Program-made: the position numbers and the translations under genes | NCBI GenBank assembly: GCA_030077755.1 | Contig: JAQJZZ010000019.1 | Location: 1,683,967 to 1,747,966, forward strand | Reading direction: 5' to 3' | Length of the DNA stretch: 64,000 nt | Origin: Filosporella fistucella | Lineage: Eukaryota; Ascomycota; Leotiomycetes; Helotiales | Notes under the pieces: model-generated | Database searches by the model: none | Told to the model about the DNA's origin: nothing | The model's input: only the letters and a program-made list of their open reading frames with translations | Part shown: piece after piece, positions 1 through 64,000 of the stretch | Layout: every line of letters begins with the position of its first letter | How positions within the stretch are numbered: position 1 is the stretch's first letter

Positions 1-428
1 AAGTTTGCTCCTGCGTCTAGAACAGGAAGACCCTCGAGAGCACGTAAGGTTTGTACATTTTCGGCGAGGGGTTGCACGCCAGGAGTGGTGTGGAATGGAC
101 GGTCAGGAGTGTCATATTCCATTGTGGGTGCATTGATAGCGAGACTCGAGAACATGCTGTCACCGGTAGGACGTGGAAGAGTCTTGTATATCGGACGATA
201 TACCAGGCGAGAGATTAGGTGTTTTACTTTGCCGTGCAGAAGAATGATGAGGAGTGGTGAGGCTGTCTGAAAAAGTGTGAAGCCCCAAGACACGAGTGAA
301 GATGGAGCGAGAGAGGGGCTTGCTGGAAGCTGAAGTGGAGATGTGGATGTGAAGGGTATGAAGGACATGAAGTTCGGTAACAGGTGTGTAGATGAGATGA
401 GGTCCAGCTGCTGCAAGATTGCAAACAT
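1..428 (-). CDS. 5' part of an unrecognised gene running off the left edge
   Basis: Seen: on the minus strand an ATG at 428 opens a frame with no stop down to base 1 (142 codons), so the gene continues outside the window. The product begins MFAILQQLDLISS, has a Ser/Pro/Leu-rich stretch, then a hydrophobic run (SPLLIILLHGK) followed by basic residues, and continues with TGDSMFSSLAINAP and a charged segment to the edge. A second in-frame ATG lies at 155. The open frame avoids all stops although two other minus-strand frames are also partly open, so coding status is likely but not certain. I do not recognise the family; the single hydrophobic stretch near residue 60 could be a membrane segment. 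It lies upstream of, and in the same orientation as, the small membrane protein at 507-1229. Confidence 0.5.
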   Translation of the reverse strand, partial: MFAILQQLDLISSTHLLPNFMSFIPFTSTSPLQLPASPSLAPSSLVSWGFTLFQTASPLLIILLHGKVKHLISRLVYRPIYKTLPRPTGDSMFSSLAINAPTMEYDTPDRPFHTTPGVQPLAENVQTLRALEGLPVLDAGAN

Positions 429-506
429 ACGGAAATGGAGTGTGATATAGCAAAACCCAATGTCAAGTCTGATAATTAGCCAAGCCAAGGTTTGGTGGTG
501 GAGATC

Positions 507-1229
507 TTACGCTCGTTGACAAGCATTTCTTGCATTTGAATCGCTGTATATCAATTCATCACCCTCCTCATCCCAGATTGTATCCAAAACAGTTTCGGCG
601 AAGAAGGCAACCCAATCCGAGACATGATAAGCGACGACAGTTGGAAGCCCAGCAAATAGCATATGCGGAATTGAATGACGGGCCTTCTCGTGGCGAAGGA
701 TTTCGAGCATCGTCATTTGTGCATATGGCTTGTACAACTGGATTCATCAGTGGATGATCTAAGACCTGGGTTTGACTTACCAAAACCCTCCTTCTCAGGC
801 CGAGTACACCCCAAACACCTCCAACCAAGACAACACGGCCTACTTCCATCAATCTGAGGCCAAGAAACGTATCTTCATTCTTTTCTCTCATGGCTTGGGT
901 GGCCTTTTCTTTTGCTAAGGTGGAATCTTCGACGATTCCAGTCACCTGCATCACTTCATTTGCTGCACGTACTTGCTCTTTCTCTCTTCTTTTGGTTTCT
1001 GGATTTTTGGGATAGCCCCGATCATTATATTGTTGGTCGCTGGTAATCTGTGCATCAGGATCCGTGATTAATTCATCCTCGTAAAGACCGCGGCCCTGTC
1101 CATGTCAGCTGTGTCAATTGAAGAGCTGGCAGGGGCGAAGATCATCAGGTATCACATCGCTGTAGAAAGAATAATGAGATCGAGAGAACATACAAGTGCC
1201 AGAGCTGCCAGAGATTCCTGCCTCCCCAT
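507..1229 (-). CDS. Small conserved-looking protein, one putative membrane segment (193 aa, 3 exons)
   Basis: Exons read on the minus strand: 1229-1194, 1095-781, 737-507. Introns are GTATGT...CAG (98 nt) and GTAAGT...CAG (43 nt), and both junctions keep frame, giving 193 aa. The N-terminus (MGRQESLAALALGRGLYEDE) leads into a charged, probably helical region; residues about 100-118 (LRLMEVGRVVLVGGVWGVLG) are hydrophobic; the C-terminal half is mixed (HSIPHMLFAGLPTVVAYHVSDW) and ends acidic. Such a layout fits a small mitochondrial or other organellar membrane protein, but I do not recognise the family. It is divergent from UTP13 across about 430 bp, so the two probably share a promoter region. 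The splice model is supported by frame conservation over three exons. Confidence 0.7.
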
Positions 1230-1659
1230 GGCGAAGATTAACTAGAGTGATATGAAGACCCCGTGACACTGTAGCAGAGCTGTGTTCGAATTTTATCTTC
1301 AAGAGTCAAATGGTCATCTTGTTCAAGGTTGAGAAAAAGAGCCAAGGTGTGTAATATGGATGAAAGTACCGATTGCGAGCAGAATTTAGGATGCTGTATT
1401 CGGTTGACAGATGCGGAACGATGCTAGTTGAATCAAGATGTTTGGGGTATCAAAGGGAGGAAAGTTGGTTCCTGAATACAATTAAGGTGGGTCAGGCTGG
1501 GGAACAGGAGGCTGATACACTAAGACTAAGATTGTGCCTTAGCGACCTAACCTTATCGGCGCCAATCCCTGTACCAAAACTTTTTTTCGAGGCTGCGAAG
1601 AAAACAAAGTTGAACCTCAACACTTTCGCATTTTACTACAGCCGTTCAAATTCGTCGCA
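1230..1659. promoter_or_regulatory. Divergent intergenic region between small membrane protein gene and UTP13
   Basis: 430 bp with no convincing coding frame separate two start codons pointing outward (1229 on minus, 1660 on plus). It probably carries both promoters and 5' UTRs. A pyrimidine- and C-rich leader precedes the UTP13 ATG. I see no specific operator. Confidence 0.4.
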
Positions 1660-4303
1660 ATGGCGAATAAAGCGCCATATCGGACCACTTTCGAGCCGGA
1701 GCATACCATACAACCAATATACACAGGTGGAAGTGTAGCATTGGACAATACCGGGCGCATTCTTGCGACAACTCTTGGTGAAGATGCTTTATTGACTGAT
1801 CTCAGTACTGGCAAGCAGCTCGCGAGGATTGAAGGGGTATGGCAGATCCCACTATGCCTCAGAAATCTGCTGACTTTCGACTAGGATGGCGAGGAAATCT
1901 CCACTCTCACTTGTTTGTGGCATTTACCCCTCGTAGAGCTTCTGCTGACCATTTACAGTAACACCGTCTGCCTCCCACCTCATAGTATGCTCCAGATCAC
2001 TTTCTATGCGGATATATGCCCTCAAACCATCACCTACATCGAAATTTGCCATAACCTACGAGCTTCTTCGAAGCCTTAAACCTCATACAGAGCCAGTTGT
2101 TGTATTGGCAGTGGATCAAACAAGCACTCTTCTGGCAACTGGAGCAGCTGATGGAGTAGTAAAGGTCTGGGATATCTCTGGAGGCTATATCACACATACT
2201 TTCCGCGGACCTAATGTGCTGATTTCGGCTCTTCACTTTTTCGAATTGATTGGTGGAAAGGATGATGGGCAAATAAAGCAGAACAAAAGAACACGGGAGG
2301 AAAGCAATGGAAATGAAGCTGGGAGGGGTTTCAGATTGGCATCTGGTGCTCGAGATGGAAAAGTTAGAATATGGGATCTTTACAAGCGTACATGCGCCTC
2401 TGTTCTAGACTCTCATGTGTCTGATGTTACATCTTTGGACTATTCGGCAGAAGAGAATACCGTTCTTACAGCAAGTCGCGACAAGACGATCATGTGGTGG
2501 GATGCAAAATCATGGAAAGTTCGGAAAGTTGTGCCTGTCCTAGAAGAGGTTGAATCTGCTGGATTTCTCAAATCTGGAAGATTTGCATATACTGGAGGCG
2601 TCAATGGCAACATTCGAGTTTGGGAATCAGAGACTGGAAGAGAAATCACATCAGCACAATCTGCGAAGGGAGAAGCTGAGTCGATTGTAGATGCGATATC
2701 GATTGCGGAATTGCCTTTCATCATTTCTGTTCATTCCGATCATACCATGGTGCTTCATTCGACAGCATCTCTGGACGAAGTTGAGGGTACAATCTCTCCT
2801 CTTGACGAAATCAGACGAATATCTGGAACTCACGATGAAATTATTGATCTTGGTTACCTTCTCCCGGATCGATCATTACTTGCTCTAGCTACGAATTCGG
2901 AGGATATTAGAATTGTATCACTCAATGCAGAGTATTTCGGCGCAGATGTTGCACGACTGGAAGGGCATGAAGATATTATCATTTGTCTTGATATAGACTG
3001 GTCGGGTCATTGGATTGCGACGGGGGCGAAGGATAACACTGCTCGATTATGGAGAATCGATGCCGAAAATTCGTCATACACATGCCATACAACATTTACT
3101 GGTCATGCAGAATCACTTGGTGCAGTTGCTTTACCACGTGGCCAGCCTGTCGAGTCAACGTCTGCTTTCAAATCGCCATTAGATCACCCTCCAGCATATC
3201 TTCTTACCGGTTCCCAAGATCACACAATAAAGCGGTGGAATATTGACCGGAAAACTCCTCGGGCAGTATATACTCGGAAAGCTCACGACAAAGACATCAA
3301 TGCAATCGATATCAATCCTACTGGTCTCCTTTTTGCATCTGCTTCTCAAGACAAGACTGTGAAGATATGGTCTGTTGAGGAGGGTGAGGTTCAAGGTGTC
3401 CTCAGAGGTCATCGAAGAGGTGTATGGTCTGTCAAATTCGCCCCAAAAGAGATACTTTCAATTGCTGGTGAAAGTGGTCTTACTGGGAAGGGATTGATTT
3501 TGACGGGTAGCGGTGATAAGACAGTGAAGATTTGGAATCTGTCGGATTATAGCTGTGTACGAACATTCGAAGGCCATACCAATAGTGTCCTGAAAGTGGC
3601 ATGGCTAAATGATCCGAAACATGTTCAAATGGCGAGTGCTGGAGGTGATGGGTTGGTCAAGGTTTGGAATGCAAGCTCGGGTGAGGAGGCTTGTACTTTG
3701 GACAATCATGAAGATCGAGTCTGGGCACTGGCTGTTCATCCCAAGACAAACATGATTGTATCCGGAAGCGGTGATTCCACAGTGAGCTTCTGGAAAGATA
3801 CGAGCTCCTCGACGCAAGCAGAGACGACAGCGGCTGCGACGCGATTTGTTGAGGAGGAGCAGGAATTACAGAATTACATACACACCAAGTCGTATCGAGA
3901 AGCCATCACTTTGGCTTTGCAACTCAATCACCCTGGTCGCTTACTCTCTCTTTTCACGACTGTGATTACTAGCCCACCTGATGGAAGCCTGTGTGGCGTG
4001 AAGGGAGTTGATGAGGTTCTGTGTTCTTTGTCTGATGCTCAACTTTCAACTCTTCTTCTCAGGATTCGTGATTGGAATACTAATAACAGGACTGCGCCTG
4101 TTGCTCAAAGGATCTTGTCCGTGTTGGTCAAGAGCTATCCTGCGTCTCGATTGTCGAAACTCAAAATAGATTGCGATGCTCTCAAGGCTTATAGCGAGAG
4201 ACAGTACAAGAAAGTGGAGGAGCTTGCTGATGAAAGTTTCTTGATTGAGTATACCTTGGGGTGTATGGATGGGTTTGGAGATCGGGATGTGGCCATGGTG
4301 TAG
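1660..4303 (+). CDS. UTP13: U3 snoRNA-associated WD40 protein Utp13 (849 aa, 3 exons)
   Basis: Exons 1660-1836, 1885-1912 and 1959-4303; introns GTATGG...CTAG (48 nt) and GTTTGT...ACAG (46 nt). The middle exon is only 28 nt, and the spliced frame gives 849 aa without interruption. The start MANKAPYRTTFEPEHTIQP and the following GGSVALDNTGRILATTL are typical of fungal Utp13. Many WD40 repeats follow, with WD-type endings such as VKVWDI, VRIWDL, IRVWES, ARLWRI, IKRWNI, VKIWSV, VKIWNL, VKVWNA and VSFWKD. The C-terminal ~130 residues are helical and match the Utp13 C-terminal domain position. Known role: subunit of the Pwp2/UTP-B complex of the nucleolar small-subunit processome, acting in early 18S rRNA processing. 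This is a housekeeping gene and marks the non-subtelomeric side. Confidence 0.93.
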
Positions 4304-4945
4304 AAAAATGAATCCATGTCAAAGTCCAATTTCCGAGAGAATGCTTGCATGATTATATATTCTCTGCGTCACATTTTTATATTTCTGCTCTGGAATTGAC
4401 CTCCTTTTTTCTGCCTTCTTTTATCGGTGCGGGGTGCCGAATTCCATTTTCATTTTCCTGGGTAGGTCCCTACTTGCTTGATGCTACCTATTTATCACGC
4501 GTTGCTGTATTCCAAGCGGAAAATGACCAACTGTAAGTGTACTCGTTCACTTGAAAGAAGTTCGGCAGTTAATTCAGGGTAGACCGTAGTAGGAACGTTG
4601 ACCAAACAAGGTCAGATTGCTGCCGTCCCGAAAACAAGCCTACTAGACCCATGGGTCTTCTGACGTATACACATATCTATAGGTTTGTCTTGCCTACATA
4701 TGTCGAGTTGACATGTTTCTATCTAGTGATTGATAGTCCCACATGGATAGTCTGAGCTGCAAGAATTGGTCGCCATTTTGCTTTCAAAGTTCTTTTTATA
4801 GATCATAGTTCTGTTACAATAGTGATCAGAATTATGAGTCCACAGCTAATACCTTGTTCATCCGATACCAGGGTAGGAGGTGAGCCGGCTATTGCTCTCC
4901 TCGACCAAGAACGGCTAGGCTGGCACGTCCCATATAAAATATCTT
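4304..4945. other. Intergenic, nothing recognised
   Basis: About 640 bp downstream of UTP13. Only short spurious frames; presumably holds the UTP13 3' UTR and terminator. Confidence 0.4.
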
Positions 4946-5700
4946 TCACACGCCCTTCCTCTCGAACTCGAGAGCTTGTATCGATTTATTTGAAGAGTTC
5001 GAGAATGTGAAGGGGTTGGCATCTGCCATCTTTACATCGTAATCTGTTTGGGAGTCTCCAATTTCCTTCTGGTTATCCTCCTTCGGTCTCTTCGAGACTT
5101 GCTTGTCTTTCTGGGGGGTGTCGTCGGATGCTGGCTTGTTCCTGAGTGTGTTCATGTATCAGATGTGCCCCCTTGTCCCATATACCACCTGCCATGCAGC
5201 GCTATTCTTCTTCTCCCACGTAGCCACTAGGTCTGGATAGTTGGCTCTGATCTCCTTCGCATGCTTGACGTATGCAAGATTCTTGCCATCCTCGTCATTC
5301 TCCCAGCACTGGATCTTGCAACTCGGCTCTCCATTCTACGAGCCCAACGTCCATTTGTGGACAATTTTTGAAAGCGGAATAACTCCTCGCCATCGTTATC
5401 AGTTTGCAAGTTGTTACCTGGTCCTGAACAATCAAGCGCCATGACGAATGCGTCATCACCAGAGTACATCTGTAAAGCCTTTATATAGTGAATTGATGGT
5501 GCTACTGCACTGTCTCTCAGACTTCTACCAAGGAAGAAATCTGGAAAGCCAGCCGTCGAATAAGAGACCTAAAGGTTTGCAGTACCAGTATACTCTGAAG
5601 CTAGCGAACTAACCTCGAGCGACTCTATCAATTCGAGGGTCGCGAGCAACCAACAGACTTCAAGGACAAGAAAGAGGAGTTTGAGAATAACAAATAGGAA
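4946..5700 (-). pseudogene. Probable decayed or mis-modelled multi-exon gene, function unknown
   Basis: Minus-strand coding-like pieces follow one another: a hydrophobic piece near 5690-5614 (LLFLVLEVCWLLATLEL), a GTTAGT...TTTAG intron at 5613-5569 that keeps frame, then VSYSTAGFPDFFLGRSLRDS and IHYIKALQMYSGDDAFVMAL to about 5400, then in a shifted frame SCKIQCWENDEDGKNLAYVK down to a stop near 5170, and a further lysine/acid-rich frame at 5155-4946. No ATG precedes the first piece in frame, and the frame changes near 5360 and 5160 have no clean splice sites. I therefore favour a broken gene that lost its 5' end, though an unusual exon structure is possible. No family recognised. Confidence 0.35.
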
Positions 5701-5893
5701 ACAGTAGTTTTAAAAATGGGCAATTTTGGAGGTCTAATGAGTGCAAGTAGAATATTTGATAGATTTTTACATTTTTTGTAAATAATCTATAACAAAAACG
5801 TTGAACCCCTTGACTCTAAATCATCCTTCCTTCTCCCTTCCTTATCTATTGCCTTCCCTCCACTAGCGATTTGTGTTGCCCTAGAACAACCCT

Positions 5894-6230
5894 TCAATAT
5901 CTGTATCGTCTCCTTAGACCGGTAGAAGGTTGCGGGCTTGTACTAGCAGCAACAGACGACCCTGGCGGAGCAGCTCCCGTAGCCGGGGTTGCCGCGCCAG
6001 CTGCACCAGCTGCGATGAGACCACCGATAAGACCTAGCGCGCCTGTCAATAGCGCGCCTTTCTTTGGATCTGGGTTGCGGTCGACGATAAGCAAGCTTAA
6101 AAAACTGTCAATGCCCTATTCTTGGAGATGGGGGAGGAATTTACCTATTGTCTCGTTCTTTAATAGTGTGTGGTAATGCCGTTGAGGTGACTAGAAGCGC
6201 CAGCGCGACGATTTGGAACGAGATTTGCAT
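5894..6230 (-). CDS. Small secreted Ala/Gly-rich protein (95 aa, 2 exons)
   Basis: Exons 6230-6145 and 6095-5894 on the minus strand; the 49-nt intron (GTAAAT...TTAAG) splits a Ser codon and keeps frame. The product starts MQISFQIVALALLVTSTALP, a clear signal peptide with an A-L-P type cleavage region near residue 19. The mature part has a short charged segment (KERDN, DRNPDPKKG), a glycine/alanine-rich hydrophobic stretch (LLTGALGLIGGLIAAGAAGA), a Ser/Pro/Thr tail and a basic end (RRRYRY). It contains no cysteine, so it is not a typical disulphide-rich effector. Secreted or membrane-interacting by inference; specific role unknown. Confidence 0.65.
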
Positions 6231-7479
6231 TTTAAGATCTTCTATCTCGAATTCTCTCTGCTGTTGACAACAGAAATAGAGGGTAATATTTGCTTCCTAA
6301 AGACGAGACAAAAGCTATGATTATAAATATTGGCGATGTTTGCACTTCTCTCCGGATTTGATCCAACCTTTGAGTCTTATAGATATCTCAAGCTTGCGAA
6401 AGCTCAGAGAGACTTGCTTCCACCATTCTAAATCTGGGGCTCTGTTGCGATCTCATCTGTGGTGTGTGTAAGAATGTTGCGAAGCGAATTGACACTTTGA
6501 AATCCAGTGTTGTACCTAGGGAGTAGAATCTCGCTTACACTTTGCGACGCCTTGCTGGAGAGAGCGTTTTTGTTGCGGCTTGACCTCAGACTTCAGAGCA
6601 AACATCATATGGCGTATTCTCATCTTTACAGAAGAAAAAATTGCTCTGACATCGGAACGCCCCGAGATGTCATTCGCGTCAGATGACGTGGAGAAGTGCC
6701 TAGGGAATCCAAACATGGACCGGAGGCACGGCAAGTCCACGCGAGTCTGTGAAACTCACTATGTTAAGGACCATCGCATGGCAAGCTTTCGCATCGCATA
6801 CTCATATTGACTCCGAAGCCTTAACAAATAAAACTTGAATCGGGCTAGTTTTCCTATCTGGTTTCTACTCAAATTTGATCAACAAAGAAACCCAAACACA
6901 ACAAGGCCAAAAGCTAAGAAGGCCTACTCCAAATTGCGGTCGGAATTATGTTCAAAGTGATTTCCCACTCGACATGGCCTTCGGGACCCATTTTGAGAAG
7001 ATGGTTCTTTTATGTAGATATCAAACCACTGAACTGATTCTGAAAATTTTAAAATTTTAAAGGCACATCTCCGAGAAAATTAAAATAAAAAGAGCAACAC
7101 TATCAGGTAACAGTCGAAACTCGTCTACGAAGCCACCCGACCAATGTTGGAGGTAGAACAGCTGGCCGCGTATTGGTGAAGCCCCCGAGTTCAGGGACTT
7201 ATGGAATTTGGCAGCCTTCTTCAAGCACACAGCGGTCGAACTACCACTTACGAAACAAATCAAGCGGTCAGCTTTCAGGGGGAAGTATCAAGTATTATCT
7301 CAAGCTTTGGCGGTCCAACGTTTCCGTACGCACTTCGCAAATAACCTGAACTCAAGTCACTGAGCTCGGAAATTCTTGGCCAATGACCATACTCTCAACA
7401 AGAACCACCAGCCGCTGTACCGTCGAGCCAGCAAAGATCCACTTATGGAAAAGCTCGATATCCATCACAATTCTATCGC
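6231..7479. other. Intergenic, no supported gene
   Basis: 1.25 kb with only short overlapping frames (60-76 codons) and no start-splice-stop structure I would defend. Probably promoter of the small secreted protein on the left; the right half may be old gene debris continuous with the pseudogene that follows. Confidence 0.35.
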
Positions 7480-8562
7480 CATATGATGCAGATCTTGCAG
7501 AATTGAAAAAGCAACCTCGAGTTTATTAACACTGTCTCAGATGAAGATCGCATGCTTTTCTTTTCGGAATTGCCATTATGTTCGACAATTGACAAGGCTC
7601 TCTTCCTCAATCTAAGAAACGCCAGGTACAGTATGCTTATGACGAGGATGCCAGAGAGGAGTACGAGTCGAAACTCTTTTCTGATTTCAAGCGTCTCCGT
7701 CGGTAGGCTGCCGAGGCACAAAGGAAATTTGAAGCTAACCTAGATGTTAAATTGCCTCTAAAGGTTCAACTCGATAATAAATATAAGGATCACGACGACG
7801 AGATGAACGATGCCAACGACGATGCCGCTACCGATGTAGAGGAGCCCGAAACCCCAGGAGCTCAAGGTCTAGACAAAGGTAAGGGTAAAGCCATTGACGT
7901 TGATGTGGATCAAAGTACTGAATCCAAGGACACAATTGATGAGGTTGAGGATGAGATTCTTCATCTGGCATTGGAGGAGCCCAGGAAGACGGCATTCGAG
8001 CTTGAACGTAGGCTCAAAGGTGGCGGTGAATCCTCCAAGCATGTTCAGCAAGGCAATACCACAGATTTTTGTGGCACAGGGGGGGCACTCACATCTTGAC
8101 GTTGAAAGAGGTCCAAAGCCGACGTCGAATTCAAAACCCAGCCAGCTTAGGAATAAGCTGAAGAAGCAGCTCAACCGAGAGAAGCAAGCTGCAGCAACAA
8201 AAACAGCCGAGGAGGAGAAGAAGGCCGAAAGCAGATTCTTGGACAAAAGAACGGTGTCGGCCGTGAGTAGTGCAATCCAGTTATAGAATTTGCACAAGAA
8301 GGCAACTTTGACACCCGCCGAGCAGGAGGTTTTGGACAAGGGTTTGACAACCGCCACTGGAACGGAGCTCCCTGATGATTCTGATAGCAATCAAACAAAT
8401 TTGCGAATGCAGAGGTAGATAAGGAGATGGGTGGAACCGAGGATGATTGTGTTGCTGCGGAGGATAGTCCTGATACGGAGATGGCAAATTCGGATGGAAC
8501 TTCTGGTGCTACACAAGTTGAGGATATTGCATACCCCAACGACAAGGAGATGACGATGTAGA
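7480..8562 (+). pseudogene. Decayed gene for an acidic, lysine-rich protein
   Basis: A single ancestral plus-strand protein can be followed through breaks: SKKRQVQYAYDEDAREEYES up to an in-frame TAG near 7706, then AAEAQRKFEANLDVKLPLKV and an acidic stretch with a KGKGKAIDVDVD segment to a TGA near 8099, then in another frame NKLKKQLNREKQAAATKTAE to a TAG near 8286, LHKKATLTPAEQEVLDKGLT to a TAG near 8418, then after another shift AEVDKEMGGTEDD to a TAG near 8562. Stops plus at least two frameshifts make it non-functional. The composition (acidic/lysine-rich, likely coiled or disordered) does not identify a family. The decay is by indels as well as stops, so it is not simple RIP. Confidence 0.6.
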
Positions 8563-10055
8563 CCAAGCCACTCATCGTGTGGTAATCATGTAACCACCTC
8601 ACTTGTATCCTGTAATTCCACTTATTTTCAGACTGCTATGTAATTACCAATAAATATGCTCCATGAATGAGATAATGCAATCATGAAACAATAAAATTGT
8701 GCGTCAAAGTCTACGACTGTATTTTAACCGCCCATGGAAGAATTCAGATTTGGGAGGGAATTGAAAAGTGCTTCCGAGGGTGGAAATGGGAAAGGAATAA
8801 TTTGATTGTGATAAATAAATATGTTGTTAATTATAAAACTTGAAAGTATATTGTGCAGGAACCTCTTACTGTAGAATGAGGTTGATTCAAGGTTTGGTTG
8901 GGTGCGGCTGAGCTTGGCTTCACCCTTCCAGCTCCCCGTCTCTTTTCGATCCTCCAACACAACCCACCCAACAACCTACTCCGTACTCCAACAATCTACT
9001 CCACAACCTACGCAGAACATCACAGCAGCTTCGAATCTCTCCCCTGATATGCGTTCGAATCCTCCCTTGTAGTCTTTCGAACCAGATCGCGCCTCGAAGA
9101 ATGAATTGAATACAAGTTGACCGAGTTGATAATGTGGGGTGGATTCACCTTTCGCTGCTCGATATCTTCTTTGCAGTGGGTGAGGGGGATCTATCTTGGA
9201 TCTCCAGGAACATGGAGCTAATGACATGCGCGTTGCCTCTGAGGAACGTCTATAGTTTCAGTGGGTTCTGATGCGCTATTGCGTGCACCCCATCACCAAA
9301 TGTCTGCGAGCAACCCTTCGAACCACGAATTCGAGCTGAGCAGCATGCAATTGGCATTCACACGGAAAAATTTGGAGGCGATTCTTGGGCCCTATTTGGC
9401 GTATTCGAATGCAGCAAGGTTCAGGGAGGAAAGCAACAGCGGAGGCTCCAGACGGAAAGGAAATGATCACAAACAGGCAGGGCATTACCATGTGAGCTAT
9501 CTCTGGGATTGCAATGTGGAAAGACGGGCTGAAATGCAACGAGCATCGTTGGCTGGATCAAAGCTATGTTGGTCAGAGGCTGGCCCAGTGCTATAGCATG
9601 CAGAAAATACATGGACAGACAGACGGAGCTCGAATTCAGCACCACAACAATACAACAAGGGAGGGAGTGGCGGGTAGTTCAAGCTGGATAGCGTGGAAGG
9701 AAAAGGCAGTGGGAAGGGTGTAGGAATGCCTGCTGAGTGAAGCATCAGAAGCAAGAAAATGGCTGCAGAGGTGACGGAGGTTAGGAGAAGGGTTACCCCT
9801 CCCGAAGTACTTTCGAGGCCGTTGGTAAATGAAGCTCATTATTGTACATTACTCCAATTCCCTGATTCTCAAACCCATCTGTCCATCAAGCATCCATGTT
9901 AGCACACAACATACATACATATACCGTCAGACATATTGCTGAATAAATACCATACAGGAATGAGTAACGATCGATTCGCACCATTACCATATCTAGAGGG
10001 AGGTGTAGATAAACCGATAACATTATTGTATCCTACTTGTATGCCATCCACGCCG
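8563..10055. other. Intergenic, no supported gene
   Basis: 1.5 kb. A plus-strand frame at 9261-9596 and several minus-strand frames exist, but none has a convincing start, splice pattern or composition. The stretch 8940-9060 is pyrimidine-rich like a fungal promoter or leader. Confidence 0.35.
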
Positions 10056-11259
10056 TTAAATAACACCAGCGCAAGATTTCGGTACTGCTCGCAAGGTTAC
10101 TGTTGAGCAACTGGGATCAACGTTAAAGTTAGCGATCACTAAATGATTTTCGAGATTGGAGCAAAATTCAAGCCTCGTAGCCCCAGCCCCACCTATGCAT
10201 CCAAACAATCCAGCCGAATCAATACTACATATAAGATCAACAAAAGAATAAAGTGCGACGCCATTTGCGTCGGCGAATTGGATGTAAAATGCTGCAACAC
10301 CTGCTTGGACTCCAGCATGATTCCCTGGATACGGTCCGTTCAGTCCAGCAATGAGAGCGCTTGTTGAGCTGAAATAGAACGTTCCAGCTAATGTGGGATC
10401 AGAAAAGTGTGAAAGTTGACCAACGCTGGTATCATAACTCGACGAAGTGAGCATGAGCACTTGGCCTACTAAGCTTTGATCCACGTTTGAACCTGCGATG
10501 GTCAACCCGAAACAACTGGTTGTGTCTGTGGAAGATGCATATTCCGTCTCAATGGTAGTGGAGGGAAGAACCGTCACTATATTGGTAGTTGTAGTGGTCG
10601 TGGTCGTTTGTGTCAGAGGAGCGAAGGCAGTGGATGTTGATGCAATCGTGGTTGTGATAGAGACGGTTGCGGCAGCGGTTTGACGGGTGACTCCAAGACA
10701 ACTGCATGCGAGAGAAATACTAGAGGCCTCTTCTTTCTTGACATTTTGGAGGCAGGCGAGAGATGTAGGAGAAGGTTTGGGGGCTTTTGCGTTCCGCTTC
10801 GGGATATTTGCCTTTGGTCCTTGAGTGACTATCGTTTCTAGAAGATAGAGTTAGTACGGACTCAACATTTTGGAGATCAGGTACAAGCTTACTAAAAGAT
10901 GTTTCTGTCTTGGTGACAACTACTGCAGCGTATGATGTCAAGACATTTGTTGAGATTTCCAAGTCCGTCTCAATAGCAGCAATGGTTGGAATGGTGATAT
11001 GACTAGCACAGTTTAGCAAGGTTCCAGACTTTTTCGTGCAATCAACTCACGTAACAGAAGTCTCGGTAATTATAATAGTTGACGTAGTTGTAGGAGGTGA
11101 TGACAAAAATGAGCTACAATAAGGAGATGCTAATTGGGAGGAGGAGACGAAGCATCTCATAAGATTATTTTTCGGTTCGCATTTCGTTTTAGCAGCTAGA
11201 GCTGGAGCTGCTAGCGCAAGGCAGACAGTTGCAAAGATAGAGATGAAGGTTGGAAACAT
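10056..11259 (-). CDS. Secreted Thr-rich protein with Cys-containing C-terminal domain (366 aa, 3 exons)
   Basis: Exons 11259-11051, 11002-10893 and 10837-10056 on minus. Introns GTGAGT...CTAG (48 nt) and GTAAGC...CTAG (55 nt) both restore frame, giving 366 aa. The N-terminus MFPTFISIFATVCLALAAPA is a signal peptide, with cleavage likely after the A-L-A segment near residue 22. A short Cys-bearing N-terminal region and a Thr/Val/Ile-rich segment follow; residues about 160-200 are a threonine linker (TQTTTTTTTTN). The C-terminal ~170 residues form a distinct domain with six cysteines in its second half (for example FVDLICSIDSAGLFGCIGG and NVDPSCSTVTLRAVPKSC). This is the layout of a secreted cell-wall or adhesion-type protein. 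No GPI-like hydrophobic tail is visible. Family not recognised. Confidence 0.75.
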
Positions 11260-13293
11260 TGTAATTTTTTAATCTTAATTCAACACCAGAATTAGAGGAG
11301 TGGGAAAGACACTGATGAACCGGAAGCATAAGACTTCCAATCGAAGTTTTAAGGGAAATTTATAGTTTGTGCTATGGTTGTAAGTAGGAAATAGTGTCGA
11401 TGCGGCTTTCTACTAGTCCTGAAGAATAGGGAAGTGTGCCACAATCTGATTATTATTTCTTCGCGGATCTTTACTTCAAAGAACTGTCTCAGCCTTCACA
11501 AGGTCCAGTTCTCCAGTAAGCACAACTTTCCTATATTTCTTGCTTCTTTGCAATTTCATTCTTGGAGCATTCTTTTTTATATGGTCAAATCCTGGCCCCA
11601 AGTTTCTGTGTTGTCAGAACTTCTTCTGTAGTAGTTTCCAGCTTTCGGGGGCAGACCATAATATTAGTTGTAGGCCTGGCTCTCTCCCATAGCATCTTGG
11701 TGATACTAATTAGTATCGTTTTCAAGATTCATAGGGCAAGACCCGTGACACACCTTTATTGTGGAAATTAAAACGGTATTAACCGCAATCAACTACTCTC
11801 TAGGTTTAAATTTGGTGCCCTGAACACATGAATTAGCCGAAATGAATCAAAAAGTAAGATGCAAAATAATCGGAGGCCTACAATACGGCGCCACCATCGC
11901 CACATCCCGGTGCAAATCAATAAGGGGGTTCAATCTTATCAATCTCTCACGAGAAGTGCTCTCCACGACAGGCTCGCCATCATTCCTTTGCACGCGAAGG
12001 ACACAGTCACTTTCCCTCACAGCGTTCAAATTCGTTTTAAGTAGCACAGTCATTCCTTTTAGGAGTACATGGAAAACAGTGATCGGACCATTTTAAGCTT
12101 ATTTAAGGTTCTAATCTAAATTTGGCACAGATGATAAAGATGTATCGGTAGGTCACTGCTTGCTTCGCAATGGCCCCCGTACGCCACACGGAATATTGCT
12201 GGGTGTTGGCGCACACTATCATCGTGACTGGATTACCTAGTCATTCACGGAATCACCCATGTTTAAGAATTTACGTAGTGGACGCATCCTTTCTGGTATA
12301 TCCATTTTTTTTTTTGTGGGAGAGGAAGCCGAGTCAAAATTTCTGTTATGAAGAAATGTTGACCTTACATCAAGCGGTTCTCTTGACTTTTAGAGCAAAA
12401 TGTTCGAAACCAATAACTTGCATTTAATTCAATTATTTAATGTACCTTATTTTGTTATTCTAGTTTGGTTTTCTACCTCGAAGATCTCAAACAAGCAAAA
12501 AATTGCGATAGGGGGTCTTCCAATTATATTCTGCTATGGAATGAATAGGACGACGAGCTTCAATTACTATCTAACTAGTCGAAGAACAATTCTGAAGTCA
12601 GACCACTGCTCAAAATTTGCGATTGACGATGATATTCCTTCAACTAGCGATATATCGCTGCCGTCCGTGCATGTCAAGGTCTCCTCTACGCATCCACGCC
12701 TCTGACACGCGGGTATCTATTGCCTCTCCTTCGCAGTCCGAAGGCAGACTTCTCCTTTTCATCAACTCGTTTGCCGTATACAACCTCTCTCACATTCACT
12801 TGATTACCTTCGGGATAAGAACAACTTGCTCTCCCCAAGAATGGCGTTCTGCATTGTACCCTCAAAGGCTTCATCTTCATAATTTCTTCAGAATCTAGGT
12901 CGTGGAACATACTTTGTGGAGGCTGCGTGCCGGCATGCATAAAGACGACCGAGTTCAGTAACTCATTTTGATGCTTTTCTCGGACCCCAGGGGAGAATCA
13001 CTCTGCTGACATGCCCTTTTCCAATGGTGGGGAGAGAAGGTTCAGCCGCAATCCTACCATCTCTTTTCGCATATGGAGACAAACCTCTTCCACTTATTTT
13101 CTTCTGAGTTATGCACCTCGCTCGACACACTCATTGAGTATATGCGGTCTAGATAGTGAAGTGACACAGCCTCAGTGCGATGAAACGGAGAAATATGATG
13201 TTGTACTCAGCAGCTGCTTCTTTTCAGCTGTTCCCAATGTGATGTGTCTACATTATCTATTGAAATTATTTTCGCCGTGCATACAAAAGTATT
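11260..13293. other. Intergenic, no supported gene
   Basis: 2.0 kb. The part beside 11259 is presumably the promoter of the secreted Thr-rich protein. Short frames at 11842-12096 and 12617-12940 lack splice or start support. Base composition is moderately AT-rich without RIP-like extremes. I see no RNA gene. Confidence 0.35.
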
Positions 13294-13835
13294 TTGATCA
13301 AGAAGCTGAATTTGTCCATTCTGACTGCTTTGCTCATTGGTCGTGCCTTGTCATCCTCGTCTCCCCTTGTTGCTGTTCCATATGAAGGCTACAATTCAGC
13401 TCATTCGAAGGCTGCCATTCTCCACCGTGATGCCTTCTCATCGGAGAAATGTTTCACCCCCAAGACTTTGGAGAATTTAAGCCTCGTTACCAATTTGGGA
13501 AATCGAAAGCTTGCTCTCATCCCACTTGAAGTTTGATTTAGCACTTTCTTTCCAAAAGAAAGTCACAGTCACTTAAGGGCAAGGAACGATGCTGGGTCTT
13601 TGAAGCTCGCGGTAACTTTTATCAGCTGCTACACGTACGGATCTATGATAATGAACACAACAAAATCCATGGAGGTAGATGGCTCTGCAGTCATCCTAGC
13701 ATGGAGGGAGTCGTTACTGCCAGGAATATTTTCACAGCGGCTATGACTTCAAATACTACAAGTGCAAGTAGCAGTGACAGTACTATATACATCAAAGTGG
13801 GGAATGCGACAGCAGCGAAGGCGATGGGGGCTTAA
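13294..13835 (+). pseudogene. Small secreted protein gene with lost start codon (TTG), 2 exons
   Basis: Exons 13294-13530 and 13578-13835; a 47-nt intron (GTTTGA...TTAAG) joins the two open frames in phase (IPLE then GKERCWVFEARG), total about 164 residues. The first exon begins at TTG followed by IKKLNLSILTALLIGRALSS, a good signal peptide, yet no in-frame ATG occurs back to the preceding stop. Either ATG mutated to TTG, or an unseen 5' exon supplies the start. Three cysteines (KCFTP, RCWVF, WLCSH), a C-terminal Ser/Thr-rich tail ending TAAKAMGA. Likely a small secreted, effector-like protein; family unknown. Apart from the start the gene is open and well spliced, so the loss would be recent. 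Confidence 0.5.
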
Positions 13836-14662
13836 TCATATCTCTTAGTAGCTTTATATGAAAGACTTGAGTATGATTGATTGTTTTCGTACAATCATGT
13901 ATCAGTATTCAAGGAGGAAGTACTTCTGGTTTAGAACGAGTGCAACAGTAGTTTCTTTTATAGTTACTTGCTCGAACATAGTAGCGTGCCGACCGAGACC
14001 GAGAATGTGGATCTATCCTGATGGCTGAATCCTTCCGGTCGAGGATTGGCTGAGATGAAGCAAATTTCAGGTTGAAGTGAATAGACAGGACCTCATTGCT
14101 ATATTGGACGCTTGACAACCCCATTAGTTGATGAATGCAACGTACACAAGCTATGAAAATGGAATTTAAAAGCACAGAGTACCTTTACGCGTCGATACTT
14201 TGCAAGTGATCTACAGTATAACGTACCAGATATTGCACTCGAAATGTGCGAATGTTGCCGGTGCGGATCTTTGGGAATAGGCAACCGATGAAAAAGCGGC
14301 TTGCGCGGAAAAGAATGGCGGCTACGAGGCGATATTAGATATTATCTAGCATTACTCATGGTGCAAGTCGTTCTCCCGGATGTTGAGAAATTGCTTGGTT
14401 TCCTTGGTATCATCTTTAATGGGCTCAAGACAGCTATCATAGAATAGGGTATTTGGCAGAACCAGTTCACAAGTCACAATTCTCACTCGCGACTGCGGTA
14501 GTCATTTTCGTATGAGGAGAGTAAATGGAGATATACCAGTGTCTAGGTATGGATGATAGAGGTGAGATGAAACCAGTAATTTGCCGCGAGTCCTTCAAAC
14601 CAGTTTATTTTCGAGGGGCTGGTTTTCGACCGTAACACGGCTACCTCCTGATCCCCAATGTA
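13836..14662. other. Intergenic, nothing recognised
   Basis: 830 bp between a plus-strand and a minus-strand 3' end. Only short frames. Presumably two terminators. Confidence 0.35.
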
Positions 14663-16438
14663 TCAATCTTCCCTAGCATCAATCTTCTCCATCTTCACTG
14701 CAGCTACTTTCGTCTCAACCCCATACTCAGCATCTCCTTTCTTTTCAAGTTCAACCGAGTCCGAATATGAATTAATGACGTCTCTCCCAGCAGTTAAAGC
14801 CACTTCTCCTTCAAACTCCAAGGCTATTTCTTCCAGAGTAAGACCATTCGTCTCAACCCACAGGAAATAGATAATGGCGAAGAATATGATATTATACGAG
14901 GCGTTAATCATGTAAAATTTCCAACCAAGATCAGCCATGGCGTAGGATAGAGCAAATGAGGCCAACAGTCTGTCAGGATCATTAGTGAGGAATCTTGTTA
15001 CTTTCGAGGCTAGCAATGAAAGGCTGAAACTTACCCGAATCCACTATCAAGTAGACGGAAGATGGCAATTCCAGTCATACGAAGTTTGTATTGTGATATC
15101 TCGCTTGGGTAGACACTGGTGAGAGGTGTGATGGAGAAGGCATAGAATCCTTGAAAGAAAAAAATGAAGGCGATTGTCCCGTAGATTCCCGATTTATTTG
15201 TACTCGTTCCGAATACTGCAGCAAGTTAGGCTATAGACAAGAAAGTTGATATCTGGATATTTCTGACCTTTTATCATCCCGCCAACGATATAGAGACAGG
15301 TAATCATACCAGCAATGCAGACAAGTGCTTGTTTACGACGTCCAATGTAATCAAGCGAATAGCTTCCTACAAGGGCGACTGCGAAAGACCAGCAACTTAG
15401 AATAACATTGATTTGTGTCTGAGTCTTGGTCGCTGTGATACCTGCCTGATCAAGTATCTTCCCTAAATAATATCTGAAACTGTCAGTTTCACATTGAAAA
15501 TGAAGAGGGTTGTCTTACGAGACTACGAAGTTTCCAAAAGAATTGATCATCACGCCAAATGTGCATAGAATTGCAAGACGTCTTCGGTTGGGTACAGTCG
15601 ATACGATTTCTACCCATGGATTCTGTTTGAAGAGGGTCTTTTCTGCTGTCAAAGCGTTCTGAATTTCAGCAAAGGTTTCCCTTGCCGTCACCGAATCCGG
15701 ATCTGAGTTGCCTTGAGTTACAATCAATACCTCCAGTGCATGTTCAGCCTGGTCATTGGCCACAAGCCATCGGGGCGACTCTGGAATGAATGGTAATAAG
15801 CAGAGTGCCATGAGGCTGGGAACCAACTGAAGAAGAGATGGTAACCTCCAAGACCAGGTCGATTGGATATTCTGACTGCCATAGTTGATGATAGCCGATG
15901 CCAAACTACCAACGTAGAAGCAAGAGAAGAAGAAACCCAAAATTCGACCTCGAGTGACGGCAGGCATAAGTTCTGAAATAAGAGCAGGTGCCGCGCCACT
16001 GGAGAAGGTAGCACCTAATCCAACGATGACTCGCGCTACAACAAACATGGCAATATTTTGGGCAGCAGCTTGAAGTATAATGCCAATGATGCAGACGATT
16101 GCAGAGGCAACAATGGCATTTTTGCGGCCGAATTTATCAGGTAGGAACTGTAACATTGGGGTGGCAAGTATGGCACCCATCCAAGATGCGGCATTGTTGA
16201 GACCAGTAGTTGCCACAGTTAAATGGAAATATTCTGTATACGAAGGTAGGATTTGGAGACCATTCATCACTGACGAATCATAGCCCAAAGTCTATTTTCA
16301 ATCAGTCACGTAGGTTATGACATACATCATTGAACTTACTGCAGAATTCACAACCGCCACCGCAATCACAATAGTAGTTAGAAGCTTCGTGCTACTTGGA
16401 ACGAGTTTGGAGACATATCGTCTCTGGAAAGTGGACAT
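14663..16438 (-). CDS. MFS sugar-type transporter (521 aa, 5 exons)
   Basis: Exons on minus: 16438-16340, 16291-15519, 15473-15268, 15215-15035, 14969-14663. All four introns have GT...AG ends (GTAAGT, GTAAGA, GTCAGA, GTAAGT donors) and keep frame, giving 521 aa, the usual size for the sugar-porter branch of the major facilitator superfamily. Diagnostic motifs: GYDSSVMNGL in helix 1, DKFGRKN between helices 2 and 3, FIPESPRWLV before the central loop, DYIGRRK in the second half, PLTSVYPSEI in helix 10, and WVETNGLTLEEI near the C-terminus, which replaces the common PETKG. Twelve hydrophobic segments are apparent. It sits in the plasma membrane by family. The substrate cannot be told from sequence. 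It is divergent from the DUF1479 gene, with about 560 bp between starts. Confidence 0.9.
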
Positions 16439-16995
16439 GACTGCCACAAACTGTCGTATTCAGGTGATGGAAAGGAATGAGAAGAATATTTGCTGAAAAG
16501 GCAGACTTCTGATCCGGTCCATTGATTCTGATTTATAGATTGCACTGTCGCGATAACAGACTGTTACCGACAAGATGAATCAGCTCCACAACCTTTCCCA
16601 AGCTCTTTATCTTTCCCAAGCAAATATGGGTATAGCCAAGTCATTCTGGGGTTAGATCGGTAAGCTTATCTAGTCAGCTGCCAATTCATTCGAAGATTTT
16701 GCCGAGGTTTCTAGTCTATGTGTAATTAGAATGATTGTATGGCGAGTTCAGAAGTGGGAGATTCTTGGCGTACAATCTAAAACTCTAAAACTCGCCCGAG
16801 TCTCGCCCGCAGATATCTGGGTCCCAGTCAGCCCCTTCAAAAACTCATCTTACAGTGGGGTGCAGATGCTACATGATTCACGTATTCTTATCTTAAAAAT
16901 CCCCGTGTCTCAAAAGATTCCGTTCGATATTTCATACTCTGCGTCCATTTTTACGTTTGCCGCCTGAAGTCTAATCAATACTACACTCAATACTC
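16439..16995. promoter_or_regulatory. Shared divergent promoter region, MFS transporter / DUF1479 gene
   Basis: 557 bp between two outward-facing start codons. A shared promoter would allow co-regulation of transporter and enzyme. I see no defined binding site; a search for palindromic Zn2Cys6 sites (CGG-N-CCG) by eye gave nothing clear. Confidence 0.4.
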
Positions 16996-18349
16996 ATGCC
17001 TGGGAAACTACAAAAATGGCCTGCTTGGCCAGAGTTTCTGCAAGGAAAAGATGCACAATTATCAGATCCGGATTATATTGTTTGCAAGAAAGCGATAATT
17101 GCCGAGTATGGTGAGGAAGCTCTACGAGCCAGTTGGATACAGGTGTGCAAAGATCTCGAATCTGTTACGTCTGAGATATCTAGAAAGAAGAGCGACATGA
17201 TACCGAGTTTCAATATTCAAGGAATTATCGAAAATGGTTTCAGCTCTGAGGAGGAGGCTGAATTGAAAAGAGTTGGCTGCTTTGTCGTACGGGATGTTAT
17301 CCCTGAGAGTGAAGCTCGCAATCACTATCAGCAACTCCGTCAATATGTCAATCAAAATCGTTCACAAATCAATGGATGGCCTAAAGAAAGTCCATCTATG
17401 CTACTGCTCTACAGCTCACCTACCCAAATTGCTATCCGTACTCATCCAAATCATCTACGGCTTCAACGTAAGCTCAATGAGCTGTGGCACGATGAATCTG
17501 GAGATACTTCCTCTGAGCCCCTGCTTTATTCAGATGGAGTACGTGATAGACCTCCAAAACAACCTTTCCTGGGTCTTGGGCCACATATCGATGCTGGAAG
17601 TCTATGCCGCTGGGCTGACCCCACCTACCGAAAAGCGTATGAGAAGATATTCTCTGGATCTCCTCAATTACACGATTCCTTCGACTTGAGAATTCGAAAA
17701 TCTGCAGATCAATATCTTTTCCCTGGCACCGCACACTCCACTGTTTTCCGTTCATTTCAGGGTTGGACAGCCTTGACAAGGGCTTCAGCAAATGAAGGTG
17801 CAATCATGCTGTACCCCAATGTCTCGACTGCTATTGCATATGTTCTTCTCCGACCATTTTTCACTCCTCCAGTTGCTGGTGACGTTATGGATGCAACAAG
17901 CTGGACTTTTGATGCCGAAAGTGCATTTTTTCCTGGGACTTTTAAGCCACAAAGCCAATATCTGAGTCGTACTTCACACCCTCATCTACACCTTGAGAGT
18001 TGTCTTGTGCATATTCCAGATCTGAAGCCCGGAGATACAGTTTGGTGGCATACTGATGTAAGTACATGTCACCTTTCGAAACGCCTGAACTAAACTATAC
18101 CAGACTTGCCATGCTGTTGATGCAGAACATAATGGGACTGAAAACGCCGCCGTTGTTTACATAGCCGCATGCCCGACAACAACTCCAAATAAGCTGTACG
18201 TGAAGAGTCAACTGGATGCATTTCTAGCTGGTCGTCCACCTCCGGACTACGCCAGTAACACGGATCTAGATGAGACAACTTTGCAAGGGTACACTGGACA
18301 TCAATCATTGTCAGAGGAAGGGAAGCAAGCTCTTGGATATTATCTATAG
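16996..18349 (+). CDS. DUF1479 family protein, putative Fe(II)/2-oxoglutarate oxygenase fold (435 aa, 2 exons)
   Basis: Exons 16996-18057 and 18104-18349, intron GTAAGT...CCAG (46 nt), in phase. The product starts MPGKLQKWPAWPEFLQGK and matches fungal DUF1479 proteins across the whole length. A candidate metal site is H197-x-D199 in GLGPHIDAGSLCRW, with a distal His near 357 just after the splice point (WWHTD then TCHAVD). Family knowledge: DUF1479 members, including bacterial YbiU, adopt a double-stranded beta-helix fold like 2-oxoglutarate oxygenases; substrates are generally unknown. No signal peptide, so cytosolic. The gene is divergent from the MFS transporter and followed by guanine deaminase on the same strand, suggesting a small catabolic group. 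Activity is inferred only. Confidence 0.88.
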
Positions 18350-19184
18350 AATGATAGTGTGACGAGAGGTCATCGTTTGATTCTTGATATGTGGCAAAAT
18401 AAATTTGAATTGTACACTGCAGAACTTGAAATATCATATGTACAATGCAGATCTAATACCTGATGTTTTCTCTCTTTCATTAGTGAGTGATCTGCGATAG
18501 ATTGAACTTGCTTTCCTGAGTATCTTAATTTACCACAAATTATGATTCTTCCATGCATCACGATTTCTTACGTTTGATGTGCCAACACCGCTTGCTCCGT
18601 TGAAAATTTTCCATGGAGATTGGACACATGATAGGTGATTGGTAGAAAATGAACAAATGACGCATCGGTGAGAAAGTTGCAGTGCAGATGATACATGTGA
18701 TGTAGCTCGGCCGCAATGAGATTACGAAGCCACAAACAATTGCATGTGAGCGGCCATTCCATGGAAAATGATTCTAACAAAATTTTTGCTCAGCGAGAAC
18801 CAGCCAGTCAATATTGGACCAGCTCTACTGGAGATTGACTGGTACGTGGAGTATAACCTAAAACAAGGTTTAATGAAAGCAGGGTTGATGTACATGCGAT
18901 AAGAAATTATGCTCCGCCGAGGGACTACACCCAAACCAGAAGTTATACACACTCGTGTTTCGTACCCAGCCTTGGTTTGAATAACCTCAAGAATGGGGGT
19001 TTGGACGATGAGCTACCTAGGTAGGGCCTAGGGACTTGTACAACAATCGGCTTTGACATTGCAATGGATGCGGTCTTAGCCGAGTGTCCAAGAGTCGGAT
19101 CACGCCGATCCCAGGGTCTACAAGAACAAGACATCAGCGTCTGTGGTCCGACTGCATTCAACATTACCTTACGTGTCCCTCAGT
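18350..19184. other. Intergenic between DUF1479 gene and guanine deaminase
   Basis: 835 bp without a supported gene. It contains the 3' region of the DUF1479 gene and the guanine deaminase promoter. A short CTACCTAGGTAGG palindrome at about 19014-19026 is the only structured sequence noticed. Confidence 0.35.
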
Positions 19185-20540
19185 ATGACTACCCAACTCG
19201 TCATCTACGGATCTGTCATCCATTCGCTCTCCCCCACAGAGATAGAGATTCTTGACCACGCGCTTGTCCTCGTGCAGGCCGGCAGAATCTTCTCAATTCA
19301 AAAAAATATATCAAATGCTGAACTCGAACGCAGCCTGTCCGATCTGAAACTCAACAGCAATGCTACAATCAAACGTCTCCTAAGAGGAGAATTCCTCATA
19401 CCTGGCTTCATTGACACGCATAATCACGCACCACAATGGGCTATGCGTGGACTTGGACGAGGTCTTCATATTCTAGAATGGCTTGACCAAGTCACATTTC
19501 CCAATGAAGCGAAATTCAAGGATCCAGAATATGCACGAAGGATTTATTCGGATTGCGTCGAAGGATTTATTCAGCAAGGAATCACCACGGTGTCGTATTA
19601 TGGGTCGCTTCATGGGGAAGCAACGAAAATACTGGCTGAGATCTGCTTGGAGAAGGGACAGCGTGCTTTTGTTGGAAAATGTAATATGGATCGGAATGCA
19701 CCAGATTACTACAAAGATCTCGATACCGAGGAATCACTTCGTGTCACTGAAGATTTTATTGCTCATATTCGTTCTATCGACCCAAATTCAGATCTCGTCA
19801 CGCCTATTTTGACACCTCGATTCGCCATTTGCTGCAACAATGATCTTTTGGCGGGGTTGGGAGACATAGCAAGGAGGAACCCCGATCTTCCAATTCAGAC
19901 ACATTTCAATGAAGCCGAACAGGAAATCAAGTCCACACTTAGCCTGTTCCCAGAGTTTACCAACGAAGCAGATCTGTACCAACATTTTGGGTTACTTTCA
20001 AGGAGATCCATTCTCGCTCATTGTACTCACATGACCGATTATGAGATGACAAAGTTGCAAGAGTTGGGTTGTGGTGTATCACATTGTCCTATCGCAAATA
20101 CAACAGTGGGTGGAGGCTTCATGGCTGCTCCAATCAGAGAGTTCTTACGGAGAGGTATCAAGGTCGGACTTGGAACAGATAGTGGTGGTGGATTTTCGTC
20201 CAGTATTTTAGATGCAATGCGACAAGCCTTCATCGTCTCGAACGCAAAAGAGCTGATGACGGGAGGTAAAGATCCATCTTTATCTCTGGAGGAGTGCTTC
20301 TACGTGGCTACGCTTGGAGGAGCGAAGGTTTGCTGTCTTGATGACCAGATTGGAAACTTTCAGGTTGGCAAGCAATTTGATGCTTTAGTAATTAGTACCA
20401 TCAGACAGACACACAAGACAGTCAACACGATGTTAGAGGAAGAGGACTCAACGAGGATGATGTTCGAGAAGTTTTTGATGAGTGGGGACGACAGAAATGT
20501 TAAGGAGGTATATGCCCAAGGTCGATTGATAAAAGTATGA
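19185..20540 (+). CDS. GUD1: Guanine deaminase (451 aa, single exon)
   Basis: Catalyses guanine + H2O to xanthine + NH3 in purine salvage/catabolism; amidohydrolase superfamily, cytosolic, one zinc. Seen: PGFIDTHNHAPQ with metal ligands His79 and His81 (numbered from the ATG at 19185), the HAPQW motif typical of guanine deaminases, QTHFNEAEQE and LAHCTHM carrying further metal/catalytic His, and GLGTDSGGGFSSSILDAMRQ with the metal-binding Asp. The frame is open 14 codons upstream to an ATG at 19143; I chose 19185 because MTTQLVIYGSVIHS is where the usual N-terminal strand of the composite domain begins. Length is normal. Its stop lies 15 bp from the convergent stop of the next minus-strand frame. 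It may work with the neighbouring transporter and oxygenase-like protein. Confidence 0.92.
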   Translation: MTTQLVIYGSVIHSLSPTEIEILDHALVLVQAGRIFSIQKNISNAELERSLSDLKLNSNATIKRLLRGEFLIPGFIDTHNHAPQWAMRGLGRGLHILEWLDQVTFPNEAKFKDPEYARRIYSDCVEGFIQQGITTVSYYGSLHGEATKILAEICLEKGQRAFVGKCNMDRNAPDYYKDLDTEESLRVTEDFIAHIRSIDPNSDLVTPILTPRFAICCNNDLLAGLGDIARRNPDLPIQTHFNEAEQEIKSTLSLFPEFTNEADLYQHFGLLSRRSILAHCTHMTDYEMTKLQELGCGVSHCPIANTTVGGGFMAAPIREFLRRGIKVGLGTDSGGGFSSSILDAMRQAFIVSNAKELMTGGKDPSLSLEECFYVATLGGAKVCCLDDQIGNFQVGKQFDALVISTIRQTHKTVNTMLEEEDSTRMMFEKFLMSGDDRNVKEVYAQGRLIKV

Positions 20541-20554
20541 AATCCTGTTGTTGG

Positions 20555-21400
20555 TTAAGCTGGAACATTATCTTCGCAATCCTGACTATTTTCAGTTCCT
20601 GTATCCTCGTCATTTTCTTCATCTGGCTCAAGTATCTTTTCGTCATCATGGCTTCCTGAATCTTCGCTATTCTCCTCAGGATCAAGTGCGCGGTCATTAT
20701 CACTTTCAACTTCTTCAACCCCGTTTCGTTTCTTCACTATTATGCCAAGCTCTCTCATCTTTTTCTCTTCTTCAGCTCTTTTCCCAGAATCCTCACGCAG
20801 CACTTCAATCATTCTGGGTGCCCAATATTTTTCCATGAAGGTCGTAAGTGGAAGTTCGACCTCCATGTACTTGATTTCGATTTCAGTCGCAAGCTCTTCA
20901 AGCTCCTGAATCATAAATCCCTCTTCCTCTCGTACTTGGTGGACTTCTTCACTGGATAATGGAGGTCTGGAAGATTTCCAAAAGTCAATGGGATCCTGAT
21001 GGGCAAGTAGGCGTCAACTCGAGCCATTCGAAGGCCTGGACTCGAAAACCCTCAATTGGGGTCCACGGTGCTTCTTGTATGGCGTGTTCAATGATTTTGA
21101 TGATTTTAATGATTTTAATTATTTTAATGCATATCGGAATTCTAACCTTGTCCCACTGGTATTCTCCCGACTGAAGTACTATTGGTTTATACCAAAATCG
21201 TGCTTTCTTCAAGGCCGAAGTGATAACGCGACATCATGTAGTTGAACAGCCACATTTGCAGTCATCGGCAGTGGCATCTTTGAGAATGAACTAGCTATTG
21301 TAGAATGCTTTATACTTAGACATCTGACCTCGAAGTCCCAGGTTCGTGGAGTTCTCATTCTGTGTCCTACAACTGCTCCGAGCGCATGTATCGCCATTCC
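20555..21400 (-). pseudogene. Probable decayed gene, acidic charged C-terminus, with 9-bp repeat expansion
   Basis: Minus-strand frames form one protein only with breaks. 21397-21209 (MAIHALGAVVGHRMRTPRTW) is followed by 21212-20985, encoding FWYKPIVLQSGEYQWDKVRI and then EAPWTPIEGFRVQAFEWLEL, and, after a frame change near 21000 with no adequate intron, DPIDFWKSSRPPLSSEEVHQ leading into the long frame 20914-20555 (FMIQELEELATEIEIKYMEV, then an acidic tail). A 9-bp repeat at 21092-21129 adds four Lys-Ile-Ile units in the middle. The layout resembles lineage-specific fungal genes of unknown role with a W-x-RPPLS motif. Frameshift plus repeat insertion suggest a pseudogene, but a mis-read intron cannot be excluded. 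Confidence 0.4.
21092..21129. repeat. Short tandem repeat, 9-bp unit (ATTTTAATG-like)
   Basis: Four near-identical units of gattttgat/gattttaat type lie in tandem, read on the minus strand as Lys-Ile-Ile repeats. It is inside the decayed gene and does not shift frame because the unit is a multiple of three. Confidence 0.7.
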
Positions 21401-21527
21401 GCCGCCTTCATAGTGTCGGGGATATACGTCAACTCCCTTGTCTTTATGCTACTATAGGATATTCAATAGCGCCCAATCTTCAATGAGGCCAGAGATCTGA
21501 TTCCAAAATGGCGTTAGCAGTTGAGAA

Positions 21528-21541
21528 TTAGGGTTAGGGGG
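21528..21541 (+). repeat. Interstitial telomere-like sequence (two TTAGGG units)
   Basis: TTAGGGTTAGGGGG occurs at the left edge of an AT-rich island (21540-21933), about 42 kb from the real telomere and in the same orientation. Two units could be chance, but the coincidence with an abrupt composition change is notable. Confidence 0.55.
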
Positions 21542-21933
21542 TTTAGTTCTTTTATTGCTCGGGTTATCTATAAAAATATCTAAAAATAAATATCCAAACT
21601 ATAACGATACAAGTACCGAACTGCGGGATAGTATATAAGAGTATAACACGGAGGCAATTCGGATATTGTTAGGTTTGCTATAAGGAAATAAGAAAGATGA
21701 AGACCAAAATAAGGGACTAGACCCTCTTATATATAGAAATTAGCTCGGAACCCGTTTGTAGCTAAATTAGGTTAACTTTAAACTTGTTAATTTATATTAA
21801 TATTATATAGTATTTTATATTATTATTATATTAATTTCTTCTTTTAAATTATAATAATGTTTTATAAAATTAAGTTTAGAAGCCATAAATCTAAATAAAA
21901 AATAATTTTAAAAAATCGATATCGCTATTTTGT
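21542..21933. other. AT-rich island, RIP-like
   Basis: About 390 bp of strongly AT-rich sequence (runs such as taatattatatagtattttatattattattata) between two normal-composition genes. It has the look of an old RIP-decayed repeat remnant; a TATA-like and LTR-like stretch (cctcttatatatagaaa) occurs at about 21722-21738. No coding frame. The stop of the next gene is at its right edge. Confidence 0.45.
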
Positions 21934-23472
21934 TTAATAGTTTAAATTGTCTCTCAAATTAATATAATTTGAAGAAGAATGCAATTGCTGTAATAGCTTG
22001 GCTATAGCATTAGGAGCACCTTCTAGGTATCTTTGGATCGAGTGCCCATCATGTTGCCGGAGATGATCTTCACGCAAGAAAACACCTGTACAACGAAGCA
22101 TTGTCTTTCCCCCTATACCCGTGACGAGAACCCACGAGCTGTTATCATAGCGATATTTATCGCCTTGGCTTAGACATGCCCTGGCACATCGACGTCTTTC
22201 CTGCTCATCTATGTAGTAATCAGATGTGGTCGTTCCAGCCATGCTACGGACGTCGTTATATGCCGTGATGTCAACTGTCGGAGTGCCGGACACTCTCATA
22301 TTGATGTCGGCGGCGGAGCCGAAGGACACGACAACATTTCTACTGAATATCTGTGTCTGCTCTTCTTTGGAAAAACCCAAATTCTGCATATCCTGGCGCA
22401 TAGCGTTATCTATCTGCTGCATGGTGGCAATACCGGAACTATGCGCTAGAAATCGCAATGGTGGCAAATTTTCAATCATACTGACGCTAATTCTTTTGGC
22501 ATATGTGTCGTCGCCATAAACGGGAACACCATCCCTTCGAACCACTATACCATTTGAGTTACAGAGAAGTCGGTTTGGATGCTGTATCAGACGTGGCAGA
22601 AGGATTGCCTCGTATAAGAGCCTTGACAAGTATCCTACGACAGAAGAATGTTCTTCAGTACCCAGTAGAAAGCGATTATACAGCATACTAGCTTCAACAA
22701 TCACAGATCCATCCTCATCCTGTCCGGAGTTAACAAGACCTAGTAATCGCATGGAGGATGAATACTGAGGCAACATTCGTCTCAAATTCTGTAAGAAAAC
22801 CGTTCCCAATCCCAAAGCAAGCTTGATTCCACCTGGATAGTTTGTTATTGGTGTAGTTGGTAGGACAATCCAATCAGTGTTGGAGATTTCTCGCTGCAAA
22901 GATTCCAAGGAAATAAACGGATCCTCACTACCTATTCTCAATGCCACTAAGCCTTTGGATTTCGGATCAGATTGACTTCGCTGTCGCATCCGTCGATATT
23001 CTGATTCGATGGCTTTGGATATCTTGGCAAGAAATGCGTCGTATCCGTCATGTTCCCGCAGTCGAGTGTGTAGAAGACCAGCACGATCATGATTGAAACA
23101 ACTTGGTATGAAAGAAAGGTACTCCAGACGTCTAAGGTTACCGCTCTTTCTCTGGCTTTCTACCGTCAGGTACCCTTGACTGTCAATGTGAGAGGCTGAC
23201 GCAAGATCCTCAAGCATAGCCTCAAAACGGCTTGAATCTTTCCCTTTCTCTTGCAATAGCTCGAACACATAATTCAAAGTCTGGATGTCATAAATATTGC
23301 GAAATTTTGCTCCACCTTCTTTTGGATAACGAGGCACTATACTTACTATATCGTAACGAGGCAAGATCGTAGTATATTTGAAGTCCAAGCATTTGCAGTA
23401 TTTCCATCCGTACTGCTTAGTTCGGACTTGTGAGCTGAATATAACCACCGTGAGAAGGAAAAAGGACCTCAT
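21934..23472 (-). CDS. Uncharacterised secreted protein, 512 aa, single exon
   Basis: The ATG at 23472 starts a 17-18 residue signal peptide (MRSFFLLTVVIFSSQVRT). The mature protein is long and without cysteine-rich modules or membrane segments. Recognisable stretches: GFSKEEQTQIFSRNVVVSFG, SGTPTVDITAYNDVRSMAGT, YYIDEQERRRCARACLSQGD, GVFLREDHLRQHDG. None identifies a family for me. The middle (about 270-330) looks like an ordered alpha/beta region. It lies immediately downstream of the GH18 chitinase (858 bp between stop 24330 and this start) on the same strand, which suggests a shared secretory role. Codon use and GC content are normal until the last ~25 codons, where the gene runs into the AT-rich island (C-terminus NYINLRDNLNY), so its stop may have been created by the repeat junction. 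Confidence 0.75.
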   Translation of the reverse strand: MRSFFLLTVVIFSSQVRTKQYGWKYCKCLDFKYTTILPRYDIVSIVPRYPKEGGAKFRNIYDIQTLNYVFELLQEKGKDSSRFEAMLEDLASASHIDSQGYLTVESQRKSGNLRRLEYLSFIPSCFNHDRAGLLHTRLREHDGYDAFLAKISKAIESEYRRMRQRSQSDPKSKGLVALRIGSEDPFISLESLQREISNTDWIVLPTTPITNYPGGIKLALGLGTVFLQNLRRMLPQYSSSMRLLGLVNSGQDEDGSVIVEASMLYNRFLLGTEEHSSVVGYLSRLLYEAILLPRLIQHPNRLLCNSNGIVVRRDGVPVYGDDTYAKRISVSMIENLPPLRFLAHSSGIATMQQIDNAMRQDMQNLGFSKEEQTQIFSRNVVVSFGSAADINMRVSGTPTVDITAYNDVRSMAGTTTSDYYIDEQERRRCARACLSQGDKYRYDNSSWVLVTGIGGKTMLRCTGVFLREDHLRQHDGHSIQRYLEGAPNAIAKLLQQLHSSSNYINLRDNLNY

Positions 23473-24329
23473 TTATTGACACATCCAGTGCCTGAGTGTT
23501 TCAAAATTGACGTTAGATAAGCATATTGTGAAAAGGGTCGCTGAATCGGGGCCAAACCCTGGGTGGAGATTAAGGGTAAGGTTCGATTCGTGTCCATTTA
23601 TATAACCGGGTCGTGGTTCAGACGACCCAAAGCATGTGGTCTAGACATTTCGCTATTATGGGTTGAAGTGCATACTCTATAGGCAGACAGAAAAGATCTA
23701 GGAGAGTTGCGAATTGAATAGCGGGAACATCGTGGATGGAAAGCTACGGATTTTGGGTTCTTCACAACCTCAATTCAGCATCACGAGGTTTGGATTTCCG
23801 TACCGTGTATTTGACCTCCTGATGAGGAATATCAATCAGCTTAAGGTTCGTGATCCTGGGATACACCTAGCATGTATCATGGATCTGGTAAAACAAGGAA
23901 AGCTTAAGACGTAACGGGGCGATTCGAGTACGATTACCCATAGGAATCCTTACAAGCTATTGACGCCAAATTGTTGTCTGAGACCACAATCCGAGCTGCC
24001 TTCTACCCCGCCCGGTCTTTTACTTCAATCATTTATAACATTATGCATGTGAAGATCACTGGCTAGTCCCTATCGATAATCAGATAGCTCGGAAATCATG
24101 CCTGCAGCAACTGAAAGCTGGAGTACACCTTTTGTTAAAGCCTGATAATGCTTATTCAATAACTACCAAGTATATATTAAAATGCTAGGCAACTTATGTG
24201 ACATCTTAAGTGGAAAATGGAAAAGAAAACGCCGTTCATCGAACCTCAGGTAAAGCAGCTCGCCAAGCCTAGCTCTAACATTCTTGAGAGTTTCCTCATA
24301 CCAAAAAAACGAAAGAGCACACCGTTGAT
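23473..24329. other. Intergenic, promoter of the 512-aa secreted protein and chitinase 3' region
   Basis: 857 bp. Frames are short (longest 66 codons at 23714). A GGTTCGATTC motif at about 23581 resembles a tRNA B-box but no cloverleaf can be formed. Confidence 0.4.
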
Positions 24330-27300
24330 TCACTGAGGAAGATCCAATCTGTCCACATAATTACCGGCGTCGTCGTACCGCCAATTATAAAATGTGACCT
24401 CGTTTCGATCATTCGTGAGCCTCAAAGGTGGCTGCCTGTACCGAACATAGATCTCGGAAGGGTCATCTATTGCGACTTGAAATATATATCGAAGCGCGCG
24501 TGAGTCAAGATAGTGACGATTCCATAAACCTTCCCCCCAGGTTACAAGTTCATCCGTCAATGCTGTTGGCTGAGTCCTAATCGAAGGAGGTGGCTCTCTT
24601 GAGCCGATGTACCAACGAGAATCAGTTCTGCACTCGAGCACGCCGGATCGTTCATTGGTAGTTTGGGTGTCCCGATATTCAACGCGTCGCTCGACCTGGT
24701 GCCCATCTGCCCTGGGGATCATAGTCCGCTGACCATGATATACACGAATTGCGTGGGTTCCTATATATGTGTGGTCGTTGATCGACCTTAGAAGATTTTC
24801 GGCAGCCCTGAAGTGAATGTGTATCACCACCCATCGATCGACTCCAGCGCGACCCGTTGATGTGTCTCGATAGCCGTTGAGTAGGTTCTCGATTTCTTCA
24901 GTGGCAGTAGGTGTTTCACCAGGTCTTGAACCTATCCAGTACGCAAGCTCGAGTGCAGGCCCACCTTGTCCTCCAAGATACATGTATTGCCAGCGAGCAT
25001 AATGCAATGACAAGTGGTTTCGGTTAATTCCACGAAGAATCGTCAACAATGAAGGTGGACCGTCGGCTGTTGCAGAAAAAGGAGCAGCTACAGTTTTGAA
25101 TAAGTAAGCGACGGACTTCAACGAGTAAGTGAGCATACCGTTAGGTGTAACAAATCTGTCCTTTATGTGAACCTCATGCCCGTTCCTCGCACTGAGATTT
25201 TTTTCGGACATATCATCTGCCAATGGGTCGGAGTCTCTTGGTATGATGACGGATTGTGGATACGTACAGAGATCAGTCCTAGCTGCATTCCTCTGTCTTA
25301 AACCTAGTGCGCCATCCTCTGGGTGGAGAAGTACTCCATCCATGAACGGAAAAGCATTCCATTGCATTAAATTTACCTCATTAGTGAGGCTATCTAGTCG
25401 AAGCACAGTATCAATGTGGTCTGCGACGCGAGTGTCCCTACGCGTTGGTAAGAATTGAGGCATGAGTGGAGAGTAGCCTTGGGGCTGAACTTTGGATGCA
25501 GAACTAACCATAAACCTTGGAGGCCCGATGAAGGACGAATGTAATTTGAGATCAAAGAGGCCACAAAATGGACAAGATTTTTAAAGTTCAAACGGCTGCA
25601 GGCTGGATTCTGCCTCGTTGAGACGACAGATCTCTTACTGGGTAGATCATAGTAAAGATCAGCGGGAGATTCACCGAAGATCCTTGCGGGGCAGGTGGTA
25701 TCTTTCATGTATTCGTCGATAAGACTAGAAAACTCCTTGTACTGATTGTTGCCAAAGTTAGGATCTCTCGGAACAACCACTGGTGGTGGAGCTCCAGCGC
25801 AGCAGTAAGCTTTCCATCCGGCCAGGCAATCACCCTTTTGCCTGGAAACGCGAATGGAATCGCTTGGACATGAAGTTTCACACAAAATATCAGCTTTCAG
25901 GTTGTGTGTTGCTTTGCTGAACCACTCGCAATTGGTCCACTGTGAGGGTGCTGGGTCTTTGCAACAATAACTTTTGGCTCCTTGGGTGCAGATCTGCTCG
26001 CCACCAGCACCAGCGCTCGACGCCACGATGAATTTTGGATAATCGGATGGACAATCAGCGTGCCCTCCCGATTTGGAGCAGACACCCGCAGAGCCAACCC
26101 ATTTGCAGTCATTATACGCTTCTACACTGGGTAGTGAAGTACAGCAAGCACTCTGGTGGCGGGACGAGCAGCCAACCGAAAGCGATCCGACTTCAGTTTC
26201 GTCTGCGTTGCATCCAGGCTTGCAAGCTCCCGAATTTCTGTGCCCACGCCAGAGACAAGTCGGTTGTTCTTGATCGGCGGGACAGCAGAATTGAGACGGG
26301 CCCAGACCCCAGCAGAGACTTCCGTCAGTCATCATTTCATCCGTTCCATCTCTTGGGACATTCTTGAAGCCGCTGGGGCATAGTTCGTTGCAATTGGTCC
26401 ATTTACACGTCCGTACAATGGAAGGAGGCTGAATCGTTTCTTGTGGTTCGAAGACGGGATCGTCCATGACTATTGGAGTATTTCATGTTAGCCCAGTTGA
26501 AAAATTCGAAGATGGGAATCTGAAGTTAGAAATAGGAGCTGTTGGTATTTAGTTTGTGGTGCAGTGCATACCTTTACGGCCTAATGCCTTCGTTAGAGCT
26601 TTGCCAGACGTTCCGTCCAAGTCGTCATGGCTTACTGCCCAAACCATGACGTTTTTAATGCACTGTTCTTTAAGCAATTTGGCCTTGATTTCCCAGGTGT
26701 CCGCATCATCGTATGTTACCCATTGATTACCCCAGCTTACCACCTTGACAGCTGCTGCTTGATCCAGCTTAGGCGTAAGGTTTTTTTCCTTCATAATAGC
26801 TTGAATTTCGGGATTCAAAAGTACACCCGCAGTGCTGGAGCAATTTCCGGGGTTGCCACCAGAGGATATTAGACATCCGGTAGTCAAGCAGTTGGGATCA
26901 GCCATAGTAGAGCTACGGCCATAATAAGCCATACCAAAGACAACTTTATCGGGACTTATTTCATTCCTCCAAAGCAGATCGAGCGAGCTCTGAATCTCAG
27001 TCAGGTTGGTGTGACTATTAGTGTAAGGCATAGGATAGTTCCCCTTCAAATCCCATGATCCGTGAAGATCATATAGCATAACGTTAAACCAGTCGACGTA
27101 TAGCTGGAGAGAAACAATATCAAAGTGCTGTAAATACCAGAAACTAGACGGAATGGTGATACTCAACCCCTTGGGGCCTAACTTTTCCTTGAGGCTCTTC
27201 ATCCACGACACTAGGTTCTTATAGTCTTCGGGCTTTCCGTTTCTATCGTCTGCTCTAGGATATTCCCTTACATATTGTTAGCTCGTTCTTGTCTCATATG

Positions 27301-28252
27301 GGTAGTGTAAAATAATACCAATCGATATCTACTCCATCAAATCCGTATGTGTTCATCATAGAGATAAGCGAGTTTGCGAATACTTCTTGATGAGCAGGTG
27401 AAGCAGCAAGTTCAGAGAATGTATTTGCAGTAGGCTCGCCAGGATCGTTAAACGCCCAACCGCCAATAGCAACCCAAATCTTCACTCCGTCTTGGAAGAT
27501 TTTGATATTCCTCATTCTTGTCATCAATTCGTCGGCTTTAGCGCTGCTGGCCTTAACCTCGAAGGTCTTAGAATCAATGGTAGCGAACGCGAAGCTTCAT
27601 GCACGTGTTAATTTTCCATCACCAAAAGACTCAAACATAAGCTTACTTGATATGTGTATATATCCCGTACGGGATCTGCTCTGGAGTCATGCCATTGCAA
27701 CTCCTCTCCGTCAAGGACCATGATTCGTAATATCCGATCACTTTCTGGATGCTGGTCGACGCTGCTGAGCAGGATGGTCTTTTCACCTTAGCGCCAGCAC
27801 AGAAATCATTCGAGGTACCGCAGAATCCAAACTATATGAAGTTAGTTATGGCTTGCAGTTCGGATGGAATTCTGTGTATGGCTAACTTTTGAGCAGCAAA
27901 CATTCAAGGGACATTTTGTGCTGTTCGACCATTGGGTGCCCCATCCAGGGTCACATTCAGATTTAGCATCGCAGTTTACTACGCACGTTGGCTTGGTGCA
28001 AAAGTCTGGACCCATCCCACACCATCCACTACTACCTACTCACATATCAGTTAACACTCTTACACTTGCCGTATCCGCGAATTGAAGCCGGATTGAAAGA
28101 GTCAGCCTTTCTCAAGGACGAGTGAACTTACTGCAACATCCGAGAGCACATGGTTTGGAAGCGCTGCAATCTTGCTGATACGACAATTGAACGCAAAAAA
28201 TAAGGAGTGCAAGAAGTGAGGGAAGACTGGAACGGCCATATTTGATCTTCAT
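24330..28252 (-). CDS. GH18 chitinase, killer-toxin-like (subgroup C) type, with chitin-binding and Cys-repeat regions (about 1147 aa, 8 exons)
   Basis: Exons on minus: 28252-28132, 28035-27887, 27831-27647, 27594-27319, 27266-26572, 26469-25509, 25437-25139, 25087-24330. Every junction has GT...AG and keeps frame; the last intron (25138-25088, 51 nt) is itself in frame, so 1164 aa is possible if retained. Signal peptide to about residue 25; chitin-binding type 1 cysteines from C29 (CALGCCSSSGWCGMGPDFC); second Cys cluster NVCCSKFGFCGTSNDFC. GH18 domain: VIGYYESW, KIWVAIGGWAFNDPG and the catalytic DGVDIDWE at 238-245 with acid Glu245, split by an intron yet intact. After the GH18 domain come four ~45-residue Cys repeats ending in CC (about 497-538, 547-585, 597-645, 656-699), then a ~440-residue C-terminal region of unknown function. 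Family: secreted chitin hydrolysis, often beside LysM genes in fungi. Confidence 0.88.
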
Positions 28253-29266
28253 TGCGTCAGAGCGTAGCTACCGAGTTTAGAGTTGGATGGAGGGAATGCG
28301 AGAATTCACGAAGTAAAGTGTAGACAGAGAAGAACACTTCGAAATAGATATCTGGACGCAGGAAAGGAAATAATTGCATTCGAGATTTCCGGGAGAAGTA
28401 CCCGTGGACATGCCCTGATGGCGGGCGAGCTCTTGAAGGAGCACATGTGGGCCTCGGACTCGTTTTCCGTCGAATGGAACAAATTTCTGTTGGTCGTGAA
28501 ATGCTCCCATTTTGGGACGAGTTGCCATTCTATTTCTCTATACTCCTGGCAATGCAACATCCGGTGTGTTGGTAATTTGGTGGCTTGACATTACCCAAAC
28601 GACAGAGTAACGAACGTTGATGGAACAGAGTCTGCATTGGGCAGATATGTGCTGCAAGCGAGCCTAGGTCGAACTAAACGCATGGCAGTAAGGGAGAGTC
28701 GGAGCACATTTTAAGATTACTTAGGTGAATCCTATCTGGTCGTCAAGGCTAAGTCTTAGGGTAACTGTTCGGATAAATCATCAATTTACAGCAATAGTGG
28801 AAAATTGCGATCGCAGGTACATACCTACCTAGGTCCAATTCGTTGGCGTGGAAAGTCCATTTATCCAGGGTCCATCTGAAGCATAACCTCCTCCGCACCA
28901 ATATTTATTCCTGATTTAGGTAAGTCTAGCCAAGTCTGAAATTTACTGATACCTATATAACCACTTGACATGTATTTACAAGGGAAATTTCCACTTCATT
29001 GATGCTACCACTCTCAAAATTGGCACTCTAAATAATCATGAGATCTCAAGGGTCTGCAGCTGCAAAACGCACTAGGAAGGAGATCCAATTTTCCCAGATG
29101 CAACAAGGTGCCACTCAATGTTACAAGCATTATGTGAGCAAATTTTCACGTGCACCCAGCACGATTCAATTTCCTCGTCCAAGTACCATCTCAGGCTTTT
29201 CAACCTCAGTTTCTCAGAAAATTTTCAAGTAACAACGAGAATCTTTTCACTTCTTTATCTTTTCGA
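28253..29266. promoter_or_regulatory. Divergent promoter region, chitinase / LysM protein
   Basis: 1014 bp between outward-facing starts of two chitin-related secreted proteins. Co-regulation is plausible. Features: repeated TACCTA/TAGGTA motifs (28817-28833, 28918-28925, about 28953), and a pyrimidine-rich leader before the LysM ATG. Short frames here (28277-28588) lack support. Confidence 0.5.
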
Positions 29267-31781
29267 ATGGCTCCACGTTTCATTCTCGGTTGTGTAGTGG
29301 CTGTTCTGGCCACTGTTGCTTCTGCGGATCCGGTCAATGTTCATGACGATCTAAACTTTCAGCTCGAACATTTCCATGCTAGGAATCTTCGAATGCCGAG
29401 TAATGAACGGGGAGATATTGGTGTGAGAGCGGTGTTCACTGGATTCCAACTGGCCCAGAAACCGTTGCTGTCTGGACTTGGCTTGTCCGTAGCGTGCGAA
29501 GAGGCGCTCTATCAACCGTTGAAATGCGACAACTTCACAGCAAGCTTAGGGGGGTCGACTTATCATGGAAGCATCCCAGATGCGGCTTTACTGGCTTCCG
29601 TCTGTGACCCAGCCTGCTCTACAGCAATGAGAACCTTACGTGCGAATATCGCTATAGCTTGTGCTACTTCACCGACACTCTCTCCTGGATATCCAACACT
29701 GGCACTGATTGATAGTATCCGAGGAGGATGGAATGAGACGTGTTTGACGGACACAGCCAGTGGGAAAAACTGTAATGGTGGGTGTGCTTATCATGGAATG
29801 TGTTGATAGCGGTTTCCAGACTAATGTGAATTACACAGATATCATTGCGTCTTGGCCCGAGGTTGATGAGTTATCTAGCATGCCAATATCACAGCTCTGC
29901 TCATTTTGCTATGGCGCGAAACTTTTGACAATGAAGCAAAATCCGTACGGAGCATATGATAGCAGTGACTATAAAGTCCGGTACGACTACGTCATCAAAA
30001 GTATAGTGTTCAACTTCACATATGATTGATTTGTATTAATGCATCATCAGCTTGTGGGCTGCCCGCTCAAGATACTGCCCCATCTACAGGAGGTATACAT
30101 TTCCTCGGCGACACTCCTAAGTGTCCTGCAAAGTCATACACAGTGAAGGCAAGCCACCCCAGCACTCCCATCACAAAAGCAAGACTGACTGACTGTTCAA
30201 TTCATATAGTCTGGCGATAATTGCGACTCCATTGCAAAAGCCAGCCTTGTATCATCGGGAAGCATGTATGAGATCAATCCACTTCTACTTAATTGCAGCA
30301 GTCCGATAGTGGGTCTAATCATATGCTTGCCGCCTCAATGCGAGAAGATCTACACAGTTCAGGCTAACGATACATGCAATACCATCGGATTTGCTTCCGG
30401 AATATCATGGCTTAGTGTCATTGCCTTTAATGGAATGGTTGATCGATGGTGTTCTAATCTTTGGAATTCGAAACCAAGCTGGGGTCATACGCTGTGTGTC
30501 ACTCCTCCTGGCGGCACATTCATCAGCATTCCAACGAATACTTCGGGTGGTAATCTCGGTGGGCAGGGAGGAATTGGCGACGGATACGGAGCAGATGTTG
30601 TCGCTCTGCCAACCGGTGCAGTGCTTGCTGCTGGAACGACATCTAAATGTGGACAATTCTATACCACCAAAATTGGAGACACTTGCGCGAGTATCTTCAC
30701 TCTCGCGAATACACCGTCTGATTTATTTATAGCAGCGAATCCATCGTTGATATCTGCTTTAACTTGTTCTTCGAATGTCATTCCTGGCCGCACTTATTGT
30801 ATTCATCCAGTTCGGGGATGGGACGAGGGTTTGGTTTCGTCCACCACCACCAAGGCATCTTCTAGTGCTTTCAGCACCACAACTTCCAAACCAGCAACCA
30901 CCACCACTTCCACTGGTAGTGGTATTGCCACCCCTACACCAATACAGACTGGAATGGTAACAAGCTGCAACACTTTCTACAAGGTGCAGTCTGGTGATGA
31001 GTGTGGTACTCTCGCTGCCGCCAAAGGCATATCCTTGGCGAACTTCTATGTGTGGAACCCAGCAGTCGGAGCGAGCTGCCAATCTTTGCAACTCGGAGTA
31101 TATGTTTGCGTCAATATCATCGGAAGAGTGCCAATAAGTCTCGATGGTCGATGCGGCGATGGCTCGTCTACTAAGGCGACGTGCGCTGGAAGCTCCTTTG
31201 GCAAGTGTTGTTCCCCAAAATCAAATTGCGGCAGTACTCCTGCCTTTTGTCGTACAGAAGTCGGTTGTCAACCGGCTTATGGAATATGCACACCTAAAAC
31301 CACCGATGGTCGCTGTGGTGATGCTTCATCAACTAAGGCGACTTGTACCGGTAGCTCCCTGGGTCAATGCTGCTCCGTAAAAGGAAACTGTGGAGACTCT
31401 GCTGCGTATTGCGCTACTTTCAATAACTGTCAGCCTATGTTTGGAACATGCTACCCGATAAGCACGGATGGAAAATGTGGATCAGCATCTTCTACGACAG
31501 CCTCGTGCTCTGGTAGTACATTTGGGAAGTGTTGCTCTGTCAAAGGGAACTGTGGTGATTCAGATGCCTTCTGCGCTGCCAAAAATAATTGCCAGCCTAA
31601 CTTTGGAACGTGTTATACGGCAAGCACCGACGGAAAATGCGGATCAGCGTCGACGACAAGTGCATCTTGTAGCGGTAGTACTTTTGGAAAATGCTGCTCC
31701 GTAAAGGGGAACTGTGGGGACACAGCTGCTTTTTGTGCATTGATGAATAATTGCCAACCTCAGTTTGGTATATGTACATAA
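29267..31781 (+). CDS. Secreted LysM and chitin-binding type 1 protein (780 aa, 4 exons, one GC-AG intron)
   Basis: Exons 29267-29777, 29839-30000, 30051-30148, 30210-31781. Introns 1 and 2 are GT-AG (GTGGGT...ACAG, GTATAG...TCAG); intron 3 starts GCAAGC after AAG and ends ATATAG, a GC-AG intron that joins SYTVK to SGDNCDSIAK inside a LysM. Signal peptide MAPRFILGCVVAVLATVASA. The N-terminal ~240 residues are a Cys-containing region usual in large LysM proteins (SGKNCN, then DIIASWPEVDEL, LCSFCYGAK). LysM modules at about 250-300, 303-352, 405-456 and 512-558 (YTVQANDTCNTIG, YTTKIGDTCASI, YKVQSGDECGTL). A Ser/Thr linker lies before LysM4. Four ChtBD1 modules at about 566-780 end the protein. 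No catalytic domain. Expected role: binding of chitin in wall or environment. Resembles LysM proteins coupled to subgroup C chitinases, such as Trichoderma TAL6 beside its chitinase. Confidence 0.88.
31134..31781 (+). repeat. Four tandem chitin-binding type 1 modules inside the LysM gene
   Basis: Four units of 50-54 codons, each with eight cysteines in the pattern DG(R/K)CG...C...GxCC S...NCG...FC/YC...CQPxxGxC. Units 3 and 4 are the closest pair (both start TDGKCGSAS and contain GSTFGKCCSVKGNCGD), so they are probably the most recent duplication. Unit 1 is the most divergent. Confidence 0.85.
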
Positions 31782-32609
31782 GTTTATTGCTGCCGCGACA
31801 GAGGTTCTTAGAAGAGATTATAGAGTTCTAAATTTTGTGTATTACCTGAATCAGATAGCATTAGAAACCGTGTAGTGTTGCAGGCTGAAAATGTATAGGT
31901 ACTAGAATACCCAAATTATTATCTCACAGCCTGTGATACTGTGGACACTAAGCCCGTCAAAAACCAACATAATCAGAAGCCATCCTTAGCGCTATTTGAT
32001 GGCATTTGTACCTATACCTCCTCTAGCCTGCTGCAGGTGAGGTCACTGGCAGAATGACAAGGTACCTACCTACCTTAGAAGAATAGGACATAGTTACATG
32101 TATGCCATTTAGGTTGGAAGTGAGATTTGCTATATCTACTTATATAAGTATACGAGTGCTATATTAATAGCTCAGTGCACAGCATTTGATTATACGGTGC
32201 TTTTGGCAGGCTACAGTAACCATATCCCTGTCACGCAATGGACTATAAACAAAATTCGATTGGGTATGTAACGAGGAATTGGGAATTACGTTTCGCAGGT
32301 AGGTAGGCAGTTAAAGTCTTTGTTTTGTTCCGCGGGTGGTGCTTGCCGGATAATCTGCGATTACGGTGTATTATAAAGACCAGCAGGCGCAATCCCCTGC
32401 TCTTGAATTTGCCTGACCGCTTCAATTTTGCATGTTTCACCAAACTACGACTAGCCCTCGTTCATATGTCTGGATGCTGACACAAGAAATTAGATTTGCC
32501 ACACTACCTTACGATTCCACTAGGTGAGTCGGCAAAGCCTATGTGCCGTAAGGTCCTATCCTTTGGCCTTTCTGACCAACAACAGTGCAACGGAGTGCGC
32601 ATAACACTG
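31782..32609. other. Intergenic and 5' leader of the ankyrin gene, with a putative UTR intron
   Basis: 828 bp. 32524-32585 looks like a 62-nt 5'-UTR intron (GTGAGT...AACAACAG); the frame across it is not coding because TAG precedes the donor in the phase-0 frame. The rest (31782-32520) shows no gene; TACCTACCTACC / GGTAGGTAGG motifs occur at about 32063-32075 and 32299-32309 and could pair as an inverted repeat. Confidence 0.4.
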
Positions 32610-34526
32610 ATGGAGGGAACGTATGCTCAATCCACAGAGTGGAAGCCTGACGTGCCTACATCCTTGTATACAGCAACAGCGAACCGGAATCATACCGAGC
32701 TAGCACGATTGTTGAACATGCCTGCATTCATCGATATGGTCAATCAACCTGGCTCCAACGAGTACACACCTCTCCATATAGCCATACGTAACGACGACAT
32801 CACATCCGTCAAGCTTCTCTTAAAGTACGGCGCAGACCCAAAAGCGTGGTTTCCACGATGTGAAGGTCACTTTATCATGGAATCAACTTCACTTACCGAG
32901 GCAGCTGATCTTGGATTCTTGGAAATATTGGGGTTTCTGATCCAAAAGGGAGTCCCTGTGCCTTCCGTCGCATTGTATTATGCAACAGAATCCGGGCAAT
33001 TGGAATGTGTCAAGGAAATCTTTACCTGGCTAATAAGCCGCAACCGCGCTAAGTTTGATGATGGTGTTGATAAGACTACAGCGGTGGCGTTCGCCTTACA
33101 ATTAGCAGCGTCTGGATGGAGAAACGACATTGTTGAGTTTTTACTCGATAGTAAAGACGCTGATAAGACGGCTATCGATTGCGCCTTCTTAAGGGTGATG
33201 ATTCCTGACTTCGAGCATGACGACTACCCTATACGTAATTGCGTGCGCAAGAGGCCTGCTGAAGAAGCACGAAAAGCGAGAATCGAAGTTGTGAGACTAT
33301 TATTGGAAGCTGGAGCAGATGTCAATGCCTCAGACCGTCCTTCAGTGCGTGCTATGAGGCCGCTTCATGAAATGGCGCGCGAGGGTATACGAGGAAGAGA
33401 AATTTTCGATATGCTCCTAGAGAAAGACGTCGACGTGGAGTCTCTTAACAATAAGGGGACGGGTCATGAGGATGGAAGAACCCCGCTTTTTCAGGCTGTC
33501 ATAGCTGATGACGTCTATTTCACCAGAAGACTACTCGAGAAGGGGGCCGACATCACTCATATCGATCAATTCGGGAATACACTTCTACATGCTTCCATAT
33601 CCAACGAAACGCCAGCATGTGGGGCTATTATATCACTTCTTCTAGATCATGGTTTACTTTGTTCTGCCAGAAACTCTATCGGGAGAACGGCACTGCATGA
33701 AGCCGCGAGTCACGGAAATATAGAAGCAGTCAAGCTCCTCCTTTCCGCGAACCATGATCTGATTAATTGTAAAACAGCTGAGGGATGGTCGGCTTTCCAC
33801 TTTGTCGCTGATTCATATTTTGACCAGCAGAGAATCGATATATCAAAAGCACTTCTTGAGCATGGTGCAGACATTAACGCAGTGACTGCGGAAGGTTGGA
33901 CAGTTCTGCAACGAGCGGTCGCGGGCAATATTCGAGACACCACTCAATTTATCTCGTTCCTCTTGGAGAACGGTGCCGATGTGACTGTAACTGACAGGAC
34001 GGGGATGTTAGGGAATAGCTGGCCTGATCAATTATCAAGCGTTCCCGTGTCGGCAGAAATACGCGTAGCGAGAATCGTGGAGCCGGCGAGAGATTCATTG
34101 CTACACCTGGCTCTTGATATACGAAACACTAATACGACCCGAGCCTTGTGTCTACTGCTCGACAACGGCGCTGATATCGAATGGAGAGATGCTCAGGGCC
34201 GCACTCCCCTCTTACGGGCAGTAGGTAAATGGGATTCCACTGAAGACTTCGGAAGAAGATTACGAGAGGACTATTTGATGGAATTGATTACCAGGGGAGC
34301 AAACATTTGTGCAAGGGACAACGCAGGACGAGGACTTGAAGATTTGGTCATGAAAAAGGGATACACGGTCAGAATGATAAACGGGAGAGTAATTGAGTTC
34401 GAGAGGATTCCTGGTCCATTGACAAATGCACAACTTGCAGGGCTTGATAAAATGGGGAGGGGGAGAGGGAGGGGAAAGACACGAGAGATAGCAGCAGCAG
34501 TGAGAGGTCTAGCAAATGTTTATTAA
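32610..34526 (+). CDS. Ankyrin-repeat protein (638 aa)
   Basis: I start at ATG 32610 (MEGTYAQSTEWKPDVP) because an excellent GTGAGT donor at 32524 and an acceptor at 32585 suggest that the upstream frame is 5' UTR; the frame itself extends upstream to an ATG at 32541. The product is made of ankyrin repeats: canonical TPLHIAIRNDD, VKLLLKYGADP, VVRLLLEAGADVN, TPLFQAVIADD, RRLLEKGADI, TALHEAASHGNIEAVKLLLS, KALLEHGADIN, FLLENGADVTV, LLLDNGADIEW, and RTPLLRAV. The tail is basic and glycine-rich (GRGRGRGKTRE). No N-terminal NACHT, HET or kinase domain is present, so this is a stand-alone ankyrin protein, probably a cytosolic or nuclear protein-binding scaffold. Single coding exon. Confidence 0.85.
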   Translation: MEGTYAQSTEWKPDVPTSLYTATANRNHTELARLLNMPAFIDMVNQPGSNEYTPLHIAIRNDDITSVKLLLKYGADPKAWFPRCEGHFIMESTSLTEAADLGFLEILGFLIQKGVPVPSVALYYATESGQLECVKEIFTWLISRNRAKFDDGVDKTTAVAFALQLAASGWRNDIVEFLLDSKDADKTAIDCAFLRVMIPDFEHDDYPIRNCVRKRPAEEARKARIEVVRLLLEAGADVNASDRPSVRAMRPLHEMAREGIRGREIFDMLLEKDVDVESLNNKGTGHEDGRTPLFQAVIADDVYFTRRLLEKGADITHIDQFGNTLLHASISNETPACGAIISLLLDHGLLCSARNSIGRTALHEAASHGNIEAVKLLLSANHDLINCKTAEGWSAFHFVADSYFDQQRIDISKALLEHGADINAVTAEGWTVLQRAVAGNIRDTTQFISFLLENGADVTVTDRTGMLGNSWPDQLSSVPVSAEIRVARIVEPARDSLLHLALDIRNTNTTRALCLLLDNGADIEWRDAQGRTPLLRAVGKWDSTEDFGRRLREDYLMELITRGANICARDNAGRGLEDLVMKKGYTVRMINGRVIEFERIPGPLTNAQLAGLDKMGRGRGRGKTREIAAAVRGLANVY

Positions 34527-34719
34527 ACACTGGCGTCCTCCAATGAGAGTTACCAAATATGTAGTAATCCCCGTTCTGGAATTAGCGAGTGTTTTCTCAT
34601 GTCATGAAGAATGTTTGAAATCCTTATATCAAAAAGCTATTTAAGCTCAAGAAACGGCCTTATAACAAGTAGCAAGGGAATTAAATTAGGAGGAATTCGC
34701 TATTAAAAAAAAGGCTAAA

Positions 34720-35062
34720 TGTTACGGTCACGAGGTCACCGCAACAACGAACTAAGAACGGGACGGGAACCTCGCTGAGCTTCAGTAGTTCTGAGGACAG
34801 CATAAGGTTAGACGGGACATCACGAGGACGAAGTCATGTGATTGATCCCCAGGAACGAGGCAACCTAAGGGGATCCACGGATCCAATTGAGGATGAAGGT
34901 TCTATATAAGACTGGCAATTCTGCCATTAGATAGGAGCTTCGTGCTCAACTTCAAATAGTATTCTTTATACTTAGTAACATTGCAATTAGAACGTCTTCG
35001 TGATATACCTATCCCTTACCCAAAACATTGTATGAGCACCGACCCGTATAGCAACCGTTACA
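34720..35062 (+). mobile_element. Solo LTR (343 bp) with 5-bp target site duplication CTAAA
   Basis: The element begins TGTTACGG and ends CCGTTACA (TG...CA). It is flanked by CTAAA on the left (34715-34719) and CTAAA on the right (35063-35067). A TATA-like TCTATATAAG lies at about 34901, followed by a conserved leader. The same sequence occurs inverted at 38462-38806 as the 3' LTR of a Ty3/Gypsy element, there with C-to-T changes. No internal domain remains, so it arose by LTR-LTR recombination. It is nearly free of RIP-type change. Confidence 0.88.
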
Positions 35063-35506
35063 CTAAATAACAAACGTAAACGAAGAAGAATAAGGCTAAA
35101 ACTCAAGCTTTTAAGAATATCCCGATTCGGCCAAAGGCTCTCCTAACACCTAGGAAAGCTCCAATAGTCAAGAAAAAATTAGTGCGCTTCAAAAACGTAA
35201 TTAACGTCAATGAGGTGGTCCCTACCTTGGCAAAGACCTCAAAATCAGGCCGGGCGATAAAACCCTGCACATTTTTTGAGCAAGGCACAAACTATTAAAG
35301 CAACTGATAGATTGGATACTAATCTCTTTGTATTTTATTATTAAATCAATTGGTTAGGTGGTTAAATAGTTATTAAATTTTGAAGTCGTTGAAATAGACT
35401 GTCAGATTTGGTGGGTTGGCCCGTGCACACATAGGGACGCGCACGTGACCGGGAATTCGAGTAATTAATCCGCAACCTTTCCTTTGCCTCTTGCTTCCGA
35501 CCCCTT
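35063..35506 (+). other. Short orphan coding-like remnant and promoter of the F-box gene
   Basis: A plus-strand open stretch at about 35103-35297 (TQAFKNIPIRPKALLTPRKA ... SKSGRAIKPCTFF, stop TAA) has no start and ends in a basic SGRAIKP motif; it looks like the 3' tail of a lost gene. After it the sequence is AT-rich to 35360 and then becomes the promoter of the F-box gene. Confidence 0.35.
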
Positions 35507-37510
35507 ATGCTGCCCACCACTTTACAACAAAGCTTAATGATATCAACGACTTCATCAATCGAGGCTTTACCTCTGCTCATATTAGATCGCATTTGTGGAT
35601 ATCTGGATGGTGAGACTGCATTGCGACGCAACTTGGAATCGTTCGCTCTCGCGAGTAAATGTTGTCACTCTGCGGCTGAGGGACAGCTTTTTCGTCAGAT
35701 CCACTTCCAATTACTTGATCCTGACCAGCTGGAAGGTAGTTTGAGCCAATTGCGGAATGTTTTGGCTGGTGGGCGATACGGTCACGTGCGTCGACTTAAA
35801 ATATCATGGGCAAGGGATGAGACATTAACGCCAAGTCAAGATGAGGACACTGATGAAGACGGATACCGTACTGGCGGCTGGAATTTGCGCCCTTATATCT
35901 ACATGCACAAGTTTTGTCGCCCTTCCGAAAAATCTCTGAAAGGATACGGGGCATACAACCTCTCCCCTCGTCCAGAAATTTGGGCACGCCTAGGCCAATT
36001 CGTGAGCCACTTTCCCGGCCTTCAAGATTTGATATGGGCAGCCGGGGAGCAGATTCCTCCATCAATTCTTGCCATCGTTCTTGATAAAAAATGTCGTCTT
36101 CACCATCACAACTTTCGGCTCCGAAGCATGATTTCTGACAGGGACAATACCCAACATATTCCCCTACGAGATTATGCAGTCTGTCTACACAGCATCGTCC
36201 TTCGATTTGACTCTGTTAGCGACCACGACTCGCCAATTCATACCCAAGAGACTGCAATGCAGATAATGACTGCTATGACGCCAAATTTGAGGCATATATG
36301 TGCAATACAGACGCCAGCGTTAGGTGAAATCTCTCGCCGCCACACTCAGGAACTTGAAAGACCGGGTTGGAAAGAGCTTCTGCCTTCCAGAGTTTTACAG
36401 GGAGAAAATCCACCATCTATTCACCGAAACCTCCAGAGTTTGATCTTCGTAGGGTATGTGCCGCTTGGTCTAGATTTTTGGTCTCATTCCACGGATTTTT
36501 CCCAGCTGCGCTGCCTAGTCTCGCGATGGAATAACAATATAGGTACTGTGCTGGCTAACATCTCTGCAAAAGGAGAATTCGGCTCTTTGCAAAAGTTAAA
36601 GTTGGTAGAAATTCTCGATGAAAGCGAACAGACACAAAACGCATTCTACACCTTCCTCTCAAACTTGAATCCGCTCGAGCGACTAGAGCTCAAGGGCTAC
36701 GTCAGTCCCAAGGCTTTTGATGTCATCATTCAACACCATGGTAAGAATCTTCGTTCTTTGCTGCTTTCTCCAGAAGGCGACGAGGAATTGCGCAACCCGC
36801 TTGCCATGCTATCCGCCCCGGTGATGCAGCAATTAGCATGCCACAGCCCGTTCCTCAAGTATCTCTGCATTCCAATCAGTCGCACCCGCGGCGATAAGCA
36901 CGAAGTTGGAATCTACCGTTCCTTGAGCCAGCTCGCGAGCCTTGAACATGCGTCCCTAAAACTCATGTACACCATTGGTCCAGACGAAAAATTTTGGGAT
37001 GAAGAAAAGGACGGCCCGCATCCGATTTTGAGTGAACTTAACGAAGGGAGAGCAGGCAAGATTCCTATTGCTTATCTTAGGGAGGCGTTCAGTAACAGTG
37101 CTTTGGATGAGACTTTGGCGAGTGCGATCTTTGATTTGATTTCGAGCAAAGGCAAAGGTCGTTTGAGATATCTCCGGCTTGAGCCAATTAGAAAAGCCTG
37201 GCGGAACGACCCAGGTGTCGGTGAGGAGCAGTTCCAGGATACACTAGGGTGGTTCAATCGCTCGTATTTTTGCACGCGAGATTTTGACCGTGGTGGCAAG
37301 GTCACATTCAAGTTGCTGAATACCCAGAAATTGGAAGCTGCAGAGGAGCATTGGAAATTTCTGATGAGCGAGGAAGAAAAGTGGTATGGAGAGGAGGTTT
37401 TCGCAGAAGCTTTTAAGGATCTTTGGCCGAGAAAGACGGACGAATTGTGGAAAGATTGGCAGAGTCTTCCACTAGAATTAGAGGAGGATAGAAAACTCCA
37501 AGATGACTGA
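35507..37510 (+). CDS. F-box-type protein with degenerate leucine-rich repeats (667 aa)
   Basis: A single open frame. Residues about 17-60 (IEALPLLILDRICGYLDGET then ALASKCCHSAAEGQLFRQIH) fit an F-box-like helical motif: LP at the start, the I-L-x-x-I-x-x-Y-L core and a following helix. Beyond it the protein consists of irregular leucine-rich stretches (VRRLKISW, LQSLIFVGYVP, LQKLKLVEILDE, LERLELKGYVS, LRYLRLEPI), as in many lineage-expanded fungal F-box proteins. The C-terminus is acidic. Such proteins bind Skp1 and present substrates to SCF ubiquitin ligase; the substrate is unknown. Alternative ATG at 35537 (MISTTSS). Last intact gene before the telomere. Confidence 0.78.
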   Translation: MLPTTLQQSLMISTTSSIEALPLLILDRICGYLDGETALRRNLESFALASKCCHSAAEGQLFRQIHFQLLDPDQLEGSLSQLRNVLAGGRYGHVRRLKISWARDETLTPSQDEDTDEDGYRTGGWNLRPYIYMHKFCRPSEKSLKGYGAYNLSPRPEIWARLGQFVSHFPGLQDLIWAAGEQIPPSILAIVLDKKCRLHHHNFRLRSMISDRDNTQHIPLRDYAVCLHSIVLRFDSVSDHDSPIHTQETAMQIMTAMTPNLRHICAIQTPALGEISRRHTQELERPGWKELLPSRVLQGENPPSIHRNLQSLIFVGYVPLGLDFWSHSTDFSQLRCLVSRWNNNIGTVLANISAKGEFGSLQKLKLVEILDESEQTQNAFYTFLSNLNPLERLELKGYVSPKAFDVIIQHHGKNLRSLLLSPEGDEELRNPLAMLSAPVMQQLACHSPFLKYLCIPISRTRGDKHEVGIYRSLSQLASLEHASLKLMYTIGPDEKFWDEEKDGPHPILSELNEGRAGKIPIAYLREAFSNSALDETLASAIFDLISSKGKGRLRYLRLEPIRKAWRNDPGVGEEQFQDTLGWFNRSYFCTRDFDRGGKVTFKLLNTQKLEAAEEHWKFLMSEEEKWYGEEVFAEAFKDLWPRKTDELWKDWQSLPLELEEDRKLQDD

Positions 37511-37933
37511 AATCATGAAACATTTTAGGGGCCTTGTCACGTGTGGCATACGATGCAAATATGGATCATAAATATCTTCCTTTTTCATACGAGTGGCTAC
37601 ATAACAAGTATTTGACTAGGTACTGTTGTCCCTCTGTTGCTTAGGGGTGTCTTTTGATGATCAAAGAAGCTTCGTCGAATCTGTCCCAGTAAGAGTGGAA
37701 GCCTGAACTTGCCTTGAATGGTATTACCTTCATTTTGCCCAGAGCAACGACAAGTGGATGGTATCTTGAACTTTTTACCTCATACAAGTCATCTTCTACA
37801 GCAAGTGGCTGGCTCTGTCAGTCTTCCAAAATTGAAATGCTCACTGTTTGAATTCTAAATTCATTATTTTGGTCTTAGGAATATAGTTACTTCTAGCTTA
37901 TATTCTGAGTATCTTATTTAAATAATCATATTC
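37511..37933. other. Intergenic, nothing recognised
   Basis: About 420 bp between the F-box stop and the chitin-binding remnant. No supported frame. Confidence 0.4.
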
Positions 37934-38122
37934 TCAAGCACAATTTCCAAACAGAGTCTGGCAACCATTTTGTATCGTACAGAAAGCATCCGTACTGCCA
38001 CAGTTCCCCTGGACTGAATAACAATCCTCAAATCCGCTGCCCACGCACATAGCATTAACTGCTGATGCAGTTCCACATTTACCATCCAAAGACACAGGCA
38101 TACAGCTACCGAATAGTATCTG
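37934..38122 (-). pseudogene. 3' fragment of a LysM/chitin-binding gene, truncated at the subtelomeric repeat
   Basis: Read on minus, the frame gives PGQILFGSCMPVSLDGKCG and continues with one complete ChtBD1 module (GKCGTASA ... GNCGSTDAFCTIQNGCQTLF) to a TGA at 37936-37934. The order 'LysM end, then SLDG(K/R)CG chitin-binding module' is the same as in the intact protein at 29267-31781 (VPISLDGRCGD). The 5' part is missing: the fragment is cut at the GTCCAGG edge of the subtelomeric repeat. It is therefore the C-terminal end of a second, lost LysM protein on the opposite strand. The module itself is free of stops. Confidence 0.8.
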
Positions 38123-38461
38123 TCCAGGTCGCGGGCGGCCACGCTTCGCCCCCGCGATCCTCGATAGCGACCGTAATAGAGATAAATTAATCTAGGGCCA
38201 AATTAGGTGCTAATCGGATATAAATAGGCTAGGAATTAATCGCGTATCGCATGCCCTTTATTCCTTACCTTTATCTTAATTATAACTTCTCTAATTTCAT
38301 TTTAATAAGGACCTAGGCTTATTACGTGGTATTATATAATATTATATTAAGCTTAATCATAAAGCATTACCCGATTTAATAATATATAATATTATATAAT
38401 ATTTAATCCTACTTACCTTAAAATAATCTCATTATTATAACTATTACTTATCCTAATATTA
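38122..38461 (+). repeat. Partial copy of the 779-bp subtelomeric repeat (copy 0)
   Basis: Starts with the same GTCCAGGT(C/T)GCGGGCGG edge as the copies at 51581 and 52360 and follows them for about 340 bp to CTTATCCTAATATTA, where an LTR interrupts it. It lacks part of the GC-rich start (the GGCCGGCTAAGCGAG segment). Many C-to-T and G-to-A differences from copy 2. Confidence 0.85.
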
Positions 38462-38806
38462 TATAACGGTTATTATACGGGCCGATGCTCATATAATGTT
38501 TCTGGGCAAGGGATAGGTATATTATAAAGACGTTTGGTTTGCAATGTTATTAAGTATAAAGAATACTATTTAAAGTTAAGCATGAAGCTCCTATTTAATG
38601 GCAAAAGTGCTAGTCTTATATAAAACCTTTATTCTCAATGGATCCTCTTAGGAGCCCAAGGCTCTAAAGCTCTTGGCACCTTAGATCCTAAGGGTCTAAC
38701 AGGATCTAATTAGTCACGTGACCTAGGGTCTCCTTCCTAATGGGTGTCCCCGTTAGCTAAGCCTATGGTCCACTAATCTCGTGACTTATTTATTATAACC
38801 GTAATA
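38462..38806 (-). mobile_element. 3' LTR of Ty3/Gypsy element 1 (RIP-decayed, minus orientation)
   Basis: Reverse complement of the solo LTR at 34720-35062 over its full ~345 bp, with C-to-T decay (end TATAACGG for TGTAACGG). Directly inward, read on minus, lies a polypurine tract (AAAAGGGGAATAA), as expected just 5' of a 3' LTR, so this is not a solo LTR. Confidence 0.8.
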
Positions 38807-41046
38807 TTATTCCCCTTTTAGGCTAGTGTGGTCTCCACGCTTAAGTATGCCAAAGGAAATATCAATGACCGTTTATAGCTATCCTTTTCTTCTTATTATA
38901 ATACTTAAGATTTTTAAATATAAATAATAAGTACTTCTTTCCAAAACTATTAATTCCTACGGTTCGCTTGCTATGCCATATTCTAATTATACTTAATACT
39001 AGCGCTAATGCGTGATTTTAAATAAAAAGTCCTAATGGTATAAGGAATATATAAGGAGGGGCACAAAATGTAATGCTCTTTAAATATCCATAAATAATCT
39101 TTAAAGTCTTTAGGCTAAGGAGAATCGTTTAAAATTTAAATAAAATATGGCCTTTAAGGCTATTATAGCTGGCTTGGCTTATATCCGCGAGCTTAAATAA
39201 TATTAGCAAGAGCTACGCGATCGTGGCCGCGAAATGGTCTATAAGGGCCTACGTACTCTTAATAAACTTAACGCTATAAAAGCTTATGAGCAAAAAGAGG
39301 CATAAAGGGTTATAACCTCCCCTGCTTCCCGAGTTCCTCTTTCCTCTTATGCTCCTCCTAATTTTAACCCTCTCGGGGCACCTTTCTTATCCTTATACGA
39401 GGTTCCTCCCTCCACCCCTTTTAGTAGTGCGGAGCTATTAGATTTCTTTAATAAGGCTTTTTAGGCAAATCTTAATTTATCCAATAAAATTTATTAAGGA
39501 GTTCCGGGCAGCAAAGGTTTAACCTAAGCTCTTATATATTTTCTAAATATAGGTAATCCTTTTATTTAATTAAATACTTAATTATTTTATTAACCTTTTT
39601 ATAATTTAAAATTCTTTTTACCTCATATTTTATAAGTGGGTTAATTGGTTTTATTTTAATATTAGGGGTAAGTGGTGCCCTTAATAGTGCTAGTTTAAGG
39701 AGGGAAATGTGAAATACCGGGTATATCTTTATATTCTTAGATAACTAAAATTAATAATTTATTAGTCCCTTAACCTTAATAATTTTAAATGGTCCTAATT
39801 TCTTATGGTCTAATTTATTACTTAATCGCTTTATTTAAATATTATAATAAATTAAGTAAACTTTATCCCTCTCTTTAAGTATAGGTTCCATATTATATCC
39901 TTTATTATAATATGACGCTAATCTTTTCGCGAAGAATTATATATCTTTTATAAGCTCCTAATATAGCGATTTTAATTGGTCTACCTATATAATAGCTTCT
40001 TTAGCCATGACCGAAGTTGGCTTGGGTGTCTTATAAGCCATTGGGTTATAGCCATAATTGGCATAAAACGGTGAGACCTAAATTATCTCCGTGCTCGCGC
40101 TATTATATGCGAATTGCGTAATAGGAAGCATTTTTACCTAGTTATCCTATTGGTAATTCACGTAATACCGTAAATATGTTTCTATTATCTAATTTAAACG
40201 TTCCATTTAACCATTTATTTACGGGTAAAACGATATTAATAGTTTATGCTTTATTTTAAGTAATATGATAAGTATTATCCAGAATTTCAAAATAAAGAGC
40301 TTATCTCGATCTAAAATGATTTCTTCTAATATCCCATGATTAATAATAATAACTTTTATAAATATATAAGCCAAATCCTCGGCTATATTTGCTTTTAAGT
40401 ATAGTATTATATACGCATACTTAATAGGCCTATCCATAATAATAAGGATAGAGTTATATACCTTATTTGTGACTAGTTCCTTAAAAGGAGGAAGTTTAAT
40501 TATAAAGTCTTAAGCGATAGACTTTTATAATTATAAAGGCGTTTTTGATAATTTTAGCATATCCTTTAAAGCTTATTAGGAAGACTTATTCTAAATGCAA
40601 GTATTACATGTAATAACGATTTCTTTAACCATTTTCCTTATTCCCGGAAAGTAATAATCCATAGATATTCTTTTTATTATTTTAAAGGTACCCTAATATT
40701 TATAAGCTAATAAATTATAATATTTAGCGACGAATTCCTTCCTAAGTGCTAATGGCATAAATACCCGATTATTATATAATAAAATTCCGTTCTTAAATAT
40801 AAATTATTCTTATATAATTTCATTATCCTATTTATCCTTATTCCTTTAATACTTATTCCATAGGCGCTTGTCCTAAGGGCTTATGCTTAACTTGGCGAGT
40901 GCTATTAATTCCATTTTATTATATATTAAGGATTTTCCCTCTTCCTTAAATATCGCGTAAAAAACGTATATCTTATTTTTAAGGTATTCTGGTTTTCGGC
41001 TAAAGGCGTCCGCCCTAGCGTTTTCCGTTCTCTTTATATAGGAAAT
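38807..41046 (-). mobile_element. Ty3/Gypsy element 1, 3' part of pol (integrase side), RIP-decayed
   Basis: The clearest coding relic is 40437-40219 on minus: DRPIKYAYIILYLKANIAED then NHGILEEIILDRDKLFILKF and LLKIKHKLLISFYP, the integrase core region with the DRD-x-x-F motif. At the right end (about 41046-40950) the frame reads YIKRTENARADAFSRKPEYL, the RNase H to integrase linker typical of Ty3/Gypsy pol. Frequent TAA/TAG in place of Gln/Trp codons show RIP. Interrupted at 41046 by element 2. Confidence 0.78.
39120..39500 (+). pseudogene. Possible relic of a pogo-type transposase C-terminus
   Basis: On plus, inside element 1 territory, a decayed frame reads ELRDRGREMVYKGLRTLNKL followed by a Ser/Pro-rich tail (APPNFNPLGAPFLSLYEVPP). 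The pattern 'L-R-x-R-G-x-E-M-x-x-x-G-L-x-x-L-x-x-L' before a low-complexity end is familiar from C-termini of fungal pogo-like (CENP-B-type) transposases. The catalytic part is not seen here, so the assignment is tentative. The AT-rich stretch to 39720 has no other readable content. Confidence 0.35.
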
Positions 41047-41237
41047 TGTGAGACGTATAAATGGGAGGCAATTTAATAAGTAAAATAAGTTATATTCTAG
41101 TATGAGACTAAATTCTAGCCTTTTGGAATGCCAGAATTGGACTATTTAAGGGGTGCCTAAGGGGTTCCTATAAACTACCAAATATAACCGAATAGTCAAG
41201 GTTATATAAAATTATAATTCCAATTATATACCTAATA
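41047..41237 (-). repeat. 3' LTR of element 2 (191 bp)
   Basis: Same length and ends as 48771-48961. The two LTRs differ almost only by transitions, consistent with RIP after insertion. Confidence 0.85.
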
Positions 41238-41949
41238 AGATTCCCCCCTTTTAATAATGCTATCCTAGCATTAATTCCTAGGCCTCATTAATTCCCGTAA
41301 TAGTGATTAAAAGCCACCGTATTACCTATATCTCCTTATAAGAGTTTAGTTTAATTAAGTATAATATAAGAGTGCTATTATAAAATTATATTTTAGCCTA
41401 TTAAGGTGTAACTAATCTCATAAGTTATAATTCCTATATAGGGAAATAGCTCTAATAGGGCCCTAATTGGCTCCTATGCTCCCCGGGTATTATGCCATTT
41501 CACAACTTTTATTTGCTTTAGCCGCGTGGCTTAGCATATGGGAATAGCTTTATATTTAGTCCGAGTTTGCATTAAAGAGCAAATAAATTCGCCTGGTTCC
41601 TATGATCTTGCTTTCCCATACTTATAAACCTAAGGTTTTAATTGGCTAAAGGGCCCGAATTTGCGCGTAAGGCTAAGTGATCTAGAAAACTAAATCACTA
41701 CATAATAGCAAACGCGTTTAATTAGCTATATAAAACTTCGGAATAGTTAAAGCTATTTATTACCCTAAAATAGCTTAAGGCAGGAACCATTTAAGTAATA
41801 ATCCAGAAGTTAGGATTAGGCTAAGCTTATTTATATAAATAGTGGCTCCCTTTTAACTTTTAACTTCTTTTTTTTAAGCTTATAATAACCTTTATATAAT
41901 AGCGTGTGCTTCTTCCTTCTTTTATTCCTTAATCTTTAATCTTCTTTAT

Positions 41950-42560
41950 CTTTTTAATCTTTATTCTTTTTTAGCTTTATCATGGGTCTTCTTATACCAG
42001 GTTATAGCGGCTGTAACGTTATTATTAATAGGCCTCATAAGCGCAAGCGTAGTAATAAGGTTAATACTTGGCCTATTATTTTTCGCTATTAAAAATGCTT
42101 AAAGCATACTTTAATTAATCCTTCCTATACTTATATTACTCGAGTAGGAAAGTCTACGTGTACTTATTATATTAAAATAAGTAGTGTTTATAAGAAGGTG
42201 AGTCTCCTTTTAGGCTATTATAATAATATTAATAGGTTTAGATTCCCGTTAATCTATATTAAATCTATCGCGAAATTAAGGATTATACCAAAGAATTTAA
42301 CGAGTTCATGGCTTTAAATAAGGGTAAGGAGCTTATTAATATTAATAAGGGTTTTCTTACGATTTAATTAATTAGCTAGGGAATAAAGGATAGCTCTAAT
42401 ATTTTAAAGAGGGGTAATATAAATGCTAAGGACATTTTTACTTTTAAAGGATTTCCCGTTATAAGTTTTCCTCCCCTTATTTACTAGTGCCTGCTAATAT
42501 CTTATAATTATACTTGCGTTTATATTAAAAGTATATGGAATTTTATATTAAGCTTTAATA
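41950..42560 (+). pseudogene. Decayed plus-strand frame inside element 2, unknown
   Basis: A readable plus-strand stretch (THINPSYTYITRVGKSTCTYY-like, with KKVSLLLGYYNN and further text) runs against the orientation of element 2 and is not pol. Short Cys-bearing motifs and the general look recall the pair of decayed genes at 57694 and 60004, so a third member of that family may have inserted here. An LTR-like TGTGAAAT...CCCGGG edge lies at about 41484-41505 on minus. Weak evidence. Confidence 0.25.
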
Positions 42561-45500
42561 ATTAACCTTTACTTATAAGGTTCCTAGTGCTAGTGGTCTT
42601 AACGCTAAAAAGATCGCTATTTTTTAAGAGTTGGTCTAAGAGGTTAAGCGCTTTTATTTGGCTTATAAATATTAGGTATAACCCTTTCCTTAGCTTAAGA
42701 TGCTCTTGCTAATTGCCTTATAATATAATATTCATAATAAGCTTTCCCTTCCTAATATTAATAAAGATATTCCTAAAAGCATCCTCATAATATTTTCTTA
42801 GATTTAAGTGATTTCTAGGTGGCATTTAGGTGGCTTTATCTTTGCTTTAAGATACCTTAGGCTATTTTTATTTTTGCCCTTAATAAAATAAAATGCTTTC
42901 TTACCCAAGTGCTAAATATATTTATAATATTTCTAAAATATGCCTTTATTCCTGCTTCATTTTACTTATATTAGCCATTATTCCTAATTTATTTCCCGCT
43001 TTTTCGGGGTCTTCCCCTCCTCTTCTTCTTTTTACCTAATAGCTAAGAGGTTCCTTCCTAATTTGCTTTAGGTGGCTCAACTTTATTATCCTATTCTTTT
43101 ATAGGTAGCCTATGGTTTTTAAGGTACGCATTTAATATTTCCTTTATATTCCTTAAATTTAGGTATATTAGGAGCCAGGTATTATAATTCTTTAGCTATC
43201 CCTTTCATTTTATAAGATATTTTATATTTTTTATTTTATTATCTTATATATGATCTAAAATGGATTCTATTTCCTATTCCTGCTCATTTTCTTCGTTTTT
43301 AAGCTCTAATAGCTTACCCTCTTAATACCGCTTAGGCTCTTCTCCTTCCCTTTTATAATATGGCTCTAAAAGTAATACGTAAAATATATTATGCAATCTA
43401 GCATAAATGCTTAAAAGCTTTAAATAATATATAAATTCTCTTATTAGTTTAATTACCTAAAAAGGACTTATATATTTAGGCTAAAGTTTATTATATTTTA
43501 TTCTCAGATTCTTAGTGGAAAGCATTACCCACTAATAAAGGGAATAGTATTTATTTAGCCGTGATTTATTAAAATACTTTTCACGGCTTTCCTAAGCATG
43601 CTTCTAGAGACCTTTTAGGGCTTCTCGCTCTTTCTTTATTAAATTTGCTCTTTCTCGCGTAGCTAGTACCTCCCCCTTAATACCCCTAACCTTAGGGTTT
43701 TATGGTAGCTTAGGATTATATCCATAATATACCTTAAAAGGAGTAGAACTAAGAACCGAGTGAATAGAGTTATTATAAGTAAATTTGGCAAAGCTAAATT
43801 AGTGTACCTAATTTGATTTTCTCATATTATAATAATATTTTAAATAGTGTTTAAGCACCTGGTTTTATCTTTCTATTTGCCTATCTATTTATAAATAAAA
43901 TATAGTGGATAGCTTTTACCTATAATATAAGTAAAAGCATAATGTAAACTAGAAATTTAAAGTGAACACGCTGCCACGGTCTAAAATAATGCTTTTAAGG
44001 CACCCAAAAACCGAGAATACTTTTTCCTAAAGAAGTTTTGCCATTTCAGGAGCTATAATCTCCTTATTACATGGGATATATTTTGCTATCTTATAATATT
44101 TATAGACTATTATAAGAATGCTATTAAGGATCTTCTTATCTAGGCCTTTTATAGGCGGAAGTCCTATAATAAAATCCATGGTAATTTCTTACTATGGTTA
44201 TATTAATTATAAGGGTATCTAAAGTAACCCATAAAGAGCATATCTCTTTACTTTACTCCTTTAGCATATAATATACTCTTTAATATATTCTCTTATATTA
44301 GATTCCATTTATTCCTAATAATAATATTTATGGAATAGCTCTAGAGTCTTCTCTATACCATAGTGCCCTGCTAAAGGGTTATTATAATAAAGTTTTATAA
44401 CTTCTTGCCTTAATGCTTAATTATTTAATATATAGATTCTATTTTTCCACCTAATAGCACCTTAATCATTAATTGTCCAAGTCTTAGAATCTTAAGGCGG
44501 GTTATTATATTCTCTCCTAGATTTATATATAATGCATTTCTTATTATTAGTTTAAGCCAGCTTAATAAGCACCTTGAGAGGTGTTTAAAAAGGTGCTAAT
44601 ATAGTGGCTAAGCGAGTTATTACATTTATTTATAAACGTGAAAGAAGCAATTTATAACCTGCTATTCCCTAGCATAATATATTAAGGTATATATAATTGC
44701 CTTTATTAATAGGCTTAAATGAATTTATAAATAGATTATTTAAGGGGCCTGCTATAGCCATTCTTAAGGACGCCTCATTATCCTCCCCTTAAGGTTTCCA
44801 GGTGCCTTTGCTCTACTTTATTTATATAGAATATAGCTTATTTTCTTTAATTATTTTAATAGCTCTATTCTCTAGCTATGTTGGTCTTATAAACCTAATT
44901 ACTGCCGCGAAGCCGCCGGCCAACTTATTCTAAAAAGTAGGCAATTATAATTATGGATTTAAGAAGGTCTTATTTACATTAGCCTCCTTCTTATAATTAG
45001 GACGCCTATTAAGCGCGTTTGCCGGGTTTAAGGAACCTTTCTAATATATAATCTCAAAATTATATATAAATAGGTATATTGCCCATTTAGCTTATCTTTC
45101 TTCTAAGTACTTTACGTTTATCTAATATTTAAGGTTATAATAATCTATAATCACTTTAATTATATAAATGGTACCTTTAAGGTAATATCGCTATTCCTTA
45201 AAGCTTTTAATAATAGCTAGCATCTCTTTATTATATATAGCATAATTTAGCTTAGCTTGGTTTAGTTTTCTTGAAAAGAACGTTATTAGCTTCTAATATT
45301 CCTTTATATTACCGTCCCTTACCTATTATAAGAGCGTGCCAGCTATAATGAATCCGGAGGCATTTATCTCTAATCTAATCCTCTTAAAGGAATTAAAATG
45401 GAGTAGGAAAGGCGCTTTATAAAAGGCTTCTTTAAGCGCACCAAAGCTTATAATAGCTTTAGGAATATAGATAAAAGGTTTTATTTTCATACCATTCTTT

Positions 45501-48500
45501 ATTCCCTTTAAGGAATTGGTAAGGCCTATAGCTAGGTTAGAGTATCCATAAATAAACCTTTAATAAAAGTTATAAAATCCTAAAAAAATCTGGATCTCCT
45601 TATAGGATTCTGGCATAGGCTAGTCCGCTATGGTCCGAAGCCTTATAAGGTCTAGATAGACACCATTTATAGCTATAATAAACCCTAAGAATTTAATAGT
45701 CTTAACTCCAAATTCGCACTTGCTAAGTTTTATAAATAGAGTATGCTTCTTAAGTCTTTAGAAAACCTTACGGATGTATTTAGGATATTATAAGGGATCC
45801 TTTAAGTAAATTAAAATATTATCCAAGTATATAATTATAAAATTATTTAGCATTCCCGATATAGCACTATTAATATAAGCCTAAAAAGTTGCTAGTATAT
45901 TTATTAGCCCGAAGGGTATTACCTAATATTTAAAGTGACTATAATGGGTCCTAAAAGCAATCTTTTAAACGTCTTCCTCCCATATCTTTATTTAATGATA
46001 CGCATCTTTAAGATCTAATTTCGTGAAAACCTTTATACTAATTAAGCGATTAAGGGTTTTATTTATTAAGGGCAAAGAATGCTAGTTCTTAATAATAACC
46101 TTATTAAGACCTTAATAGTCCATATATAATCTAATTCCCTTATCCTTCTTTAAAATAAATAGAATTAGGGCACTTATAAGGCTTTTAAATGGCCTAATCC
46201 ATCCTTTTTCTAATGCATCCTTAAAATACGTTTTAAGGGCCATAAGTTAAGGTTTAAAGAGGTTATATAGGGGCCTATAAGGGACCTGCCCATTAATCTC
46301 AATAGCATGTTTATAACCTCGTTTAAATATAGTAGCGCTATTTAAGTCAAATATATCTTTAAACTTGGCCAAGTATTCTGGCAATTGGACTTCCTTCTTT
46401 TTACTAATAATATATACTCGGAGGGGTATAAGTGCCATTTCGGCATTAATATTATACCTCTTAGGATAAGTGCATTTCCCTTAATAATTCTAAAAATAAT
46501 CGCATTCGTCTACCTTTATAATAAATAAAGCTTGTGGCTCTAGGGTATTATTAGCAGCCAGAATGGTATTAAACTCCTTTATAAATAAAATTTTAATACC
46601 ATTCCAGTCCTTAATATAGGCCTAGCGAGAGCTGGCCTAATTATATAACCCTATACCCTTTAGGCAAAACCAGTTATACCCTAGGATTAGCTTATATCCA
46701 CTCTTTTTAAACCCGTAAAGCCTTATTTTAAATTCCTTAGTGGTTCCTTAGGAGTCCCTTGCCTTAATAATTATATTATAGGCTTTAATTACCCGAAAAT
46801 TACCTTTACCCACTATATTAAACTAGATATTATAATAGGCTAAAAGCACTATTCCTAACCTTTAGGCTTTATAAATATTAATAAAGGAATTATTTATACC
46901 CATATTAGCGAGTGCCTCTAAGATACCTTTAGCCCTTATTATAATTTATAATAACTTAATAACGATTATTAAACGCCTATATAATTCGCTACTAGGCCCT
47001 TTAACGCTTAAGACTTGGCGGGAGCTTTTCCCGAATTCCCTAAGGAATCTTCTCTTTTAATAGTAGCTAGCCTTTTAGTAGCTCGGAGGTTCTATTTAGC
47101 CTCTTATAATTTTGCTTTCTCTAGGTTAGCTTTTACCTATTTAGCTCTATTTAGGCAAATAGGGCTACTCGCAAGGTGGCCCTTTTATTTATATAAATAG
47201 CAGGTTACCTTAGAGAGAGGCTTCCGGTCACTATAAGATGTGCTTATAAAATTACTCGATAAGGCGGAGGAAGCATTCCTTTTCCGACGGTCATAATCTT
47301 GCTAAGGCCATTAAGAGGCTCCTAAAGAGTTCCTCTTAGGCTTCCTGCCCTTATAATCACGTCTTTTTTCAGACTTATTACTATCCTTATACTTATGCTT
47401 ATTTTGGCTTATAGCATTATTTATTCTTTTTATTAGGATCTTAGCCTTTTAAGCGGCTATTTACTAGCTAAGGACGGTATCTAATATTATATTTATAATT
47501 ATAATTTGCATTTTTTTAATTAATATCTCATTTATAAGGGCAAGCTTAAGGGTAGCTATTCTTTTAAACTCCTCTTAATTTCCGGAAAGGTTTTGCTCTA
47601 ATAACTCTATCCTTTTTATTAATTATATAATATTCTTATTAGGCCTTTATTTTAGCCCTTACAATTTTCTATAGGCTTTAGCACTATGCTCTTCACTATT
47701 TTATATAATATTTAAACTCTAGCATTTAAAGTTATTTTAGGCTATTAAAAGGCCCCGGCGATTTTGACATTTATTATTAAGAATGGACTAGTGCTTTATA
47801 AGTGGGCAACCCATTTTAAACTTTTAAATTATAATATTTATACGTTCCCTATAAGAATTATATAAACTCGGCTAGTTATTAAAGATTAGCTCAAAAGCAT
47901 TAAAGAAGGCCCGGTGTTCCTTAGGGTTCTTGCCTTTATAAAAAGGTGAGAAGGTTGCCTTTTTCTTTATTTTAAAGGAGAAGTCTACTTCTCGCTCCTA
48001 ATCCGTTTACGGCCATATGCGGTCACTTATAGGAGCCTTAAAGCTACCATTCTCTATATATAAATCACGGATATGCATAAGCAATTATATTATAGGGCCG
48101 TAATTGGCGCCTATTTCTATAATAGGATAGTGTGCATAAGCAATAAATAAAGTATTATTAGGGCCTATTTAACCACCTATAAGGTTACCCTTAAGGTCTA
48201 TAAACCCTATATATGACCGACCTCGAGGTATAGATCCTCTATTAAAGATAATAGCTTTATATACTTACCTATTACGGTCGGTACTCTCTTTAAGGCGTTT
48301 AATAGCCTGCTTTAGTTTATTAATTATAATCTTTTAAGCATGTAACGCGTTAAGTCAAGCTATGTCCCTCTCACGATATTTTCTAAGAGTGGATATAGGA
48401 GTAAGGATAGGAATATAGGAGGGCTCCTAGGAAACCCCTAAAAGGGCACTAGTCATTTCCACGTCTTCCTGCTCCTGCTTGGACTAATAGCCTTTATCCG

Positions 48501-48770
48501 TCATATTAATAACCTAGGATTTAATCCCATTAATATATTTGCTAAGAGTTTCATCTTCCTTAGCGGCGGTCCTAAAGACCTCTATAATAACCGTCCTAGA
48601 CGATTCGCCATTATAGTCCTTAGTAATCTAAAAAGAGGCTTATTAGCGAATTGTAATATTAGTGGCACGCGCGGCGGCGCTAGTGGTAATAAGGTTATTA
48701 GCAAATATAATATTAGTAATTAAAAGATTAATAAATTATACTCCCGTCCTTAAAGGCAGAGAGTTTAAAA

Positions 48771-48961
48771 TGTGAGACGTATAAATGAAAGGCAATTTAA
48801 TGAGTAAAATAAATTATATTTTAATATGAGACTAAACTCTAGCCTTTTAAAATGCTAGAGTTAGACTATTTAAGGGGTGCTTAAGGGGTTCCTATAAACT
48901 GCCGAATATAACCGAATAATTGAGGTTATATGAAATTACAATTTCAATTATACACCTAACA
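48771..48961 (-). repeat. 5' LTR of element 2 (191 bp)
   Basis: Pairs with 41047-41237. Followed on the plus side by the GAAAT duplication and then by element 1 sequence. Confidence 0.85.
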
Positions 48962-51580
48962 GAAATGCGTAAATCGATAGTGGCTAGAGTTTTTACCCAT
49001 TGCACTTATTATCTATTTAATTCCTTTATTATAATAAAATAAACCAAGTTTTTATAATTTATTAATACTTAAACCGGGTTAGGTGCACCCTTTAAGTATA
49101 TTCTCCATTTCCTATAAGCATCCATAATTGCCAAGAATTCTTTATTATAAATCTCGTAATTTAGTTTTATTATTAATAATTTATAGAAATAATAAGCGAC
49201 TAATTGCTATTTTCCTTATTCATTAGGCTAGCTAAGCATAGCTTTAATAGCATAATCGGAAGAATCTATTTTAACCCTAATTAGTGACTAGGGTTTATAA
49301 GTAATTAGGACCGGGGCCTCCGTAAATGCTTTCTTAAGTTTTATAAAGCTTTGGTCCGCCTTATTATTTTATTTAAAGGTTAGGTCCTTTTTTATTAACT
49401 CGGTTAGTAGGGCTATTACGTTTAAATAACTTTTAATAAACCTCCTATAATAATTGGCGAATCCTAAAAAGGATTATATATCCTTTATATAAGTTAATTC
49501 CTTTTAATTAAGGACTATTTATATTTTGGCTAAGTCTATTTTAAGTCCATTAATGCCGATAATAAACCTAAGGAAAGTTACCTCCATTTAATAAAAGAAA
49601 TACTTTTCTAGCTTAAATCTAAAATCAATTAACTTAAGTGCTAATAGCATTACTTAAATATCCCTAACATATTATTAGGCGTCCTTAGAGTATATTAGTA
49701 TATTATTTAAATATATAATATAATATACGTCTAATAAATGCGAGAGGATATTATTTATAACCCTTTATATAATAGCTAGGGCATTAATTAACCCAAAAGG
49801 CATAACCTAATACTCATATAATCCTTATAGCATTTAAAATGCTATTTTCCACTTATTCCTTTCCTTAATCCTAATAAGGTTAAAGGCTCCTCTTAGGTTA
49901 AGCTAAGTAAATATCCTTACCCCTTATAGGCGGTCCCTTAGGTTATTTGCTAATAATAATAGGAAACGGTCTTTAACCGTAATCTCATTTAATTTCCTAT
50001 AATCCACGTATAATCTTAATTCCCCTCCCTTTTTAGGTATAAATAATATCGGGCTAGCTGCCGGCGACTTAAATGGTTATATAAACCCTTTTTTTAGGTT
50101 TTTATTAATATATTTTTTAAGCGTCCTTTAGTCTTCCGTCAAAAGTTTATATATGGTTTTAAATAATAATATCTTTCCCTTTATAATCTTAATCGTATAA
50201 TCCTATGGCTTATGTATTAATAATGCTTTTAGACCTACTTTATTCTAAAATAGTCCATTAAACTCTTTATATTCCTTAGGTACTTTTCTTAATAGCAAAC
50301 CCTAAGGTAAGTATTTTAGCTCTTTTACGGAAGTGGCGCATGCTTCTCGCTAGCTAAGTTCTAAGTTCTTATATTTAACCTATAATGTCTTATTATATAA
50401 GTAACTCTTAAGGATTACTATTCTTGCTTTTTAATTAATAGTGGGCCTATATTATTTTAACCATAGCATCCTAAGGATAATTTAATATTATCTTATTTTA
50501 ATAATATTAAATTATATTTCTTCTTTATACCCTTCCTCCGTCCTTATATAGGTTAATACCATTTGCATATTAATTAACCCTCCTCGGTTATTAACTAATG
50601 ATCCATTGACTATTAATAGCGAGTATAGGTCCTTAGCGACCCTAATTAATATATTAATGAGTAGCACGGTTTCTAGTGATATAAAGTTTCCTATTACTCT
50701 ATAGTTTATTATTGCTTTAATTAGTTCTTTATATCCCTTTAAGTATATGCTTAGGTATAATTATTTTTTACTCGGTCCTCTTATAGTGCATATCTCGCCC
50801 CCGGTAATCCTTCTTAATTTATAACTAAAGTCTTTTCTCACCTTTTAACTTTTATTTACTTCTCGGATTTCCGTACCCGTTTATTAGGTTTTAATATCCG
50901 TTTAGGTTTAGATATTCGGGTCTAAGTACGTGACTCGGTATATTTTTTCCAAATAAAGTATTAATCCCGTGAATCCTTTTATGATTCCTTTATCATATAA
51001 TATTCCTATGGCGTCATTTTATTAAAAGCGGTTTTCTGCGTCTTATTTACGTAAGGTCCAATACTTATAAAGTTAGGGGGCTAGAGGTCCGGTTTCCTTA
51101 AGGCGAGTCCAATAAGTGCTATATACTTAATTTTATACTTTATATCCATGGAAGCTTTGCTAAAGTATTCCCTTCTTATTAACCTCTATTGGCCTCTAAA
51201 ACGTTCCCTAGGTCGGCCTTCTTAGCTTAACTTTAAATGGTTCTTTAAATATAATCATTTTATTATCCTTAATCCCTATTATTCGCCACTCACGGCTCTA
51301 GCGGATTAGAGTATTTTCTCTTTAGACTACCTCCCATAATTCTCTTATCTAAGGGTCTTCCTAATAAACCTTCTTATAAAGCTAATACTTAATAATATAT
51401 TAATCCTTAAAATCCGCGCGTTAAGTTCCTTTGCTAAATGCTTTATATTTAATTCCTCGCTCTTCTTCTTAAGCGTCGGGTTTTAGTTAAGTATTAATCT
51501 TGGCTTCCTTTAATTACTCCTTTATTATTTAATAAATGCTAGGCTATCGTTCAATTATATAAGCTTCCTTTAATTTTATA
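48962..51580 (-). mobile_element. Ty3/Gypsy element 1, RT/RNase H part, truncated at the subtelomeric repeat
   Basis: On minus, from right to left: reverse transcriptase at about 49940-49690 (IFT*LNLRGAFNLIRIKERN, then YEY*VMPFGLINALAI and YLNNILIYSKD, the YxDD box changed to YLNN), then RNase H at about 49110-48962 (VLINYKNLVYFIIIKELN, then KTLATIDLRIS). The RNase H frame continues at 41046 with YIKRTENARADAF if element 2 and one GAAAT are removed, so the two halves are one pol gene. Gag/protease should lie at 50-51.58 kb; no 5' LTR is seen before the repeat starts at 51581, so that end is missing. Confidence 0.8.
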
Positions 51581-53138
51581 GGTCCAGGTTGCAGGCGGCG
51601 GCCGGCTAAGCGAGGCGGCCACGCCTCGCCCCCGCGATCCTCAACGGCGACCGTAGCAGAAATAAATTAATCTAGGGCTAAATCAGGTGCTAATTAGATG
51701 CAAATAGGCTAGGAATTAATCGCGCATTACATGCCCTTTATTCCTTATCTTTATCTTAATTATAACTTTTTTAATTTCATTTTAATAAGGACCTAGGCTT
51801 ATCACGTAATATTATATAATATTATATTAAGCTTAGTCGCAAAGCGTTACCCGATTTAATAATATATAATATCACATGATATTTAATCCTATTTACCTTA
51901 AAATAATCTTATTACCATAATTATTACTTATCCCGATATTAGTTACTTCTCCCTTAAATAAATATTACTTATGCTACATTTCTTCCCCAAGCCCCTCTTA
52001 AATTATTACCGTATTACTAGCGGTTAATATGTTATCAAAGCTATTGCCGCGAGAGAAAAAGCGCCGAGCTATTAAGCGAACTTACCGGTAATAATAAAGA
52101 ATCGCAAACCGCGGCTAATAGCTTATTCCACCAAGCTCCTTTATTCCTATTATATTCCCTAAGCCACTAAGCCAAAATATAATAGCATCTTCCTTATTTA
52201 TTATAGCTCTTTTAAGCGGCGCTAAATCCATACCTCTAATACTTAATACTTAATACTAGGTAAATTATAATACCTTATACCCTTAATATTTTTAGGCATT
52301 TAGCTTACTTAATATATAGAATCGAGTCCCTCGAGTAATAGGACGCTATAGTTTACTAAGGTCCAGGTTGCGGGCGGCGGCCGGCTAAGCGAGGCGGCCA
52401 CGCCTCGCCCCCGCGATCCTCGACGGCGACCGTGGCAGAGATAAATTAATCTAGGGCCAAATCAGGTGCTAATCGGATGCAAATAGGCTAGGAATTAATC
52501 GCGCATCGCATGCCCTTTATTCCTTACCTTTATCTTAATTATAACTTCTCTAATTTCATTTTAATAAGGACCTAGGCTTATCACGTGGTGTTATGCAATA
52601 TTATATTAAGCTTAGTCGCAAAGCGTTACCCGATCTAATAATATATAACATCACATAATATTTAATCCTACTTACCTTAAAATAATCTCACCACCACGAC
52701 TATTGCTTATCCCGATATTAGTTACTTCTCCCTTAAATAAATATTACTTATGCCACATTTCTTCCCCAAGCCCCTCTCGAATTATTACCGTATTACCAGC
52801 GGTTAACATGCCACCAAAGCTATCGCCGCGAGAGAGAAAGCGCCGAGCCATTGAGCGAACCTACCGGTGGCGATAAAGAATCGCAAACCGCGGCTAGTAG
52901 CCTACTCCACCAAGCTCCTTTATTCCTGCTATATTCCCTGAGCCACCAAGCCAAAATATAGTAGCATCTTCCTTATTTACCATAGCTCTTCTAAGCGGCG
53001 CTAAATCCATACCTCTGGTATTTAATACTTAATACCAGGTGAATTGCGATACCCTATACCCTTAATATCTTTAGGCATTTAGCTTACTTAATATATAAAG
53101 TCGAGTCCCTCGAGTAGTAGGACGCTATAGTCCACCAA
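51581..53138 (+). repeat. Two tandem copies of a 779-bp subtelomeric repeat
   Basis: Copy 1 is 51581-52359 and copy 2 52360-53138; both begin GGTCCAGGTTGC(A/G)GGCGGCGG and end ...ACTAAG / ...CACCAAG. The first ~75 bp are very GC-rich (inverted motif GAGGCGG-CCA-CGCCTC), the rest AT-rich. Copy 2 keeps C and G where copy 1 has T and A (for example CTCACCACCACGACTATTGC against CTTATTACCATAATTATTAC), which is the RIP pattern in both strands. No coding frame. Copy 2 is followed by GTTAGGGTCACC, containing one TTAGGG. Confidence 0.92.
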
Positions 53139-53149
53139 GGTTAGGGTCA

Positions 53150-56100
53150 CCATTTAGGCCGTTATAAGTAAATAATAATCCGAGTCTTAATAATCACCAA
53201 ATAGACCTTGAGCAGACCTTAATTCCCCCTCCTGCAATTCCTCATCCGGCTTTATTATTAGAGCCCGAAGAAATATACTTTCCTCCTAGGTCGCCTACCC
53301 CTTCCTTTATCCGCGAAAACAATGAGCCAAGTAGAAGCTACTCTAGCCCCCGACTCCCAAGTGATAACTCATAATTACGTAGCCCTCTATTATCTCATTA
53401 TTCCAAGCAAATATATGGGCTATCGAATAGTAACTCGGTCTCGAGTAAAGATACTATCCATTCATATATAGAGTCTAAACCGAATTCTAATAATTTATAC
53501 GCCTACTCGCTACCTGATACCGATCCGGGCCCGAATTACTAGCAAAGCGCTAGGGACATTAGCTCTAATAATGAATTAGCTTATATATCACCCGGGAGCG
53601 AGCAAGAGGAGACCCGATCCATTAAAGATAAAGAACAAGCCCTTAAAGACCAGCTACTCGGGATGGATTTAAGGGGCGAAGAGAGTGATGGGCCTAAGCT
53701 AGAGGAGGTCGAGGGGGACGGCGAGGCAAAGGAGATCGAGGTGGATAGAGAGGCGGAGGAGATTGAGGTGGATATCCCGCTTGAGCTTGCTCGCCACTTA
53801 ATACGCTTCTAAGGGTGCTTTATAGAGAAGCACGAAGAGATCGCGGATAAGCATTAAATCGACTTTAAATTATTTACTCCTAAGTAATACTTAACTCTCT
53901 AAGAATATAATACGTTAATTATAAGATGTGATTTGCCCGAACGGCTATCTAAGGCTAACCTACTTATATATTCGGATTATGACGAGAATATTTCGCGAAG
54001 CTAGTTAATAGCATTTAAAGGCCTAGTCCACTTTATTACTCCGTAAATTAGGGTCCTAGTAAGGAGCGATTAGGAGTCAAGTAATATAGGGAGTAATGGT
54101 AAAGAGGAGCCGGATATATTAGAGCCCCTAATTCATTTGTGCCTGCGCTGCTCCCAATATTGGATAGACTAGACCGAGGCTCGCTTTAATATCGATAGCT
54201 TTCTTGGGTTTACTTAAAGCCCGGCCTTTGCCAAATAAGGACTCCTTATTACATTTTACCCAAAGTTTAATGCTAACCTTCACACGAATCTCAAGTTGTT
54301 TATAAGCGTGCCAAGGACCATAATTCGGGGCGAAAGAGTTATAAAACGGACTTGCAAGGTGCTATTACACAAAGTTCCGCACTATTGCTAGGGGAGAGTG
54401 ATTGGTCACGATGACATTAGTATATTCTGGTTTTTCCCGCGCATATACGCATCAAATTTTATAACCAGTTTCCCTGGAACCGATAAGAGTATAGGCCATA
54501 GTTTATTATAGCTATGGACTGACTCGATCCTAATCCCGGCTCTATTTCGTCACTATTCGGGTTTAAATAGATAGCATTACCCCTTATCTTGGAGACATGC
54601 TCGCCGGCAAGCGTTATCCTATTAGCGAATTAAACCTTTATTATCCAATAATAAAGGGGAGTCGGAATACCGCGCACTTGCCCTATACTATCCTCTTTAC
54701 CCTTCGGCGCTCGTTACAATTTGGCAGGATATCTAGGAGCAATTGCTCCTCTTGCTAAATTAAATTTTCCGTGGCGCTTAGCTTTTTTTTTCGAGCAAAA
54801 ATACCAAGATCTAATATTTTACACTAATAATCGCCGAAGCCTAGCAAGCGTTTAATACCTCTCTTTCCAATGCTATAGACTTCACTTACTTATAGCGAGA
54901 TAAGTGCTAGATTAATCTTGATAAAGAGACCATTTACTTAAATTATAAACTCAATACGCCCGTAAATAGAGGGATGTTCAAAGCCGACTTAATGCCGATT
55001 ACCTATTTACTCCGTACCTATTACCAAGAGAGTTTTGCACGTTGGGCAGAATTATTTAAAGGGAAAAGATTAGTGAAATCCAGACTTTATCCTATAGCTA
55101 TGCTATGAGATATAAGTAATATAACCCTAGAAATGTCAAGATTGAGCAAGAAGCGGCTAATTGGCTAGGTTTTATCGTAAAGCTATAATTCCATTAAGGA
55201 ATTCTTTAACATAGCCAAAAATAAACCTTTCTCCCATAAATCTTTAAACCAAGTCGGTTGGGATAATGAGATTAGGAAGCTCCTATACCGGCTTAGGAAA
55301 GGTATATCTAAAAAGGCAATTAAGGGAATTCTCGAGGGATATTAACGAGATAAAGGATTCCTATATAATGCTATAACGGATAATGAAGGGCTATCGTTTG
55401 GCTACCGCGAAGAGCATCGCATCTCACTATTATTTATGGATTAATTAAAAGACCGCTTATGGATGATAAATGAGTGGGATATTATTCGGGACCGAGTAAA
55501 TGCAAACATGGCACATATTTAGGAGATAGCTATACCCGATTACATGTGCTTTCTCTATCTTAATATTAATAAGTATATTTCTCTTTTAAAATGGCTTTGC
55601 ACCCTAAACATTACTGGCCGCATTAGTTACGAGCACTATAAGTTAATGAGTATGCTTACTCAAGCCTTATTATTCACCTTTAATTCCGGACTAATAAATA
55701 TAGGCACCGAGATTTGGAAGATAGAATTTGAGCGACGGAGAGGCGGAGGGCAGGTTATTAATATGGGATTAGGCGACACTATAGCAGCCTACGGGTATGC
55801 ATGGTTTCCCTTATAAATAGATTGGGATCGGTTTTAATTCCTATTAGAGTTTACTTGAAATCTGGCCTTTAATAATAGTATGCTTCGCGAGACATACCAA
55901 GCTAACTAAAAGGTTATTAAGGATGCCAAGGAAGACCTAGCCCGACTTAAAGCTATATTATCTTGGCTATGGTTATACTAATCGGACGATATATGTCTTA
56001 AGTGGATTTTAAGGTACCTCTATCACATTTTAATAGTAGCTTACCGTAAGGAAGTCTTCCGTTATTGGAAGGATCTTATCCGGCCAGAATTTGAGGAGAA

Positions 56101-56820
56101 GGCTCTTTTAGGAGATATCCCCCTCTATTGGCAATCTATTCTTAGCCATTTCAGACCCGAATCGGTTAAGAAACTCTATATTATTGAGCCTTAACGGACG
56201 AAGACAAAGACAATAGAAGCTATTGCTAGCTATTTATGGGATCCTAATATAAAGGGCGAAAGTAGTCTAATGCGGAAAGGATGGGAGTTAGCACCATTCC
56301 GGGTCTTAGCTTAAAAAGTAAAAGAGTTACTTGAGTATTACTTAGGAAAAGAGTAAATGGAAGATTTTCGAGAATCGATTAAGCGGTATTTTATTGTAAC
56401 CCATTAGATCTTCCCGTAGCCGATTATTACCAAGTTTATTTAGCGCGGATATAAGAATACTATTTAGTGTTTCATAGTCTATTATTTACGTTTAGCATTC
56501 TTAAACCACTGGCCTGACGATAAAGCATTTCCCCCTAAATGGTTATTAAAGACTGCCTTAAGGATGCCGGATATATATAGACCACACGAAGATTATTACC
56601 TTATAGCAGAGGCTAAGGCCAATGAATGGATGCCGGACTGGCGACCTATAAACGGCTATAAAGGCCCGATTATGCCATACCTCATAAGCCCTAAGGAAAT
56701 TATAAGGATCCCATATACGAGTAGCTTGGTCAATATCCAAGATACCCTCGAGCGCTGGTGGACCGAGACACGGGAAAAAATGGGTGATGAGGAGGAGGCG
56801 ATTGAAATATTATAGAGGAG
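53150..56820 (+). pseudogene. Long RIP-inactivated reading frame (about 1200 codons), family unknown
   Basis: One plus-strand frame can be followed through many TAA/TAG stops that sit where CAA/CAG would give Gln. Readable parts: EEIYFPPRSPTPSFIRENNE near 53270, an acidic run EIEVDREAEEIEVDIPLEL near 53740, LCLRCSQYWID near 54140, SRLYPIAM near 55085, then 55544-55816 (ITGRISYEHYKLMSMLTQAL, GGGQVINMGLGDTIAAYGYA), RPEFEEKALLGDIPLYWQSI near 56080, and 56564-56815 (DIYRPHEDYYLIAEAKANEW, TREKMGDEEEAIEIL) ending in TAG. The absence of frameshifts over 3.6 kb shows that decay was by point mutation. It lacks polymerase, helicase or transposase motifs that I can name. A repeated origin is likely because RIP acts on duplicates. 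Confidence 0.6.
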
Positions 56821-57693
56821 CGCGTAAGGGGATATCACAATTATGCCTATATACTTTCCTGGTTCTTTCTGGTATAGGATAAATTGTGAGTAAATAGCCG
56901 ATAGGCATTATCTTATTATAAATAAATTAGCTTATTATAGCTTATTTGTCTATTATTAAACTTAATATAGAGTTTTATCCTAGGTTTAACCCTTACTTAT
57001 TCCCTCTTAAATAAATAGAATCTTAATTATAATTATAGGGAAGTACGGGCACGCGTATATATCAAGTATTAAAGGCAAAGTAGCTTATTTTCTTAAATCT
57101 TATACTTAAAAGCTATAAAAAAGGCAAGCTAAATATAAGTAAAAAGGATATTATTTAATAAACTTTGGGTAGCTTATCTCTTTTTACTTATATAAAATAA
57201 TTAATTAAAGCCAAAGTCTTATTTAAAATATACTATTTGCAAAAATTTATATTTAAAGATAAACTTTTAATTTGATTTTAAAAGTGAATTAATTAAATTA
57301 TATCCTAAGAGGAAGGGACCTAGCTAGTTTATATAAACCCCCCCTTCTTCCTATTCTCTTAGATTTTCTTTTCCTTTAATATAACTTTTTTTTTAATAAG
57401 TTGCCTCCTTATTTGACTCCTATTCGCTCTACCCTTTCTCTAATAAGAAGTTGGATTTGGGGATTAGCGAATAGGGAGCGAATCGCCTCCTATTCGGTCT
57501 ACCCTTCTTCCAATTAAGAGTTGGATTAGGGGACTAGCGAATAGGGAGCGAATCGCCTCTTATTTACACTTTAATCGTCACTTATTTGCCACTTGTTTAT
57601 TGGCTAACTATACGCTAGTTACCCTCTAACCACATCCCACCTTGCATCTCTTTAAAACCAAATCACCACTTATTTGTTACCTTACCGTATTAT
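56821..57693. other. AT-rich spacer with a 70-bp tandem duplication
   Basis: Mostly AT-rich non-coding sequence. A T-rich/pyrimidine promoter-like stretch at 57340-57400 precedes the duplication at 57418-57557 and the decayed gene starting at 57694. Confidence 0.45.
57418..57557 (+). repeat. 70-bp direct tandem duplication
   Basis: CCTATTCG(C/G)TCTACCCTT...GTTGGATT...TAGCGAATAGGGAGCGAAT occurs twice in tandem with a 70-bp period (TATTCGCTCT at 57421, TATTCGGTCT at 57491). Each unit contains short inverted motifs (CCTATTCGC and GCGAATAGG) able to form a hairpin. Related CTATTCGCT motifs recur at 58960, 59745, 59785, 60550 and 61300. Confidence 0.8.
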
Positions 57694-58960
57694 TATGCCA
57701 CCCAAGTCGACCCCTCTTAAGGGAAAAAAGAGTGTTATTGCGAAGGTCGCTAAGGGTGATTTTAACTCGGAGAAGCCCGTGAAAGGTTTATAATTGGATA
57801 AGCCATTTAATAAATCCTCGATCTTTACTCACTAGCCATTTTCTATCCCCTCGGTACGTATTTTTATATTAATCGACTCCTACCCCCTTATAATTCGCTT
57901 GCTAATCGATTCTAAAGACCTAGATCGTCGGCCCTGCTTACGCATTTAACCAAATCCATGCCAATGGCGTCTTGATGGCAAATGCTTACTGGCAATATAT
58001 CAGCGCTTTCGCTTATATAAGCCTCTCTAACGTCTTCGGCCGGGGTATAAAGAAACATATCGAGCCCTTTTAGTAAGTGATCTTGATCTAAGTGACCGCC
58101 GATTTGCTTATTAATAGCCCCCGAATAGCTATATGATCTGCCCTAAGTACGGCGTGAATGGCACTTAGTGTGGTCGCTGCGTCGGTCTCGGAAAAGGCAC
58201 TAAATGCCAATCCGCTATGGTATTAGATATAGACTTTCGGACGCTTGCTATTAAGATCGTTAAAACCGCTGCCAAGTTTAATAGCATCTTAAAAGGTCAT
58301 AAATCCACTACGCCTGACGAGTGGAGAGACGTAGATAAGGAAATTGCTCTAGAGTTAAAGGCTCTCTCTATGAGTTTTATGCGCATGAAAACCGGTGCCA
58401 TAGTGAGTTCTATTTTCTCTAGATTAGATTGCCATTCGATTGCTAATAGCCTAAAAAGAAGCGTGAAATCGCCCTCCCTAAAACCCTTATTAAAAAGCGA
58501 AAATACTCCGAGTTTGCCGCTAAGTAGCATTTGACCTAGCTTAATAAGGACCTCAATTTTCGTTATAATAGCGTTAATGCAAAGCTTAATAATATCTTAA
58601 TTAACCAAATTGAGATTTTAAAGGGCCTTTAATTTATTATTAATAAGGTGAAACTTCTTGCTTGGTAAGTGCTCTATTTACTCATGATTGGATTCCTATT
58701 TGCTCACTATTTATAGCTGATCTATTCGGGCCCGGGCTCGTATTAGTTATCTGGTAGACTCGGTATAAAGCATTAGTTACGTCGTGAACGATATTAACGC
58801 AGCTATTAATAAGGGTCAAGTTAATGCTTAGGGTAATCCTATTAAACCCCGAAAAGCTCATCGTTTGCTCTTCGATTTAGATGCGTTTTCTAACCTATCC
58901 AATAACGAGTCGGAGGAATAAGAGGATGAGCCTGAGGAGGAAGAGGGTTGATTTAGCTCC
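57694..58960 (+). pseudogene. Decayed gene A of a subtelomeric pair
   Basis: ATG at 57694 starts MPPKSTPLKGKKSVIAKVAK, basic and Lys-rich, then stops appear. Further on a Cys motif reads CGRCVGLGKGTKCQSAMVL near 58165-58222, continuing with DIDFRTLAIKIVKTAAKFNS and TTPDEWRDVDKEIALELKAL (open frame 58217-58534). An acidic end (SNNESEE-EDEPEEEEG-like) closes near 58950. It matches copy B at 60004-61320 in overall order. Basic N-terminus, Cys-x-x-Cys motif and acidic C-terminus suggest a DNA-binding or gag-like protein, but no family is recognised. Confidence 0.45.
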
Positions 58961-60003
58961 TATTTGCTAGCGAATCGGTTATGGGTAGCTGGTGGGTAAG
59001 CTAGTAGCTATATTCGGGGCGTTCGGGAATAAAACTTATATATAGATTTTCTTGCTTGCTTTTAACCATCTAATGGGAGGCGTTTAAGGGGCGGATAGGC
59101 GTCTAATAATAGGCGTTAATATAATGATACCCTTATGGAATTGATACTTTTAATTTAAAATTAACTTTTCTTTTACTTATGGTTTGAAAATAAATAAGTC
59201 ACGAATAGCTATCTATCTAGTATCATTTATTAATAAGCTAAGTAGCTTACCTAACCTTATTTATTTACCTTTAAAGGTATATCGCATTCTTCTTAGCTAT
59301 ATTTTAAATATTTTCTTTTAAGCAAACAAAATCTCAAACGAGGCTGCAGGCAAACACGGGCGCCCACAGCTACTATTTTAAAAGCAAAAAGTAACCCAAT
59401 TAAATGCCATATTTCCTTATTACCTTAAAGCGGGGTAAGTATAATTTATTTGAGTGGATGTGAATCCATAAAATACTCGGATAACTAATATACTTTTATT
59501 TACATATAAAATTATATTATATAACAAGTTATTCACTTGATACTTAGATTTAAATCCTTTATTATTAAAGTTAAACTTATTATATATTTTTATAAAGTAA
59601 ATTAACGCTTAGGATAAACCCAAGTTATGATAAGGGTATGACTAATTATATAAATCTCCCTTATTCCCTTTCTCATAACTTATCTTATCCTTTTCTATAA
59701 TTCTTCTTCTTAGTGAGTCCACCTCCTATTTGACACCTATTTAATATCTATCCGCTCTACCCTATCTTCCACCTAGTTGATAGCTATTCGCTTAAGCAAC
59801 CAAGACTAGGCCTTAGGGTTATTGCCCTCTAATATTTTCTCTAATACTTGTCTTAAGCTAATAGCTACCGAATAAATGGTGAGTAGACTATTATAAGCAT
59901 ATTATTCCCTATAATCTTTATAGCTAATAGCCACTTAGCATTTAACCCTCTATTATCCACTCAAGCCTCTATCGCACTCGCTTTACCTATTATTCCCTCT
60001 ATT
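58961..60003. other. AT-rich spacer between decayed genes A and B
   Basis: 1 kb. The first 80 bp (GCTAGCGAATCGGTTATGGGTAGC...) are shared with 61297-61370 behind copy B, and 59730-59800 resembles 57400-57560 in front of copy A. The duplicated unit therefore includes flanks. No gene. Confidence 0.45.
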
Positions 60004-61320
60004 ATGAGTTTTGCATCGTCGTTTGCTCCCGCTCCTTCCGCCTCCTAGTCAACTAATAAGAGGGGTATAATTCCCCTTCCTGCCCCTCCTTAACTCGTTA
60101 TTATCAAGCGCTTGCAAGTTCCCTGACCGGCCAGAAACACCTAGCCCGTTTATCACATTCCCTTCCCGCTTAGCTTAATTATACGTATCTTATCGCTAGT
60201 TATTCGCTCGCGAACCGCTAGCTAATCCCTAGCTATTTAGGTTACCACGGGTCCCAAGTATATTTTTAATAAAATTTATGCTAAAGGCGATTTGTTAAAG
60301 AATGCCTGCCATTAATGTGTGCTTACGATATCGTAACTGAGTTCTTCCTAAACGCTTAGCCGAGGCATTAATAACTTTAATGAGGTCTTTTTATAAGTGT
60401 TTTTACCCCATATTTATAGCAATTTAGCGCCTAATAGATATCGAATAATTATATGAAGCATGCTTCTTTTAGTGTTAATAGCATATAATGCGGACGCTAT
60501 ATTGGCCTGGGCAAGGGCCAGTTCTATTATGAGGTGAGCTTAACTAACCTATAACTTTGTGGCTATTCGCTAACTATTTAATAGATCCCCGAAGCAAATC
60601 GTTCGCAAGCCAAGAAGGTTATCGCCGTCGCTGCCTAATGGAATAAGATTGTGATGGCCGAGTCTATAAAGGCGCCTAGTGAGATAACGGCAGACTAATA
60701 TGCCATTTTTTAAGAGTTGGTCGTAAAGGTAAAAGATTATGCCCAGCTCTTATAAGGTCTCCGCGTGAGTATTATTATAAAGAATTTTTCTTACCACTTG
60801 CATGCTAATAGCTACTTATTTAGAATCGAGGTGATTTCGTTTTAACCCTAATTAAGAAGCGAAAAGCTAAAGATGCGTTTGCTATTAAGAAGATCTCCGC
60901 CATTAAATACTCGATGAATCGTGGTTAGTTAAGCATAAAAGAAAAGGTGGAGAGTATTGGTTAAGCTATTAATAAGATATTTAATTACCTCCTCACCATC
61001 CAGAAATCCTTCCTGGCTATGCTTAGGTAAGTGATCTAGCCGCTCCTTATTTAACGGCGGATAGCTAAGCAATTATAGCCGAGCCGAACTCTCTCGTGGC
61101 CGTGAGCGCCATCTTTATAAAGCTATGTAAGCTCTTGGTGCTAGTTTAAATAGACTTATCACGGAAGTTAATATTAGCAAGATCGAGGACGATTAGCTAA
61201 ACTTGGTTGAGCTACTATCGGCCGAGGTAGCGGACTTGGACTTGACTTCCGATTATAATGCGGATAAAGAGTCTAAAGATGGTGAGGATTAATTCTATTC
61301 CTATTCGCTAGTGAATCGAT
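60004..61320 (+). pseudogene. Decayed gene B of a subtelomeric pair
   Basis: ATG at 60004 (MSFASSFAPAPSAS, then TAG where CAG is expected) opens a Pro/Ser-rich N-terminus. Further relics: a GLGKGQFYYE-like Cys-motif remnant near 60500 matching GLGKGTKC of copy A, KIVMAESIKAPSEITAD near 60650, and an acidic end near 61290. The trailing 70 bp are similar to those after copy A. The protein parts differ more than the flanks, so the pair is old or from different subfamilies. RIP-type stops throughout. Confidence 0.4.
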
Positions 61321-61379
61321 TGCGGGTGGCTAAAGGATAAGCCAGCAATCGTATTTAGGGCAAATAGGATTAAGAATTA

Positions 61380-62740
61380 AGTAAATATTACTTTATAGTC
61401 TTTTTTATCACTTGTTAATTATTTTTTAGGGGCGTTTATAACAGGAATGGATATCCTTGGGGTATTATTTAATAAGCACTTATAATTAATAAAATTTTTA
61501 TTTTATAATTTATAAAGTATTTAAAATTAAAATTAATAATTATTTTTTATAAGATTTTCTATATAAATTTAATTATAAGAGCTTATATATAAAACTTTTT
61601 TAAATTATTTTATATATTTAATATAATTATATTAAAATTAAAATACTTAAAATTATTAATAAATCTTAAAAACAAAAGTATAATAATTATTATATAAATT
61701 AATATTTATATAATAATTTTAAATAAGAAATAAATATATTATAAAAAGATTTTAATTTATAATATTATTAAATATAAAAAATATTATTTAAAGTTAAATA
61801 TAAAGCTTTTATATAATAATTAAAATATTAATCTTATATTATAAAATAATAAGAAGTATATTATTTAAATATATAATAAATAATATAATAATTAAAATAA
61901 TAAGGATAATATTTAAAAAAAAAAAAAAAAAAAATTATATTTAAGCTATATTATATATAAAATAAATATTAAAGCAAAAAAATTATTTATTAATAAAATA
62001 TATAATTTAAAATTATAAAGTCTTAACTTTAATATATATATTTTTCTTTAAGAATAATCTTTTCTTAATTATTTTAAATTTTTTTTTTTTATATTTTAAT
62101 CCTTTATAAATTAAAAATCCTTTTAATAATTATTCTTAATAAAGTTTTGCTTAAGAAATAAGAAAGTCCTAGGTTTATAAGGAGGAAATCCTATATATAA
62201 ATCTATTATGGTTATAATTATAATTATAGCCTAAGGCTTAATAAACTGGTTAAGCTATATAGGGAATTATGATTAAAGAATTATAAGGCAAATATTATAT
62301 AATTAAATTAAGAGAATTAAATAAATTAAGGGAATTAATTCTTAATTTAATTAATTTATATTAATTTAAATAATTTATTAAGGAATAAAGATTTTATATA
62401 AGATTAGCACTTTTGCTATTAAATAAGAGCTTTATGCTTAATTTTAAATAATATTCTTTATATTTAATAATATTATAATTAAAATGTATTTATAATATAC
62501 TTATTCCTTATTTAAAATTATTATATAAGCATTAGCCTAACTCTAGTTTTTAAAGATTATAATATAATTGGGTTTTTTTTATATAATAAAATTAAGGTAT
62601 AATCCATATAAGCACCTAATTAGAGTATAATATAGTCTAGTTAACCCTAACCTTATAAATCCAGCCCACATAGCCGTCCAATTTATTTATAAATTATATA
62701 TAATAAAATAAAACCATGGCCTAACCTATCCCTTAAGTAT
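61380..62740. mobile_element. Extremely AT-rich block with two LTR relics
   Basis: Sequence is nearly all A/T. At about 62386-62535 the text ATATAAGATTAGCACTTTTG ... TATTCTTTATA corresponds, with C-to-T decay, to 34900-35030 of the solo LTR in the same orientation; at about 61745-61860 the same region occurs inverted. So at least two further LTRs of the element 1 family are buried here. A 17-bp poly(A) run lies at about 61917-61934. Nothing else can be read. Confidence 0.6.
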
Positions 62741-62744
62741 TAGC

Positions 62745-63895
62745 TTATTTAATCGCATTAAATATAGAATTTAATATATTAATTTATATTCCATGCAAAT
62801 TCGCTATTACCTTAACCGCCATCGTTTAATATTTATAGGACTAATATAAGACTAATATTAAATTATAAAAGCAAGTTAAAGAATATATATAAGAGTTTTC
62901 ATTTATATATAATTATATTATAATCTTATTATTAAAGGAGAATTTAGCACCCTAGCCCATTATTCCGGTTATAAATAGGTTATAGTATTAAGAATATCCA
63001 TTTAAGAGCTAAAATAGGGAAATAATAAAAAAGCATAGGAATAAAGAGCATGGTAAAAGACGGGTTATAAATGAAGATTTATTCCAGATTATAAAGTTAT
63101 AATTATGGTTTAATAAAAAGAAAGCCTAATATTAGGTTATTAATAAGGCCAAAGGTTAAGAGTAAGAGCGCTAAACACGTCGGGTTATAATACGTAATAT
63201 GGGAAAAGAAACCGATAATTTAAATAATAGCAATAATAATAATAAGAATAATAAAAGCGACTAGGATAATATAAATAATTAAATTATTTAAGATATTAAA
63301 AAATAAAAGGGCAAGGCTTAAGAGCGGCGATTATGGATATTAAAAGAGGTACCTATTATTAAAATAAATTCATGGTTATAATATATTAAGTAAAATAAGG
63401 TATTAAGCTAATTTAAGTATAATTTAATTTAAATATTTTATTATACCTATATGCCTAACCTAGAAGAGCTATAATTAAAGCGGTTATTACGTGTATAAAA
63501 TCGAATTTTAGAGCGTTATTTAAATATATTAAAAGCAATTAATTATAAAAACGCATTAAAGTAATAAGTATCCCTCAAAAATAAAGCCGCGGACTAGCGC
63601 TCATTTAAATTATTACAAAATGCCAAAAGCATTAATAAATATAATGGGATTTTTGCATATTTCATTTATTATATAATATATATAACGCCATTTAAAAATT
63701 ATATAAATAAAATAGGTATATTAGATTATTTTTAATAATTTAAATATAATTTCCTAAATATAATATAAAATTTAACCATAATTATAAAAACCGGGGTAAA
63801 ATATATTAACGCATAATAAAAGTATATTTAAAGAATCTGGAGTAAATTAAATAAGAGTAATCTAATAAATAATAATATTAAAGATTAACCATTAA
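62745..63895 (+). pseudogene. RIP-decayed relic resembling telomere-linked helicase-associated (C2H2-type) proteins, running into the telomere
   Basis: The plus-strand frame with RIP stops reads LIYIPCKFAITLTAIV near 62780 (a Cys-x-x-x-A motif followed by an expected His pair), then KEHGKRRVINEDLFQIIKL and LWFNKKKA near 63045-63120, and near 63580 TSAHLNYYKMPKALI before IMGFLHISFII. In fungal subtelomeres such C2H2-like N-terminal segments ('HRxKEHGKR', 'LQ-WF') belong to proteins encoded with or fused to RecQ-type telomere-linked helicases. Here no helicase motif remains: the frame decays and the telomere starts. Assignment rests on memory of this pattern and is tentative. Confidence 0.45.
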
Positions 63896-63902
63896 CTAAT
63901 GC

Positions 63903-64000
63903 TTAGGGGTTAGGGTTAGGGTTAGGGTTAGGGTTAGGGTTAGGGTTAGGGTTAGGGTTAGGGTTAGGGTTAGGGTTAGGGTTAGGGTTAGGGTTAGGGT
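63903..64000 (+). repeat. Telomere, (TTAGGG)n
   Basis: After one TTAGGGG unit, perfect TTAGGG hexamers run from 63910 to the last base (about 15 units). The G-rich strand runs 5' to 3' toward the window end, the orientation expected at a right chromosome end. Confidence 0.98.

What the first reader, a model, noticed from the sequence alone, without database searches (positions are those of the whole stretch)
21934..31781. Secreted chitin set: GH18 killer-toxin-like chitinase, LysM/ChtBD1 protein and an unknown 512-aa secreted partner
Seen: three secreted proteins in a row, two of them divergent across 1 kb and both carrying chitin-binding type 1 modules; the third directly downstream of the chitinase on the same strand. 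Established: subgroup C chitinases share the GH18 plus chitin-binding layout with the alpha subunit of yeast zymocin and often lie beside LysM genes in fungi. Inference: the 512-aa protein may be a third component, by analogy with multi-subunit killer systems or self-protection factors. I recognise no family for it, so this is the best candidate for an undescribed function here.
Basis: partly seen in the sequence, partly recalled or inferred. Interest (0 to 1): 0.8.

Follow-up and report, generated by a model that had tools for sequence, protein, structure and literature searches.

The report
Bacterial enzyme half in fungal subtelomere
Next to an ordinary fungal chitinase and chitin-binding gene pair, near a chromosome end, sits a gene that looks acquired from bacteria: only the back half of an oxalate-making enzyme, so it is probably a borrowed enzyme put to some other use rather than a third part of the chitin system.

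The parts
21934..23472 (-). Single-exon ORF, 512 aa: C-terminal half of an Obc1-type enzyme (Obc1_C at residues 184-500, partial Obc1_cap at 48-155); candidate active-site residues Ser345, His477, Asp407, Arg267
23332..23472 (-). New N-terminus (residues 1-47) without BLASTP match to the bacterial relative, candidate signal peptide MRSFFLLTVVIFSSQVRT
   Evidence: pLDDT under 50 for residues 1-54; hydropathy 3.13, at least 3.1 in 4 of 157 control ORFs
24330..28252 (-). GH18 chitinase gene, 7 exons, 1164 aa: two ChtBD1 stretches, GH18 at residues 120-458, Cys-rich region, C-terminal region without a Pfam match
   Evidence: spliced model and DxxDxDxE motif, Pfam
28132..28252 (-). chitinase exon 1 (hydrophobic N-terminus)
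27887..28035 (-). chitinase exon 2
27647..27831 (-). chitinase exon 3
27319..27594 (-). chitinase exon 4 (GH18)
26572..27266 (-). chitinase exon 5 (GH18)
25509..26469 (-). chitinase exon 6 (Cys-rich region)
   Evidence: partial match to P0006
24330..25437 (-). chitinase exon 7, C-terminal region; relatives P0005, P0006, P0007 (the last from Aspergillus foveolatus)
29267..31781 (+). LysM/ChtBD1 protein gene with hydrophobic N-terminus, exons 29267-29777, 29839-30000, 30051-30148, 30210-31781; 780 aa; third intron is GC-AG
   Evidence: model; 4 LysM and 4 ChtBD1 stretches in the last exon
63907..64000 (+). Telomere, (TTAGGG)n; the window ends at the end of contig C17

Best explanation
The 512-aa gene is a horizontally acquired, 5'-truncated bacterial obc1: only the cap (in part) and serine-hydrolase half of a comamonad-type Obc1 was kept, it adapted to fungal codon use, and it gained a short new N-terminus. 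Shown by computation: family, fold, absence of the BKACE half, single copy, subtelomeric position. Inferred: direction of transfer, and that the enzyme is still active. Most likely mechanism: an alpha/beta-fold serine hydrolase whose Ser345 (with His477, Asp407 and the Arg267 oxyanion site) attacks an acyl or thioester carbonyl. Because the domain that makes the CoA adduct from oxaloacetate and acetyl-CoA is absent, it is probably uncoupled from Obc-type oxalate synthesis and acts on another small acyl ester or thioester. The chitinase/LysM pair beside it is an ordinary fungal chitin-degradation and hyphal-protection or antagonism pair; the Obc-like gene most likely lies next to it because both sit in a rearranging subtelomere, not because it is a third component.
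Against: No transcript, activity or localisation data. The first part of the cap domain (66 profile positions) is missing, so the enzyme may be impaired. The window branch is long (0.55 against 0.29 for P0001) and its composition deviates. The hydrophobic N-terminus (4 of 157 controls) argues for secretion, which fits a repurposed extracellular role better than a cytosolic CoA enzyme. The organism behind P0001 is unknown. Rooting of the tree is by midpoint. Six-frame searches could miss an N-half broken into short exons. Neighbourhood in other fungi is untested, so a linked role is not excluded.
Confidence: 0.72

Rival explanations
1. The transferred hydrolase gained a real signal peptide and now acts outside the cell as part of the chitin locus: the chitinase opens the rival's wall, the LysM/ChtBD1 protein shields the producer, and the Obc-like hydrolase acts on a wall, membrane or metabolite ester of the rival.
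For: Same strand and about 0.86 kb from the chitinase stop; new N-terminus with a hydrophobic run rare among control ORFs, 4 of 157; a chitinase/LysM pair is co-induced on chitin in Clonostachys rosea (PMC7176902 passages).
Against: Only 1 of 7 divergent chitinase and LysM/ChtBD1 places in this genome has it; bacterial relatives are fused to a CoA-dependent domain and their neighbours are unrelated to chitin in the 2 of 8 loci read; a signal peptide was not confirmed by any dedicated predictor.
Confidence: 0.12
2. The gene is a passenger: a transferred fragment with an open frame by recency or luck, no longer doing anything.
For: 5' part of the cap and the whole N-half are missing; the window row has the longest branch of the four rows in its clade.
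Against: 512 codons without a stop; 98 of 112 bacterially invariant columns kept, including the Ser, His, Asp and Arg positions, although the composition is that of fungal genes, which implies long residence under constraint unless the donor had a similar composition.
Confidence: 0.13
3. The fungus still uses it in oxalate metabolism, with another protein supplying the CoA adduct or a related substrate.
For: Active-site positions are conserved; PEP_mutase-family genes, the family that holds fungal oxaloacetate acetylhydrolase (recalled), are present: 6 matches, 5 of them over the cut-off, so oxalate chemistry is plausible.
Against: No BKACE or ObcA_N-type half in the genome; a secreted form would not meet CoA substrates.
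Confidence: 0.06
4. Assembly artefact or bacterial contamination joined to a fungal contig.
For: Strong bacterial affinity.
Against: Fungal GC3; lies beside an intron-bearing fungal gene on a 1.75-Mb contig that ends in a telomere; 53% at most to any named bacterial relative found (P0001, organism unknown, 60%).
Confidence: 0.02

Closest known systems
Obc1 (oxalate biosynthetic component 1) of Burkholderia, PDB 5iky/5ikz
   Different: Fungal protein lacks ObcA_N, BKACE and the first part of the cap, is stand-alone, has a new N-terminus, and lies in a fungal subtelomere
Obc1 of Paracidovorax cattleyae and two unnamed relatives G389, G331 (comamonad type)
   Same: Closest named relative, 53% identity; same clade in the tree
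   Different: Bacterial genes are full fusions; P. cattleyae obc1 is followed by an FAD-NAD(P)-binding protein gene (neighbours of G389 and G331 not read); oxalate activity of this subfamily is not documented in what I read
Subgroup C (killer-toxin-like) chitinase beside a LysM gene, e.g. tac6/tal6 of Trichoderma atroviride, chiC1/lysm2 of Clonostachys rosea
   Same: GH18 plus ChtBD1 chitinase adjacent to a LysM protein gene (passages)
   Different: This chitinase has no LysM match; the LysM protein also carries four ChtBD1 stretches; the extra Obc-like gene is not mentioned in the passages seen

Membership tests
Obc1 (bifunctional oxalate-synthesis enzyme) | C-terminal Obc1_C hydrolase domain | tested here: met
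   414.5 bits against cut-off 27, profile 27-356 of 370
Obc1 (bifunctional oxalate-synthesis enzyme) | complete Obc1_cap domain | tested here: not met
   only profile positions 67-177 of 179 match; no upstream exon found
Obc1 (bifunctional oxalate-synthesis enzyme) | N-terminal ObcA_N and BKACE domains forming the CoA adduct | tested here: not met
   absent from the ORF and no BKACE or P0004 N-half match in the genome; present in 8 of 8 bacterial loci examined; P0002 (563 aa, contig of 2,770 bases), the G268 fragments and the weak G514 hit were not examined for it
Obc1 (bifunctional oxalate-synthesis enzyme) | catalytic Ser, His, Asp and oxyanion Arg | tested here: met
   S345, H477, D407, R267 invariant in the 11-row alignment; which residues are catalytic is recalled from Oh et al. 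2016 (not held); that Obc1 has an arginine oxyanion hole is stated in a passage
Obc1 (bifunctional oxalate-synthesis enzyme) | makes oxalate, acetoacetate and CoA from oxaloacetate and acetyl-CoA | not testable with these tools
   needs an enzyme assay; activity of the B. mallei enzyme is reported in PMC5028181
Subgroup C fungal chitinase | GH18 with DxxDxDxE catalytic motif | tested here: met
   GH18 E 1.3e-59, DGVDIDWE at residue 238
Subgroup C fungal chitinase | CBM18 (ChtBD1) modules | tested here: met
   2 stretches
Subgroup C fungal chitinase | LysM (CBM50) modules in the chitinase | tested here: not met
   no LysM match at E 0.01; PMC4392113 passages state multiple CBM50 and CBM18 and 150-250 kDa, whereas this protein has 1164 aa. 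So it resembles subgroup C in layout and neighbourhood but is not filed as a full member
Subgroup C fungal chitinase | phylogenetic placement in subgroup C | not tested
   no reference set of named fungal chitinases was used
Zymocin-type killer system | separate gamma-toxin and immunity gene with the chitinase subunit | not tested
   no zymocin sequence was compared; the 512-aa neighbour is an Obc1-type hydrolase by Pfam

The most novel reading that the evidence does not exclude
A bacterial CoA-pathway serine hydrolase was cut free of its partner domain, given a fungal secretion signal after transfer, and recruited as an extracellular third component of a chitinase/LysM antagonism locus.
Probability: 0.08. 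Interest if true: 0.75.

Novelty: new variant of a known kind. Interest (0 to 1): 0.42.

Why it matters
It turns a 'no known family' gene into a testable case: a eukaryote holding only the hydrolase half of a two-step bacterial enzyme. Its substrate would tell what this serine hydrolase with an arginine oxyanion hole does when freed from the adduct-making domain. If it is secreted, it would be an example of an imported cytosolic enzyme becoming extracellular. It also warns against reading a neighbour of a chitinase/LysM pair as a component of it.

Tried and rejected
Upstream exon for the missing cap start: HMM from 9 bacterial rows against minus-strand frames of 21000-28400; best E 0.12, in a non-coding frame inside the chitinase gene. 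Remnant of the N-half in the window: tblastn of P0004 gave only the known match plus chance hits at E 0.77 and above. Relatives in viral contigs and plasmids: none at the limits used. The first protein-database search returned P0001 and P0002, the second, with a profile, only P0001; both scored only the candidates sharing most words, and full fusions are too long for that tool's length window, so they say nothing about those. The genome-contig scan found 6 loci by two short patterns and missed G389 and G331, found later, so it is not a census. Prokaryote distribution: 4 of 399 genomes sampled from the family of Paracidovorax (itself among them; one, G268, in two fragments) match alignment A1; 2 of 399 sampled from its order match PF21498 at E 0.001, 1 over the cut-off, and that one is Paracidovorax itself. 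Model of the chitinase C-terminal region: mean pLDDT 43.8, too poor to search. NCBIfam gives no match for the 512-aa protein. Literature: no paper in the held library has 'oxalate biosynthetic component' together with 'horizontal', or 'PF21498'; the Obc listings show no fungal obc gene in titles or abstract starts; (two of three terms) lists surveys of bacterium-to-fungus transfer, such as PMC11708051, that I did not open and that may contain this gene in their tables. Oh et al. 2016 on the Obc1 structure is not held. Papers: PMC5028181 read in part 1 of 4 and passages; PMC7176902, PMC4392113, PMC6972931, PMC8767022 passages only; the others search listing only.

Full report
What is there. The window is the last 64 kb of contig C17 of a 45.8-Mb, 19-contig assembly and ends in a telomere, (TTAGGG)n at 63907-64000. 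The finding lies about 32-42 kb from that end. Three genes are present. The chitinase (24330-28252, minus) is a 7-exon, 1164-aa protein with a hydrophobic N-terminus, two ChtBD1 stretches, a GH18 domain with an intact DGVDIDWE motif, a cysteine-rich region and a C-terminal region without a Pfam match. The divergent gene (29267-31781, plus) is a 4-exon, 780-aa protein, with 4 LysM and 4 ChtBD1 stretches in its last exon. The third (21934-23472, minus) is one 512-codon open frame. The gene models of the first two are mine, with no transcript evidence.

It is only half of the enzyme. Eight bacterial loci examined (6, plus G389 and G331) all carry ObcA_N, BKACE, cap and Obc1_C domains in one chain (the G389 and G331 frames are cut at the locus start). 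Not examined for architecture: P0002, 563 aa on a contig of 2,770 bases, the two G268 fragments and the weak G514 hit. In the fungal frame the BLASTP match to P. cattleyae begins at residue 48, RYP, inside the cap domain. A profile of the missing cap start found no upstream exon, and the fungal genome has no BKACE match and no match to the N-half of P. cattleyae Obc1; both searches ignore introns. The gene is single-copy.

It came from bacteria. The best named relative is Paracidovorax cattleyae Obc1, 53% identity and 72% positives over 455 columns. In a maximum-likelihood tree the fungal protein pairs with the metagenomic P0001 (99/97), beside P. cattleyae plus G389 (87/89; four rows together 100/99), with G331 outside and the Burkholderia, Trinickia and Robbsia sequences on the other side. 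The root is a midpoint for drawing only and the fungal row has a deviating composition, so direction is inferred. The organism of P0001 is unknown, and it is equally close to the window (60%) and to P. cattleyae (61%). The family is sparse: 4 of 399 sampled genomes of the same bacterial family and 1 of 399 of the order over the cut-off, that one being Paracidovorax itself. Third-position GC of the fungal gene is 0.424, like 8 other coding stretches of the window (0.354-0.496) and unlike 0.862 in P. cattleyae, so the transfer is old or from an unsampled donor, and contamination is unlikely.

Is it still an enzyme? Of 112 columns that are invariant in 9 bacterial rows, the window keeps 98; three of the 14 losses (42, 44, 45) lie in the N-terminus before the BLASTP match. 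P0001 keeps 82 of 87, and leave-one-out values for bacterial rows run from 112 of 130 to 112 of 112. The candidate catalytic positions Ser345, His477, Asp407 and Arg267 are invariant in all 11 rows. By hand count they correspond to Ser935, His1069, Asp997 and Arg856 of B. thailandensis Obc1; those roles are recalled from Oh et al. 2016, which is not held. A passage in PMC6972931 states that Obc1 has an arginine oxyanion hole. So a working serine hydrolase is likely; its substrate is unknown, and without the BKACE half Obc-type oxalate synthesis is unlikely.

Is it secreted? The new N-terminus has a hydrophobic run with a best 9-residue mean of 3.13; a value of at least 3.1 is reached by 4 of 157 mechanical ATG ORFs of 40-149 aa from window 1-38000. 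That favours a signal peptide but does not show one, and no predictor was available. Residues 1-54 are modelled without confidence.

Is it a third chitin component? Chitinase genes beside LysM genes are described: tal6 beside tac6 and other tal genes in Trichoderma (PMC4392113 passages) and lysm2 beside chiC1 in C. rosea, co-induced on chitin (PMC7176902 passages). In this genome 8 of 25 merged GH18 match clusters have a LysM or ChtBD1 match on the opposite strand upstream within 8 kb; two share one partner, so 7 places including this one (from, whose lists are lower bounds). No chance control was run for this count, and some partners show only ChtBD1. The Obc-like gene occurs at one. In the two bacterial loci whose neighbours were read (2 of 8) none of the 6 neighbours scanned is a chitinase or LysM gene. 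The simplest reading is chance adjacency in a subtelomere. The test that would change this, neighbourhoods in other fungi, could not be run.

Verdict. The observation of three genes stands; the label 'unknown family' falls; 'third component' is unsupported but not excluded. What remains of interest is a solitary, transferred half of a bifunctional bacterial enzyme, with conserved active-site positions and a possible new secretion signal, in a fungal subtelomere. I saw no report of it in the searches; surveys of bacterium-to-fungus transfer listed were not opened and their tables may hold it.

Noticed in passing
window 21528-21541: Interstitial telomere-like TTAGGGTTAGGGGG about 0.4 kb past the 3' end of the Obc-like gene, followed by an AT-rich stretch (GC down to 0.155); the only TTAGGGTTAGGG outside the terminal array in the window, and among the 90 loci fetched by then only the two that overlap this place have it. 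Possibly a fossil chromosome end or break repair.
   Followed up: partly
window 38000-63900: Long AT-rich stretch (GC 0.20-0.42) before the telomere, looking like a degraded, RIP-type subtelomere.
   Followed up: no
window 23327-23363: A 10-bp word, TAACGAGGCA, is repeated 27 bp apart where homology to Obc1 begins, giving PRY twice in the protein; may mark the junction (read by eye).
   Followed up: no
window 30149-30209: The third intron of the LysM/ChtBD1 gene appears to use GC-AG ends.
   Followed up: no
window 24330-25437: The chitinase C-terminal region has no Pfam match and no second copy in the genome; relatives include a 408-aa Aspergillus foveolatus protein. Fold not predictable here.
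   Followed up: partly
L002:7428-8861 and L004:7493-8977: Bacterial obc1 is followed by an FAD-NAD(P)-binding protein gene in both loci read; its role is not explained by what I read.
   Followed up: no
G000:C12:611325-613898: A very long open frame (1514 aa) in the same genome with several stretches matching the ChtBD1 part of the LysM/ChtBD1 protein.
   Followed up: no
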